The notes beneath the pieces were generated by a model. It was not told where the DNA came from, did no database searches, and saw nothing but the letters and a program-made list of their open reading frames with translations. Positions 1 to 64,000 of a stretch of 64,000 bases of DNA are shown piece after piece (position 1 is the first letter of the stretch; each line of letters begins with the position of its first letter). Source of the DNA: Actinomortierella ambigua (lineage: Eukaryota > Mortierellomycota > Mortierellomycetes > Mortierellales > Mortierellaceae); assembly GCA_016098155.1 (NCBI GenBank), contig JAAAJB010000002.1, positions 1 through 64,000 on the forward strand, written 5' to 3'. The position numbers were made by a program, and so were the translations under genes.

Positions 1-54
1 CTGGAGGATGGCCAACAGGAGGAAGGTGGCGAGCACCGAGAGACGGCGGATCAT
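1..54 (-). CDS. N-terminus of a secreted protein, cut by the window edge
   Basis: The minus strand opens with an ATG at 52-54 followed by 17 more codons without a stop up to the window edge. The residues are MIRRLSVLATFLLLAILQ. Two arginines followed by a run of Leu/Ala/Phe/Ile is the layout of a eukaryotic signal peptide, so the product should enter the secretory pathway. A TATAAAAG box stands 89 bp upstream on the same strand, which supports this ATG as the real start. Nothing of the mature protein is inside the window, so its function cannot be judged. Confidence 0.55.
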   Translation of the reverse strand, partial: MIRRLSVLATFLLLAILQ

Positions 55-142
55 GCTGTTGTTGTGAGAGGTAGGTGAGTTGCCGGATGGAGGAAAGACA
101 AGGATGAGGCAATGACGCTCCCAGCCATGACTGGAGGGTCTG

Positions 143-150
143 CTTTTATA
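143..150 (-). promoter_or_regulatory. TATA box of the edge gene
   Basis: The minus strand reads TATAAAAG here, 89 bp upstream of the ATG at 52-54. This is a consensus TATA box at a spacing that leaves a short 5' UTR. The same octamer occurs upstream of the lactate dehydrogenase gene at 49450-49457. Confidence 0.5.
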
Positions 151-607
151 CTTGAGTAGAACTTGGTTCTCACGCTCAAGTATCAAGCGCATTGTTGGAT
201 GTGGTTGAGAACACTTTAATTTGCTTGCATGGATGGATGATTGCTGTCTCTCTTGTATCAACGGATGGTCGCAACGAAAGGGGAGCGAGTATCCCACGCC
301 TGACAAAGTGCCATCCATCTTTGTGTACCCTCACTAGTGTCCTTCGCAGAGCGAAGCGAAAGGCGTTCTGTCTTCTGATCGTTCACGTTCTAAGGCATGG
401 TTGAAGGCATAAGCGTCGTGTTCTGTGCACTGGCCTCCTCCATGGGACAGAGATATCTTCGTCGATATTCAGGGGTGAGAATATGGATCCATCAACTAAA
501 TATAGGCTATTCTGCTTTGTCCCCTATCTCGTGTGAGTGACAATAAAGCGAGGGTGCTTCCGGGAGACTTCTACGGATATCCACAATTTTTCGCAGTAGA
601 AGATACG

Positions 608-1451
608 TTAACATTCCCTGCAGATTGAGAACGAATATTTAAGGAGATCTGTGAAAGGGCTGGGTCCTTGTGTTGTACAGTCACAGGCAAAGAATTGAGG
701 AGAATGATATTGCGACAGCAAGGAGCATCCAATACCCTCCGTACCTACCAGAAGTGAAGGTGACGGAGGAGGAGACGGTGCTGCTGAGAAGAATCGCCAG
801 AGTGTCTCGCGGGCCGAAGGCTCCACATCTGATCGGAGTCCCTGCGAAAGTCTGTGACGCGGACCATTGGTGGACCGGAGCTGTTGGGCAAATTCGGCGA
901 CCACTCGAGGGGGCGAACCCATGATTCCTCTAATAATCAGCACTCCATGGTCGTCAACTGGAAAGGGCATGAAGTCCCATGGTGCATCCGCACGCATCAT
1001 TACTAGTTGGGCGTGCATGGACTGCATGGATGAAAGAGACCAGCTTTGCGGTACTGGATCCAAATCATGCTAGGCGGAGGCCATAGCGCTTCACCACCCA
1101 GATGGTGGCGAGGGATAGACAGTGGAGAAGATAGATCGGACTGGGAAATTGCATCACCATGTAGACCGAACCGAGGTAGAGATTATTCTTAAGCACAAGT
1201 TCGCCATAGCCTTTGAGGACAGAGAGAGAGAGCCAGATCATGATCTTCAGCAGGCTGAAGCCCCCCCCCCATGCCTGGAGTACTCCTTGTCTTGCATGGT
1301 AAGACCAACTATAGGCGGGAACGATGGTATGGAAGCGTGCCAACGACAAGGTTGTTTTGCACGACACGGATCTCGAAAGTTCGTTCAAACACCCCTTGAA
1401 AACACGTCGATGTAGCGGCACATTATGATAGAAGATGAAAACTAGACTCAC
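608..1451 (-). other. Possible broken or unresolved coding region
   Basis: Two adjacent minus-strand frames look protein-like but do not join. The upstream one, about 1258 down to 1065, encodes hydrophobic segments (for example LLKIMIWLSLSVLKGYG and IYLLHCLSLATIWVV) and stops at 1065. The downstream one, about 1073 down to 760, encodes a mixed soluble stretch (WDFMPFPVDDHGVLIIRG and others) and reaches a GTAGGT donor-like site near 749. A single-base shift near 1065 would join them, but no intron of workable size fits. A run of about ten G (minus strand) at 1261-1270 is another possible frameshift point. This may be a decayed gene, a sequencing error or chance. I recognise no family. Confidence 0.22.
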
Positions 1452-1845
1452 TCGCCGTCACCACGCCAACCATGTTTATCTACAGTACGTACACTGGGTA
1501 GTTTTTTTTTATTGTTGGGACATGGCAGAAACATAATAAGCTCACACCCCTGAACAGAATGCTCTCACGAACGAGGTCTGTGCACCCAATACTACGCTTT
1601 TGCCAGAAATCATACAACGATTAGAACGAAGAATGCTCTCGCATGACCCTCAAGATGGGGGGTGCATATTCCAGCGTGAGGGTCTCGTGTTCCCTTTCGC
1701 AACCCTCCTGCAGCCGTGACGACCCTCATACACCCAACTAATCAAAGGGCTCAACAACAATGCGCTCGATGCTTAAGCGTGTGAACCAATTTGTACTCCA
1801 CAACACAACATGGTCATCGTCCCTCGCTGCTTGGTACCTTCCCTG

Positions 1846-2180
1846 TTAGCCATCCCTCAGGTTTACACTGCCATCTGGCCTTCGATTGATGGCTTCAAGC
1901 TGTCGACACTCAATCTGCTCCTCGATGTCGAAAATCATGAGTGTGGCAGCTGTGCTATTCTCATCTTTGAAGGCGAATACGCGACTTGAGATATAGACTC
2001 CTGTGGATCTATCAAGGACACCCAACCGAGTCTCTATTTCGGCTACAAAAAAAAAAAAAACAAGGATTCGCATGCTTTGTAGATCCTGACCTCGGAACCT
2101 GTTCAATGACCTGCCTCGCGTTGAATAGATGAGTACGCCCTGATAGGCACCAAGCAAGCAAAGTGCAGCGAGAGCGGCAT
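1846..2180 (-). CDS. Candidate small protein, two exons, unknown function
   Basis: Model: exon 1 2180-2111 and exon 2 2042-1846, joined in phase over a 68-bp intron with a GTCATT donor and a long T-tract before TAG. The product would be 88 residues. It starts MPLSLHFACLVPIRAY, mildly signal-like, followed by a soluble part containing RVFAFKDENSTAATLMIFDIEEQ. Exon 2 has a plausible coding look and a clean stop at 1846. A second donor (GTCAGG) in another frame gives an alternative exon 1 of the same phase. I recognise no domain. Confidence is low because the gene is short and the donor is weak. Confidence 0.33.
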
Positions 2181-2784
2181 TGTGTCGCTCACGCTATGGC
2201 TCTTATGATGAGAGGCTTTGTTAGGGTGAACCCTAATGCTCGATGCTGTGGTGGTGTTGGCATGCTTGGTTCCCAGAAGTGGGCTAAGTATGAGTGTTTT
2301 AAATGGTGGGCCAAGGATCGTATTGTCCACTTCGCCAATGTGTTTGTGCCTTTTTTTTATCCGACATTTTTTTTCTGATGGTCTACACTCTTTCAAACAA
2401 GGTAGGGAAAAGTAACAGATCCGACTGCTCCCCACCATCCCGACTGGGGTCACGCATGAGCTTGTGGATGGAACGGGCTCCTGGTGCCAGGAACTTTGAA
2501 AACTAAGATATTAAATATATGTTGCATGCAGCCATTTGTCGACATGAGTACCGGCTTTGGCTTGCAGCATGCGCTTGTCTTCTCAGCAGCATGGCTAGAA
2601 CGTATGTTGCCTAGCAGTTGTACGACGCGTCCTGCATTGTACCTCTCTCGTTGGGCTCTAGGTGTCAAACACGACAAGTATTTTGTTCTTTGTTGTTATT
2701 TAAAACGTCAAAAACATGCTACGAGAGTGGGGTGACAGTGGGTGGGCTTATCATAAAAAAAAAAAGATGATTCGTGGTACAATT
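2181..2784. other. Intergenic, probable 3' UTR of the ArfGAP gene
   Basis: No frame here has convincing coding character. The part nearest 2785 should be the 3' UTR of the minus-strand ArfGAP gene, and A/T homopolymers occur at 2355-2375 and 2756-2765. Nothing else was recognised. Confidence 0.4.
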
Positions 2785-5341
2785 TTACAACCCAAACGGG
2801 TTAGTCGACGCCGACGCTGCATGCTGGTGGTGTTGATGATGATGGTGGTGGTTATGCGGGTGAAATCCAAAAGGATCAAAGTCATTCACCCCAAATGCAT
2901 TAGCCGTGCCACTGTTACTATTAGTGTTATGGCGCTGCTGCTGCTGGCTGTTGTTGGGCATCGATGGTGTCTTGCTCGCCCACGATCCAAACATATCTTC
3001 CACTGGCGCTCCTCCTCCTCCTCCATATCCAGTCGCAAAATGCGACACCGTCGGCTCCGTAGTCGCTCGTGTGAGCATAGCTGGCATGGCGCTATTGCCC
3101 GTCAACGTCGTAGTCGTGGACGAGGCAAACGCAGATGATGCCCAGTCACTTCCCGCGCTGGTTGTCGCCGTCATCGTCGTGGTAGATAATCCATTCGTGT
3201 GATACGGTGCCTGTTGTAGGAGTCCATGTCCATGTTGGCTCTGAAACAAGGTGTTGGACGACGAGGACGACAAAGACGATGAATGTTGTGCTATTCCTGT
3301 TGTTGGTGCCGAGAACGGGTTGGCTGCCGAAACACCATTGGACGACGACATTGTCATGTTCGTCCCTCGAGAGGAGTGGCCAAAGACATCGTGGAGAGGA
3401 TCCAGATTCGATGAACCCAATGTTGACGACGATGAGGACGACTTGGCGAACGCTGCAAAGGGGTTTGTGCTTCCGCCACCACTTCCACCTACTCCCCCTC
3501 CTCCTCCAACAGAGGGATAGGCAGAGGTGTGTGCCCGCTGGAGAGCCGCTGGAAGCTGCGTCGTCAGTGCCGCCGCACTGTTGTTACCTCCGAGGCCAAA
3601 CGGATTGCCTATATCGCTGATCGTCGCCTTTGCATTCGTATGCGCTGATGACGACAAGGATGGCCCACCACCCATACTCGACAAAAAGTCGTCAAATGAC
3701 CGTGCGCCACTAGCAGCACCAACACTTAAAGAATGCATGCCTGCTCCTGCTCCTGCTCCCGCTCCCGTGCCTGCTCCTGCTCCTGCTCCTGCGCCAAAGT
3801 AATCATTCGCCGAGTGCATTGGCATCGGCGACAACATGCTTGGGCTGGCCACCATGCCATTGACCGAAGAAGAAGTGGTCGCGAAAGAGGGAGAAGTCAT
3901 TCCGCGGGGTATCGAGGTCATCATTGCTGCGTTGGTAGTGGTAGTGGTAGTGGTGCCGGTGCTGGTGACCGGTGCAGAAGAAGAGGAAGAGGGAGAAGAA
4001 TGGAAGGCCGCAAAAAAGTCATTGGCGGATGATGAAGCACCGGGCAAAACGGAGGGCATGGGAGGTGGATGCGAGGGAGTCGCGGCGGATGAAAAGGCAG
4101 ACTCAAAGTCAGCAAACGAGCCATATTGGTTGGATGAAGGAGTTGGCGCCGTGAAAGAGCGTGACGGAAGAGGAGCTTGTTGTTGTTGTTGTTGTTGTTG
4201 CTGTTGCCGCTGCTGTTGAATGTTATCGCGAGACATTTGCATGTTGGCAAAGGAGGATTGCATAAGCGAGAAGGGATCCGCGTCGCTGTCGGCATGGCCT
4301 GTCGGCGTCGTGGCCAAGGTCTGTTGGAAGTGACTGAATGAGTACTGACCCAGGTTGGAAGAGGGAAGCTGCTGGTGGCTAGTAGTCGAAAGTGGTTTGC
4401 TGCCAGAAGTGACAGATGTGGTTGGATGGAAGGGGCTCGAGCCTGCACTAGAAGGATCGGTGGATCTGGACAGGTTGGTCGATCCACTGTCTGTGCTCAG
4501 CGTGGATGACTTTCTGCTCAAAGTCCGCTCGGAGATGGATGCGCCCGTTCCTCCTACTGCAGCTTTGGCGAGGGCGATGTTCTATTTTTGTGTGGGGTTG
4601 GACAAGGGTGAATTAACCAAGTTAATTCTTTGTGTCACCATTAGACTTTGGGCTGTCCAACACTTTGTTATCCAGGGAAAAAAAACCAGTGAACACAGCA
4701 GATCTGTGATAGTGGATGCTCCAATTGCAGAATCCTCTTCATCTTTCTCTCCCTTCTCTTATCGCTGTTCTCCACCACAGAAAAGTGGCTTCACTTACAG
4801 GACTGGTGGAGGAGGGTACTGGTGTCCGTGATGGGGAGGCCTGAGCCGAAGATGTCGAGGCGTTGGATGGTCGAGGGGCCGAGGAAGCTGTCGACGGCCG
4901 AGGGGTGCTGTCCTTGCTGGTGCCCGAGGTGGCAGAAGTCGCGTTGCCATCCACGTGCCAAAGCCGCTTTACATATTTTGCTCTCATGAACCGGCGAACT
5001 TCATCATTGTTGTTCGAGTCTGGCTCCGGATACTCCTGCCACGACCAAGTTGCCAGCCAGGTGGTTTTGGCGACCTAAAGAAGATGGACCGGCAGAATTG
5101 TAAGTTTTTTTTGTTGTTCTCGATGAGCATGTCTATCCCATGGGCATACAAAAAAATATTGCAACTCAGAGCGGCCAGAGCAAGGGGGCTCAGAGAATTG
5201 TGTATGTTGTGCAGAAGAGAAGAAGAAGCAGAGTGCCGAGTACACAAATGAAATTGTGTGTCATGAATTTCCGAGGCACAGAAAGGAAGGAGAAAGGAGG
5301 ACAGCAGAGAATGGTGAGAGTAAGAGACAAAGTGGGTAAGT

Positions 5342-5383
<42 letters not shown>

Positions 5384-6815
5384 GAAGAGAGCGAGGAAGG
5401 GGGTTGATGTTGCTGTTGTTGTTGGTCGGAGAACCACGCTGCTCTCATCTCATGTCGACCATAAGGGAGAGGAGTAAAAGAGAGCCAAGTAAAAAGTACG
5501 ATGCACCACCCAAAAGTCAAGGTGCGCCAGCGCAGACTCACTCTGCAACTGTTGACCCTGCACACGACCCTTTTTTTGTGTGTGTTGTTCTTTTATTTTC
5601 TCTTTTTCTCCTTGATAGTGATCGTTCCCTCGCACGTTGTATCTGGCGTGGAAGAACGGGGGCCATGTTGTTTTGACGACCTGCATGCTGGTTGCAGGGG
5701 AAGTTTACCCGTTTCAGGGCAATTTCCACGATCAAGCTTCTTTTTTTTTCGGTTGACTGTGGCGTTGTGGGCGAGAGCACAGTATTGTACCAGAGATATG
5801 AACTCGCCCTTCCCTTTCTCTACTCCCTCATCCCACTCATGCGCGCTGGGCTCAAGAGCTAGACTTGCGTGCTGTTCTGTTGTGAATCTTTGTTTTTTTT
5901 TCTGCTCATTTACTCTCTTGTACTCTCTCACTCACTCGCTCGCTCACTATGACCTCCATATCAATCAATGTCTTTTTTCCCCCTGGGTTCTGCAACATCC
6001 TCGTCTTTCATTGCAGCCCCCAATCACGCCTCCATAAAACAAGAAAGAAACCTGGATCCAGAGTCGTCTGATCTTCTTGACAGAGCAGCTCTTTTTCCAC
6101 GTTTCTTACACACACGTGCATTCCTCTCCGTCTTTTCTCTTCTCTTCTCTTTTTTTGTTTGTCATTCGTTGGGGATGAGCTATCCATGAAGGAAGGAAGC
6201 AAATGAAAACCTACCCCGTTACCGCCTCTTTGCAGGGCAGCAATTTCGTCTGGTGAGAATGTCGATGCAGAAATAGACTTTACACGGTGATTGAACTCGC
6301 GGCTATTTGAAAGATGGAATACAAAAAATAAAAGTCCAGTCAGAGAAGATTCACTTGTTGCACCAAAGGAAGCGATGACAGATGTGGAGTGGAGTAGAGT
6401 AGAGTAGAGTAGGATAGATGATCTACTGTTGGGGGGGGAGGGAGAAGGGGGAGAGAGGAAAAACAGGACCATCACTCTGCATCACATCACAAATGATAAC
6501 ATCACCAAGGGGGGGGAGGGGTCACAGTACTGAAGTCCGGAGCATCGCTCGCAGATAAAAGTGGAGTTGAAGAGGTTGGCATAGACATTGACCTATAGAG
6601 TGAGACAAAGGTAGTTTTGTAATTAATATCGACCCCGAGTTGGATCTGTCCATGAGGAAGAGATTCGCTGGCCGACTGGCCGACTATTACCTTGGAGGAG
6701 CAGTCGAAGCACTTTTTGTTTTCTGATAGCTTGAGGAGTGATGCCAGTATCCTATGGAGTCAGAGACAAGGAGAAGAGTGTGATGAGATGTGTAGTGTAT
6801 TAGTACGAGGGAGTG

Positions 6816-6878
<63 letters not shown>

Positions 6879-6976
6879 ATGAAGAGAGAGAGAGAGAGGA
6901 GGTGAGGTTGAGGGTGATAGGCGAAAGAGAAGAGGAGTGGGTACCTGGAATGTCGCTCGTCGATTCGCTTTGACAT
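2785..6976 (-). CDS. ArfGAP of the AGFG/HRB type with C-terminal NPF motifs
   Basis: Six exons, all in phase: 6976-6945, 6751-6691, 6592-6531, 6302-6215, 5074-4799, 4581-2785; 771 residues. The ArfGAP zinc finger is Cx2Cx16Cx2C (C25, C28, C45, C48; KCFDC and CERCSG) followed by the arginine of GLHREF. The rest of the domain matches human AGFG1 most closely (HRVKSIS, then GNGVAKTTWLATW, then EVRRFMRAKYVKRLW). The tail is Ser/Gly/Gln-rich with a polyQ run and carries four NPF motifs, the last at the C-terminus, and two DPF motifs. In AGFG proteins NPF binds EH domains of Eps15-type endocytic adaptors. The role is therefore likely Arf-linked cargo sorting in clathrin-mediated endocytosis. Intron 4 is about 1.14 kb, long for this window, and intron 1 holds a GA/CT microsatellite. 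It is divergent from the SCYL2-type gene. Confidence 0.9.
6819..6874. repeat. (GA)28 microsatellite inside an ArfGAP intron
   Basis: A perfect dinucleotide run of 56 bp lies in intron 1 of the minus-strand ArfGAP gene, so on the transcript it is a CU tract about 70 nt upstream of the exon 2 acceptor. It may act as part of an extended polypyrimidine tract. Shorter GA-rich runs continue to about 6900 and occur again near 5340-5400 in intron 4. Confidence 0.9.
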
Positions 6977-7470
6977 TGAATGAGAGTGGGAGGGTAGGAA
7001 GGTAGAATGAATGCGGAAGAGAAGAATGAAGAGGAGAGGAGAAGAAAAGGAGAAAGAGAGAGAGAGAGTGAACCCAACCAACCGCTCAAAGGGAAAGGGA
7101 GAAGGGGGGAAAGTGGAGTCAGATATAGAGAAACAAGGGGGGGGGGGTGGAGCGAGAGAGTGAGAAACCTCCCCACATTGATAGACAGCAGCAGCAGCAG
7201 CAGCAGCAGGCAAGCCACTTCTGCATCTGTCGCCCAGGCCCCAATGACACTTTGTTTAACCTTTTCGCTCCCCCCCCCCACTTCTCTCAACCAGCAAACT
7301 CCACCACCCTTCCTTCCCCACAGCATCATCTCTTCTCCCCTTCCACTCAATAGGGGCCGCTACTGCTCCCATTGCTGCTGCCCATACCCTCTGTCTCCGT
7401 CCTCTTCTTCAACGCCATCCTCCCCCTCCACTACCCCCCAACCACCTCCCATTGACCTCATCCGTGCACC
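6977..7470. promoter_or_regulatory. Shared divergent promoter between ArfGAP and SCYL2-type genes
   Basis: This 494-bp interval separates two start codons that point away from each other, so both genes must start transcription here. It is strongly strand-asymmetric: GA-rich at 7005-7160 and CT-rich at 7260-7450, with a CAG run at 7188-7209. No TATA box was seen. Both products act on clathrin coats, which makes co-regulation plausible but not shown. Confidence 0.5.
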
Positions 7471-10400
7471 ATGGGAAACGCCATCACAAAGAACTATGAA
7501 GGTTCTCGCCATTCCGTTCCTGAAAGACGCAATGCAAATCACCACATATCCATCCCTCTTCCTCTCATGGCAACTCACATTCCAACCCTCCTTCACCTTT
7601 AATAGTCGGTGGCCAGATTGCGAGCGCTGGCCTGTGGAAAATCCACAGGGGCACCAAGCGCACGACTGGACAAGAAGTTGCTGTATTTGTATCCTGCTCC
7701 TCTGTGGAAAATATCATACTGGAATCTTGGGATCGGGGGGCTTGGCATGCGTGTTCTTGGCTGCCAGTGAACCAGTCCACTGGGCCTGCTTCTTGCGTTG
7801 ATGTGTATTCGTTGATATGCGTTGCGTTGCGTTGCGTTGTTTCGTGTTGTGCCATTGCCTCGGATCCTTGTTCCTTCGTTCCTGTGCTTTCCTTTGAAGC
7901 ACAGGATACATCCGCTTCCTTGACTCTACTCCCCTCCTCCCCGCTCTGTACCTTTTTTTTGTCTTGTTCTATTTTCATATTCACTTTGAATAGATCTTTG
8001 AGAAAAACATCGTCGAGTCCATTTCGTCACTGCGCCGACAGACGCCATCGAAACGAGATCAGGAACGCGTATACGAGTTTCTAAAGAAGGAGGCTAGTCA
8101 ACTTGCTCGACTACGCCACCCGGCAATGTTGGAGGTGGTCGAGCCCGTTGACGAGTCGAGGACAGCCATCGCCTTTGCCACGGAACCAATCTTTGCCTCT
8201 CTCTCCAACCTCCTCGGCAACTATGAGAACCTACCCAATGTTACTGAAGATATCCGAAAGTTTGAAATGGACGAGCTCGAGGTACATGCCACGGATGCAT
8301 CCCTTCTTTGACAAACCCGGCCACAATCACACTCTTTATTTTTCAGTCATGCACAGGACTGATTGCTAACCTTCCGACAACGATTATGCGCTGATGTTTC
8401 ATGTAGCTACAAAAAGGATTACTGCAGATCGGCAAGGGTCTCCAATTTTGTCACAATGACGCCAAGATTGTTCATGGCAACTTGGTCCCCGACGCCATCT
8501 TTGTCAACGCCAAGGGCGACTGGAAAATCTCGGGATTTGGATTCAGCACCTTCCTCTCACGCGAGCCCGGTGTCCCCACCACCTCTGACTATTGGGAGTA
8601 CGACCACGATCTGCACCCTTACTGCCAGCGCGACCTGGACTACCAAGCTCCCGAGTATGCTCTTGACCAACGCATCGACCCTTCCAACGACATGTTTGGC
8701 GTCGGTTGCCTGGCATATGCTGTCCTCAACAAGGGTACTCCCCTCCTGAACACTCATGGCAATCTCAATACTTATCGACAGCAGGTCGAGCGCATTTCCA
8801 TGCAATCTTATGAAAAGTTTCCTCACCATCTTCAAGGTAACGACCCAGTCTTTTCTATTTTTCAATTTCAGTTTCAATTTCATTTTTTGGCTTGCTGTCG
8901 TTATTTGCATTTGTGCATACGATATTGAATCGGCTGCTCTTGCCTTTTCTTTTCCTTTCTTTTCGTCTATTTTCCGTATCTTTAGAGGCCATGCAGCGCT
9001 TGATCACTCGCGATCCCATGATGCGGATGAATGCAGTCGAATTTCAATCCAGCAAGTTCTTTGACAACATTCTCGTCTCGACCATGCGATACATGGAAAC
9101 GTTTGCGGAAAAGACGCGGGACGACAAGAGTCAGTTCATGAAAGGATTGTTGCGTGTTCTCTCGCAGTTTCCAGAGCGAGTGCTGTACAAGAAGGTAATA
9201 CTGATTGCTCAACACTTTCAACGATATTTCCGCGCGGATCACTCTTCGCCCTCAACTCATCAGTTTTTGATTTCACTTTTGCACTTTGCCACTGCAGATT
9301 TTGCCGGCTCTTTTGGACGAGATGAAGGATCACGCGTTGTTGCCGTTCACAATGCCGAATGTGTTTTACATTGCGGAAAAGATGACACCTCGGGAGTTTG
9401 AGGACAAAGTTCTGCCGGCGTTGAAGCCGATCTTCTTGGTGCGGGAACCCGTGCAGAATTTGTTGACCCTGTTGGAAAAAATTGACATGCTGCAACAAAA
9501 AGTCGGTGGCGCTGTCTTCAAGGAGGACGTCATGCCTCTCGTGTACTGTGCGCTCGAACCCCGCAATCCACCCTCCGTCCAGGAGAAGGCTCTCAAGACC
9601 GTCCCTGCCATCACGGAGTCGCTCGATTATACCACTGTTAAGGCTTCCCTGTTCCCAAGGATAGCGGTAAGTGTTCTTGGCATCTTGATGCTTTTTAAGG
9701 AATATTTCTAAACTTCATCATGTGTACTGTACTTATGGCAGATTCTTTTCGCTCTTGTATTCTAGACCCTGTTTGTGCAAACAACCACCTTGTCGGTCAA
9801 GATCAATACTCTTGTCTGCTTCCATACACTGATGAAAACCCTGGATAAGGTAACAGCTGCATGGGAACATCCAAATATGTACATCGTGATTGCGGGTGAT
9901 TGCATGGTTTAAAATTAACACTTCGAATCTTCCCCTCTCCTTCCAATCCAACCCTCTAGTTTACAATGACCGAAAAGCTGCTTCCACTTCTCAAGAATAT
10001 CAAGACTCGGGAACCCAATGTTTCCGTATGTTTACGGGAAGATCTGGATGTCGACGAATCAGGGCTTGACGGCAATGTGCCACGATTCGCTAACCACATT
10101 TGTTGGCTTGTCTACGGGCTGATTTTTTTTTATAATTTTCTTGTTAGATGGCTACGTTGATTGCGTATCAAGAGATGGGCAAATATGTCGACAAAGAAGT
10201 CATTGGCAACGCAATTATTCCTCAGCTGTGGCACTTGGCTCTCGGACCTAATCTCAAGGCTGAACAGGTGCGTTGTGAGAGGGAGGGGGGGGGGATAGTT
10301 TTCTTTGGAGGGAAGGGGTGTACGACCTCCAGGAAAAAAAAACAAAAAAAACCTGCTCTAACCTCCAAATGGTTTCGACGGATGGTCCCCAAAAAAATAG

Positions 10401-11588
10401 TTCGAAAAGTTCATGTCGGTCATCCAGGAACTGTCGACTAAAGTTCATCAGCAACACCTGAAGCATCTGCAGGATCTGAAAAAGCTGGAGGAACAGACCA
10501 AGAGTTACACCAGCACTGCCAGTGAAGGCAACCCGCTGGCGAACGGCGCCACGGGCACGATGACCGACTTTGAGAAGCTGGTGGGAGGTGGTGTTGGCGG
10601 CGGACTGTCCGCCGCAGGATCGTTGAGCAACGGACGCCACTCTAGTTCGTCGTCAAACTCTGTCGAGAACCCCTTCAAGACCTCTGATAACCCATTCTCA
10701 CCTTCTTCCGCGACCGCCAGGAGGCAAGAGTCTTCGGGGGATATTTTCGCCGACATCACCCCCAGCTCCTTTGGCCCATCCTCGCCTTCCATGTCCTCCC
10801 TTCCACCACCCATGGCGACGACGACTTCTATTATGGGAGGAAGCAGTGCTACCAGACCAATGTCGCTTACAGGAGGATCCAAGCCACAGTCGTCAACACC
10901 CAGCATGTTTGGCGCCATCTCGGCAGACACAGTGGGCGTGGGCAACCACTTTGGATCGTCACGCCCATTGACACCGATTACCAGCAACCATACCGGGCCT
11001 TCTTCGTTCATGGGAACGTCGTCGTCGACGTCTGGACGATCGACACCGACCCTAACACCGACCTCGGCAGCATCGACGACCATGTCATCCTCGTCATCCA
11101 CGCCCTTCTCGATACCCCCACTGAGCAAGCCTCCAGGCAGTAGCTCGTCCTCCTCCACGACCTCGCCGCGTCTGGGCAACTATGTCGGTGCACCAGCCCA
11201 GAAACCGGGGAATGCACCTCCACTATCACACACTCTTGCCAACCTGTCGACGTCGTCTGCAGGCTTTGGTGGGTTCCAGTCAGCCATGTCAAATAGCGCC
11301 AGCAGTAGCACGGGTGGACATTCGATTGGAGGTATGGGTGGGTTCGGATCGACACCTTCAGCTGGATTTGGCGGAATGAGCGGCGGCGGCAGCAGTATGG
11401 GTGGCGGCATGGGTATGGGCATGTCGTCGATGGCACCCATGCAGCCAGCACGACCGACGATGGCACCAATGGGCTCGATGACACCGTTGCAACCGATGGT
11501 GACCAACACGGGGATGAATGCAAACCGAGGCACGGGAACGACGGGCAAGAGTAAGGCGGATCTGAACATGTTTGACCCCTTTTCTTAA
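7471..11588 (+). CDS. SCYL2/CVAK104-type pseudokinase
   Basis: Ten exons join in phase: 7471-7501, 7606-7688, 7994-8281, 8407-8836, 8986-9194, 9298-9666, 9766-9849, 9960-10025, 10148-10267, 10401-11588; 955 residues, close to the 929 of human SCYL2. The kinase-like domain (about 10-330) follows SCYL2 closely: VGGQIASAGLWKIHRGTK, RLRHPAML, EPIFASLSNLLGNYENLP. The catalytic HRD is replaced by VHGN and DFG by GFGF, so it should be catalytically dead. A HEAT-like helical region follows (LPALLDEMKDHALLPF, FPRIA, KINTLVCFHTLMKTLDK). The Ser/Gly-rich tail has two NPF motifs and ends in FDPFS, as expected for binding clathrin adaptors. SCYL2 proteins work in AP-linked sorting at the trans-Golgi network and endosomes. 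The exon 1 donor (GTTCTC) is weak but gives the only conserved join. Confidence 0.93.
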
Positions 11589-11701
11589 AAAATGGAAATG
11601 GAATTCAAGGCTTCAAGCATCCCAACTCTCTACTCGGGCTGCATGCTGCCAATCAAACAACTAAACAGAAAACAATGTGAAATCAAAATACAAATACTTG
11701 T

Positions 11702-11707
11702 AATAAA
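11702..11707 (+). terminator. Poly(A) signal of the SCYL2-type gene
   Basis: AATAAA lies 114 bp after the stop codon at 11586-11588 and before the next gene start at 11867. It is the only canonical hexamer in this interval. Confidence 0.55.
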
Positions 11708-11866
11708 AGCATATCTCTTGATACCTTCATGCCTCATTGACCATACACGGGGGTTGGTGGCGGGGGAAACTGCTTTCATGTCACCCCTTTCTGGTCACGA
11801 GCTGAAACACCTTTTTTGTCTTTTTGATTTTGATTTTTTTTTTCTATCCTCTTTCTATCAACCTTC

Positions 11867-12731
11867 ATGCACCTCTCTAAAGCTTTTATCTTCTTTGCTT
11901 CTGGTGAGTAATAGTTCTCCTCTCTAAAAAGGAAAGTGGTCATAGACTCTTTGCGACCCTCCATGAAACTCATTTCTTGTTGTGGTTGAGAACCTCTCCC
12001 TTCCTCTTTCTCTTAAAGCCACCGTGGCTTTCAGCTATGAAGCAGTCGTCTCCCGAGGGATCTTCGTCGGCAAGGACACGACGGACAAGCACGCCAACTC
12101 CACCGAGATCTACAAGAACCCTCGCAACCACGCCACTGCCGCGGCATCGATCCTGGTGCATGTGGCCAAGACCGTAGGGTATGACCCGCACACACAGGAC
12201 CCGGCCAAGGCCGCCGAGAACTTTGCGCGGTTTGAGATGCGGTGGCCTGGGCTGATGGGGTTCCGGTTTCTGGACCAGGCGGGAATACTGCTGAACTTTA
12301 CCAGCAGTCTAGACGACTTGCAACGGCAGATCCAGTTGGCGTACGACCCTTATGCGAACGTCAGTGTAGCGCGGTCGTTGTGTCAGCTCGTGCCAACATC
12401 GACAACGATCCGAACAGCAACGGTCTGGACGCTCTCGCTGGTGACGATCGATCAGACGATGAGTTCAGGAGATACTAGAGCGACACTGATCAGCCTGTCA
12501 CTGGACCTAAATATCGCTGGGAACGGGAAGGTTTCATTGCCTCCACAACAAAGAGCCGCCATCAACTACTTTGAGATTAGGGTCTATCCAGAAGAGATGG
12601 ATGCCAAGGCTGCCGAGTTTGCCAGAAGGGTTGGCATGACCACCACCATAAACATGTTTCAGGAGTACTTTACGACAACGTCTGGGAATGGTCTGACCTT
12701 GCCAGATGTCACTCAACCTCTGGCCTCGTAG
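11867..12731 (+). CDS. Small secreted protein, family not recognised
   Basis: Two exons: 11867-11903 and 12019-12731, joined in phase over a 115-bp intron with a consensus GTGAGT donor and a CT-rich acceptor; 249 residues. The start was chosen because it alone gives an in-phase join and a good signal peptide (MHLSKAFIFFASATVAFSY). The mature part has a few N-glycosylation sequons (for example in NFTSS and NVSV), only one cysteine or so, and no transmembrane segment after the signal. It is rich in short beta-type stretches. I recognise no domain and no catalytic motif. It sits between SCYL2 and ARV1 on the same strand without obvious functional link. Possibly a lineage-specific extracellular protein. 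Confidence 0.72.
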
Positions 12732-13142
12732 ACGGATCGTCACCTTCACTTCCTTCCTTTTTTTTTTTTAACAAAGGAAACGCACACACACAAGCATTAT
12801 GATTTGGACTGGGGATGAGATGCAATAAAGCGATGTAGGAAAACGTGAGAGATAGAATATATGGTAATCTGGTTATATAATACTATTAGCCAAAGCGACC
12901 ATGCCACCTGTATGAAATAAACAAAACTGCTCAAAAAATTGGTGGCGTCCAAAGAGAGGGTTGGTGGAACTTTGAATGAACGCCTCGATTTTGCATCAAT
13001 GCAAGCACACAGCCGACGCCGACAACCATCATTGCATCATCTAAATTATTACTCTGCTGAGTGTTCATAGTTATTTCTCTCCTTCTTTCTCTTTCTGTTT
13101 CACTCTTCCTTTTTTTTTTCAGCTGGCTAATATCAGCACAAA
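12732..13142 (+). other. Intergenic: 3' UTR with poly(A) signal, then ARV1 promoter
   Basis: AATAAA occurs at 12824-12829, about 95 bp after the stop of the secreted protein, after a T-tract and a CA run. The remainder should be the promoter and 5' UTR of ARV1. No TATA box or further coding stretch was recognised. Confidence 0.5.
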
Positions 13143-14720
13143 ATGCCAACATGTGTGGAATGTGGCACTGCAGTGTCCTCGCTCTATACGGAATATAGCA
13201 AGGGCAACATCCGCTTGACCTATTGTGTATGAAAGAGTCTTTCTTTGTTCAGCTCCATTTTACTCCGCAGAGGCATACCTCACTTATGCAGCCTTCCAAT
13301 TGAGTACAAAGTATGAGGAGGCGTTAACATTGTGTGCATCGAGCACCCTCAATTTTTTTTTTTTCGTTCTCATCGCCTTCACGTTACTTTAGGAGCATTG
13401 CAAGATGTTGGCCGACAAGTACGTCGAGCACGACTTTGTTATCATCTTTGTCGATATGATACTACACAAGAAGCCTGTTTATCGCCACCTGCTTTTCAAC
13501 CGGTTACCCTACCGCGACTTTGGAATTGATGTATATGGTTTTTTTTATATTTTCTTCATATCCTTGCTACTCAGGGAAAAAATGGCGTGGCGCGCTGACT
13601 CTGTATGCCATGTTTACTTTTTTCTTCTTCTATGGAATGGACAAAAAACACACACACACACACCAGCCAAATGTGTTCAAGTTGGGCGTTCTTCTCGTCC
13701 TGTTTGATGTGTGTAAGTTGGGCAAACGAAATACAAATGTGCCATAGAATTTTGAAAGGTACTGTCTTTGTTTTTATACACTTTGAGCAAAAGACTCACG
13801 TAAGCGTTGTTATTTCTATTTTCTTAAATTAACAGATATAAAATGGTTCCGCCTGGAACAGCAATCGGCAATCATTGATGTCGGAGGCTTTGCACAGCAT
13901 TCGCTCGTTCTCCAATATCTCTACATTCTGTTCCTCTGTGTCATCGGTAAGGCGCAGCTGGTATTCTTGATTCGATTGGACACATACCACATCAGCGGAC
14001 AATATTTACGTGGATCTCCCACTTTCTCTCGCTTCGGAGTCTTTGGATTAACCTTGGATCCAATTGGGGGGAGGGGGTGTCTTTGCTTTTATCTCAAAAC
14101 CTTTTTTTGCAACAATGCCTGTCAACAATTTAGAGTTCCTCTCATTCCACTTTGGTGTTCGGTTAATTGTCAGCCTGTGGTATGGAAGTAGATACGCCAT
14201 CCTCAAGTAAGTTTCGAGGTGTCTGTTATGTCGCGAAAATAAAAAAGAGCGTAAAGATATTCCCAACCCGACGTGGCTCTAATTCCCTTCCCCCTTACTC
14301 TCGGGCACGAGCGTAGGTACAACTACATCACGACAGCGCTGATTATCTCCAGCTTTGGCAAGATGCTGATGATGCTCATGGTGATATGGGATTATACAGA
14401 GCTGGAATATTCGTGGTTGCTGATCAACCTCATCGTCTTTACCTCCAACATCGAAGCACTCTCAGGTATTTTTTGTTGCTATTATTTGTTGTGTCTCCTT
14501 CTCTAGAGCAATGTGCTACACACTGTGCTAGAACGTTCATACTCACGTTACGTCATCCTATTTTTCCCACGCGTGCTTCCTCTCTCAAGTCTTCCTAGAG
14601 ACAGGGTATCTGCAGACAGTATTCTTTCTGGGCTTTGGTATAGCTTGCCGAATCTTGATGCAGATTGCGTTTACTCAAATCATGGGTGATTCACCTCTCG
14701 TTTCGCTGACAAGCATGTAA
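13143..14720 (+). CDS. ARV1: ARV1 lipid homeostasis protein
   Basis: Seven exons in phase: 13143-13226, 13393-13530, 13667-13712, 13836-13946, 14134-14206, 14317-14465, 14590-14720; 243 residues. The N-terminal zinc ribbon has C4, C7, C28 and C31 (CVECG, then CEHC) around the family-typical SLYTEYSKGNIRLT. It is followed by the conserved block ADKYVEHDFVIIFVDMIL and YRHLLFNR. The C-terminal half has several hydrophobic segments (GVLLVLFDVYIKW, SLVLQYLYILFLCVI, TALIISSFGKMLMMLMVIW, VFFLGFGIACRILMQIAF), as expected for an ER membrane protein. ARV1 proteins affect sterol distribution and GPI-anchor synthesis. Length is in the usual range. All exon boundaries are GT-AG. Confidence 0.93.
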
Positions 14721-16988
14721 TATTTTTTCTTTTTTGAAAGTAAAATAATCCCCCGAAAGAAAGGGAAAAAAAACATACTTGTCACTCAAGCCCAAACTGT
14801 AGGATGGCGCCATAGCATAAATAATCAAATCACCACAACAACAACAAGTGACCACATCAAGTGGAAGGGCGCCAAGATTTTGTCCACACGACAAATAGCA
14901 CGGGGAAGGGAGCGGGCGAGAGAGACAGATGAAAAGGAGTTTTGGGAATGTTCTGTAGTCTGAGGGCAGGTTCAGGGCCAACAGACTCTAAAGTTTTCAC
15001 CAGCAGCAGGAGGCAGGGGTTGAGCAACTTCTTCTCCCCCCCCCCCCCCTTCGTGATTACGATCGACCCAAGTACAGTGGAGGTAAGTTGGATTTGGAGA
15101 CCCGAGCGCAATGGCCACTCCGCCTCCGCATCTGGATCCCGCCAATTTTCCCATGAGTCTCCCTGCCCCGCTCATTCGCTCTACTCTCCGATGAAGCTTG
15201 TTGTTCTTGCGGTGCATCTTATTTTTTTTTTATCTAAAATCTGCAGCGATAACCGTTATCATTTGGGGGCTTGAGGGTGCTAAGAGGAATGGAGCATAAT
15301 GCGAAAAAGAAAAGTAGCAAATCCCAATCAAAGGTGAAGACAAACGCTCAGTGTCGCCCTTTTGGGGCGCAGAGAATGAAAGGGAAGAATATTTATCCGT
15401 GACGAGAAAAGTATCCATGCCCCTTTTTTTTATTCAGACGCACGATAGAGCGAGAGAGTGAGACAGAGAGAGTGAGACATAAAAGGAATAAAAGAAAAAG
15501 GTCGGCAGATCGTCGACGCCAGGTAGCCTTCTGTGGGGGAATATGGGTTGTGGAGCGAACCCTTTGGACCTGCACAAAAAGACGCTTTGAACATGCTGGA
15601 TGGCCGGATACTCTATTCTATACCCGAAAGGTTGTTGTCGTTACACTTTTGTTTACCTCTTTCGTGGTTATTGTTTAGCCGGAGAATTGAAGAGGCTACT
15701 CATGTCGTGCCACATCAAAACGAAGACAAAAGAAAAAGAGAAAAAAAAAAAGACCGAGGGTCTCGATCATTGTCATCTACCACCGGATATTTCAGCCTCC
15801 TCACTCCCTCCCCTCCCCTGCTTTGAGCAAAGCAAAGAAGGGAAGACATATCTTTCTACTGAGGTGCATGCCTGCCTCAAAGGGTCTATCGAGGTACGTC
15901 TCCTTTTGGGGGTGGGAGGTAAAGGAGAAGGGAAGATAGGTTCTAGAATAATACGCGTGGGTTGGAGGGCGTTTGTTCATGAGTTGAAGAGTGGAGAGAA
16001 TGACAAGCGAGAGTTTTGAGTGAGTGTTGTGGGGGGGAGTGAGTGGGTGGCGCAAGATGGATCCGAATCACACCCGACGGGAAAACAATGTGCCAAAGCC
16101 AAGACCCCACCCAGCAATGTTGGATGGTTAAAGTTTTGGGGGCAACCAACCACCACGCTCGTACATACAACCACCAACTACTTTGTCTTTTCTCGCTCAC
16201 TTCGCACATCTCACACAACACAACACAATAATCCAGTAGTTGGAGATATGCGCAAAGTGTGTGTGTGTGTGTGTGTATGTGTGTGTGAATGAGAGAGAGA
16301 GTGAGAGGAGGGAAGATAGGGAGAGAGAGGGACAGAAAGAAATGAAAGAAGATCGGGTTCAGCAAGATGTATATTGAACGGCAAGAGACCGACAATCCGA
16401 AAGTATGGGACACAGAAAGGGCTAGACAATTCGAAGCCCCTCTTCTCCCTCTCCCTTTCCACCTTCTCTTTCTCCACTCATCCCATTGGCCATCAATCAC
16501 CGTGCCATTCATTCATTCTTTTGTTTCATTTCACTCTTCTTCGTCTTCTCATTGAGCCGTCTCTGTTCGCATACCGTGCCTCATAGAATAGAGTAGACAA
16601 AGTCTAAAAAAGACTACCCAGAAAGTGTGTGTTGTTCGAGTGCATCCCCACCACCCCTTACCCTTGGGGCAACAAACTTTCTTGCACACATACTCTCCTC
16701 TCCCCTCCCCATTCTTCTGTTTCGACTGTCTATCTGCCACTTTTTGTTCGCTGCCCAGTCAGAACGGCGCATCACTGCTCGACCAGGCTGTGCAAGTTCT
16801 TTGTGTCCATACTTTCTTCGTCTTCTTCCTTTCTTCATCTTCTCCCTTCACCTTCCTATCTCCTCCCTTCCCCACATCCCGGACTCTTCCACTTGGCATC
16901 TTCCGCCACATCTCCCTCGTTTCCCAACACACATCTCTATCCCCCGTCTTTGGTTCGGGGTTGTTCCTCACTCTCTGCCTCCAACATC
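14721..16988. other. Long intergenic region before the transcription factor
   Basis: About 2.3 kb without a supportable gene. It holds homopolymer runs (C tract at 15040-15050), a GT microsatellite at 16257-16287, a GA tract after it, and CT-rich DNA at 16440-16970 directly upstream of the transcription factor start. Several frames stay open in the CT-rich part because of its composition only. It most likely holds the ARV1 3' UTR and an extended promoter and 5' UTR of the transcription factor. No tRNA was recognised by eye. Confidence 0.45.
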
Positions 16989-19586
16989 ATGGCTGAAACG
17001 AAGCGCCTCCGAGTCTCCAAGGTAAACTCCCCTGCTCTTCAACCACCCATACATGCATTCATCTAACCGTCGAGTCGAGTTCATCTCTCCGCCAGAAAGA
17101 AAGAAGAAAAAAAAAAGCTACGGCTCCAACGTTGGCAACCAAACAAAAGGAGCACCTTACTTGGCATTCCCACCATATGTGGAGAGGGTAGGGTAACCAT
17201 GGAGGGGACAACAGCATTTTGGGCTGTGTGTGTGTTTGTGTACTTGTGAGTGAGTGACGGAGGCTGGACCCTCGACTCCATTTCTCCTCTTGTGCCCCTC
17301 GGAAAGGAAGCGCAGGGTGGACACTGGACGCTTGTCTTTTTTTTTTCCCTAGAGTTTACAGAGATTCACAGCCCATTACCCTCAAACCCAAATGTCATTA
17401 GGCATGCGATTCTTGCCGTCGGAAAAAAGTCAAGTGCGGTAAGAATGAATTGCATGAATCGCTCGTTGTTTTGACTACTACAGGACCGCGGGGACGACAA
17501 TTGTCTCTTCAGGAAAGCATTCGCCACCACGACGACAATAACTCCATGACTAAATGCCCATTTCATGGCGCAAAGGGAGGATGAACAACAGGGTGTTGGC
17601 TGGACAGGGGAGGGGCACAGAGATACCCCTCCGAGTGGATTTATCAGTATTCCTCCAACGGCCCGGATTGATGGTGGGGGATCGCAGCATCGACTATCAT
17701 ACAGCTTGTCGATAGAGATCCCCGAACATCACTACATTCACCACACGCCAATCTCCTCGTGGTCCTTTTGTTGTTGTTTTCAGGACAAACAAATCACACT
17801 AGACTCTTGTTGCTGCATTGCTATTCTTGGTTGGATGAAGCAAGAGAAAAAAAAAGCATACAAAGGTTGATCAAGTGGACTGAAGGAGAGAGGCTGGACA
17901 ATTGCCTAGCCCGAGGAGAAATCGTTTTGGCTCTCTACACATCCCCATATCATGGCGCTGCAACAACCTACACGCGTTCTGCTCCGATGTACTGGAAAGG
18001 GGAAGGAGGATAAGGAGAAGCAATGACCACACTTCTTTAGACAGATTCACGACCACTTGCAAAATGACACTAATCTCGACCTGTAACCTCTACCTTTCTT
18101 GAATCCGCTACAATTATCAGATGCACTCCATCCACTGTGCACGAACTGCGAAACTTTTGGATATGAATGTAAGGGGGGAGGGAAACGCAACTTTAACACA
18201 CTGCACCGGAAGGATGATTAGCCGTAGTCTGTCGAAATGACTGCTCACTCTTCGTACTCTGGTTGGCAATTAGGTACATACAATGATCCCACCAAGAAGA
18301 GAGGACCACCAAAAGGTACCACTGATACACATTTTCTTTGTAGTGCGTCACCCCCCTCCACCCCAACCATGACACTCAACTATGGTGCCTCCACTCATTG
18401 TAACATCTAGGGTATATCGAAGCCATTGAAGCGCGTCTTCACAGAATGGAGGGTTTGCTCGGAGGTCTCGTCAAAGACAAGGATCCCCGAGCAGAGATTG
18501 TGCGTGCCGAACTGGATGCCATGGCACGGGAAGCCGAGATGACTGGACTTAAACTGCGACGTTCCAGAGCCTACGAGGAAATCAATCATGTAACGCTTGT
18601 GACCTTCGTCATCGTGTATTCTTTTTTGGGTACCAAAGGCAATTGGACGCATAGACTTTGACATTATCCTGAATCTTTTTTGTTTTAATTTTGTTCCCAT
18701 GCCCTGTTGGTGAGAATAGAAAATTGGATCAACCAGTAATGGAAGCCCAACACCGACGACGTTATCGACGTCGATGGCAACAACACTTTCAATCAGCTCG
18801 CCAGGACATGCAGGACAAGAAAAAACGACAAATCTCAATCATACAGCTTCACGACAGAGCACATCGTATGCTAACCCCTCGCATCAGATTCAGTCAAATG
18901 CGGTTGGTGGTACCACGGCCGATATGTCAATACCACTACAACAGTCGCAGGCTCGTCACACGGTAGGAGGTCTCCAATCGTCGCCAATGCCGCCGGTATC
19001 ACACCTGGACCACCCCTCGCGTTCGTACGGCTCTGTGTATGGATCGTCATCTTCCTCAGTAGGTCAAAACGGTCAACATTCGTCGTACTATCCGTCCTCG
19101 CAACCGTCCCAGCGTATGTCGTCGACGTCGCCGCCCAACCGTACCTCTGAGGGTGGGTCGAATATGACCGGGTCGACTCATGGCATCAACGGACTGGGAC
19201 TACAAAACATGTCGCTTTCTTCCGTCGTGGATGTGCATGGCCCTTACTCGGGACACCATCAACAGCAGCAGCAGCAGTCCTCGCATAACCACTACCATCA
19301 CCACCAACAGCAACAACAGTCGGCCTACCTTCCATACCCCACCAGCAGGACGAGCCACCATCATCACGAGGGAAATGACAGCATCAACAGCGAGAAGCAA
19401 AGTCTGGATGAGCTCCGGATGCAGTTTATGACTAAGACGTTGCCACCTCAGCGTAGCCGACGTCAGCATCCGCCACAACAACAGTCTCAGCAGCAGCAGC
19501 AGCAGCATCAACAGCAGCATCAACAGCAGCATCAACAGCAGCAACAACAGCAGCAGCAACAGCAGCAACAGCCTCAACCTCAACCT

Positions 19587-19619
<33 letters not shown>

Positions 19620-22600
19620 GAGGTGACTCCACAACAGTCACCTTCACCACCCAAATTTCCGACACTGGCCCCAATCCCTAGAATTGCCCTGGGACCACTT
19701 AAACCTTCGTCAGCCCATCCACTGACGGGCTACCTCCCCGAGGAGAGCAGTGAAATTGGAAAACAACTGGTGATGCCGGCGTCGGACGTGATTGACCATC
19801 TGCTTCAAGTGCATTTCTTGCATGTGCATCCAGTATTGCCGATGCTGCACTTTAAAACAATCTCGGAGCAGATCCACCAACAACAAACCACGAATACCAC
19901 TCCCCCGGTGAGGTCGGTGTCGCACGCACCACCGCATCTTGTCTTTGCGATAATGGGCTTGGCCACGCGATTCAGCTACAATGACGTGTTCCGGAATACG
20001 CAGCCGGGAATACCACGACCACCGGGCGCAATCTTTTATGAGCGGGCGGTATATTTTATCAAGAGCGAGTATGACCATTCGCAAATGACGACAATCCAGG
20101 CTTTGTTGCTGATGGCGATCCAACAGATGGGCTTTTGTGAGAGCCAACGTGCCTGGCTCTTTGTCGGCATGGCGATCCGAATGGCCCAGGATTTGGGCCT
20201 GAACAAGGAACCCAGTCTACCGGAGAAGGAGCGCGAACCGCTCTGGGCCGAGCTCCGGAAACGGACTTGGTGGTCATGCTATGTTGTCGAGCGCCTTGTC
20301 TGTGCTGGTCTTGGCCGGTATGTATATGATATTTTCATGTAGTTTCAGTTTTTTTTGTTTTTTGTTTTTTTTTGGGAGGGATTTTGTATTCACCACTCTA
20401 TTCTCTGACAAATTTGATAGACCACTGACGATCACGGCGAGGGAATGTCAGACGGGCTTACCAACAGTAGAAGATGATCCGCTGCCAGTGGAGATGACAG
20501 GTGGAACGACGCAGGAGGTGGCGGTGATTAGTCAATTTGCTCATCTAGTGACCTTGTCCCACCTGCAAGGCAATATCCTCGAGTTTATCCAGGCGCGGGC
20601 AGCAGAGCGGCAAAGAGCAAAGGACAACCAAGAAGAGTCTTCAGGACCATCAGCAGGAGGAGGAGGAGCAAACAGCACTGGTTTCAATGGATATGGCAAC
20701 TTCAGCACCACCAAGGGTCCGGATCTCAACGCGTTCACACACAGTCCATCGTTGGCGCGGGAGCTGGATCGGGGCCAGCATGGGATCGACACCTCACCTG
20801 CAGCATTTGCAGCGCTGGACAAGGCTTTGATCGCCTGGCGGCAGAATCTACCAGACGACCTGCGGGACCCCACACCGTCGTCGCCGCATTTCGGTCTATT
20901 CCTCCACCTGACATACAATACTTTGTTGATCCTGTTGCACCGTCCCGAGATCCCGTACTCGGCGACTTCGGCGTCGTTGTGTACACAGGCAGCAATGACC
21001 ATTACGGAAATTGTGGAGATTTTGATCAAGGCCCGGGCGCTGTCGTCCATGTTTATCAGTACCCTGTATGCCATCTTCTCGGCGGGCGTAATTCACTTTA
21101 TGAATATCCCTGGTAAAAAGCGCCCACCCTCGCGCGCTTCCAGCCCTATTGTTGGTCTCGGGCTATCAGGCGGTAGCGATGGTGGAGGAAATGATGTGAA
21201 TGGTTTGACCAATGGCCATCACTACTCTCATTCACCACCGCAACAGCATTTGTCAGCGAACGGCAGCAGTGTGAACGAACAAGCCTTGCTGTCAGCGAAA
21301 ACCAACCTGAAGCGATGCATCGATGCCCTTCGGTCGCTTGCAAGCCAATGGCTGGCGGCGGCGCGAAGGGCAAAGGTGCTGGAGGATCTGTTGGATCTGA
21401 TAAATGTGTCGTTGCGCGATATCGAGGAGGATACGTTCCAGACTGTGAATTACGATCCAGACTGGACGAGCGATAACGGGTATGGACTGACGTTACGTAG
21501 ACCGCGGGAACGACATGACAAATTGCGACAGCGGTGTCGGTCCAAAGTCATGGCCATCCAGTCGTTGTTGGCGAGTGATGATGATCATGTGGGCCATCAT
21601 CATCCACATCACTCTCATCCATACAAGACTGCTTCTCAACAATCGCTGCGATCAAGGAGAAGCTTAAGCGGCGACATGTTGCGGGAGCAAATGCAGCAGG
21701 ACGAGGATTCAGACATTCAAATGGCTCGTTCAGATGCGAGCATGGATACGCCTCCTCCGTCTTTTATCAAGCCCGACCAGGATACTACAATGGAGCCAAT
21801 CACTTCGCTGTCCTCTACAGCATCAACTCTTGCCAGCATCACCACCACCACCACCACCACCGCCGCCGCCATTTCTCCGAGTTCTGCAACAACGGCCCCA
21901 AATTCGTACACGGCCCTGGCTCACCCTTCATACTTGCTCAAGCAAGACATGTCGCCACCAGCTGGAAACGCCTCCTTGGTCGACCACGCCATGAAGGACG
22001 CCGGGTTCGGTCGTGTGATCCCAACACCGACCCTGACACAGACGAGCAGCCTCGGGCTTGAGTTTGATCCGATGATGTTGCTTGGCTCCGAAGCGACCCA
22101 TCAGCAGCAGCAGCAGCAGCAGCAACACGACCATCATCTGTCTATTTCACCCTCGTCGACTTCTGCTTCGAGTTCTTCGAATTTGCAATTGACTGCTCTT
22201 CTTCATAACCCCCCGTTGGTCACCGCGACATTGCCCGGCCCCGAGATGATCATAGCCGGACTCGGCTTGAGCCCGACCTTGCTTCTGAACGGTAGCACTG
22301 GTGGTGGTGGCGGTGGAGGAGGAGGACAAACAACAGCTGCAGCAGCAGCTGCTGCTGCTGCTGCAGTAGCGAATATGTTTGACCCGTTCTCGATGCCGAG
22401 CAGCATCCCGTTCCCACTGGGCCGCCACCATCCGACGGCCATCATCACCTCCACAGCAACATCCTCCTCCGTTTCCTTTACAGCGAGACTTGCTGCTGCG
22501 CAGGCGTCTGCTGCTGCTGCGACCGCGGTGGCAACGTCCATGTTCCCAGTAGACGGCACGATCCCGTCGCCCACATCGCCCATGTCGTCGTCGTCGTCGT

Positions 22601-23094
22601 CGTCGTCCATGTCACTCCTTCGGGACCCGTTGCCACAGCCAGTGCCATCATCATCATCGTCGTCGGACCTGGACATGTCCCTCGGTAGAAATGGTATTAT
22701 CGGTAGTGACAAGACATTGCGAGCAGACCCTACGGCGAATGGCACTGCCTATTCTTCTTCTTCCTCCTCCAACCACCAGCCACAACCAAAACCACAACCA
22801 TTGCACTACGTCGCGTCCGGGGGATCTCCAACATGGGATTACCAAGGAGAGATGGGCAAGGCTACGACGGTGACGGCGGCGGCGATGGTGGGAGGAGGAG
22901 CAGCTGAGCAGGGTCATCATCGTCGTCGAGATTCGCAGCAGGATCTGGCGTGGAACGACATGCCGGTGACGCTGGGGTTGGACGAGTGGATGGCGTATAT
23001 CGGGGCGCTGATGATGAAATGGCTTGCGAGCGGCGAGTCGTCACCCAAGACGACGGCCACGCCTACGTCTACCTCTTCTTCTTCTTCGCTGTAA
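16989..23094 (+). CDS. Zn2Cys6 transcription factor with polyQ and fungal-specific TF domain
   Basis: Seven exons in phase: 16989-17021, 17402-17438, 18121-18168, 18274-18315, 18411-18589, 18720-20317, 20421-23094; 1,536 residues. The binuclear cluster is canonical (C13, C16, C23, C30, C33, C40; ACDSCRRKKVKC) and is split over exons 2-4. A coiled-coil-like linker follows (YIEAIEARLHRMEGLL). Residues about 250-420 are Gln/His-rich with a long polyQ at 19491-19620. The fungal-specific transcription factor domain runs from about 460 to 830 (LLQVHFLHVHPVLPMLHF, RAWLFVGMAIRMAQDLGL, LRKRTWWSCYVVERL, GRPLTITARECQTGLP). The last 600 residues are Ser/Gln/Ala-rich. The protein should bind DNA as a dimer at CGG half-sites. 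Target genes cannot be told from sequence. It resembles Xlnr/Ppr1-like factors only at domain level. Confidence 0.92.
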
Positions 23095-23351
23095 AATCTC
23101 TTGACTTTTTTTTTTCTTTTTCCTTGGCTTTGATTCCCCTTATCTCCTACATCAATCCCTTTATAAAAAATGTGTATTATAACTGTTTATTACTGTTTGA
23201 CTTTTTTTTTGGTTTGCTTAAGAAAATGAAATGAGGCGGTGGTTGGGTGGGTGGGGGTGCAAGAGTGCACAGTAATATCGAATGTTGTGTAAGGATGTGA
23301 TGATGAGAGACGGACGGGGAGGAGGTAAGAATGAATTATTATTTCATCTCT
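23095..23351. other. Convergent 3' ends
   Basis: This 257-bp gap separates the stop of the transcription factor (plus) from the stop of the giant Axl2-like gene (minus). It is AT-rich at 23100-23230 and should hold both poly(A) sites. Confidence 0.5.
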
Positions 23352-26300
23352 TCACTCCCTCCTTAGAAAGCTCCTGCCAGGCGGCGTAGTGCTCAGCGAC
23401 TGACTGTTCTTCAGCAACGCGGCCTCGATCCTCATCCGCTCGGCCAGGACCCGCTGTCCAATCATTCGACCGGCCTGCGTCGCCGAAGTCGACAGACTGC
23501 CAAAGCTGAAACTTGTGCTACCACTGGGAGTTGTTGCACTACCGCTGTTGTTGTTGTTGGGATTATTGGCATTATTGTTGTTGGGAACACTACTGCTGCT
23601 GCCACTGGCGCCAGCCATGCTCAAGAACCCTTGCGCCGGAAGACTGCTCGCACCGGAGATACCTCTGGGCGTCGTTGGTGCCGGAGAGTTGGTCATGGAC
23701 GCTGCGGCGTGGGTCTGGTGCGGGTGTGGAGGCGGGTGCGGGTGGTGTGGGTGGTTCGGGTGCTGGTGGGACATGGCGGCGCTGTGGTGGTGGACCCAGC
23801 CCTTGTGGACGGCCGAGATGGCGATGGGCGAGGTCGGCTGGGAGTAGCCCATGCTGGTGGTGTTGGTCGGGGTGGAGGTGTTGGCGGTGGTCGAGCGCGG
23901 ATGACGATTGTATTGGTTGCTGTTATGATAATGGCTTTGGTAAAGATGGCTGCCACTGTACCGTCCTGCCGGTGGTGAGCTGTGCGGAGAGAAGGTTGGT
24001 GTCGAATGCGAGTTCTCACCCGACATCGGGATGGTGATTGGCTTTAGAAGAACGGTCGAAGTCGAAGGCATCTGGCCCGCTGAGGCTGCCCAGCCTAGAT
24101 TGGATGACGAAGAAGGACCGTACGTCGGCGACGAGGGGAGGCTGTCTTTGCGGCTGTGGTGGTAGTAGTACTGGTGGTGTTGTGGGTGGTGGCTGCTGCT
24201 CAAGTGGCTGTGATGGCTATGCTGGCTATGCTGGCTGTGGTGACTGTGGTGACTGTGGTGACTGTGGTGACTATGATGGCTCTGTTGGCTCTGCTGACTG
24301 TGCTGACTGTGCTGACTATGCTGACTGAGCTGGCTCTGCTGACTGTGCTGGCTCTGCTGGCTTTGTTGACTATGTTGACTGTGCTGACTGTGCTGACTAT
24401 GCTGACTGTGCATGCTCACAGACGATGTGGCACCTGCAGCCGTGGCCGCCATGTTAATGATCGTGTGGTGACCATATGAGTGGCCATGTCCGTGACCTTG
24501 TCCACTGTGACCCGAAGCGTTTGTTGCGGCCGAGACGGTGCTGATCGAGGACACTGTGGGCGAGGCATTGGCCTTTGTGGCAAAAAAGGCCCGCTTCTCC
24601 GCCACAGTCGACAGCGGCGACACTGCTGACGCGGCCGATCGCTCCAAAGGCGTTGTGGGCGGCATGAGCGCGCTCATTGTCATGGTCGTCATGGTGGTCG
24701 TCGCTTGCGGGGGAGAGTAGGCAGAGAAACTGTGGTTGCCCGTCGCATGCATGTTTGTCGTATTGGCTGTCGTCACTGCTGGCGAGGGGCCAGGCAAAAT
24801 AACAGATGACATACCGGGGACTACCGCGCCCGACTGCGATGAGGACGTGAAGGTTGCCATCGCTGACGCATAGGCCGAGTTTGGATGCGCGCTCGTGGTA
24901 ATGCTCGATGCATTGGTGGTCGCTGTCGCTGTCGTAGTCGCTGTGGTCGCTGTGGTCGTGTTGGTCGCCGTGGTCGATCCACTTGTGCCAACCACTCCCA
25001 ACATCAGTGGTCGTGTCTGGATGGCCGGCACTAGGAACTTTGCCTTGGCCGCTGCTGAAGACCCACTTCCGACTCCTCCTCCGAGCGAGAAAGATTGGCG
25101 TGCCGTCGTAATCAGGCTCCTTGGACTGGTCGTGGTGCATGGGCTCGAGATCCTAGGTGGCGTTGGTGGTGGCGGGGGCGACGATGGGAGGGCCGGCGCA
25201 AGTTGGAAGGCGATTGTGGTCGTCGTCGTCTCCTCAGGAATAGTGCATCCCGAGTGGCCACGGCTGTGGCTCACAGTCGCTGTTGTCGTGGCCAACGTCG
25301 CCTGCGCTGGTTCTGGCCGCCAGCCTAAGAAGGCGTCCTTAAAGCGATTCTCCACCGGGGCAGGCTCCTGCTCCTCCTCGTCGGCATGGTCTTCTACCTT
25401 GACTTCAATACCCTTCATGTCGACCACGACCTCCCTCTTCTCCTCCTCCTCCTCGACAATGTCGTAATGCTCCTCTTCATTGCCCCTTTCCTCCTCTTCC
25501 TCCACCTGTTCCAGCTCTTGCTCCAGCTCCCTCTCTTGTCTATCCTCTTCTTCTTCCTCTTCCTCCTCTTCTTCATCTTCCTCTTCGACCTCGTCTCGGT
25601 ACACTCCATGATCCTCATCTCCAAGCCCGAATCCATCGATTTGAACCAAACACTCGGTGCTGTGGTAGGAATTACGTCCAAGGAGACTGGTGAGCCCACC
25701 CACATTGCAATCCACGCTGCCAAACCCATGATGGTGACCATAAATCGCATGGCTAGGTGGTTTGTCATACGACACCAGGCACGAATCAGCCGAGAGCGAC
25801 TTTGGAGCGGCCTCGCGAACAATGAGCAACACGCGCTCGACCTCCACCTCCATGTTACCGTCATTCGACGAGTTTTGGGACGAGTCGCCTTCCTTCATCG
25901 AGTCTCCGTCAATCGACAGCCGTGGGCGTAAGCGTATCACGGCTGATGTTGGGCGAGAAGGAGGGCGCGACGGTGGTCTCGAAGGTGGTCTTGAATTTGG
26001 TCGTTGTTGTTGTTGCTGCTGCTGAGGACAGGGAGGTGGCGTCGGTGTTGGTGGTGTGGACGAAGATCCAGGCATGGACGGTACGTTAAAGGGTTGCATG
26101 TGAGGCGAAGACGAGCATGACATGCCATCCATGTCGATCGTAAACGAAGACATGGACGACGCTACCGGTCCACTGGCAGACGTGCCTGCCGAGGCCGCGG
26201 ACGTGGAGGAAGAGTCGCCTGCCGTGATCTCGGTATCAACGTACAGACTTCGACGCAGCTCGAGTGCTTGAGACCGAGGCCGCCTTGAAGACGAGAAGGG

Positions 26301-29300
26301 AGACGCACTCTGGGTACGCGAGGGCGAGGTCGAGCACGGCGATGGCATCTCCCCATGCTGGTTGTGATGATGGTGGAGAGGGCTGTGGTGGTATGCTGGC
26401 GGAGGGTGTACAGGAGACGATTCACATGTGCTAGAAGGACCATGGTACGAATTACTACCAGCCCCACCACTACCACCACCGCCGCCGCCGCCAAAAGATC
26501 CCGGTAACGAGAGCGAGCTCAACATTCCGAAAGCACCAAACCCACTAAAGCTGCTGAGCAGTCCGCCACCACTACTATTGTAGCAGCCATTGGGCGCTGC
26601 AGGGGTGGAGGGAGAGCCAGGCAACGACGGCAACGAGTGGACGAGACTGACCTGCCATTCACCAGCCGTACCAGGGATAGGGCGGCCCCAGAGAGACTGC
26701 ATCTTAGAGTTGTACTGGATCCACGAGGGCAGTTTACGCTTGCGACCCGGGGGTGTGAGCATCGAAGTGGATACGGTGGCCGGCGTGTCGTGGTCGTTCG
26801 AGGTTGACGAAGGATCCATGGCATCGTTCAGCAACCCACGTGTTGACAGGTCCTGATATCCATCTTCTGAGGTAATACTCGCGAGTGACATACGATGCGG
26901 ATGGAGACTGCTCTTCTTTCCTTGCTGTTGTTGTTGTTGCTCCCTCAGTCGCAGCTGCTCCAAGTAGTGGTCATGCGGATCTGAAACAAGGTAAGCCTTA
27001 AACTCACCAGTTGCCGCCATGGCGATCCGTCGGGTGGCCTCCCGGTCACTTGCATAGTAGATCGATGACGGCGTCGAGAGCACCTGCCCACCTCGTCCAC
27101 GCCTACCTCGCTGTCCTCCAAAATAGTACCCAAAGCTGGATCCCGTCGTGCTGGAGATGGTCGTGGTGGTCATGGAGGCCAACGAAGAAGACGATGAGGA
27201 CGGGCCAGCCATGCTCATCCGACTGGCTAGCGCACGGCGACCACCACCACCACCACCGCTTCCACTGCTGTTGCTGACGCTGCCACTGCCGCTGCCATTA
27301 CCACTACTACCGATGCTGCACGGCTCTTCTTCTTCATCGACTCGTGCGTACGACGCTGCTGTCGGCAGACAGATCGACGCTCTCATCCCAGGAGCCCCTC
27401 CTCCTTCTCCGACACCAACCAGTCCACCACCTGTGCCGACACCGGAGCCAAAGCTACCAAAGCCAAAGCCACCGCCAAAGATGCTGCCGTTGCTACTCGT
27501 ACGTCGGCTGGCGCGTCGGGTCGACGGCGCAGGAACGCTTCCAGTTCTACCGCTGGTAGCAGGACCGGCGCCAGCACAGGCTCCAAGACTGATGCCGTTG
27601 GCACCACCTGAGCCATTGGCGGCCCCATTGCTGTTGTTGTACCGCAGATTGGCTGTGTAGTGGAACGCAGTGCCGATCGTCGCCTTGACGACGTTGGCGC
27701 GGCTCTGGCCAGTCGTGGCCGCATTGGTCACGACGCTGCTGATGCTTGTGGCGATGGAGGAAGGGCGTGAGATGTTGTTTCGTGGACGGACTGTCGGCAT
27801 CATCATCATCATCGACGACATTGGTGTGGGTGCTAGCATTGGGGTTGGCATCGGCGTTGGGCCCTGGCCTCCTTGGTTGACCGCATGGCCACCATCATGA
27901 ACAACAGCAGCCAATTGATCTTTTTCCTCTTCGAGCTCAAGCTTGCGCTCGCGTTCGAGATCGAGTTTGCATGCAAGCTGATGGTTAATGGTGGTGGGGC
28001 TTGTCGCTTTACCGTACGTCATCGCTTCGCTGGTGGTGGTAGGGCTAACCGCCATAGCAACAGTCGTGACAGGTGCGGGAGAGGCCATCTTTGGAGAAGC
28101 TGTGGTAACGCCAGTAGTGGCTGTTGGGCTCGCAGCGGCAGGAGAGCCTGCGGCAGACTTTTCAGTCGCGACAGCCACCTCGTTCTTCTGTTGTGGATAC
28201 TCGCAGTCAGCAACATGTTCCAGCAACGAATTCAACAACGTGAACGTGGAGGGGTTTGAGAGTCCAGCGTGGGACGGTAGTTGCTGTGGCAGATCTTGCT
28301 TCGGCGAGTGTTGCTTCTGTTGCTGCTGTTGCTGTTGCTGGGGAATTTGGAGCTGCAGCGATTTTTCTTCTTCATGCTTGTGATAGAAGGAAGTGGAGGA
28401 CTGGTGCGAGGCCAGGGACGACTCTTCTTCGTGATTGATCTCTCCACCAACCAACTTTTCAACACTGCCCTGGCCATCTTGTTCATCTTTACGAACCAAC
28501 TCTCCTTCTTTGTCTTCCTCTTCCTCGTCCTCCACCTGATCTCTTTCACCAACACTCCTTGCTTCTTCACAGAGCGATGATGGTGGCTCAATCTCTTGGA
28601 CCTCGACCGGACGCTGTGGACCCAAGATGGTCGACCCTGAGACGACGATGGTGGCCATCTGCGGCGATCCGGGCAGGGCTGAGCAAGGTGCCGACCAAAT
28701 GTCGTCTGCATCATCGTCCAGTCCATCTACGTCTCCATCCTCCCGAGAATCCATGCTGAACAGGCCAAACGACTTGCCGACACCAAAGCTATGCCGGCGC
28801 ATCTGAGAGGGCAACGACTGCGCGGTGTTCAATGGGTGGAGCAACGTTTGCTGGGTCGAGGTCGTCCGCATCGACGACGCGGACCGACGGTGACGCAAGT
28901 ATTGTGCTCGTCGCGGCCGGTTCGACAGCATCAAGCTCACGCCGTCTGCACAGGTGCTCGCAGAGCTGATGCCACCACTGGCCTCATGCATATGGCTCTC
29001 CAGATCGTAGTATTCGTAATGGTCATCCTCCTCATGGGCCCTCGCCTCGCAGTCATCATGCACGTGCTGCTCGCATGCCTCTTGCACTTCGTGGTGCCGT
29101 GAGTCTGTCTCTTCGCATTGGAAGTGCTCCTGAGCCCTCTCGCCTCGGTCGACTTCACCGTCATGATCTTCACATTCAGCTCGGTCAGCTCCTTCCGAGT
29201 CGTTGTTCCCCTCTTCTTCCGCAATGTGTTCGCGGTCATCCGAGCTGGAGAGGAGGCTCTTGGAGCGATAAGGCTGGTGCAATGCCACGCTATGGCGGTG

Positions 29301-32300
29301 CTTGCTGCTGCTCGGCATGACTTTGGCAAGGGCGGTCAAGGGCGAAGGCAAGAAGTACTTCGGTTGATGATAGTTTGGATGGGGCCGAGGATGGTGTGGA
29401 TGGTGTGGGTGAAGCATGTCGTCGTAGTGACCCTGGGGCGTCACTGACGCCATCCCATAGGAGAGGGGCAGGTGGGCACTATGTGGCCGATGGAGATGCG
29501 GGTGCTCTTGAGAAGGTTGCAGAGACAGCTGTGGTCGGTGTTGTTGTTGTTGCTGTTGTTGTGGTGGTGGTGGTAGTTGTTGTTGCTGCTGCTGCTGATA
29601 CTGTTGTTGTTGCTGTTGCTGCTGCATGCCCAAGATATGGTTGTTCAGCTGATCAAAGGTCGTGGACCCGTTCGGGTGCTGGAGGACAATAATTCCATGA
29701 GACGATTCGTGGGCGCGCCGGATATATTCGCGCGAGCGTGCCATACCGCCGTCTGGACTACGGTCGTGGGGATGTTGCTCCTGACCATCGTCAAAGGAGC
29801 CGAGGGGATCCATCTCCCCCGTCATCGGTGCGGTGTTGGCCGTTGCCGTCGCTGAAGTCATCATCATTGTCATCATCTCCGAGTGACCATGCATGGGTTG
29901 GCGAGAGGGCACATCCACCAACTTGGCACGCTCAGGAGGTGACTGGAACCCAACCTCTGGAGAGTATAGCCCCATAGACGTTGAGACTCTACCCAAGATT
30001 GGGCTACTGTCTTTTGCGATAGCAGCATGCTTGAGTCGATGTTCCGAGAGTTCGGCATCGCTATAGTATGACCGAAGACCCTTCTCATGAATGTGACAGT
30101 TTGGTGGGCGTCGCAAATACCGCTCCCGAGCAATCACATCCCGAGGCTCATCACTTGCGTTGACCGCCAGCGTGTTACCCGTGGTATTCCTCGTGTTGCG
30201 CGTTCCCTCCATGTCGGCCTTGAATGGGTTCCATGATGGCAAACTGGCCGAGAAGGCTGATAGAGGTGACAGAGGTGCCTCGTTGGCCTGAAGCACATCC
30301 ACCAACGAGCGACGTTGCAGTGAGCCAGGCATTGTGTGCACCGAGAGCGACCTTGCATCTCGGTAAGGAGCAGGCTCTCGAATTCCATTTGGCTTACCAT
30401 CGGCTATATATGGAGCAATATTGGATAAATCGTCAACGGTATTTGTCAGTAAGATCAAGAGGATGAGGCACAATGGCTAATAAAAAAAAAAAAAAAAAAA
30501 AGTCTGGAAAAGCTCTTACCTTCGTCCAGCATGAGCATCAAGGCACCAGAGTCGGACCGACTCAGTTCACCATGAGCGTGCGAGTGCTCATCTTCTTGAT
30601 CTCCAAAGTCAAGCATCCTAAAGCTATGACGCCGACTGGCATCCTCTCGGGTCCCAGACTGCACCGACAGATACGACACTCGCCGCTCCGCTACCGACGC
30701 CACAGCCTGCATCCTGACCTGCAGTTGTTGCACCAGCTCATCCACGTCGAGCTCGCGAGGCGTCCTGAAGGGTCTCGAACCCCCTGGTCCACCACATGAG
30801 GGAGGCACCTGGTACTGGCCTTGACCAACACCCCCCGTACCACTATAAGCCGACTGCCGTCTCGAATCGTCATAGTCGCTCTCTGCACAGGAGGTATCGC
30901 CGCCACTGGCACTCGCCAAATAGCCAGAACTGGCACCGGTGGATCCGAAGGATGACAGCGGGCGGAGGCTCTGGCGAAGATAGTTGGGCGACAAGTGATC
31001 GGCCGTCGAGTGGCGGCGCATGTTCAGGGCCGCGTACAGAGACCGATGCTGCTGCTGGCTCAAGGACGATAGCTCATCCGTCATGTTATCACTCTTGGTC
31101 GACAGTCGTCGTAACTCGCGTCGTGCCTGGCGCGTCTGACGCGCTGTCGGACGCCGGTGCGCGAATCGGCGGAAGATGGACGAGGTGTCGGAAGCCATCT
31201 TATCCGAGTCTTCGGGCTCGTCGATGGCCGCCGCTCCCGCCAGGACTGAAAAGTCGTCGTCATGAGGGTGGCGATGGGGTTGGAAGGGATGGTTCGGGTA
31301 GTGATGGTGTAGATATTGGTTGTCAGCTTGAGGGCTAGGCGTGTGAGGGCTCGGATGCTGTTGGCTGCTGTAACGACGTGGGCTGCTTTGTTGATGCAAA
31401 CTGTGACGCCGAGGGGTTTGCTGATAGTAGCGTGGACTTGCATGATGGTGGTGAGGATGAAATGGATGGTTGTGATGGTGAGAATTAGGTTGGCTTAGAC
31501 GATGGTGCTGAAGGTTCGACGGCGAACCTGCTCCGACATCCATGTCTTGGATGATCGAAGCTTGTGTCGACTGAAGCCCAGCCGCTAGCGAACCCACGTT
31601 ACTCCCCTGGACTGAGACGGACCGATCAACAGTTAGCATGGTGCCCTGACGGCTTTGCGAGATATGGCTAGTCAGGTCTGAGGCAGAGATGCCCTGCTGT
31701 CGATGGCTCATCCTGGTATTACTCTTTTGTTCCGATTGGCGTCCCACGCTGCTCGCGTGGTCTGCTGTCGTCGCCAGATCCGAAACTGATCCCGTTTGTT
31801 GTGACGCTCGTGGCCGAAGTGTGTCAAAGGGAAAACCCATCGAGATCCTCTTCAACGCCAGCGGGTTGGGTTGTCGCTCTCGCATTCTATAAGGGTCATC
31901 TCCAAGCTGTACAGAGAGTGTTTTCAGTGGGAAGGAAAAAAAGACAGCCCGACGGAAAAATAAATATACGATAAGTAAGGAACTCTGCGACCTTTGGTAT
32001 TCATGCTCTGCAAAGAACAGCCAGGAAGAAAGACTTGCACAAGGGCAACAGAAAAAAGAGGAAAGGGATAATACAAAGTAAGTGCTCATACCTGATACTG
32101 GTCGCCCACATTCGATGTAGCTCCACGCTTGACCTCGGGGTCTTTGAATTCAATGCCCGAGAGCGAGCGAGAACGCTCTCGTCGCATGCTCGTGATCCAG
32201 CCAAGAAGTTTCCTCGACTTTCCAGTATTGGTAGGAGTTCCCTGATCCAGGACTGGCATCGACCCACGACGCCTTGGCGAATCCTCTGGATCAGGCGCTG

Positions 32301-35300
32301 CCGTCGGGGTGGCAGCACCTGCCGATCCACAGGCCTCCAGGGGTATGTGGTTACTACTGTTGTCCAAGTCCGTTGCATTGATCTTGGAATACAGCTTGTA
32401 AAACTTTGAGCTAAGACCCGATGTCGATGTCGCCGTTGGAGACTCGATGCGCACATGCATGATCGTGCTAGGTGTCTGGGGCGACTGCTGGTGTGCCTGG
32501 AGATCCTGGTGCAGTCGTTCCAATTGCGGGTGCAATGGATGGTGATCCAATCTCCACTGGTCCTCACACTCGGGACGGGACCCAACACGCGACGGACGGG
32601 GCGTACCGCCGCCATCATGGCTATGCGCGATATTGATGCTGGCCGCCCCCGAGGCAATGCCACCGCCATAGTAGGAGCCGCGCGCTCCCGCTACACCGGC
32701 CAGCAGCATCGCCGCCCCCGACATGCCCACACCGATGCCGCCGACGCCTGCGGCGTCATAAGTGCTGATCGGACGACTTGGTACACCTTCGGAACCCCGC
32801 AGCGAGGCTGCCATGGGTGTGTTGCGCCCATCGCCCAACCGCGACCCCGTCAGGGCCGCTGTGGCAGCAGCCGACTCGAGATCCATGTATTGTTTCTCAT
32901 CATCCAACTGGGCCCGCTCTGGCCGTCCGCTCTTGCAGTACCTTCGCATCAGATACCAGATCGCCAGCACCGCAGGGACGGCCACGACCAGACCGATCAC
33001 CATCCCAGAGACGCCGCTTTTGCTGCTATTTGTGCCGCCAGAGCTGCCGCTGGCAGTAGTACCGTTGCTTGAGCCATTGTCATCAGGATTGGCCTGGCGC
33101 GGTCGCAAGGTCGTGACCATTCCGGGGCTGGGTCCATCCTTGGAAACCCAAAGCAAAAACTCGGTCGCCGTCCATTGCGCATAGGCGTTCCGGAGCGTCC
33201 AGCGGATACGAAGAATCAGACCGCAGGGGACGTTGCCGGACAAGATGGCGACTGTCCCTGTTGAGGGCAAGGACAACGATGGCGGCGGCGGCTTTGGGCC
33301 GTACAGGACGGGTACGTGATCGAACCATCCTGGAAAAAGCGGGCCATTGTCGTCCCAGAGCTGGTTTGGTTGACAGCCCAAGGTTCCATCAGAGGAAGAA
33401 GAGGAGGTAGTGGTAGTCGTAGACGGTCCTGACAAGACCTTGGGCGAGATGAGCGCTGTTGCTCCTCCGATGTTGCCACTAGTGGAAGAGAGAGTCCCGT
33501 TGGCGTAAACGACCCCAGATGAGCTCATGTCGAGAGCCTCATAGGCAAACATAGACTCTATTGGCCAGATGCCAAGGTCTGACGGCAAATCGACATAGCT
33601 GGCCACATCCAACTCCAGCGCCACGTGCTCGTTGATCTTTACCCACTGGTCCGGGATTGAGTTTGTAAATTGAAACGCGACAGTGTCCAATCCATTGCTT
33701 TCACCTGAACTAATGCTTCCTTGCTCAATATTGGCACCCTTTGACACCTTTCCCGGTGAATGTTTTCTCGCCGCCGCCGCCTCTGACCCATTCGGGTTGT
33801 TGCCATCTGGAAAGATCTGAAGCCTAAACGTCGCCAGTGTCCCGTACGAATCCTGAACATGGACCAGGATCTCGATCCGAAAGGGCGCGTCCAGCGGTGC
33901 TGTCCCTGTCAAGACCCAAGTCGTCGGGTCCAACCGAAGCCATGCTGGTGCCGGGACCTCGCCACCTGCCTCCATCGTCTCCTGCCCCTCCTCCTCCTTC
34001 TCCTCCTCTTTGCTCATGGAGATTGTGATACTAGTAATCGACGGCTCTGTACTCCCGCTTCCATGCATGGGTTGAATCGAACCATCGATCCGGAAGAGGT
34101 CCATTCCAAACTCATAAAAAACTTTGCGTTCCAAAGGGTCAAGATAGAGATCTGGCAGGTAGGTGGAGATGTGATGGCCGTTGTTGTTCGTGATCCTGTT
34201 GGCGCCGCTACTCGCCGACATCTGAAAGTCTGGTCCAAAGTGTGTCAAGGTCAAGGTGTGCACCGCCACCTGGAGTCGAAACGTGCCTGTGACCTGGGCA
34301 TAGCCTGGAATAGTCGTTGCGCTCACGACAAGCGTCAGAATCACTGCTGAATTATACGTCCCCCGTGGTGGCACGCCCGAAAACTCGAGTGTCGTTGTGT
34401 TGAATTGAAGCCATCCTGGAAGTGTCGTCGAGCCTTCGAGGCGTGCAGAGTACGTAATGGGTTGGCCACCAGGGATGGACGAAAGACTTAAAGTGGATGG
34501 GTCCAGACGTAGGATAAAGGGTGTCTCCTGGCCTTGCAGGACCACTGCATCAGCGAGTCGCTCGGAACGTCGGGACAGCCTTGATGTCTTTGTCGATGTC
34601 TTAGCAAATGACGCTTCAAGGGGCGAGTTCCCTCGTAATGATAATGCACCCGTCGCAAGGTGTGAATCTTGACTCCTTTTCGAGAAGACTGCAGAGTTTG
34701 CATCAGCATTTTTTTCAAGCAAAAGGGAGAAAGTGTTGCAGGTTTGCCCAAAAAAATAATAATAATAAGGATTGAGGGTCATAGACAGGAAGGAAGAGGA
34801 AAAAAGAGAAGAGGATAGAGGGAAGTTAGTGTCGGTGGTGGTTGTGATGCTAGCAACTCCTTAACTTTTTTTTTGTGAGACGGATTATCTTGCCCCTCCC
34901 TCGATTGCAACCCTTGCTCACCAGATGGATGATGCCCGCGTTCTCTCTCCTGGAACATGCTGCCTTCCACGGTCTCAGGGCCGTTGACTTGGGTGTCACC
35001 ACTAGCGTGGTTGTCAAGGCCAGAAAGCCGTTTTCGCCCCTTGCCAGCGGTAGGCTTGGTCGTTGAAGAGAGCCCGCGTTGTTGGTACAGGTGCTGCAAG
35101 CTAGGGACCAGAGACAAGGGTGATTGTGAGATCTGTCGGAGAACCACAACGTCCAACAGACTTTCTAGTTCCGGATAGTGCTCACTTTCACTGACTGAGA
35201 GCACGCGAAGTTCAAGCTGGAACATTGCATTGACCCCCTCCTCTTCTTTCCATGTAGGTATTGACAAAGAGGTGGAGGCGTGGCACAGGGGGGCAGTGAG

Positions 35301-35693
35301 TTGTTGTGGCGAGAGTTGTGAGGAAGATGAGCTGAGATGAGGATGGACCTGGAGATGAACTCTTTGTGAGCCAATGTCGGCCGCTGTCGGTGTTCCATGA
35401 AGTGTCCACGTATTCGGGTCCAAGGCTAGCCATGTTGGCTGAGGCTGGATCAATTCAAGTCCCCAGGATGTCAATGTGTCCGCGCACGAGGATGGCAGGT
35501 CAAATGTGTCCCTGAGAAGAGTGAACCGAAAGGGGCGATCCTGCCGTGCCAAAGGAATAAATTGATCTTCGGGGGGGTGTCGTAGCCGAGGATGACATGA
35601 TGGCTCGAGGGACAGAACAAGGGTGTTGGTAGATATGGCCAGACACGACACCAGCAGCAGATCGCGCAGGATAGCTGCTTTTAAGAGTGGCAT
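23352..35693 (-). CDS. Axl2-like membrane protein with cadherin-type domains and a giant cytoplasmic tail
   Basis: Four exons in phase: 35693-34922, 34688-32092, 31906-30520, 30403-23352; 3,935 residues. A signal peptide (KAAILRDLLLVSCLAIST) precedes several dystroglycan/Axl2-type cadherin-like repeats. Their hallmark is a W-L pair followed by a structural glycine (PTWLALDPNTWTLHGTP; LPGWLQFNTTTLEFSGVP; APAWLRLDPTTWVLTGTAP). One transmembrane segment lies at about 818-842 (GMVIGLVVAVPAVLAIWYLM) followed by basic residues. Yeast Axl2 marks bud sites at the plasma membrane; this protein may have a polarity role. The tail of about 3,090 residues is far longer than in Axl2 (823 residues in total). 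It is low-complexity: polyQ, polyH, Glu-rich blocks, and a (SQH)n repeat. All splice phases agree, so I read it as one gene, but a merge of two genes cannot be excluded without transcripts. Confidence 0.8.
24183..24413 (-). repeat. Coding 9-bp minisatellite (Ser-Gln/His-His/Gln)n
   Basis: The plus strand shows about 25 tandem 9-bp units of the type TGACTGTGC / TGGCTATGC / TGACTGTGG. On the minus strand each unit encodes a Ser-Gln-His or Ser-His-His or Ser-Gln-Gln triplet within the tail of the Axl2-like protein. Unit type changes in blocks (SHH in the middle, SQH and SQQ outside), which suggests local amplification by slippage or unequal exchange. The 9-bp unit keeps the frame, so copy number can change without breaking the gene. 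Confidence 0.85.
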
Positions 35694-36706
35694 GGGGGAT
35701 GGGAGATGATGATATAGGGGTGTGACACAGACTGACAGAGGACAGAACGAGAGCGAGAGGGATAAGGGGGAGAAAAGTCAGAGTGAAAGTAAACGCGCGC
35801 ACGGTCGTCGAAATGTGCCTAGGGAGTGCCGGTGTGAGGGAGCGATCCTCAAAGGTGTAACTGTTGAGGGAAGAGGGAGGACGAAACAGTGTTGTGTGTG
35901 CGTGTGTACGTGGGAGGGAGGGGGCCGTTGTCTGTGCTGGTGCTGCGGGAGTGCTGCTCGTGTCACTCATTCGCTCATTCACTCACTCGGGGGGTGTCGT
36001 ATCGTACTGCTGCTATGTGAAGCCAGTACATGGAGAACGATGGTCAGTCGAAGAAAAAAAAAGCTTATTTGGCTTTCAGTGGAGCCTCAGGCAATGGTAC
36101 AAAAGGACCAACCTCTTGCCTCCCGCGAATGCTGGGGATGGGGCAGGGTGCAGGTGAGGTCGATAATGAGGGACAGAGTGAAAGAGAAGAAAGAGAGAAA
36201 GGAAGGGAAGAGAATGAGTGAGAATGAGTACGTGAGGAGGGAGTGAGAGGGAGGAGGAGGAAGGGAGTGAGCGAGAGCGGTGAGAGGGCAAAAGAGAAAA
36301 GAAGAGAAAAGAGAAGTGAGAGAGAGAGAGAGAATCGAGATGTCGAGTGCCCATTCGGCTGGGAACGCAGTGGCAGCATGCATGGTAACGCCGGGTTTGG
36401 GCATGGTAACTTTTTACACCTATCCAAACGAGGGATGAAGGACGGATGCGCAAGAAAAAATACAAACCATACAGAGACCAACACACATACACATACGCAA
36501 ACAGACCAATCTGACAGACACGCACACATTTTCCACATCATCCTCGCAACCCTGGAAGTTTAGCTGACAAAGAAGATCCTTTTTGACATGAGGAATCTAT
36601 GCGTGGTATCCTTCCAAAGTACTTTTGCTCCTGTAGAGTGTCAGAACATGCGCTTTTGAATGTTAAGACCGCCGGTACTTGTCAGCGGGTGTGTAATCTT
36701 TCAGCC
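35694..36706. promoter_or_regulatory. Divergent intergenic region, GA/CT-rich
   Basis: About 1 kb between the start of the Axl2-like gene (minus) and the start of the zinc-ribbon gene (plus). The part at 36170-36330 is almost pure GA on the plus strand, and 36440-36530 is CA-rich. No frame has coding character beyond composition. It should contain both promoters. No TATA box was recognised. Confidence 0.45.
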
Positions 36707-37610
36707 ATGGTTCAAAAGAGCTACCCGATACCCTCAGGACAATTGCGACGGGTGGCGAAGGGAGCATTAACGCCCAATAACCGAAATCAAGTAGCCTATG
36801 GACTGCTGCTTCATGCTCTCCAGAGAAGAGACGAGAGGAATGGGGACAATGCCTTCAGTGGAGGCATTGGAAGGGTAAGTCTTCGTTGTCAACAGTACCT
36901 CCTTGAATTTCTGGTCTTACTGCCCCCTTTCTCTCCTCTTACTTTTTTGTGTTTTCTCTGGATAGCAACAGGCCCCCGTATGTTGTTCTCCCTCGAATTC
37001 TCGTGTTTTTCGTTTTGTTCAGACCTTCCCCCCACAAGACATATGTACAGCGTGAGACTGACAAGGGAGAAAAAAAAACGTTTTTAATGGCTCTCAAGGG
37101 TGCTTGCTGTTGGATCGAACAGCTTCCAAGGCAGATACCCGTTTCCGGGCCACCACCTTTTGCCACCCCTTGCGCTTCATACGTATTGATCATATATCAC
37201 ATTGAGCAGCGCAGAGCAGAAAGTACGCACAGGCTTACCCACTTTTCTCTTCCTGACATCAAATACCCAATCAATATAAATAAATGTCATGCTTGCAGGA
37301 CATGGTTATTTTTTTCTTCTGTGTTCTCTATCTCTTCTTTCTTTCTTTATTTCTCTTTCTCTCTCTCTCTCTCGCTGTGTGTGTGTGTGTGTCTTCAAGC
37401 GAGGGAGGGGGGAGGCATTCCTCCTGACTCCGTCCCCCCCTCGCTGCCCTCTCCTCTCTCCTCTATCCGTCCCCTTACATTAGGAGCGCATCCCCTCGCG
37501 CCAAGATGTCCACTTTTTTTTATAGGTGCAACACTTGTGGTTATGAGAGGACCAACAACAAAGAATCAAACGGCGGTGAGGTTGGCCGTGTTGAACTCTT
37601 ATTACAATGA
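36707..37610 (+). CDS. Probable small zinc-ribbon protein, RNase P/MRP Rpr2-Snm1-like
   Basis: Exon 1 36707-36874 is firm: 56 codons ending in a consensus GTAAGT donor, basic, with [17 protein letters not shown]. The last exon 37484-37610 encodes [18 protein letters not shown] and ends at a stop. A middle exon ending near 37302 ([14 protein letters not shown]) supplies a first CxxC and joins the last exon in phase through a weak GTTATT donor; its left border, near 37235, is uncertain. A helical N-terminus, then CxxC, then a C-terminal CxxCGY is the layout of the Rpr2/Rpp21/Snm1 family, subunits of RNase P and RNase MRP that act in tRNA and rRNA processing. The usual LIPG after the first CxxC is not visible, so the middle exon may be wrong. 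Alternative: another zinc-ribbon protein. Confidence 0.5.
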
Positions 37611-38030
37611 CAGTGGCGAACAGTTCCTCCACGACGTTATATCTGATACGCCTGCTCTCCCTTGGACACATTTGAAGATGGATGCTCGCACGGACAAAGG
37701 GATGTAATAAAGACAAATATCTTTCAAATGTATAGAGGTTTCATCTGTTTTACCCGTGCGAGGAGGGAGCAAGTTGTTGTGCAAGATTCCTATGCAGAGT
37801 AACCACCCATCGACTATCAATGTCAACGGGCCGCTCTCTTCTTGTTGCCACAGACCTGTTTTTCAGGTTTTCTCGCCCCCAAAAGGGTGCACTGGTGGAT
37901 GGAAGTAAGGGTTTTCATGGTTTCTACCATTGCACCCTTTGAATTGTGCATGGCCTGTCTCCTCCCCACCATCCTCCCTCTCTTTCCTCTCTCACAGATG
38001 AGCGTTTTTCCCGCACTCCACACGGTCATT

Positions 38031-38340
38031 ATGTCAACGAGTATCAATGAGGCTCCCACTAGCCAGCCAAGATCCACCACTGGTGTAGCTAGCACCTCAA
38101 AGGAAGAGGAGGAGGATTCAAGCTATGCTGACCAGCTCTGGTAGGTAGAGCAATGTCGCATGCAGAATACTGCGATCAAGTGTACTCAGATTCAAAAGGT
38201 GCCTCAACCACAGTACACATGGCTTCCTCGAGGCAGTATCGAAGACCACAATGCGTCTGCTCATCTTGCAGCAGGTGAAGAGCTGGAACGACGACTTTGA
38301 TCAAATCAATCTCCAGATCGAAGGGCTTTGGACGCGGTGA
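38031..38340 (+). CDS. Candidate small two-exon gene, unknown function
   Basis: Exons 38031-38140 and 38214-38340 join in phase over a 73-bp GTAGGT...CAG intron and give 78 residues. The N-terminus is Ser/Thr-rich then acidic (SKEEEEDSSYADQL). The second exon encodes a helix-rich stretch (FLEAVSKTTMRLLILQQVKSW then DDFDQINLQIEGLW) typical of a coiled-coil subunit. An in-frame upstream ATG lies at 37998. A GTGAGA donor overlaps the stop, so further exons are possible. I recognise no family. It could be a small coiled-coil subunit of a larger complex, but this is a guess from composition. Confidence 0.35.
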
Positions 38341-38950
38341 GATTTACCAACCTCTTCGGAGCGACGAAGAGCGTTGTACGAAAGTAGTAGCTAGGAAACA
38401 AGTGCGTATCGTCCAAGTTGAGCGAGAGCTCGAAGGCGACTTTTCATCTCAACGAGATCAGCTACCCTCTTGGTCTCATGACAGCGCGACATTTTAAGAG
38501 AGACCGCCCACGGGCTCCCTCTCCCGCCTAAACTTCTCTCGACAGCGTTCAACCCGCCATTACAGGCTGAGGGGCGATGTTGGCGGTGTAGATATGGCAG
38601 TTCCGTGTGACCTACAAGACCGCCACTCTCCGGAGGTCACTGAAAGCGCTGTCGCGAAGCAGCTGTCGAAGTGGTTTTACGCAATACCATCACCACCTTC
38701 CCGCTGGGTTAGAGAGAATTCAGATTTCCGAGGGTGGCCTGAAACTGTGTGAGGAAATAAATAGGTATGATTTTCCACGCAGAAAACCGGTGCAAACAAA
38801 TCGGTTGATCAGTCCAAGCCACATGAAAGGAAGGGTATCCTTCAAAGCCAGGTCTGGCAAGAGAGAAGAGGAGAGTCAAGGAAGGGGCGGACTCGAATGC
38901 ATTGTTGTCGGACATCCCTCATTCCACACATACACACACACTCACACATC

Positions 38951-39848
38951 ATGCTGAGGACATTAACACGCCAGTGCTTCGGAACACTCCAGCGCAGCGC
39001 CACCGGTACTCCTTCTCTATCCGACAAGTGGCTCAAAGGAACAGACTGGTGCTTTTCGCACACCCACTAACACTCCTTGCCCTCTCCTTCTCGACTGCTT
39101 CTCGGAAACCATATACTGCACACAACAATATAGCCCCTGCCTCCTCTAGACTCTTCCACGCTACCGCCGCCGCCCACCAAGGTATGCATGCAGATCAGAG
39201 TCTTCTCTCCTCTACTCCCGGGTCGCATCAATGACGCGCACGAGTGATCCGCCAATTTTGTGTGTAAAGCGGTGGAGAGCAAATCACACTGCCTCGGAAG
39301 ACCATGACTATTTGGCCATTTTATTTTCTTTGATGGTCACTACTACAGAACACGGGATGGCTGTAGACTCACACCAGTTTCTTTTTCTTTCTTTATCGTA
39401 CCATCCAATCACAACAACTCTAGTGGCTACTTTGACATCGGCGCCCTCGACTTCCTCCTCAACAACGCCGCAAGACGCCGACTCGATCAGCCTTCTTCGG
39501 GATCAGCTTCGCTACTACGCCGTTGCAGAGATCAAGAACCGCCCTTACTTGATCACGAAGAACGACATCATTGTGCTGGACCGTCTCAAGGATGTCAAGC
39601 TGGGCGATGTCATTGAGCTGAACCAGATCCGGGAACTGGGCTCCAAGGACTATGCTATCCAGGGACAGCCCTATGTGTCGTCCGACTACTTCACCATCAA
39701 GGCCACGGTGATTGAGCAGCCCAAGGGCAAGATGGTCGAGACCTTCAAGAAGAAAAGGAGAAAGCACTTCCAGCGCCGCTACCATTTCAAGCCCATGCAC
39801 ACCCTCCTGCGCGTCTCTGAACTCGAGGTGAAGGCCCCATCGGCATAA
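38951..39848 (+). CDS. Mitochondrial large ribosomal subunit protein bL21m
   Basis: Three exons in phase: 38951-39005, 39134-39181, 39424-39848; 175 residues. The N-terminus is basic and Ser/Ala-rich without acids (MLRTLTRQCFGTLQRSAT, then SSRLFHATAAAHQ), a mitochondrial targeting sequence. The bL21 domain fills exon 3: AVAEIKNRPYLITKNDIIV, LGDVIELNQIRELGSKDY, ATVIEQPKGKMVETFKKKRR and the RNA-binding C-terminal signature KRRKHFQRRYHFKPMHTLLRV-like block (39750-39825). It is the orthologue type of yeast MRPL49 and bacterial RplU, a structural protein binding large-subunit rRNA. The targeting peptide being split over two short exons is common for such genes. Confidence 0.92.
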
Positions 39849-40311
39849 AAGGCCTCTTTCAACAACCCTCGGAAGAGGACCCCTCTGTTGGTTGATGTGT
39901 GAGTGTACGCGTGCATGTGTGCTTGTATGTGTGTGAAGAGAGATGGAGAAGGTGAAGCGGCATGTTTTGTCTTCCCATCCCCCTTCTTCCGGCGCACAGG
40001 CGTATCTTTTGATCGCAGCCATCCCTCTTCCTACCCCCCCCCCAAATCCCATTTGTACTTGTTTCCATTTTTCAGCATAATTAAAAGCTGCCTTCAATAG
40101 ACCGATCAGGAGTGGGCATGGGAGGTGTTACCAGATCCAAGGGCGGTTGATCAGAGATAAAATTAAGGGAAAAGGGGCGAGGTGTGTGATCCATGCGGTC
40201 CAAGAAGTGGCTTGATTTCCGCAATGCCGCTGTCTGAGGTGCACTAAAAAAAATCACTTTTGCTGGCAACTTACTCTTTATTCCCAACTCCTTACGTTTG
40301 CCCAACTTGTC
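39849..40311. other. Intergenic between bL21m and the GTPase gene
   Basis: Holds a TG-rich run at 39895-39935 just after the bL21m stop, a C tract near 40035 and AT-rich DNA near 40080-40270. It should contain the bL21m 3' end and the GTPase promoter. No gene or RNA was recognised. Confidence 0.4.
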
Positions 40312-42836
40312 ATGAAGGACGTTGTAATTGCATGTGTCGGAAAGCCATCAGCTGGCAAATCCTCATTCCTTAATGCTGGTACATTGCTCATTGCTTGCCA
40401 TGTTAGCCCCTCCCTGGTAGTGCCATATGGATATAGGGGAGCGTGCAATTGAGATTGATATAGATTTTCTCTCCTCTCTCTCCTCTCCTACTCCTCCAAG
40501 TAACGGACGCCACAGCCAAGGTCGGCAACTATCCCTTCACGACCATCAAGCCTAACTACGGTGTCGGTAAGCGAGCAAACCTCGGCGGCTACCCAGCTTC
40601 TCCCCTCGAATTAGTGAGTGATCCCTGTAGAGAAAAATCATCTCAAATCTTAACGAAAACATTTCCTCCTTCCTGGTAAAATAAATAGCCTACTTCCCAA
40701 TTGACTGTCCATGCAAGCGTTTTGGCAAGGAAAAGCTTTGCTCTCCTCGCTATGGTAACTACTACTCTCTGTCTCTCTTTTCTTATCTCACATAGTGGAC
40801 AAAAAAAATCTCGTCGATACAACCAAAAGTGTTTCCCCCTCCCTTCTCCTTTCTCCCTTGGGAGGAAGGGAATGGGGTTTCGCTTCTAACGCTGATCCAC
40901 ATGTCACTCTGTTTTTGTTTTATTTTATTCCTCCTTTTATTATTGCTTCTTGTAGGCCGCTGCATAGATGGAAAGCGCTTTGTGCCAATCCAAGTCATGG
41001 ACGTCGCAGGACTCGTACCAGGCGCCTCAGAGGGCCAAGGGTTGGGCAACCAGTTCCTGGATGATCTGCGCCATGCCAACGCCTTGATCCATGTCGTCGA
41101 CGTCAGTGGCACCACAGACGCCAACGGCAAGGAAACTATCGGCTATGACCCCATTGGGGATATCGAATGGCTCCGGAGCGAGATCCATTCTTGGATTTTT
41201 GGAAACTTGAACAAGAAATGGTCGCAGATTGTTCGTCGTCATACCGCAACAAGTATGTATGAGAAGGGGGAGGAAAAAAGATATTTCTTTTTTATTGTTG
41301 TTGTTGCGGGAGAGTGATCCCCTTTTCTTTGTGCTCCTCTCGAAAAGGAGTTGGACGTTGACTCGCTCATGCATGTCGTATTTATCTCCGCATCGAGAAA
41401 AGAAAAAGCCTAACCTGTACAACAAACCACTTATAGGATCGACGGTGGTGGAGACGATGCAGCTTCAATTCTCGGGATATGGCGCCAACATGACGTGCGT
41501 ACAAAAGACGATGGACCGAAGCGGCGTCAAGGATAACATGGATATCTGGGATAAGGCCACCATCAAGAAGGTGGTCGACTCTTTCCTGGACGAACGATTC
41601 CCCACTATCATTGTAAGGATGGAAGGACAAAGTCGTTTTGAATATCGGCCCATTGTCTGGCCGCTACGAATTAACATGCTTGAAAGAAACGAAAAAAGTT
41701 AAAACTTTTAAGTTAACAACGTTCTCCATCATACCTTTTTTTTATTTAGGCATTAAACAAGATTGATCTTCCAGATTCCGACAAGAACATTGCCAAGATC
41801 ATGCGGAAATATGATCAAGTAAGTGAACATCATCTCTCACTCTTAACCAGTAAAATTACAACATTGTTATTATTGTGGCAATAGGTGCTCACCCCTCTTC
41901 TTTGAAATGCACCCCATGGCCTCCCTTTTTTGTGATAGAACCGTGTTGTCTTGACAAGTGCACTTGCAGAAACATTCCTGCGCAAGCTATCGAAGCAAAA
42001 GTTTATCAAGTATGATGAAGGCACCGACATTGTGGAGACCAAGGAGGATTTGGTAGGTTGGGGATGTTCTTCGTGATCGTTCTTCAGACGCGCGATGTTG
42101 CACTCATAGATCTGTCGACCCGAGCTTCCTAACTTCTATGCCTTGCCCTATTTCTCAACTTTGCACGCATGACTCTCTTCAAGCCGGATTCCGATCTGAA
42201 ACCCCTGGACGAAAAGCTGCAAAAGTAAAGCGAGCCGAATCCAAGAAAAAGAAGAAAGATCGGGAATCGAACAAAACCAAAAGTTTCTGATCTGACATGT
42301 TTTCCGTTTTTTCATTTGTTATTGTTGTTGTATAGTCGTATCGAAAAGGTTCAGGATCTTGTGCTGTACCGCTACGGCTCCACAGGAGTGCAGGATGTAA
42401 TTCTCAAGGCAGTCGAGGTCCTGGGCCTGATCCCTGCCTTCCCTGTAAAGTCCCTGACGACATTCTCCAACCCGAACGGCAAGGGTGTCTTCCGCGACTG
42501 TGTCATGATTTGGTCCGGCACCACCGTGCTCGAGTTTGCCGAAATTGTTCACCCAGAAATTGCCAAGAACTATGTCGGTGCCGAGACTATTGGCAATCGA
42601 AAGGTGAGTGAGCCAACACAAAAAAAAAAAAAAAAACGACATATTTATAGCCCAAAGGTGTTAGTTCGCTTATAGCGGCATGCTGAGTATTTTGTTTTTC
42701 TAACAATTTCTCTCCCTCTCGCTCTTCTCCATCTCTCTCTTTTGGGACCCTGCAGATTGCAGAAGACGATATTATTACATTGGAGAACAATATCATTTGC
42801 TTCAAGACATCACAAGGAACGTCCGGCGATGCATAG
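40312..42836 (+). CDS. YchF/Obg-like GTPase of the yeast YGR210C type
   Basis: Ten exons in phase: 40312-40378, 40501-40566, 40689-40754, 40956-41252, 41437-41612, 41750-41818, 41939-42052, 42184-42224, 42336-42603, 42756-42836; 414 residues, close to the 411 of YGR210C. G motifs: P-loop GKPSAGKSS (10-18), [14 protein letters not shown] (switch I), [16 protein letters not shown] (G3), NKID (227-230). The family-specific insert with Cys residues ([12 protein letters not shown]) and RRHTAT block are present, and a TGS-like C-terminal domain ends it ([22 protein letters not shown]). Such proteins form a eukaryote/archaeal branch of the YchF group and probably bind ribosomes, but their cellular role is not settled. 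The first three exons each end after one base of a codon. Confidence 0.92.
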
Positions 42837-42967
42837 AGCGTCTACGTGCGACATCAATATCTGTCTTGTCAATAGATCTTCAATACAGTCCCTCATTCAT
42901 TCAGAAAAAAAAAGTGGGATATATAGTTCATTGTAGCGGTGAAAGGGGAGGAAGTGGATGCACTGGC

Positions 42968-45900
42968 CTATGGATAGATGTTCTCCTCTTGGCAAAGGTC
43001 CACCACACTCCAGTGAGATTCAGCCGCCCGTGCCTCGCTCAAGGGACTCGTCCATTGTGGGTTCGATGGTACTGGCCCCGGTATCCTCATCGCCGCCACG
43101 GCTTCTCCTGGGCGAGAGGACCTTTTTAGCGTCGTTGGTGGAACAGAAGCAATAGAACTTTGCCGTCTCCCAGAGTGCCATACATGGTTGTGAGGGTCAT
43201 AGTTTGGAGTCACCTCCTCTTTCCACGAATGGTGTGGTGCATCATTGGCCGTTACAGCTGGCTCCGATGTCCTGCCCTGAGGAAGAGATGGAGGAGGCAG
43301 CGAGGAAGGCGACATGGCGAACGACTGTCGCTGTAGTGTCTGAGGCTGGTACGTCGGAAATGCTAAGGCTCCATGACTGGAGGGAGTGGTCGCCTCCCAC
43401 CGCCGATCATCAAACGAACTGTACCCATGCTGTTCCCGCCGTTGTTGCTGTTGTTGCTTCTGTTGTTGTTTCTGTGATGGTTCATCGTGGTCAACCCCAC
43501 TTGTACGCATCGGACATGACGACGACAACCAATTGACCCCACCTCCATCTTCAAACTCTCCTCCCTCTCCCCTGCAACTCCGTTCATCCAAGTGCGTCAC
43601 CCGTTGCTGCTTCTGCTCTATCTGATCTTGTTGTTGCTGTTGCTGCTGTTGTTGTTGACGTTGTTGTTCTTCTTCCTCCTCTTCTTCTTTCATTCGCCTC
43701 TGTCGCGTCTCAAGCTTCCTTTTGCGCGCCCACGACCGCAAGAAGATGCGCTCCGCCGCGATGAAGACAATAATGAGCAAGACCCAGCCAGCCGCAATCC
43801 ACGCAAGAACGACCTTGGGGCCGCCTGAGATAAGCCACGCATGGCCCATGTCGAGGTTTGGGGCCATGACCCAGCGCCCACCACTACCGCCGCCACCAGG
43901 CGTAGTAGTAGTTCCGACCCGCTGACCCTTCACCTTATCCGGGATTGGGGACGGGCACAATAGCGCGACGAGCAACGAGGCGTACAAGACGCACGAGAAC
44001 GAGAACGTGCGCCAATAGTTGATCTTGTTCCAATAGCAAGGCCGGGTCTTGATGGTGTAACAGGCCATCGCCAACATGATAGCGATCGAGACCAAGCCTC
44101 GGAACCGCCGTTGTGATGGTGCCTGGATCAACAGGAAATCAACGGCGAGGAGCAGGCCCAGATTTTTGAGAATCGCGACCCCATTGGGTCGGAAACAGAT
44201 CTCACCCTTGACCGGTTGCCGCTCAAACGAGGTCAGAAATACCATGAACAGCACGTGTGCCAACATGTACGCCAATAATGAGATGGCCATGTACAGTTGC
44301 GGATGGACTTTAGGGTCGGTGCAGAGAAGTGAAGTCGCAGGGCGCGAGACGGTTGAGGCTGGGTCGAGCAGAGCGAGGATAAACTGGTTCAGGATACTCT
44401 CGCCAGAGACTGGGTGTTGTTGTTGTTGGCCCGGAGAAGGCTGACCATTCATCCATGCCTGCTCCTCCATCTTTTCTAACCGTTCGTGCGCATAGGCGTG
44501 GATGGCCTGTGACTGACAGGCTGCCGAAGAGAGAAAGGTGCCCAGGATTGGGAGATAGAGCACGCTCTACCCGAAATCGCATTGGACAATAAAAAAGGGG
44601 GGGTGGTGCTATGTATTAGTCTCCCTTAGCATCAAAGGCATGCACAAATCAGCAACATCCAGATGTATGAATTTACCACGACTGGGATGAAATACGAAAT
44701 CCATCCAATGCTGATTGGTGGCCAGTAAGACTTGCCGGCCCGCAACAGCGCTCGGCTCCGACGGTTCCACGCATGAATGAACAGAGCTAAGAACCAGCCA
44801 AAAACCACGACCGCCACACATGACCAGAACCGGAGAAAGAACCAATCATGCGAGTTGATCGACGGCTGTAGCCCGAGTCCGTTGACCACCTGCAACACAA
44901 TGTCGTCCTCCCCACCTTGGATCGGCGGCGGTCTTTCCGACAACAACCCACTGGCATCATTGATACTGCCGCTACCACTACTACCACCACCATCACCGCC
45001 ACCCGAGGCGGCCTGCACACTCCCCGGGAGGAGCAATACCCCACCACCACCTCCTCCTCCTCCTTCCGTCCGGTTCTGTAGGCCCAACAGCGGTGATGAT
45101 GGCTGCGCGAGCGCACTTACAAGACTGGAGAGACTCCCCAGGACCTCATTCATGGTGGCGCCCGAGATGTGGATGATGTTGTCCTTCAAGCGCTCAAGCC
45201 CGTGCTGGAGATCGGGCGGTAACTCCGCCGTCAGGTTGAAGAGCAAGGCCGAGATGTTGGGCAGCAGTCGTGGCATATTTTGCATAATCCACTCGGCCGA
45301 CTCGGTAAGGTTCTTGATCCAGGGTGTCATGTACAACGTGGCATCGTCCAGTTTAGGCATCTTGCTCCTCCAATCGTCTGTGGTTGTGTCTGTCATTGCT
45401 GTAGTAGTTGTCGTTGTCATCACAGGCTGCTTCGCGCTGTCGCCTTCCTCGGCTTTGACCATACCCACTACGCCACTCCCGACACTACCGCCGTCTTGGA
45501 CGCCTTGTTGATGTACCACGACCGATTCTGGGGAAACATCCTTGGCGATCACTGTTCCCCCTTCACCCTGTGTCTCCTTCTTTTCCTCAGATGGGCTACC
45601 GCTAGTGGGGGGCACTGTCGACTCTCCTTCAAGGGGTGACGGTGGCGGTGGAGGAGGAGGAGAAGATGCCAGCGATGACGACGACGGTGACGGGTCGGTG
45701 AATCGAAACAAGGGTTTGTCACCAAAGAACAAAGTGCCGTCGCGATATCGGAAGCCATGAATTCCTTGGTTGGCCATGTCCTTGACAGTCGAGGAGGCGG
45801 CCTGGATGGCGTTCAGGATCCCTTTGGCGCTTTCGTACATGGCGCTCGTCCTGGCCACCTGATTGTAAAATTCCATGAGCTCTCGCAGAGGGAACGAAAA

Positions 45901-47454
45901 CAGCTGCATAAACTCAATCACCAGGATACCGACCTGCAGATAGTTGAACCACGCCACAAACGACATTGTCCGGAAATCGGGCGTGTCGTCCTCGGGGTCA
46001 TTGTCCGTTTGTCTGTCGTCCTCGTTGTCATTGTTGTTGACGTCCTCATTGTCTCCCTCCTCGTTCTTGTCGTCGTCGTGATCGTCGTAGCGGTCTTCAG
46101 CCGCCCCTGCTTCTGTTCTCGACCACTGCCGCTCGCTCTGCTTTTCTACATCCCTGTCATGACCACCACTTGTACCTGTCTTTGGCCAACCGTAGCGATT
46201 CAATTCCTTAATATTCGAGTAGTTCTCTGTAGGTCCAGATCCAGATGAACTGCCAGAGCCCTCACTACCGCCACTGATGCTGCTACTTCTTCTACCCTGT
46301 GATGCGTGCCGATCTGCCATATCGATTGGTAAGGAGACGCTACTGTCCTTTCGCAAAAGTCGGTGGGTTTGATCGAACTCCTGGTGACGATGGTGATGGT
46401 GGTGGTCATAAGGTGGATAATGCCCTGTCCTTTTTTTGCCACCCAAGTTTGGGTCCGACATGGCCTCTGTGTCGTCCTCTCCTTCACTATCCAGCTTCTC
46501 CTCGGCCAGTTCTGCCCTGTCGGCCACTGCTGCCACCGCTATCGCTGCCGCCGCCGCTGCTGCTGCTGCCGCTACAGTCGAGGTTGTAGACACCGTTCTC
46601 CTGCTGGCGAATCTCCGATCCAGGGCATAGTGGGAAGGGGAGGGCAAGGTCTGGAGCAAATGAGCTCTGTACTGGCAGCGACGAGCAAACACGCGTTGGC
46701 GGATAAGGAGAAAGCCATTGACGCCCAGGACATAGATAAAAATACCCTGTTCGATCCACTGATCCTGAAAGGGATGCCCACTACCGGCGGCGATCTGCAT
46801 GATATGGGAGATTACGCTATCCATGAGACTGTCCCCCTCGGCGCTCAGCGACCAATGTGTTTCTTCTTCTTGGTGACCCGGATCGCTCTGGGCTTGGATC
46901 GCCGCGCACAGGATGATAGCGAGCCCGGCAAGGAGACTGCCGAGCAGACACCACCCGATTACGTATTCCCAGGTGCGGTCTTCGGCCAGCTCTTCCAGGT
47001 CTGCTAGTTGGACTTGATGACGATGTTGCTGCTGATGCTGCTGCTGATGATGATGATGGCGATATTGATGCTGCTGGTTATGATGCTGTTGTTGTCGTTG
47101 TTGTTGCTGTTGTTGCTGAGGCTCCATGGCACTTGCTGTAGCACGGCTAGACCACGGCTGACGGTTTTTATTCTTCCAGATCTCGTCCATGTCCACTTCC
47201 TCGCCCTGCCAATCGCTCGATACGACGACAGTGATATCCGAAGCCAGGCCTTCGTCGCGGCCATTTCTCTCGCGCTGCCGTTCTACCGGCTGTGAGCGCC
47301 ACCGCAATGGTCGTGTAAAGGAGTGTGTTAGTGGTGGTGGTGGCGGTGATGATGAGGGTCGTTGGCGGGTGTGCGCCATGGATGACCAGAACCGACGACG
47401 TCCATCAGTAGCGATCGTTGCCCCAAGACCGTGGTCGCCGAGCGCCGGTGTCAC

Positions 47455-47486
<32 letters not shown>

Positions 47487-47760
47487 CTGCGTCGGCCACC
47501 ACGGCCGCACGCTGCTGAAGGCGTCGACGTTTCATCGTGGTGCGATGCCCGCAGAGACGTAGGCCGTCGAGGACACATTCTGCCTGGGCGGCCATGGTCT
47601 CGACCAGCTGGTCAGCTTCGCTCTGGGATTTTAGCCATAGGGCGAGTCGCTGCGACGGAGGTGTTGTGCGATGGGAGATGTAGAGCCATAGGAAGAAGGC
47701 CAGCAGGACCACGACCACGATTGTGAAGAAAAGGAGGATTGTCAGGACCGAGGCCTTCAT
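42968..47760 (-). CDS. Large polytopic membrane protein, family not recognised
   Basis: Two exons: 47760-44677 and 44566-42968, joined in phase 0 through GTAAAT...GGGTAG; 1,560 residues. The start MKASVLTILLFF at 47760 was chosen over upstream in-frame codons because it opens a hydrophobic segment. I count about eleven membrane segments, near residues 3-27, 260-285, 335-355, 600-620, 965-990, 1015-1045 (crossing the intron), then five in exon 2 (for example YMAISLLAYMLAHVLFMVFL and VVLAWIAAGWVLLIIVFIAA). Between them lie long low-complexity loops rich in Gln, Asp/Asn and Ser/Pro. The C-terminal third with clustered segments looks like the functional core, perhaps a channel or transporter related to fungal TRP-like proteins, but no diagnostic motif was seen. 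Confidence 0.75.
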
Positions 47761-48414
47761 CCTCCGACTTGGGTCAAACGTCACTATTACACCGGCTGAA
47801 TAGTGTTTGTGACACGCACAGGTTAACTCTCTTTTTTTTTTTTCCACTGATTTGTTTGAGTTTTGGATAAAAAACGCCGAGTGAACGTGGAAAGCAGGGG
47901 TGTGAGAGAGAGAAAGAGAGAGCCAAAACGACACAACCAGGTAATTGTGGAGAGGTAGGTGCGTTACTTGAGAGCAAGGAGTGAATGAAGACGACCCGAA
48001 CAAATAATATGCAAAGGAAGGTGACAACAACTATTCTCATGTCCTGTTTTCCAAACTCACGCAGAAGTGGGGATAGCTAGTACTTTCTCTTTCTCTATCT
48101 TTCTTCGTCCCTGCCTTGAAAGATGTTCCAAGAGTGGAATGTTGGGCGTTTTTAAGATAGAAGGTTTATTATTATTTACAACAGAAGATTGGGAATGTAG
48201 AAACAAAGTGAGAGGGATCCTCAAAAGGGCCAAGACGTGGGTCGTTGCACAAAGGGGTTGAAGGTGCAAGTTCGTTGAAAGAAGAGGGGGAGAAAGAAAG
48301 ATTATCGCAATGGAGTAGGGTAAAACTTCACAAACACCACCACCCCTTTTTTCCCTCTCTCTCCAACGAACCTTTGGAGAAACATTAAAAAAAAAACTCT
48401 CACGGTTCAACATT
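47761..48414. other. Intergenic between two minus-strand genes
   Basis: The part near 47761-48060 should be the promoter and 5' UTR of the polytopic protein gene, including a T/A tract at 47832-47842 and a CT tract on the minus strand at 47900-47925. The part near 48060-48414 should be the 3' UTR of the lactate dehydrogenase gene. No coding frame of interest was found. Confidence 0.45.
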
Positions 48415-49344
48415 CTAGTCGCGGTAGTTCTTGCAGGCATCGCGGGTCTGCTGGGCGCTAGCCTCGACCAGCTTGATCTCGTTCTCATCCATGTCGGGGT
48501 ATACGATTCTCTCGACACCATGGGTACCGAGAGTGACAGGGAAAGAGAGCACGGCATTGAAGCGCTCGCAGTAGACGGCCAGGGGCATGAGCGTGAAGCG
48601 GTTGAGGGTGATGGACAGCACCAGCTGCGAGACAACGGCAGCGATACCGAACGAGGTGGCGCCCTTCAAGTCGATGATCTTGTAAGCCTTGTGGGCCACG
48701 TCGTCGGCAAGAGTCTCGCGGTCCAGGGTCTGGATCTCCTCAAACGACATCAGGGGCTTGCCTCCCACGGAGGCCGACGACCACACGGCAACCTGCTTGT
48801 CACCGTGATCGCCCACAACGTAGGCGTGGACAGACGACTCGGACACGCGCAGCGTGTTCTTGAGAGCAACACGGAAACGGATCGAGTCCAGGTACGTGCC
48901 GGTACCCACGACCTGGTTGGGAGGCAGACCCGAGAACTTTTGCGCCATGCACGTCAGAATGTTGACGGGGTTGGCGACCAGGACCAAGATGGCCGTTGGC
49001 TTGAGAGGCTTCATGCCGTCCAGGACCGAGCGCAGGATGGCCTCGTTACGGCCAACCAGGCCGTCGCGCGACTCGCCGGGGCGCTGCTTGGCACCGGCCG
49101 TCACGACAATGATGTCTGCCTGTCCACACTCGCTGGGGGTGGCAACGCGGACCTTGGTGTTGCTGACAAAGGCGGCATCCTGAAGATCCAGCACCTGGCC
49201 CTCGGCGACCTTTTGGTCGTAGTCGTTGATGAGGAGCTCCGAGATGACAGAGCGCATCAAGCATGCGAAGGCAATGGAGGCTCCGACGGAGCCAGCGCCA
49301 ATGATGGCCATCTGGGAGCCACGCTTTCCGTTAGCGGCAGTCAT
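48415..49344 (-). CDS. L-lactate dehydrogenase, NAD-dependent
   Basis: Intronless, 309 residues, of normal length for the LDH/MDH superfamily. It converts pyruvate and NADH to L-lactate and NAD+ in the cytosol. The Rossmann glycine motif is GAGSVG (16-21), followed by the acidic residue of LLINDYD at the end of strand 2, which selects NAD. Substrate specificity: the loop reads GAKQRPGESR, with Gln at 87 where lactate dehydrogenases have Gln102 and malate dehydrogenases have Arg. Catalytic pair D153 (YLDSIRFR, with R156 binding the carboxylate) and H180 (VVGDHGDKQ) are intact, and N125 is in VANPVN. It lacks a mitochondrial or peroxisomal targeting signal. It has a TATA box upstream. High GC third positions and no intron suggest strong expression. 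Confidence 0.93.
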   Translation of the reverse strand: MTAANGKRGSQMAIIGAGSVGASIAFACLMRSVISELLINDYDQKVAEGQVLDLQDAAFVSNTKVRVATPSECGQADIIVVTAGAKQRPGESRDGLVGRNEAILRSVLDGMKPLKPTAILVLVANPVNILTCMAQKFSGLPPNQVVGTGTYLDSIRFRVALKNTLRVSESSVHAYVVGDHGDKQVAVWSSASVGGKPLMSFEEIQTLDRETLADDVAHKAYKIIDLKGATSFGIAAVVSQLVLSITLNRFTLMPLAVYCERFNAVLSFPVTLGTHGVERIVYPDMDENEIKLVEASAQQTRDACKNYRD

Positions 49345-49449
49345 AGTGTATGAGTTGAGAGAGAGAAGTGGGGGGGGGAGGGGTAGAGAGGATAAATGCT
49401 ATGTGTGATGGGGAAAAAAAAGAAGGGAAGACGACAATGGCGGGGAGGT

Positions 49450-49457
49450 CTTTTATA
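49450..49457 (-). promoter_or_regulatory. TATA box of the lactate dehydrogenase gene
   Basis: TATAAAAG on the minus strand, 106 bp upstream of the ATG at 49342-49344. It matches the box of the edge gene at 143-150 exactly. The presence of a strong TATA box fits a regulated, inducible gene. Confidence 0.6.
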
Positions 49458-49964
49458 TGCAATGGCACGGTACCGAAGGGGTGGGAGAACGTTTCTTGTG
49501 TGTGAGACAAGACAAGACACAGGGCATATCGATGGTGGGGAAGGGGGGGAAGGGCGAAGAGGCAAAGCATGCAGGCGGATGCTTGTTTTTTCTTCGTTGC
49601 CCTCTTTTGGGTTGTCTGATCGAAACAATTCTGATTAGAGTGTACTCAGTTTCGAGGCTGATGATCATCTCTGTTGCAATAATGTCTTTTCCCCTTTTCT
49701 CCGCTCGTTCGCTCCCTCCCTCACCCCGTCTCAATTTCCCTCTCTCTCTCTAATCTCCCTCTCTCTCTCTCTCTCTCTCTCAGTGCCTTGGCCACCACTA
49801 CCACCAACTCCACTCCGGGGGAAGCACAGCATGGCACCGCATCGCATCGCAGCACATCACATCGCATCAGGCATCAGATCTAAACCGGAACTTTATGATA
49901 CATCAGATCCATTGATGATGGTGTAGTACCATGGTAACTCTGTATAGGGGAGGTGGGTGGTAGG
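49458..49964. other. Upstream region of LDH and 3' UTR of VPS20
   Basis: Contains CT repeats at 49738-49782 and a degenerate run of GCATCGCATCACATCGCATC-type 5-10 bp repeats at 49840-49880. No gene was recognised. The part near 49900-49964 lies after the Vps20 stop. Confidence 0.4.
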
Positions 49965-51604
49965 CTATGCCAGCAGGGGCTGGTTGCGAGCTCGGCTCTT
50001 GGATGCTTTAGCTTTGGAGGAGGGCGCCTTGGCAAGACCTGGACAAGTTTTGGGTGTAGTACGGCAAAGGTGGTACATGACATGATCGTGGACAGAACCA
50101 ACCAACCAACCCCATGGAGAAGAAGCACGATGAAGTCAACACATTTTCAGAGATAGGTTAGATAGAGCAAGATAGGGTTGCAAACAAGACGGCAAAAAAG
50201 GCAATTGACCACTTGGGCCAACCCACACAAGCTACTTTTGGACAAATGTCACCCAAACACTTTATGCTGAGCTCAAACTTACCCGAGTCCATTTCTTGCT
50301 CCGCCTCCGCCTCCTCCTCCTCCTCCTCTTGTCGCTGTTGTTGACGTTCCCGCTCGGCTGCACTCGCTGACGGCACACCTGGCATCGCCTCTCGGATCTC
50401 AGCCGCCTACGAATAAAAATAGAGGAAGGAAAAATATCCCATAGAGAGAGATAGTGCCCTTTGAAATTTAACGCTAGGATCCAGAACATGTCCATCCTTT
50501 CCTATCTCTCTCTCTCTCTCTCTCTCTCTCCAGAAAATCAAGGGAAAGGTACAAGGCCACATCAAAGCAAGACACGAAACTAAAACGTACCGCTAGCTCA
50601 TCAAGTTCCCGTTCAATCTCCTCCGCCTCAGCGACAGACAGACGCGTGCCAAGCAGCTCATCAATCTCTTCCTGATAGGCAATGGCCTCGTGTGTTTCGT
50701 CCATCAGCTTCTCGACGTCGGCAAGCGACATCTCCTTATTCAGCTCCTTCAGCACCTGGTTACCCGCCTGCAGACCCTCAAAGACTTGCTTCTCCATCAT
50801 GGCGTGTTCGATCGAGTATGTCTAGTGGCACCAAAAGATTAAAGCCCGGAAAAAAAAAAAGAAAATTCAATAACATCGAACCAAACAAAACATTATTGCA
50901 TTGGTCCAACAGCCCTTTTTCAAGCCTGAAACAATACCAGCTCATCCAGGTTCGCCATCTGCATCGTTGCCTTCTCAAGAAGACCCTCTTGGAATTTTTT
51001 ACGTCGCAAAGCGAGCAAAGCCTTCTTCTTCTCGCCACTAGCGAGCTGTCTTTTGGCCAGCTCCAGTTCCTTGGAGACGACGGACTCTAGCTATTGTGTG
51101 TGTGGTGTGTTTGTGCCATTCAAAAGAAAAGACAACGTTGTCTCTTAGTATCTTTTTGGTCTTATAGATTTTGAAGGCAGACAAAAAAAAAAAAAAAAAA
51201 GGAAGAGACAGGAAAAAAAAAAAACGGGAGGGGGGAGAAGAAANNNNNNNNNNAAGAAAAAGCAACGTTGTCCTATGATATCTTTTTGGTTTTAAAAATT
51301 TTGAAGGCAAAAAAAAAAAAAAAAAAAAAACGTTGAGCCGGGGGCCTTGGTCTACGCAAAGCAGAGGAAGGAAAGGAAAGGAGAGAATAAACTAAAAAAC
51401 AGTCTTGCCGGGGATAGAAGGATCCCATCGGCTCCATGGAGTGGCCCACCCTTGCGTCCTAACGCAAGAGGAGGCGACTACAGGAGGGGTTGACAACCAT
51501 ACTCGTTTTTGGTATTGCTTCAACTTGTCTCGTTGCACTTTCAGGTCTAGAATGGCCCGGTCATGAGCAGTAATCTTTGCGGCTTTTGAAGTTGATGAAC
51601 CCAT
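49965..51604 (-). CDS. VPS20: ESCRT-III subunit Vps20/CHMP6
   Basis: Five exons in phase: 51604-51503, 51090-50938, 50821-50591, 50406-50283, 50038-49965; 227 residues. It starts MGSSTSK, with Gly2 as an N-myristoylation site, as in CHMP6/Vps20. The Snf7 domain follows the family without gaps: AILDLKVQRDKLKQYQKR, then ELELAKRQLASGEKKKALL, ALRRKKFQEGLLEKA, and AMMEKQVFEGLQAGNQVLKEL. The acidic C-terminal half (DVEKLMDETHEAIAYQEEID) provides autoinhibition and Vps4 binding in this family. Vps20 links ESCRT-II to Snf7 polymerisation in multivesicular body formation at endosomes. The tail ends unusually basic (SSKAKASKSRARNQPLLA). Intron 1 contains a 10-base assembly gap, and intron 3 a CT microsatellite at 50507-50532. 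Confidence 0.92.
51244..51253. other. Assembly gap (10 N) in VPS20 intron 1
   Basis: Ten N bases. Both sides carry nearly the same sequence: 51131-51205 and 51260-51330 share CAACGTTGTC..., ATCTTTTTGGT and TTTTGAAGGCA followed by a long A tract. This suggests that one locus was assembled twice around a homopolymer and then scaffolded. Confidence 0.9.
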
Positions 51605-52091
51605 GAGCGGCAATGTAATGAGAGGTATGCGTTGATGGGGAGAAGAAGTCGTCGAAAGTAAAGTGCCCTGGAGCGAGAAACGTTGATGAGGTGAGTGAGG
51701 ATGAATGATGCTGGCACTCTCCCTCCAACTCCCCTCCAGTAAAAATTTAGACTGCAATGATTTTCAAGGCTGTTGGGGGAGTTGCCAATGTTGGTACATT
51801 TTTTTGGTTTATTTCGCTGAGTATTTTACAAGAGTCGAGACGCAAAAAAAATGAAAAGGGAAAAAAGAAAAGAGGAAGCCATGAAGAGAAGGCTGAACAA
51901 ATGACGGTAGAAGAAACAGTTGACCAAGATATCGACTGGAAAACTTGTGTGGAGGAAAAGAGCACGCTAATGGCATGCGTAGAAGAGCGAGTTCTTCCGA
52001 AGGGAAAGAAAAAAAAAGAAGGGGGGTGTATGTGGGGGAGCAATACGTCCACTCTACCTATCCCTAAAGAACACCACGACAGTCAAGCAAC
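51605..52091. other. Intergenic, VPS20 promoter side
   Basis: Holds the VPS20 promoter. A 114-codon plus-strand frame at 51757-52101 is Lys/Glu-rich because of A-rich DNA and has no recognisable domain, so it was not called. No other feature was seen. Confidence 0.35.
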
Positions 52092-52451
52092 CTATCGTTG
52101 ACTGTGCTCCCCAGTAACGATTCGCAGCCCAAATAAGTTGTCGTCGACCACAGTGCTCATAGTTCGTTGGTACAACTCCATGTCTGTCAACCCATAGCTT
52201 GGCAAGGAGAGAATGAAGGTGTTGAACACTGACAATCCATCGCCATGGAGCACGATACTTCCTTGCCAGCACTTCCTGCATTTTCCCTCTCTCCTTGCGT
52301 TGTCAGGTGAAGAACACTTGTGTGCTTGCGAGCACTGCACGATAAGGATATTGCCTCCTCCATATTTCTCCAATGTTTTCTTGTCATCAATTGTGGCGGG
52401 TACCTCTTGACATGCAAAATGATCCGTGCATGAGATATTCGTCCTCAAGTC
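52092..52451 (-). other. Orphan coding exon, cysteine-containing, unknown gene
   Basis: A 120-codon open frame follows a good acceptor (TTTCACCTATTTCAAAG) and ends at a stop at 52092. It encodes SCTDHFACQEVPATIDDKK, then NILIVQCSQAHKCSSPD and REGKCRKCWQGSIVL, with seven cysteines including a CxxC. There is no in-frame ATG before a T-rich tract at 52460-52540 on the minus strand, so it is probably a terminal exon. Only 185 bp separate it from the poly(A) polymerase stop at 52637. It could be a separate gene with a tiny first exon or an alternative 3' exon of the poly(A) polymerase transcript. I recognise no family. Confidence 0.35.
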
Positions 52452-52636
52452 CTTTGAAATAGGTGAAAAGTAAGAAAAAAAAACGGGTGCAAAAAAAAAA
52501 AAATAGAAAAAAGAAAAAAAAATGAAAGACAAGGCACAGCATGATGAAAGAGAGCGTGTGCGATCAACGATAGCGTGTACGCCTTTCCTCTTTCCCTGAC
52601 CCTGTTTCCTTCTATCAGCCCATAACCCTTGCCTCG

Positions 52637-55507
<2,871 letters not shown>

Positions 55508-55738
55508 AGAGAGTGAATTGAAGAGAATTAATGGCGAGTGAGCTTCGCATCCATGCGGAGCTTTCCGATGCCTTGTAACAAACAAAGCGAAATGGCGTAC
55601 CCGTTGGTTGAGTTCATGGGTGTCACAGAAATGTTGTGTTGGAGTCAGAATTGGATGAGAGTGAGGTCTACTTTCGTCGCAGTACGAAAAGACAGCCAGC
55701 GAGAAAAGAAAAGAGAGTGCGCGTGATTTCGGCGGAAA
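55508..55738. other. Poly(A) polymerase promoter, edge of the repeat array
   Basis: About 230 bp between the poly(A) polymerase start and the first relic of the tandem array. No distinct element was recognised. Confidence 0.35.
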
Positions 55739-56412
55739 TTACATATACCTCCAGGGAAATAAAGGAGCACGCCACAAGTTCTCCAATAGGAAACCAGGAA
55801 TGTCCAACATGTAATGGCCAATAGGCTCAAACATGGATCGAGCTTCCTTTATGTCTTTAGCTGGCGCGTAGCGCGCCCTGCCATCGATACCGACAAAACT
55901 ACCCTCCCCTTCCAACCTCATTTCTTCACTTCGCAACCCAGAGTCTTCTGTTTTGTTAGCCTGCTTCAAGGGAAGAGCGCTTTTCTAGTCTATATTCCAT
56001 GTCACAACTTAATGCACGCTCGCTATGTTCTTGTAGGCTCTGTGCTGCATTCATCCATTGATAGGCTCGGTTGGTTTGCTGTCCGTCACGATGATCTTGT
56101 GATATTTCCACGACATGAGATAGTCGCTGAGGTTCAGGTTGCGCGTTGTCGCGCTCGCAAGGAATGATCGGTCGGCCAGAGAGGCAATGCCGGACGCGGA
56201 TGATTGACCCAGCAGTCAAGCAGCAGCCTCACATGATTAGGGACCGAGTATGCGTCGCATGTGTAATCCCTGGTGGCATTGATCGCGATAAACTTGGGTG
56301 ATAACGCAGACAATAGTGCTGTACACTCACTATACTCTCGCTGCTTCAATCCATCTTCCATTTCATACCCAAAGATGATTATTGGGAACGTCTTCGACCT
56401 GTTTCCAGACAT
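55739..56412 (-). pseudogene. Minus-strand gene relic, array copy 1
   Basis: Two open minus-strand stretches in different frames, 56412-56134 and 55969-55739, are separated by a stop and frame changes. The first encodes KTFPIIIFGYEMEDGLKQRE, FIAINATRDYTCDAYS and VRLLLDCWVNHPRPALPLWP. The block VRLLLDCxxxHPRPALxLWPxD recurs on the minus strand of array copies 2 and 3, so it is inherited coding sequence and not chance. The second encodes FEPIGHYMLDIPGFLLENLW. I do not recognise the family. The relic is read as a decayed paralogue. Confidence 0.5.
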
Positions 56413-56985
56413 CGAAGCCTACGAAGATAAAGGCTATAGTAGATGTTGTTGTGTGCTGAGGCCTGTCTACCTGGGAGATGGTGGCTGTCGCTGGCTTCAA
56501 ATACCTTCGTCAGCTCAATACGCAAACCCTATACATCTCTCCCATGCTCCATGTCAAATAGAATCACCAGAATCCAATGCATCTAACGGGCTGCGCTATG
56601 GATCCTGCAAAAAGTGCGCATCCTGAAATCTATAATCTTGGATCCCTTCTTTCAAAGATTATTTACCTCTTCGCTGAAATGTGTTTCCTTCAAAAATGCG
56701 CTGTGCCTGTTGTGAAGGGGTACTGCTTCCTATGGCTCGATAGGTATACTCATAACACTTATCGGCGCGTGTTGTCACGCGTTCTCCACGATTCCTACGA
56801 TTCATAGGCTTCCTAGGTTCTACACGCGCCAAGCCCGATAGTGTCAACTCTGCCAAGAGTCGACACCGAAAATCCCTCACCGACCTTACCAGTTCCGAGG
56901 GCACAAGACCTCACAAAGTTTCAATCTAATTGGCTTTCTTTCTGATCCTTCGATTTACGAATAACATAAAAGTCGAACACACAAA
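56115..56985 (+). repeat. Array segment R, copy 1
   Basis: About 870 bp, clearly homologous to 58136-59066 and 60632-61220. Shared landmarks are CAGTCGCT..GGTTCAGGTTGCGC, CAATGCCGGACGCGG, CTCTCGCTGCTTCAATCCATCTTCC, GGGAACGTCTTCGACCTGTTTCC and ATCTATAATCTTGGATCCC. Near 56690-56735 it contains TTCAAAAATGCGCTGTG and GAAGGGGTACTGC, which are remains of the second exon of the adjacent plus-strand family (compare 59456-59530 and 62760-62830) with a deletion between them. Similarity is patchy, with many small indels. Confidence 0.7.
56841..56866. repeat. Inverted repeat, copy 1 (imperfect)
   Basis: Arms GTGTCAACTCT and AGAGTCGACAC around a 4-base loop GCCA, with one mismatch. The same hairpin is perfect in array copy 2 at 58916-58943. 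Confidence 0.7.
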
Positions 56986-57906
56986 AGCACCGACACCGAC
57001 AACACCCACACGAGGCCATATCATGGCCTCAATTATGAGTCGACGATGCATTCGTGCATCATCAGCGACGTCGAAGAGGCCCTCCGTCAAGCCACCGATC
57101 CAAGGGACCAACTGGAACTGGAGAATAGGCCCATCTTCCCTGATACCAAATCCGAGTCTTGGTATGTATCGAGAGAACGCTTGAATTGTGCGTCATGGAC
57201 TCCCTCGTGTAGAGGAAGCAATATCCTACACGCCTGGCGAGAACCATTCCCGAGGACTAGGCGAGCGCAAGAACGGGAGCCGGAAGACAGCGTAGGCGAA
57301 GCAGCAGTTAAGGGGTCATCGTATGCGAGACCTCACGGCTGGAACTAGGAGCAATGGGGCGAAGCCAAGGCAGACCACGCGGGGCCAAATTCGACCAAGG
57401 CTCTGCACGACCGGCTCAAACTGGCCAAGACAATGAAGGACCGGTTTGACAAGATTTGTGATACTACTACCACAAGTATCAACAAGATCTTGGGAACCTC
57501 ATCCTCCTTGGTGCCGTCCAACCAACCGCCATTGACCACATATGGTCTCTTAAACTCTGGAGGATCGATCTCCTTTTATAGCCTTCAACATCGCCGTGGC
57601 CGGTTTTACCAGCTTTGTTGTGAAGGGACGGCGACACTGCCCTCTGTTTGGTTGCCCGATGGACGCAACACAGAGGATATACTCTCCGTAATTTCATTTC
57701 TTTTATGCTTTCGGCGTCAGACGATGAATATGGCTTCGAGAATCGTCGATCTGACGAAGGTGGGATTCGAGCTGCCTCCCCCTTCTGGCACAAGTTCTCA
57801 ATCGAGACTGCGCGCCACCTTCGTCACTCCGAATGCATCCCCGCGACTTCGCCCAGCCACCATCTTCACCACGCCCGACGATGCTTTCCCCAGTGGATCG
57901 AGTTAA
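56985..57906 (+). pseudogene. Broken paralogue of the terminal array gene, copy 1
   Basis: The start of this copy aligns with 63270-63375 (YESTMHSCIISDV), then jumps to sequence matching 63724-64000, so about 345 bp are missing. Stops and a frameshift follow (for example TGA at 57183 and a shift near 57353). Downstream it goes on beyond the point where the intact copy leaves the window: NSTKALHDRLKLAKTMKDRF, then TTYGLLNSGGSISFYSLQHR and a final frame open from 57433 to a stop at 57904-57906. This tail therefore predicts what follows the window end in the intact copy. The gene family is not recognised. Confidence 0.6.
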
Positions 57907-58030
57907 TAGACGCCTGTGTTCGCATTGACGTCTCGTCAGCCCTTTCCTTTGTGGAGTTCTGCTATGGTGCGTACCACCTGCCTGTAAATAGTTTATTCGT
58001 AGTGTATTAAATGTCATTTTCTCAGTAGAA

Positions 58031-58303
58031 TTACTTTGGATAAAGTTTTTGGCAAAATCTGTTCAGACTAAATTGTATGATTCTATGGTTGTTATTGTGC
58101 TGGAGGTATGACTGCCATCTAACTATGTTATGATTGTGTTCCAGACAGTCGCTTGGGTTCAGGTTGCGCAGGTCCTCGCCATGGAGAAGCATGTCGTGTG
58201 TAATGGCAAGGACAAAATGCTCGCGCGCGCAGGAAAGATCGATCGGCCAGAGAAACAATGCCGGACGCGGGTGAATGATTCGGCAGTCAAGCAGAAGCCT
58301 CAC
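58031..58303 (-). pseudogene. Minus-strand gene relic, array copy 2
   Basis: An open frame encodes RLLLDCRIIHPRPALFLWPID, AREHFVLAITHDMLLHGEDL and NLNPSDCLEHNHN, then stops. The same order of motifs is found in copies 1 and 3. Upstream (58304-58560) the frame is interrupted. It is a fragment of the same unrecognised family as 55739-56412. Confidence 0.5.
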
Positions 58304-59066
58304 ATGGTCAGGTAATTCCTGGTGGCATTGATCGCGACAAACTGGCGGTGAAAACTGCCAATACTAGTGCTGTACATTCACTTTACTCTCGCTGCTTCAA
58401 TCCATCTTCCAGCTCATACCCAAAAATGATTATGTATTGGGAACGTCTTCGACCTGTTTCCAGACATCGAGGCCTACGAAGATAGAGGCTATAGTTGATC
58501 TTGTTGTGTGCTGAGGCCTATCTACCTGGAGGATGGTGACTGTCACAGGCCTTGGATACCTTCGTCAACTCAATACGTAAACCCCCTATACTGCTCTCCC
58601 ATGCCCTATGTCAAATAGAATCACCAGAATCCAATGCGTCCAACGGGCTGCGCTGGGTGTCTTGTAAAATGTCCGCATCCTGAAATCTATAATCTTGGAT
58701 CCCTTCTTTCAAAGATTATTCACATATATCTTTGCTGGAATTTACTTCCTTCAAAAAATGCGCTGTGCCTACTATGGAGGGGTACTGGTGCCGATGGCTT
58801 GATCGTTATACTCAGAACACGCGTCGGCGCGTGTGGTCGCGCTTCCTCCACAATTTCCTAGGATTCTTACGCTTCTTAGGCTCTACGCTTGCGATCAGTT
58901 TGCGCCAAGCCTGGTGGTGTCGACTCTGCCAAGAGTCGACACCGAAAATCCCTCACTGATCTTACCGGCTCGAGGACATTTATTTATAGGACCTCACCCA
59001 ATAAACTCTCCATAACTTCCTTCTCATCATTCGACATACGAGTAACATTAAAGTCGGACACACAGT
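58136..59066 (+). repeat. Array segment R, copy 2
   Basis: About 930 bp homologous to copy 1 (56115-56985), including the same landmarks and the shared 3' part ACCGAAAATCCCTCAC ... ACATAAAAGTCG/ACATTAAAGTCG-type end. It starts about 2.02 kb after copy 1 and is followed by the second broken plus-strand paralogue. Confidence 0.7.
58916..58943. repeat. Perfect 12-bp inverted repeat with 4-base loop
   Basis: GGTGTCGACTCT, loop GCCA, then AGAGTCGACACC. It can form a stable hairpin and has a SalI-like GTCGAC core in each arm. It lies at the same place in segment R copy 1 (one mismatch), upstream of the plus-strand gene of each unit. Confidence 0.85.
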
Positions 59067-59159
59067 TTCACCGGAAGCCCAAGTCAAGGCCTTGGGTCGT
59101 GCTCTAGGTACCTTGTATATGTCTTGACCACCCATCCTCGAGCCAAGGCCAGATTCGGC

Positions 59160-60380
59160 GTCGCATGGAGTTCGTAAGCTCTAGTGACGGCGCAACATAC
59201 TCAGACGTCGAGGAGATGACCAATGTTCATGTGGTCTCTTGCAAGCGAAGGCGAACGCCCCAAGTCTAAGCGGTTGACAGCTGAGAATGCCGATAAGACG
59301 ATGGTAAGGGTCTTGAGATGCCTATACATGGAAGGATGGTGTGTGTCATCAATCACTTCTTCTTTTTGTAACCTTGTCATTGTTGCCTCTCATTAGGATA
59401 AGGTCTTCACTGAGACACTGACTCCAAAGGTGTTTGTACGCCCCCCAACCCGCCTTCAAAAATGCGCTGTGCAATATATTGCTCAAATGCGCCTGAATCC
59501 ACGGCCTACCGTTGAAGGGTACCTTGCGCATGTCCGGGCTAGCGGCCATCTTTAAGCCAATTCTAGGCCTGGCACCCCGTGGAATAAGCTCAAGGAGTTC
59601 TTCAGCTCCACTGACGACGCAAGCTACTCGGACATCGAGGAGATAGCCGACGTTGAGGCGCTTGTCGATGCATACCAAGCTGAACGATATATACAAGATA
59701 ACGAGCCCATGCTACCTGGGCCCAACATTGCTCCTGCACCAACCATCTTGGATCCCAGTACAGCCTCAACCTCCATCACACGGCCTCGAACCTATAAGCT
59801 GCGCGCGAGTAACGACAACAGCAGCATCAGCATCAGCGTTATGGTGGAGTCCAGTTATAGTCCTCAGCACCGCCGCGACTGGTTCTACCAGCCTTGTCGC
59901 AGGAGAACAGCGACATTGCTCTCTCGACATTATCGCAAGGCAGGACCTGCTCTCCTGCGAATCGCGAGCGAATCTTGGGCGCGTATAACTTTCTTAGAGC
60001 CTTCAATCCTCTGTATGCCAACACGCCTGTCGTACCGCCGTTGATACAAGCAGATGGTCTGCAGTGAGGACGAATCCGCTTGGGACAACTCGAAGATCTC
60101 TTTGTGGCAGGCATTGCTGTGCGGATATCCGATAGACTCAATATGGAGAGTATTACTCTCCGTTCTCTCATTTCTTTTATGCTTCCATCGCCAGACGATG
60201 ACCATGGCCTCCACAATCGTTGATCTCACGAAAGTAGGTCTCCTCCCTCTGGCACAAGTATTCAGTCGAGACTGCCTGCTACCATCGTCCGTCACCCCTA
60301 ATGTATCTCCACGGCTTCGCGCAGTCACCACCTCCACCAGGCCCAACGATACTTTCTTCAGCGGATCAAGTTCGTATTAG
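59160..60380 (+). pseudogene. Broken, mosaic paralogue of the terminal array gene, copy 2
   Basis: A fragment at 59168-59235 matches the FSSSDxATYSDIEDMTNV region of the intact gene (62910-62960), but it stands before the equivalent of exon 1 (59235-59297, CCAAGTCTAAGCGGTTGACAGCTGAG), so the order is scrambled. The intron and acceptor (TCTCATTAG at about 59389-59397) and exon 2 start (KVFVRPPTRLQKCAVQYIAQM) are conserved. A stop (TAA near 59554) and frameshifts follow. The last part, about 59740-60380, matches the tail of copy 1 (57540-57906). No intact frame remains. Confidence 0.6.
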
Positions 60381-60403
60381 ACCCCTATGCTCACATTAGA
60401 GTC

Positions 60404-60775
60404 TCATCCACATTCTCCTTTGTGCAACCCTGATAGGGTGCGTGCAGCCAGCCTGTTCATAGTGTATTTGAAGTGTGTAATAATATTTGGATAGTGTTTT
60501 CTGCAATATATGATCTTGGGTGAATTCTTTTCGCCTACCAACTTATCCAGACTGAAAGGTATGACTCTATGGTTGTTATTGTACTGGAGGTATGACTGCC
60601 ATCTAACTGTGTTATGGTTGTGTTCCAGACAGTCGCTTGGGTTCAGGTTGCGCAGGTCCTCGCCATAGAGAAACATGTCGTGTCTAATGGCAAGGACAAA
60701 GTGCTCGCGCGCACAAGGAAAGATCGATCGGGCAGAGAAACAATGCCGGACGCGGGTGAATGATCCGGCAGTCAA
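60404..60775 (-). pseudogene. Minus-strand gene relic, array copy 3
   Basis: An open minus-strand frame encodes PCAREHFVLAIRHDMFLYGE, LRNLNPSDCLEHNHNTVRWQ and YLQYNNNHRVI, almost the same as copy 2. The upstream VRLLLDC motif is in another frame because of a small indel. Same unrecognised family. Confidence 0.5.
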
Positions 60776-61220
60776 GCAGAAGCCTCACATAGTCAGGCAC
60801 CGATTACGCGTAGCATGTTTAATCTCTGGTGGCAATGATCGTGACAAACTTGAGTGAGAATGCCGACAATAGTGCTGTACACTCACTTTACTCTCGCTGC
60901 TTCAATCCATCTTCCATTCAATACGTAAAGATGATTATTAGGAACGTCTTCGACCTCTTTCTAGACATTACGGCCTACAAAGTAAAGGGCTATAGTATAT
61001 GTTGTTGCGTGTGTGGCCTGTCTATCTGGGGACGGTGACGGTCGCTGGCTTTGGATACCTCCGTCAGCCCAATACCTTTCTCTCATGTCCAATTTCTAAT
61101 ATCATTACAAGAATCCAATGCGTCCAACGGGTTTGGCTGTGTATCCTGCAAATGTCCGCATCCAACAATCCACATTCCTGTAGCCCGCTTTCTCAAACAT
61201 TATTCATCTCTTCGTTGGAC
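60632..61220 (+). repeat. Array segment R, copy 3 (truncated)
   Basis: Homologous to copies 1 and 2 from the CAGTCGCTTGGGTTCAGG start to about 61220. It begins about 2.5 kb after copy 2. It loses similarity before the hairpin region, and unrelated repeats follow. Confidence 0.65.
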
Positions 61221-61531
61221 GGTGCTTCCTATGGAGTGTTGGCTCGATTGTCAAGGACCACAATGCCTCCAGACTGCCGAGCATTCTAGACCTAATAAAA
61301 ATATACCTGTAGAGAAAAGGGTAATGGTTAGTGACGGAGGAACAAGCACAACCGTGCAACTCCTTTGATGCAATTACACCACACACACGCAGTGGCCCCA
61401 GTCACCCAGTCACTCAGCAGTGATTACAGCCGCAGCTAGGCGGAGGCTCACGGTCACCATAGTCATCTCAAATGAGATGGCTCTGATTGCAGCACCACCA
61501 TGACCTTGATGACAAGCACCTAGGCATGGCC

Positions 61532-61590
61532 AGGTCATATGGAAAGTCGAGCAGCGCACGGCTTCACCCCTTGCCTTCATGGACCCAAGG
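61532..61590 (+). repeat. 59-bp repeat, unit A1
   Basis: Starts AGGTCATATGGAAAGTCG and ends CATGGACCCAAGG. It shares the A-type core CACGGCTTCACCC with 61914-61972 and the preceding 45 bp as well (GCAGCACCACCATGACC... compared with GCAGCACCATCATGACC...). Confidence 0.85.
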
Positions 61591-61655
61591 AGCAAACAGA
61601 TGCAACAGCTCCAGCCCAACAGCACCACCAAGGCCCAGATAGCCAGGACTTGGAG

Positions 61656-61714
61656 AGGTCATATGGAAAGTCAGGCAGCGCACGGCTTAACCTATTGCTC
61701 TCATGGACCCAAGG
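61656..61714 (+). repeat. 59-bp repeat, unit B1
   Basis: Same length and ends as unit A, with the B-type core CACGGCTTAACCTATTGCTC shared with 62042-62100. Confidence 0.85.
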
Positions 61715-61913
61715 TGTTGAACCTTTGCTGAGGCGATATGGATCTCAGCTCTTCCCAACGGGGAGTGGACTCACAGAAAAGGATGAGGTCGTATAGAGGG
61801 ATACTCTCCAATCACAATCGCCTTTCCCTCATGGACCCACGAGTCTGAAGGAGAACATACTGCTCGCATTGCAGCACCATCATGACCAAGATAACAAGCA
61901 TCCTGGCATGAAG

Positions 61914-61972
61914 AGGTCATATGGAAAGTCGAGCAGCGCACGGCTTCACCCATTGCCTTCATGGACCCAAGG
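61914..61972 (+). repeat. 59-bp repeat, unit A2
   Basis: A-type copy, 382 bp after A1. Confidence 0.85.
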
Positions 61973-62041
61973 CGCAACCGATTGCAGTAGCCCAAATCCT
62001 ACACCACCCCAGCCAAAGTGAGGAAGCCTTTAGCCGTGGAG

Positions 62042-62100
62042 AGGTCATATGGAGAGTCAAGCAGCGCACGGCTTAACCTATTGCTCTCATGGACCCAAGG
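62042..62100 (+). repeat. 59-bp repeat, unit B2
   Basis: B-type copy, 386 bp after B1. Confidence 0.85.
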
Positions 62101-62518
62101 AGGACCCTGCTCGCATCTATTCCCGAAATCCGCACACAACGCCATGCTTGTTCTCAGACACTACCATTACCTTGAGCGTACACGATGGGGAGCAAATGAT
62201 GTCGAGAGTGAAAGGATTAAAGAAGGTTAAAGATTCAATTTGAGTGGATTAATACGTAGTGGCAAAAAAATCACCATGACGTGTCAGGGGGGGCACCACA
62301 CAAGCAAGATTTCCAATAAATACTTACTGAGGCAAAAGCACGTAACATCCGCACATTCCATCTTGCTTGAAGGTATGGATGTTTGTAACATCAGATGAAA
62401 GGTGGCGAGCATTCTTGTGGTTGGCAAGATTGCACAAATATATCACCATGGATCAACGCTGGGACTTGACGTTATCTTATCAATTGCATACTTATATGCT
62501 TTGCTGTCACTAGTATCA

Positions 62519-64000
62519 ATGCTTAAGCGACCTCTTGCAGACAACGACGGGGAACGCCGCAAGTCTAAGCGGTTGACAGCTGAGGGTGCCGATGGGATGA
62601 TGGTAGGGGTCTTGAGATGCATATACATGGAAGGATGGTGTGTGTCATCAATCACTTCTTTTTTTTTTTTTTGTAACCTTGTCGTTGTTGCCTCTCGTTA
62701 GGATGAGGCCTTTACTGAGACACTGACTTCAAAGGTGTTCGTCCGCCGCCCAACTCGCGTGCAAAAATGCGCAATACAATATATTACTGAAATGCGCCTG
62801 AATCCGCGGCCTAGTGTCGAAGGATACCTGTCACATGTCCAGGCCGCCCATCTTCCAAGCAAGGTCAACTTTGGGGCCGCTTGGAATAAGCTCAAGGAGT
62901 TTTTCAGCTCCAGTGACCCAGCAACCTACTCGGATATCGAGGACATGACAAACGTTCAAGCGCTTGTGGATGCATTCAAAGCACAGCGATGCATCCAGCC
63001 CACCCAACCTGGCTCAGTCCCCAGCACACGGCCCCAGGCCTCCATGTCCAGCGCAAGTAGCAACAACGTCAGCAGGAGCAGCAGCAGTAGGAGCAGCAAC
63101 AGCAGGAGCAGCAACAGGAGCAGCGGCAGTGGCAGCAGTAGCAAAAGCAGCGGCTTCAGTCTCAACTCCACCTTGTTGGCCCAGTTGCGACTGAACTTTG
63201 AGGCTAACTGGGATGCCTTCAAAGGGGAGCCATGGACCCTTCCATCTGGGGCAGCTTTGGATGACCTACTGCGAGGCCACGTCGTGGCCCTCGACTATGA
63301 GTCGACGATGCATTCGTGCATCATCAGCGACGTCGACGAGGTCCTCCGCCTGACCACCGATCCACGGGACCAACAGGAGTTGGAGCGAATGTTGTGTCAG
63401 CCTCGAGACGACAGTCTCTGGTCCCTGCCCGATGCTGAGTTACAGTATCTACAGCTCTATGACAAGCCGCCTGCTGTCATTGAGACGATGCTGAAGTTTG
63501 GCTACGGTACGGTACTTGAAAGTGCCAAGGCGGCCGCTACCGGACCCAGCGTCGACGCTGACACTAGTGGCAGCGCAGGCCCCAACATTGCCACCTCCGC
63601 CACCTCCGCCGCAATCTCCGCCACTCCTACCATTACCGCCGGAAGCTCCAGCCAAGTTCCTTCGGAAGAGTATTGCGCTCTTGTACATGAGCTTGTGAAT
63701 TGCCTGTACCGGATGTATAGAAGGAATGAATTCACCCTCCCTGGTACCAAATCCAAATCTTGGTATCAAGAGAATGTCTGGATTGTGCTGCACGAGCTCC
63801 TGAATGTAGAGGACACAATCTCTTACACGCCTGGCGAGTACCATTCCCGAGCATCAGGCGAGTACAAGTGGGCAGGGAGGGGGATTCACGGGGTCATTGT
63901 TTCCGTGGCCCCACAATTAGGACTAGGGGCAGTAAAGGCTACCGAAGCAGATCACGCGGGGCCAAATTCGGCCGAGGCTTTGCACGGTCGGCTCAAACTG
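62519..64000 (+). CDS. Terminal array gene, open, cut by the window end; family not recognised
   Basis: Exon 1 62519-62602 and exon 2 62702-64000 join in phase 0 (GTAGGG...CGTTAG) and stay open for 461 codons to the window edge. The same intron position is kept in broken copy 2. The N-terminus is basic, MLKRPLADNDGERRKSKRLT, with a likely nuclear signal. Next comes DEAFTETLTSKVFVRRPTRV and a region with FFSSSDPATYSDIEDM, then a Ser/Arg/Asn-rich linker (63030-63150). The C-terminal part includes SLWSLPDAELQYLQLYDKPP, VIETMLKFGYGTVLE, EYCALVHELVNCLYRMYRR, KSWYQENVWIVLHELLN and GVIVSV...LGAVKA...GPNSAEALHGRLKL. This last layout could be a PD-(D/E)XK-like nuclease fold, but the key residues are not clearly seen, so this is a guess. 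Confidence 0.65.

Follow-up and report, generated by a model that had tools for sequence, protein, structure and literature searches.

What does the repeated DNA at the end of this window (the whole 64,000-nt stretch analysed, which opens contig C112 of the soil fungus Actinomortierella ambigua) represent: amplified divergent gene pairs, as the first-pass annotation proposed, or something else? We consider the best explanation of the whole, and a reasonably probable one, to be a decaying array accompanied by an intron-borne structured RNA that lies beside a nuclease-like gene family. The features discussed are as follows:

55921-56983, minus strand: R1, recombinase gene remnant (recombinase-like DNA at 55921-56285) and the segment common to the R copies
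57011-58023, plus strand: gene copy 1, broken, C-terminal part alone, with about 350 bp absent internally (blastn to copy 3)
58064-59064, minus strand: R2, second recombinase remnant and shared flank, matching R1 and R3
59164-60483, plus strand: gene copy 2, its N-terminal piece scrambled, with a C-terminal tail (five pieces in blastn to copy 3)
60548-61230, minus strand: R3, third recombinase remnant and shared flank
61307-62170, minus strand: conserved intron-like block of 864 nt between R3 and gene copy 3, with splice-type edges common to other loci
61461-61482, minus strand: hairpin near the 3′ end of the block, its sequence varying between loci and its folding kept
61532-61590, 61652-61714, 61783-61841 (the divergent one), 61910-61972 and 62038-62100, minus strand: five hairpin repeats (profile hits, pair counts)
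62519-62602, plus strand: gene copy 3 exon 1, 28 codons with a basic N terminus, ATG at 62519, in agreement with P0004
62603-62701, plus strand: gene copy 3 intron, GT-AG, in agreement with protein collection entry P0004
62702-64000, plus strand: gene copy 3 exon 2, running past the window to the stop at 64484-64486

The array and its decay

Self-comparison returns three colinear units, and the three tandem two-part units described in the first-pass annotation are real. R1 (56149-56983) and R2 (58221-59064) share 79% identity, R2 (58064-58722) and R3 (60548-61206) share 80%, and R1 (56149-56689) and R3 (60705-61230) share 79% (blastn, all with E ≤ 1e-131). The decay that had been ascribed to the array genes is also evident, copies 1 and 2 both being broken. 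The two pieces of copy 1, 57011-57123 and 57137-58023, match 63272-63385 and 63738-64599 of copy 3, so that roughly 350 bp are missing between 57123 and 57137, bearing out the reported 345-bp deletion. The reported scrambled order is likewise found, in copy 2, since 59164-59229 (equivalent to 62893-62958) sits before 59236-59688 (equivalent to 62532-62990); this copy is also shortened, and in its tail 59856-59915 and 60117-60483 match 64154-64213 and 64221-64586.

Copy 3 is open over 461 codons inside the window with its intron kept, as first read, and the interruption just past the window that the annotation had allowed for is absent: the contig continuation keeps the frame open to 64483, giving 622 codons in total, and P0004 is the same 622-aa product. 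For the open segments dN/dS is 0.30 and 0.38 at dS 0.5-0.6, i.e. below 1 as had been anticipated. The array copies are old, and the array itself is ordinary gene-family birth and death. Copy 3 has H, G and K at the near-invariant positions D424, E435 and E440 (alignment A4 numbering); these acidic core residues are kept in relatives such as P0005, and because of their loss it is doubtful whether copy 3, though open, still works.

The recombinase gene and the nuclease-like family

The minus-strand coding remnants reported in the R segments do exist, but they are pieces of an NDC10_II tyrosine recombinase gene and not of a partner gene. An apparently complete minus-strand relative of R, absent from the earlier annotation, lies outside the window at about 65.86-69.59 kb; it carries NDC10_II (PF16787) in two exons (30.6 bits, with a cut-off of 26.3, and 24.5 bits; 29.8 bits in the genome search), and an H-x-x-R motif is visible in it by eye. 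In blastn, R1 matches this contig at 65703-65840, 67341-67394, 67768-67797 and 67853-67988 with 77-90% identity, R2 (58145-58312) matches 67774-67944 at 83%, and R3 (60629-60843) matches 67774-67990 at 81%. By sequence similarity R1-R3 are what is left of a tyrosine recombinase gene of the Crypton type (NDC10_II); the domain is present in the gene past the window, whereas the R copies are fragments only.

The recombinase gene and the nuclease-like gene lie side by side in each of the three units and once more at 64.5-69.6 kb, as they would if both formed a single two-gene mobile element that was amplified in tandem. We regard that as most improbable and reject it on linkage across the genome contigs, where the two do not travel together: recombinase matches fall on 14 contigs, only two of which (C112 and C131) also hold the gene family, some 35 kb away in the case of C131, so the pairing looks local. 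The proposed amplification of divergent gene pairs is not supported, R being a remnant of a mobile-element-type recombinase, and the expectation of many genomic copies is correct for the gene family but not for the two-part unit, since R-type DNA was detected in the array and otherwise in a single fragment on C647.

The gene family comprises about 25 loci in the genome, fragments included, on 12 contigs plus C520, with members clustered on C373, C122, C12, C114 and C822 among others, and so has the local clusters and decay that were predicted for it. It is also lineage-specific, as suggested: in searches of the protein collection, with about 8000 candidates scored each time, relatives were found only in Actinomortierella, Mortierella and Modicella, plus one further protein. 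The secondary structure of the predicted model follows the order a-b-b-b-a-b, which is that of the PD-(D/E)XK core, and on this model the Mortierellaceae family to which the plus-strand gene belongs has a C-terminal fold like that of PD-(D/E)XK proteins. The proteins are probably nuclear and restriction-endonuclease-like, and would have nuclease activity. They differ from the PD-(D/E)XK superfamily (e.g. type IIG BpuSI and DrdV) in that Pfam gives no family at E ≤ 0.01 for any of 12 members and Foldseek gives no significant structural match of the family model to solved structures; copy 3 differs further in having lost the three near-invariant core residues. A profile search of solved structures gave a best E of 0.1, which is uninformative. 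Nothing in Pfam points to Crinkler (CRN) proteins, as no CRN-type domain was matched by any of the 12 members at E ≤ 0.01.

A conserved intron-like block upstream of many family genes

The block between R3 and gene copy 3 was overlooked in the first-pass annotation. The similarity block spans 61311-62175, and the minus strand has a 5′ site at 62170, a branch motif near 61331 and an AG at 61307. The edges and the closing stem were tested at eight loci (C112, C373a, C463, C85, C12, C122, C822 and C114b), all block comparisons being between loci inside one genome. AG followed directly by GTAATG is present in 8/8 loci, as is CTRAY, which is followed by a pyrimidine tract; the first AG after CTRAY is a YAG in all seven loci with that end in the sequence. 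The exonic AG before the GT is kept in all eight, and the remaining flank is not kept. The minus strand thus has the features of a spliceosomal intron, i.e. GT...AG ends, branch motif and tract, conserved between loci. Our reading is that the block specifies a conserved, structured RNA within an intron of a noncoding host transcript that runs divergently from the gene, possibly an RNA of a new kind.

The structural evidence described below would fit equally well a free-standing minus-strand RNA gene (e.g. one of RNA polymerase III) with a terminal stem and T-run and no intron, and a run of at least four T occurs within 22 nt past the stem in 6/8 loci versus 6% of background windows. We consider such a gene unlikely given that the T-run sits in the pyrimidine tract running to the YAG in the 7/7 loci with that end, that the exonic AG is retained where the other flank is not, and that the block length across loci, 450-1360 nt, would be great for a gene of this type.

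The intronic reading gains from how the block is conserved. All 15 intron pairs match by blastn and the flanks are without similarity (7 upstream, 6 downstream); synonymous sites are saturated, with pS of 0.74-0.81 for the pairs run among C112, C822, C85 and C373. An intron-like stretch that is kept where its flanks are not, next to saturated synonymous sites, points strongly to a noncoding RNA with a function, unlike the array, which is ordinary.

Block-type loci (modules) number 14 in the genome, and a family gene or remnant lies within 2 kb of 11 of these, in the same relative strand arrangement as on C112. The other three (C114 at 51.1 kb, C12 and C647) have no family gene downstream, and no recognised module was found in the 0.9-1.5 kb upstream of the genes on C393, C12 (30 kb), C13 and C157. 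Outside the 14 modules there are pattern hits on C801, C833, C613, C233, C661, C480 and others, as well as hits on C77 and C833 and a partial hit on C122 at 9501-9541. The modules without a family gene, and block ends that are inverted repeats of each other, are consistent with an ancient MITE- or introner-like transposable element, bounded by terminal inverted repeats, whose copying accompanied that of the gene. We find this very unlikely, since most modules stand in front of a family gene, the divergence between module loci is old (66-72% identity), and one continuous block is constrained while the flanks are lost.

Folding of the block and its possible role

The five hairpin repeats of the C112 block are spaced by about 127 nt; most loci examined have two to five, and C822 has more. 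For their analysis 31 repeat cores passed the thresholds of 25 bits and 50 model positions, and alignments A3 and A5 have 28 rows, with three divergent third repeats dropped and the C822 repeats in neither. The repeat stem exceeds all 500 shuffles on both strands, and repeat-arm pairing is 89.8% on the minus strand versus 86.6% on the sense strand. In single sequences the folding z-scores of the repeats average about -1 on both strands, only 5/7 contigs, when considered individually, did better than the two swapped averages in the arm-swap test, and RNAalifold on the unaided repeat alignment gave almost no consensus structure; for the 3′ part it gave a small covariation term. The closing stem, which pairs the 5′ splice site with the branch region, has 79 of 80 cells paired, a value equalled by 144 of 40320 permutations. 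The 3′ hairpin folds on the minus strand in 8/8 loci (z from -2.2 to -5.8); the strand call is not uniform, because in C112 its sense strand folds better than the minus strand. A sense-strand 5′ leader was rejected, the sense edges having no branch motif or tract by eye and the pairing being somewhat worse. The repeats were also rejected as protein-coding, since differences in the spacing of their conserved segments are not multiples of three and flank peptides have no similarity between loci. Rfam 15 (snoRNAs included) gave no match at gathering score in 54000-64000, and the best E in five loci was 0.55; a known RNA family was rejected accordingly.

The palindrome-like repeats are found on a fixed strand, 0.3-1.9 kb upstream of the gene, and keep the primary sequence of their arms, as might be expected of a DNA regulatory array of repeated binding sites that makes no RNA. 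This too seems fairly unlikely to us: the arms covary, G-U pairs included, the space between them varies in length, and the block ends fall exactly at splice-type edges.

In the explanation that we favour, the array is what remains, in decay, of one member of the restriction-endonuclease-like family of the Mortierellaceae. Its gene would have landed next to a Crypton-type recombinase gene, and tandem duplication of the recombinase piece and nuclease-like gene, for which unequal crossing-over is the simplest route, would have followed, after which the duplicates decayed, leaving copies 1 and 2 broken and copy 3 open with its core residues lost. Many family members, copy 3 included, are preceded by a conserved opposite-strand element, putatively a spliceosomal intron in a noncoding transcript of divergent orientation, which would be closed by the stem between 5′ splice site and branch region; once excised, it could give a stable structured RNA or be a source of small RNAs, acting with or on the nuclease-like proteins. 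The array, its decay, the family, the derivation of R from a recombinase gene, block conservation, the splice-type edges and the covarying stems are seen in the sequence itself, and from them we infer transcription, splicing, RNA stability, nuclease activity and any protein partnership. As a tentative and rather doubtful extension, Mortierellaceae may possess a nuclear two-component system in which a fast-evolving restriction-endonuclease-like protein is bound, guided or restrained by a divergent intron-borne tandem-hairpin RNA, the RNA being more constrained and outliving the protein at some loci. Because the block is linked to the family, whether an RNA and a protein act as partners in a fungal nucleus can be tested directly. 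In the parts of the open-licence literature that were seen, we found no description of such a pair of RNA and nuclease-like protein.

Noncoding host genes with intron-borne RNAs exist, i.e. snoRNA hosts and GAS5-type genes. The block resembles their introns in being a conserved intron with non-conserved flanks (exons) and in having structured units inside, but it has no Rfam snoRNA or other match, its hairpins are of one kind, in tandem and in register, and it was studied here throughout beside a single protein family. In bacterial type III toxin-antitoxin systems, tandem structured repeats stand in front of a nuclease-like gene, as they do here; the present repeats differ in apparently being read on the opposite strand, judging from the edges and slightly better pairing, and in having intron-like ends, a eukaryotic nuclear setting and a protein of a different predicted fold.

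The array and the origin of its R segments

The window covers bases 1-64000 of C112, a contig of 190,105 bases in a genome of 33.8 Mb and 846 contigs. Self-comparison bears out the tandem array proposed in the first-pass annotation: three units, each a conserved minus-strand segment (R1, R2, R3) followed by a plus-strand gene (genes 1 to 3), lie colinear, with unit-to-unit identity of ~73-92%, varying by segment. The decay described there is also seen, gene 1 retaining its C-terminal part with ~350 bp gone internally, and gene 2 reduced to an N-terminal piece out of order and a C-terminal tail. Gene 3 had been called open, and on the continuing contig sequence beyond the window (L009) its frame runs uninterrupted to 64483, with a stop only at 64484-64486; the spliced product (28 + 594 residues) is identical to P0004, a member of a Mortierellaceae family of nuclease-like proteins. 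A family protein on contig C822 has 100% identity over the query to DFQ27_009407 (Actinomortierella ambigua).

Features of C112 in and around the array
53987-55600, minus strand: exons resembling poly(A) polymerase by eye, left of the array
56843-56864 and 58919-58940: near-perfect palindrome (GTCGACTCT..AGAGTCGAC in unit 2), common to R1 and R2, lying in a part that is absent from R3
61307-62170, minus strand: intron-like block between R3 and gene 3
62519-62602, plus strand: first exon of gene 3
~65,856-69,585, minus strand: putative recombinase gene
L009:6901-7842, minus strand: exons resembling manganese superoxide dismutase by eye, right of the recombinase gene

Sequence matches place the origin of the R segments in a recombinase: parts of all three match the putative recombinase gene just beyond the window at 77-90% identity, with deletions. 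One exon of that gene matches NDC10_II at 30.6 bits (cut-off 26.3) and a second at 24.5 bits, below the cut-off; NDC10_II is a domain of Crypton-type tyrosine recombinases. The gene has one in-frame stop near 69.1 kb, which plausibly coincides with a short intron. The earlier view of R as partner in a divergent gene pair was not supported: a genome search finds recombinase matches at 17 places on 14 contigs, only C112 and C131 of these carry the plus-strand gene family, and on C131 the two lie ~35 kb apart, so that R looks like an accidental neighbour of the gene.

A conserved block upstream of many family genes

The ~1.3 kb between R3 and gene 3 contains tandem repeats, and in a genome search it matches mainly contigs carrying the gene family. 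A search with the repeat pattern gives 45 matches vs 3 for the same pattern reversed. With the list extended by a query from C373 and the repeat pattern, there are 14 loci (C112, C373 x3, C463, C85, C822, C114 x3, C122, C520, C12 and C647); 11 of them have a family gene, or what remains of one, less than 2 kb further on (0.3-1.9 kb) and in the C112 orientation. C520, examined afterwards as a test of this linkage, has a truncated family member. A test region on C114 near 30.4-30.7 kb gives a weak N-terminal family match (E 9e-6); no family gene was found in another at 49.1-51.1 kb, nor in the adjoining sequence examined for C12 and C647. No block was recognised in the 0.9-1.5 kb upstream of the family genes on C393, C12 (30 kb), C13 and C157. 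A rival reading of the block is an old transposable element. A literature search, at the level of listings and abstract openings, gave no description of the block or the gene family.

Further repeat-type matches, some at contig starts, may be additional copies (C801:40-165, C833:112-304, C613:7635-7907, C233:7526-7783). At C647:13356-14872 (L014), open frames like a pogo/Tigger-type DDE transposase by eye adjoin partial copies of the block and R3.

All 15 pairs of the six putative introns with both ends set match each other by blastn; for the flanks (7 upstream, 6 downstream), blastn at E 0.001 detects no resemblance from one locus to another, and similarity is likewise absent from their translated fragments. 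Coding synonymous sites are saturated (pS 0.74-0.81 in the comparisons made among C112, C822, C85 and C373a), the flanks are dissimilar and the block is ~66-72% identical between loci; therefore, as judged from sequence, the block, unlike its flanks, is conserved beyond neutral sequence.

Intron-like edges and structure

Read along the minus strand, the block opens with AG|GTAATG in 8/8 loci examined. In all seven loci with the other end present (C822 is truncated there), it closes with CTRAY, a 75-86% pyrimidine stretch and, as the first AG, a YAG at +24 to +35. In C112 these splice-type signals delimit a block of 864 nt, 62170 to 61307; the edges defined by similarity in the genome search (61311-62175) differ from these by no more than 5 nt. 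The block thus looks like an intron on the strand opposite to the gene. We propose that a divergent noncoding transcript would carry it, with the intron as functional product, and that the intron RNA would be related to the nuclease-like proteins encoded nearby.

The 5' splice site and the branch region form a closing stem (GUAAUGGY-AG with CU-RACCAUUAC) with 79/80 cells paired; in this stem Y and R co-vary, C463 alters both sides of one further pair, and the pairing is equalled in 144 of 40320 permutations. Five repeats stand in the same register in C112, C373a, C463 and C85, with the first starting 71-76 nt from the 5' site and the third being the weakest; C12 and C114b have 2, C122 has 3 weak ones, and the ~1.36 kb intron-like block of C822 (C822:60470-62000, L071) has 12 partial repeats in place of five. 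For the repeat stem GGTC..AGAGGC/GCCTCT..GACC, pairing amounts to 86.6% on the sense strand vs a shuffled mean of 79.8, and to 89.8% vs 84.9 on the minus strand, values reached on either strand by 0/500 shuffles, with slid versions at most 53%; these shuffle figures are not probabilities, since the structure was drawn from the same sequences and shuffles ignore relatedness. Against this structure, folding z-scores of the repeats are weak, and an arm-swap test gave a clear overall difference, but when the contigs are considered one at a time only 5 of 7 beat both swapped averages. A DNA regulatory array is a rival reading of the block.

An additional hairpin close to the 3' end of the block varies in sequence between loci, yet its minus-strand folding z is -2.2 to -5.8 in 8/8 loci, a set that includes the close paralogues C373a and C373b; on the plus strand z falls below -2 in 4/8, and the C122 hairpin also folds on the minus strand. 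Also against a conserved structure, RNAalifold without aid found little consensus in the block. No Rfam family matches it. Another rival reading, an RNA polymerase III gene, has in its favour a T-run of 4 or more in 6/8 loci.

Selection and protein features of the family

As had been anticipated, dN/dS is below 1, at 0.30 for units 1 vs 3 (157 codons, dS 0.60) and 0.38 for units 2 vs 3 (95 codons, dS 0.50); four close-paralogue pairs give 0.26-0.52. The family genes have been under constraint for much of their past, and the unit duplications are not recent.

A basic stretch, KRP...RRKSKR, comes from the first exon of gene 3 and has counterparts in the relatives P0005 and P0001 and the C85 protein (alignment A4); these N-terminal stretches suggest a nuclear location. 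A short TLTTPxxSP motif, similar to proline-directed phosphorylation sites, is conserved at the family's C-terminal end (A4), beyond a tail that varies elsewhere.
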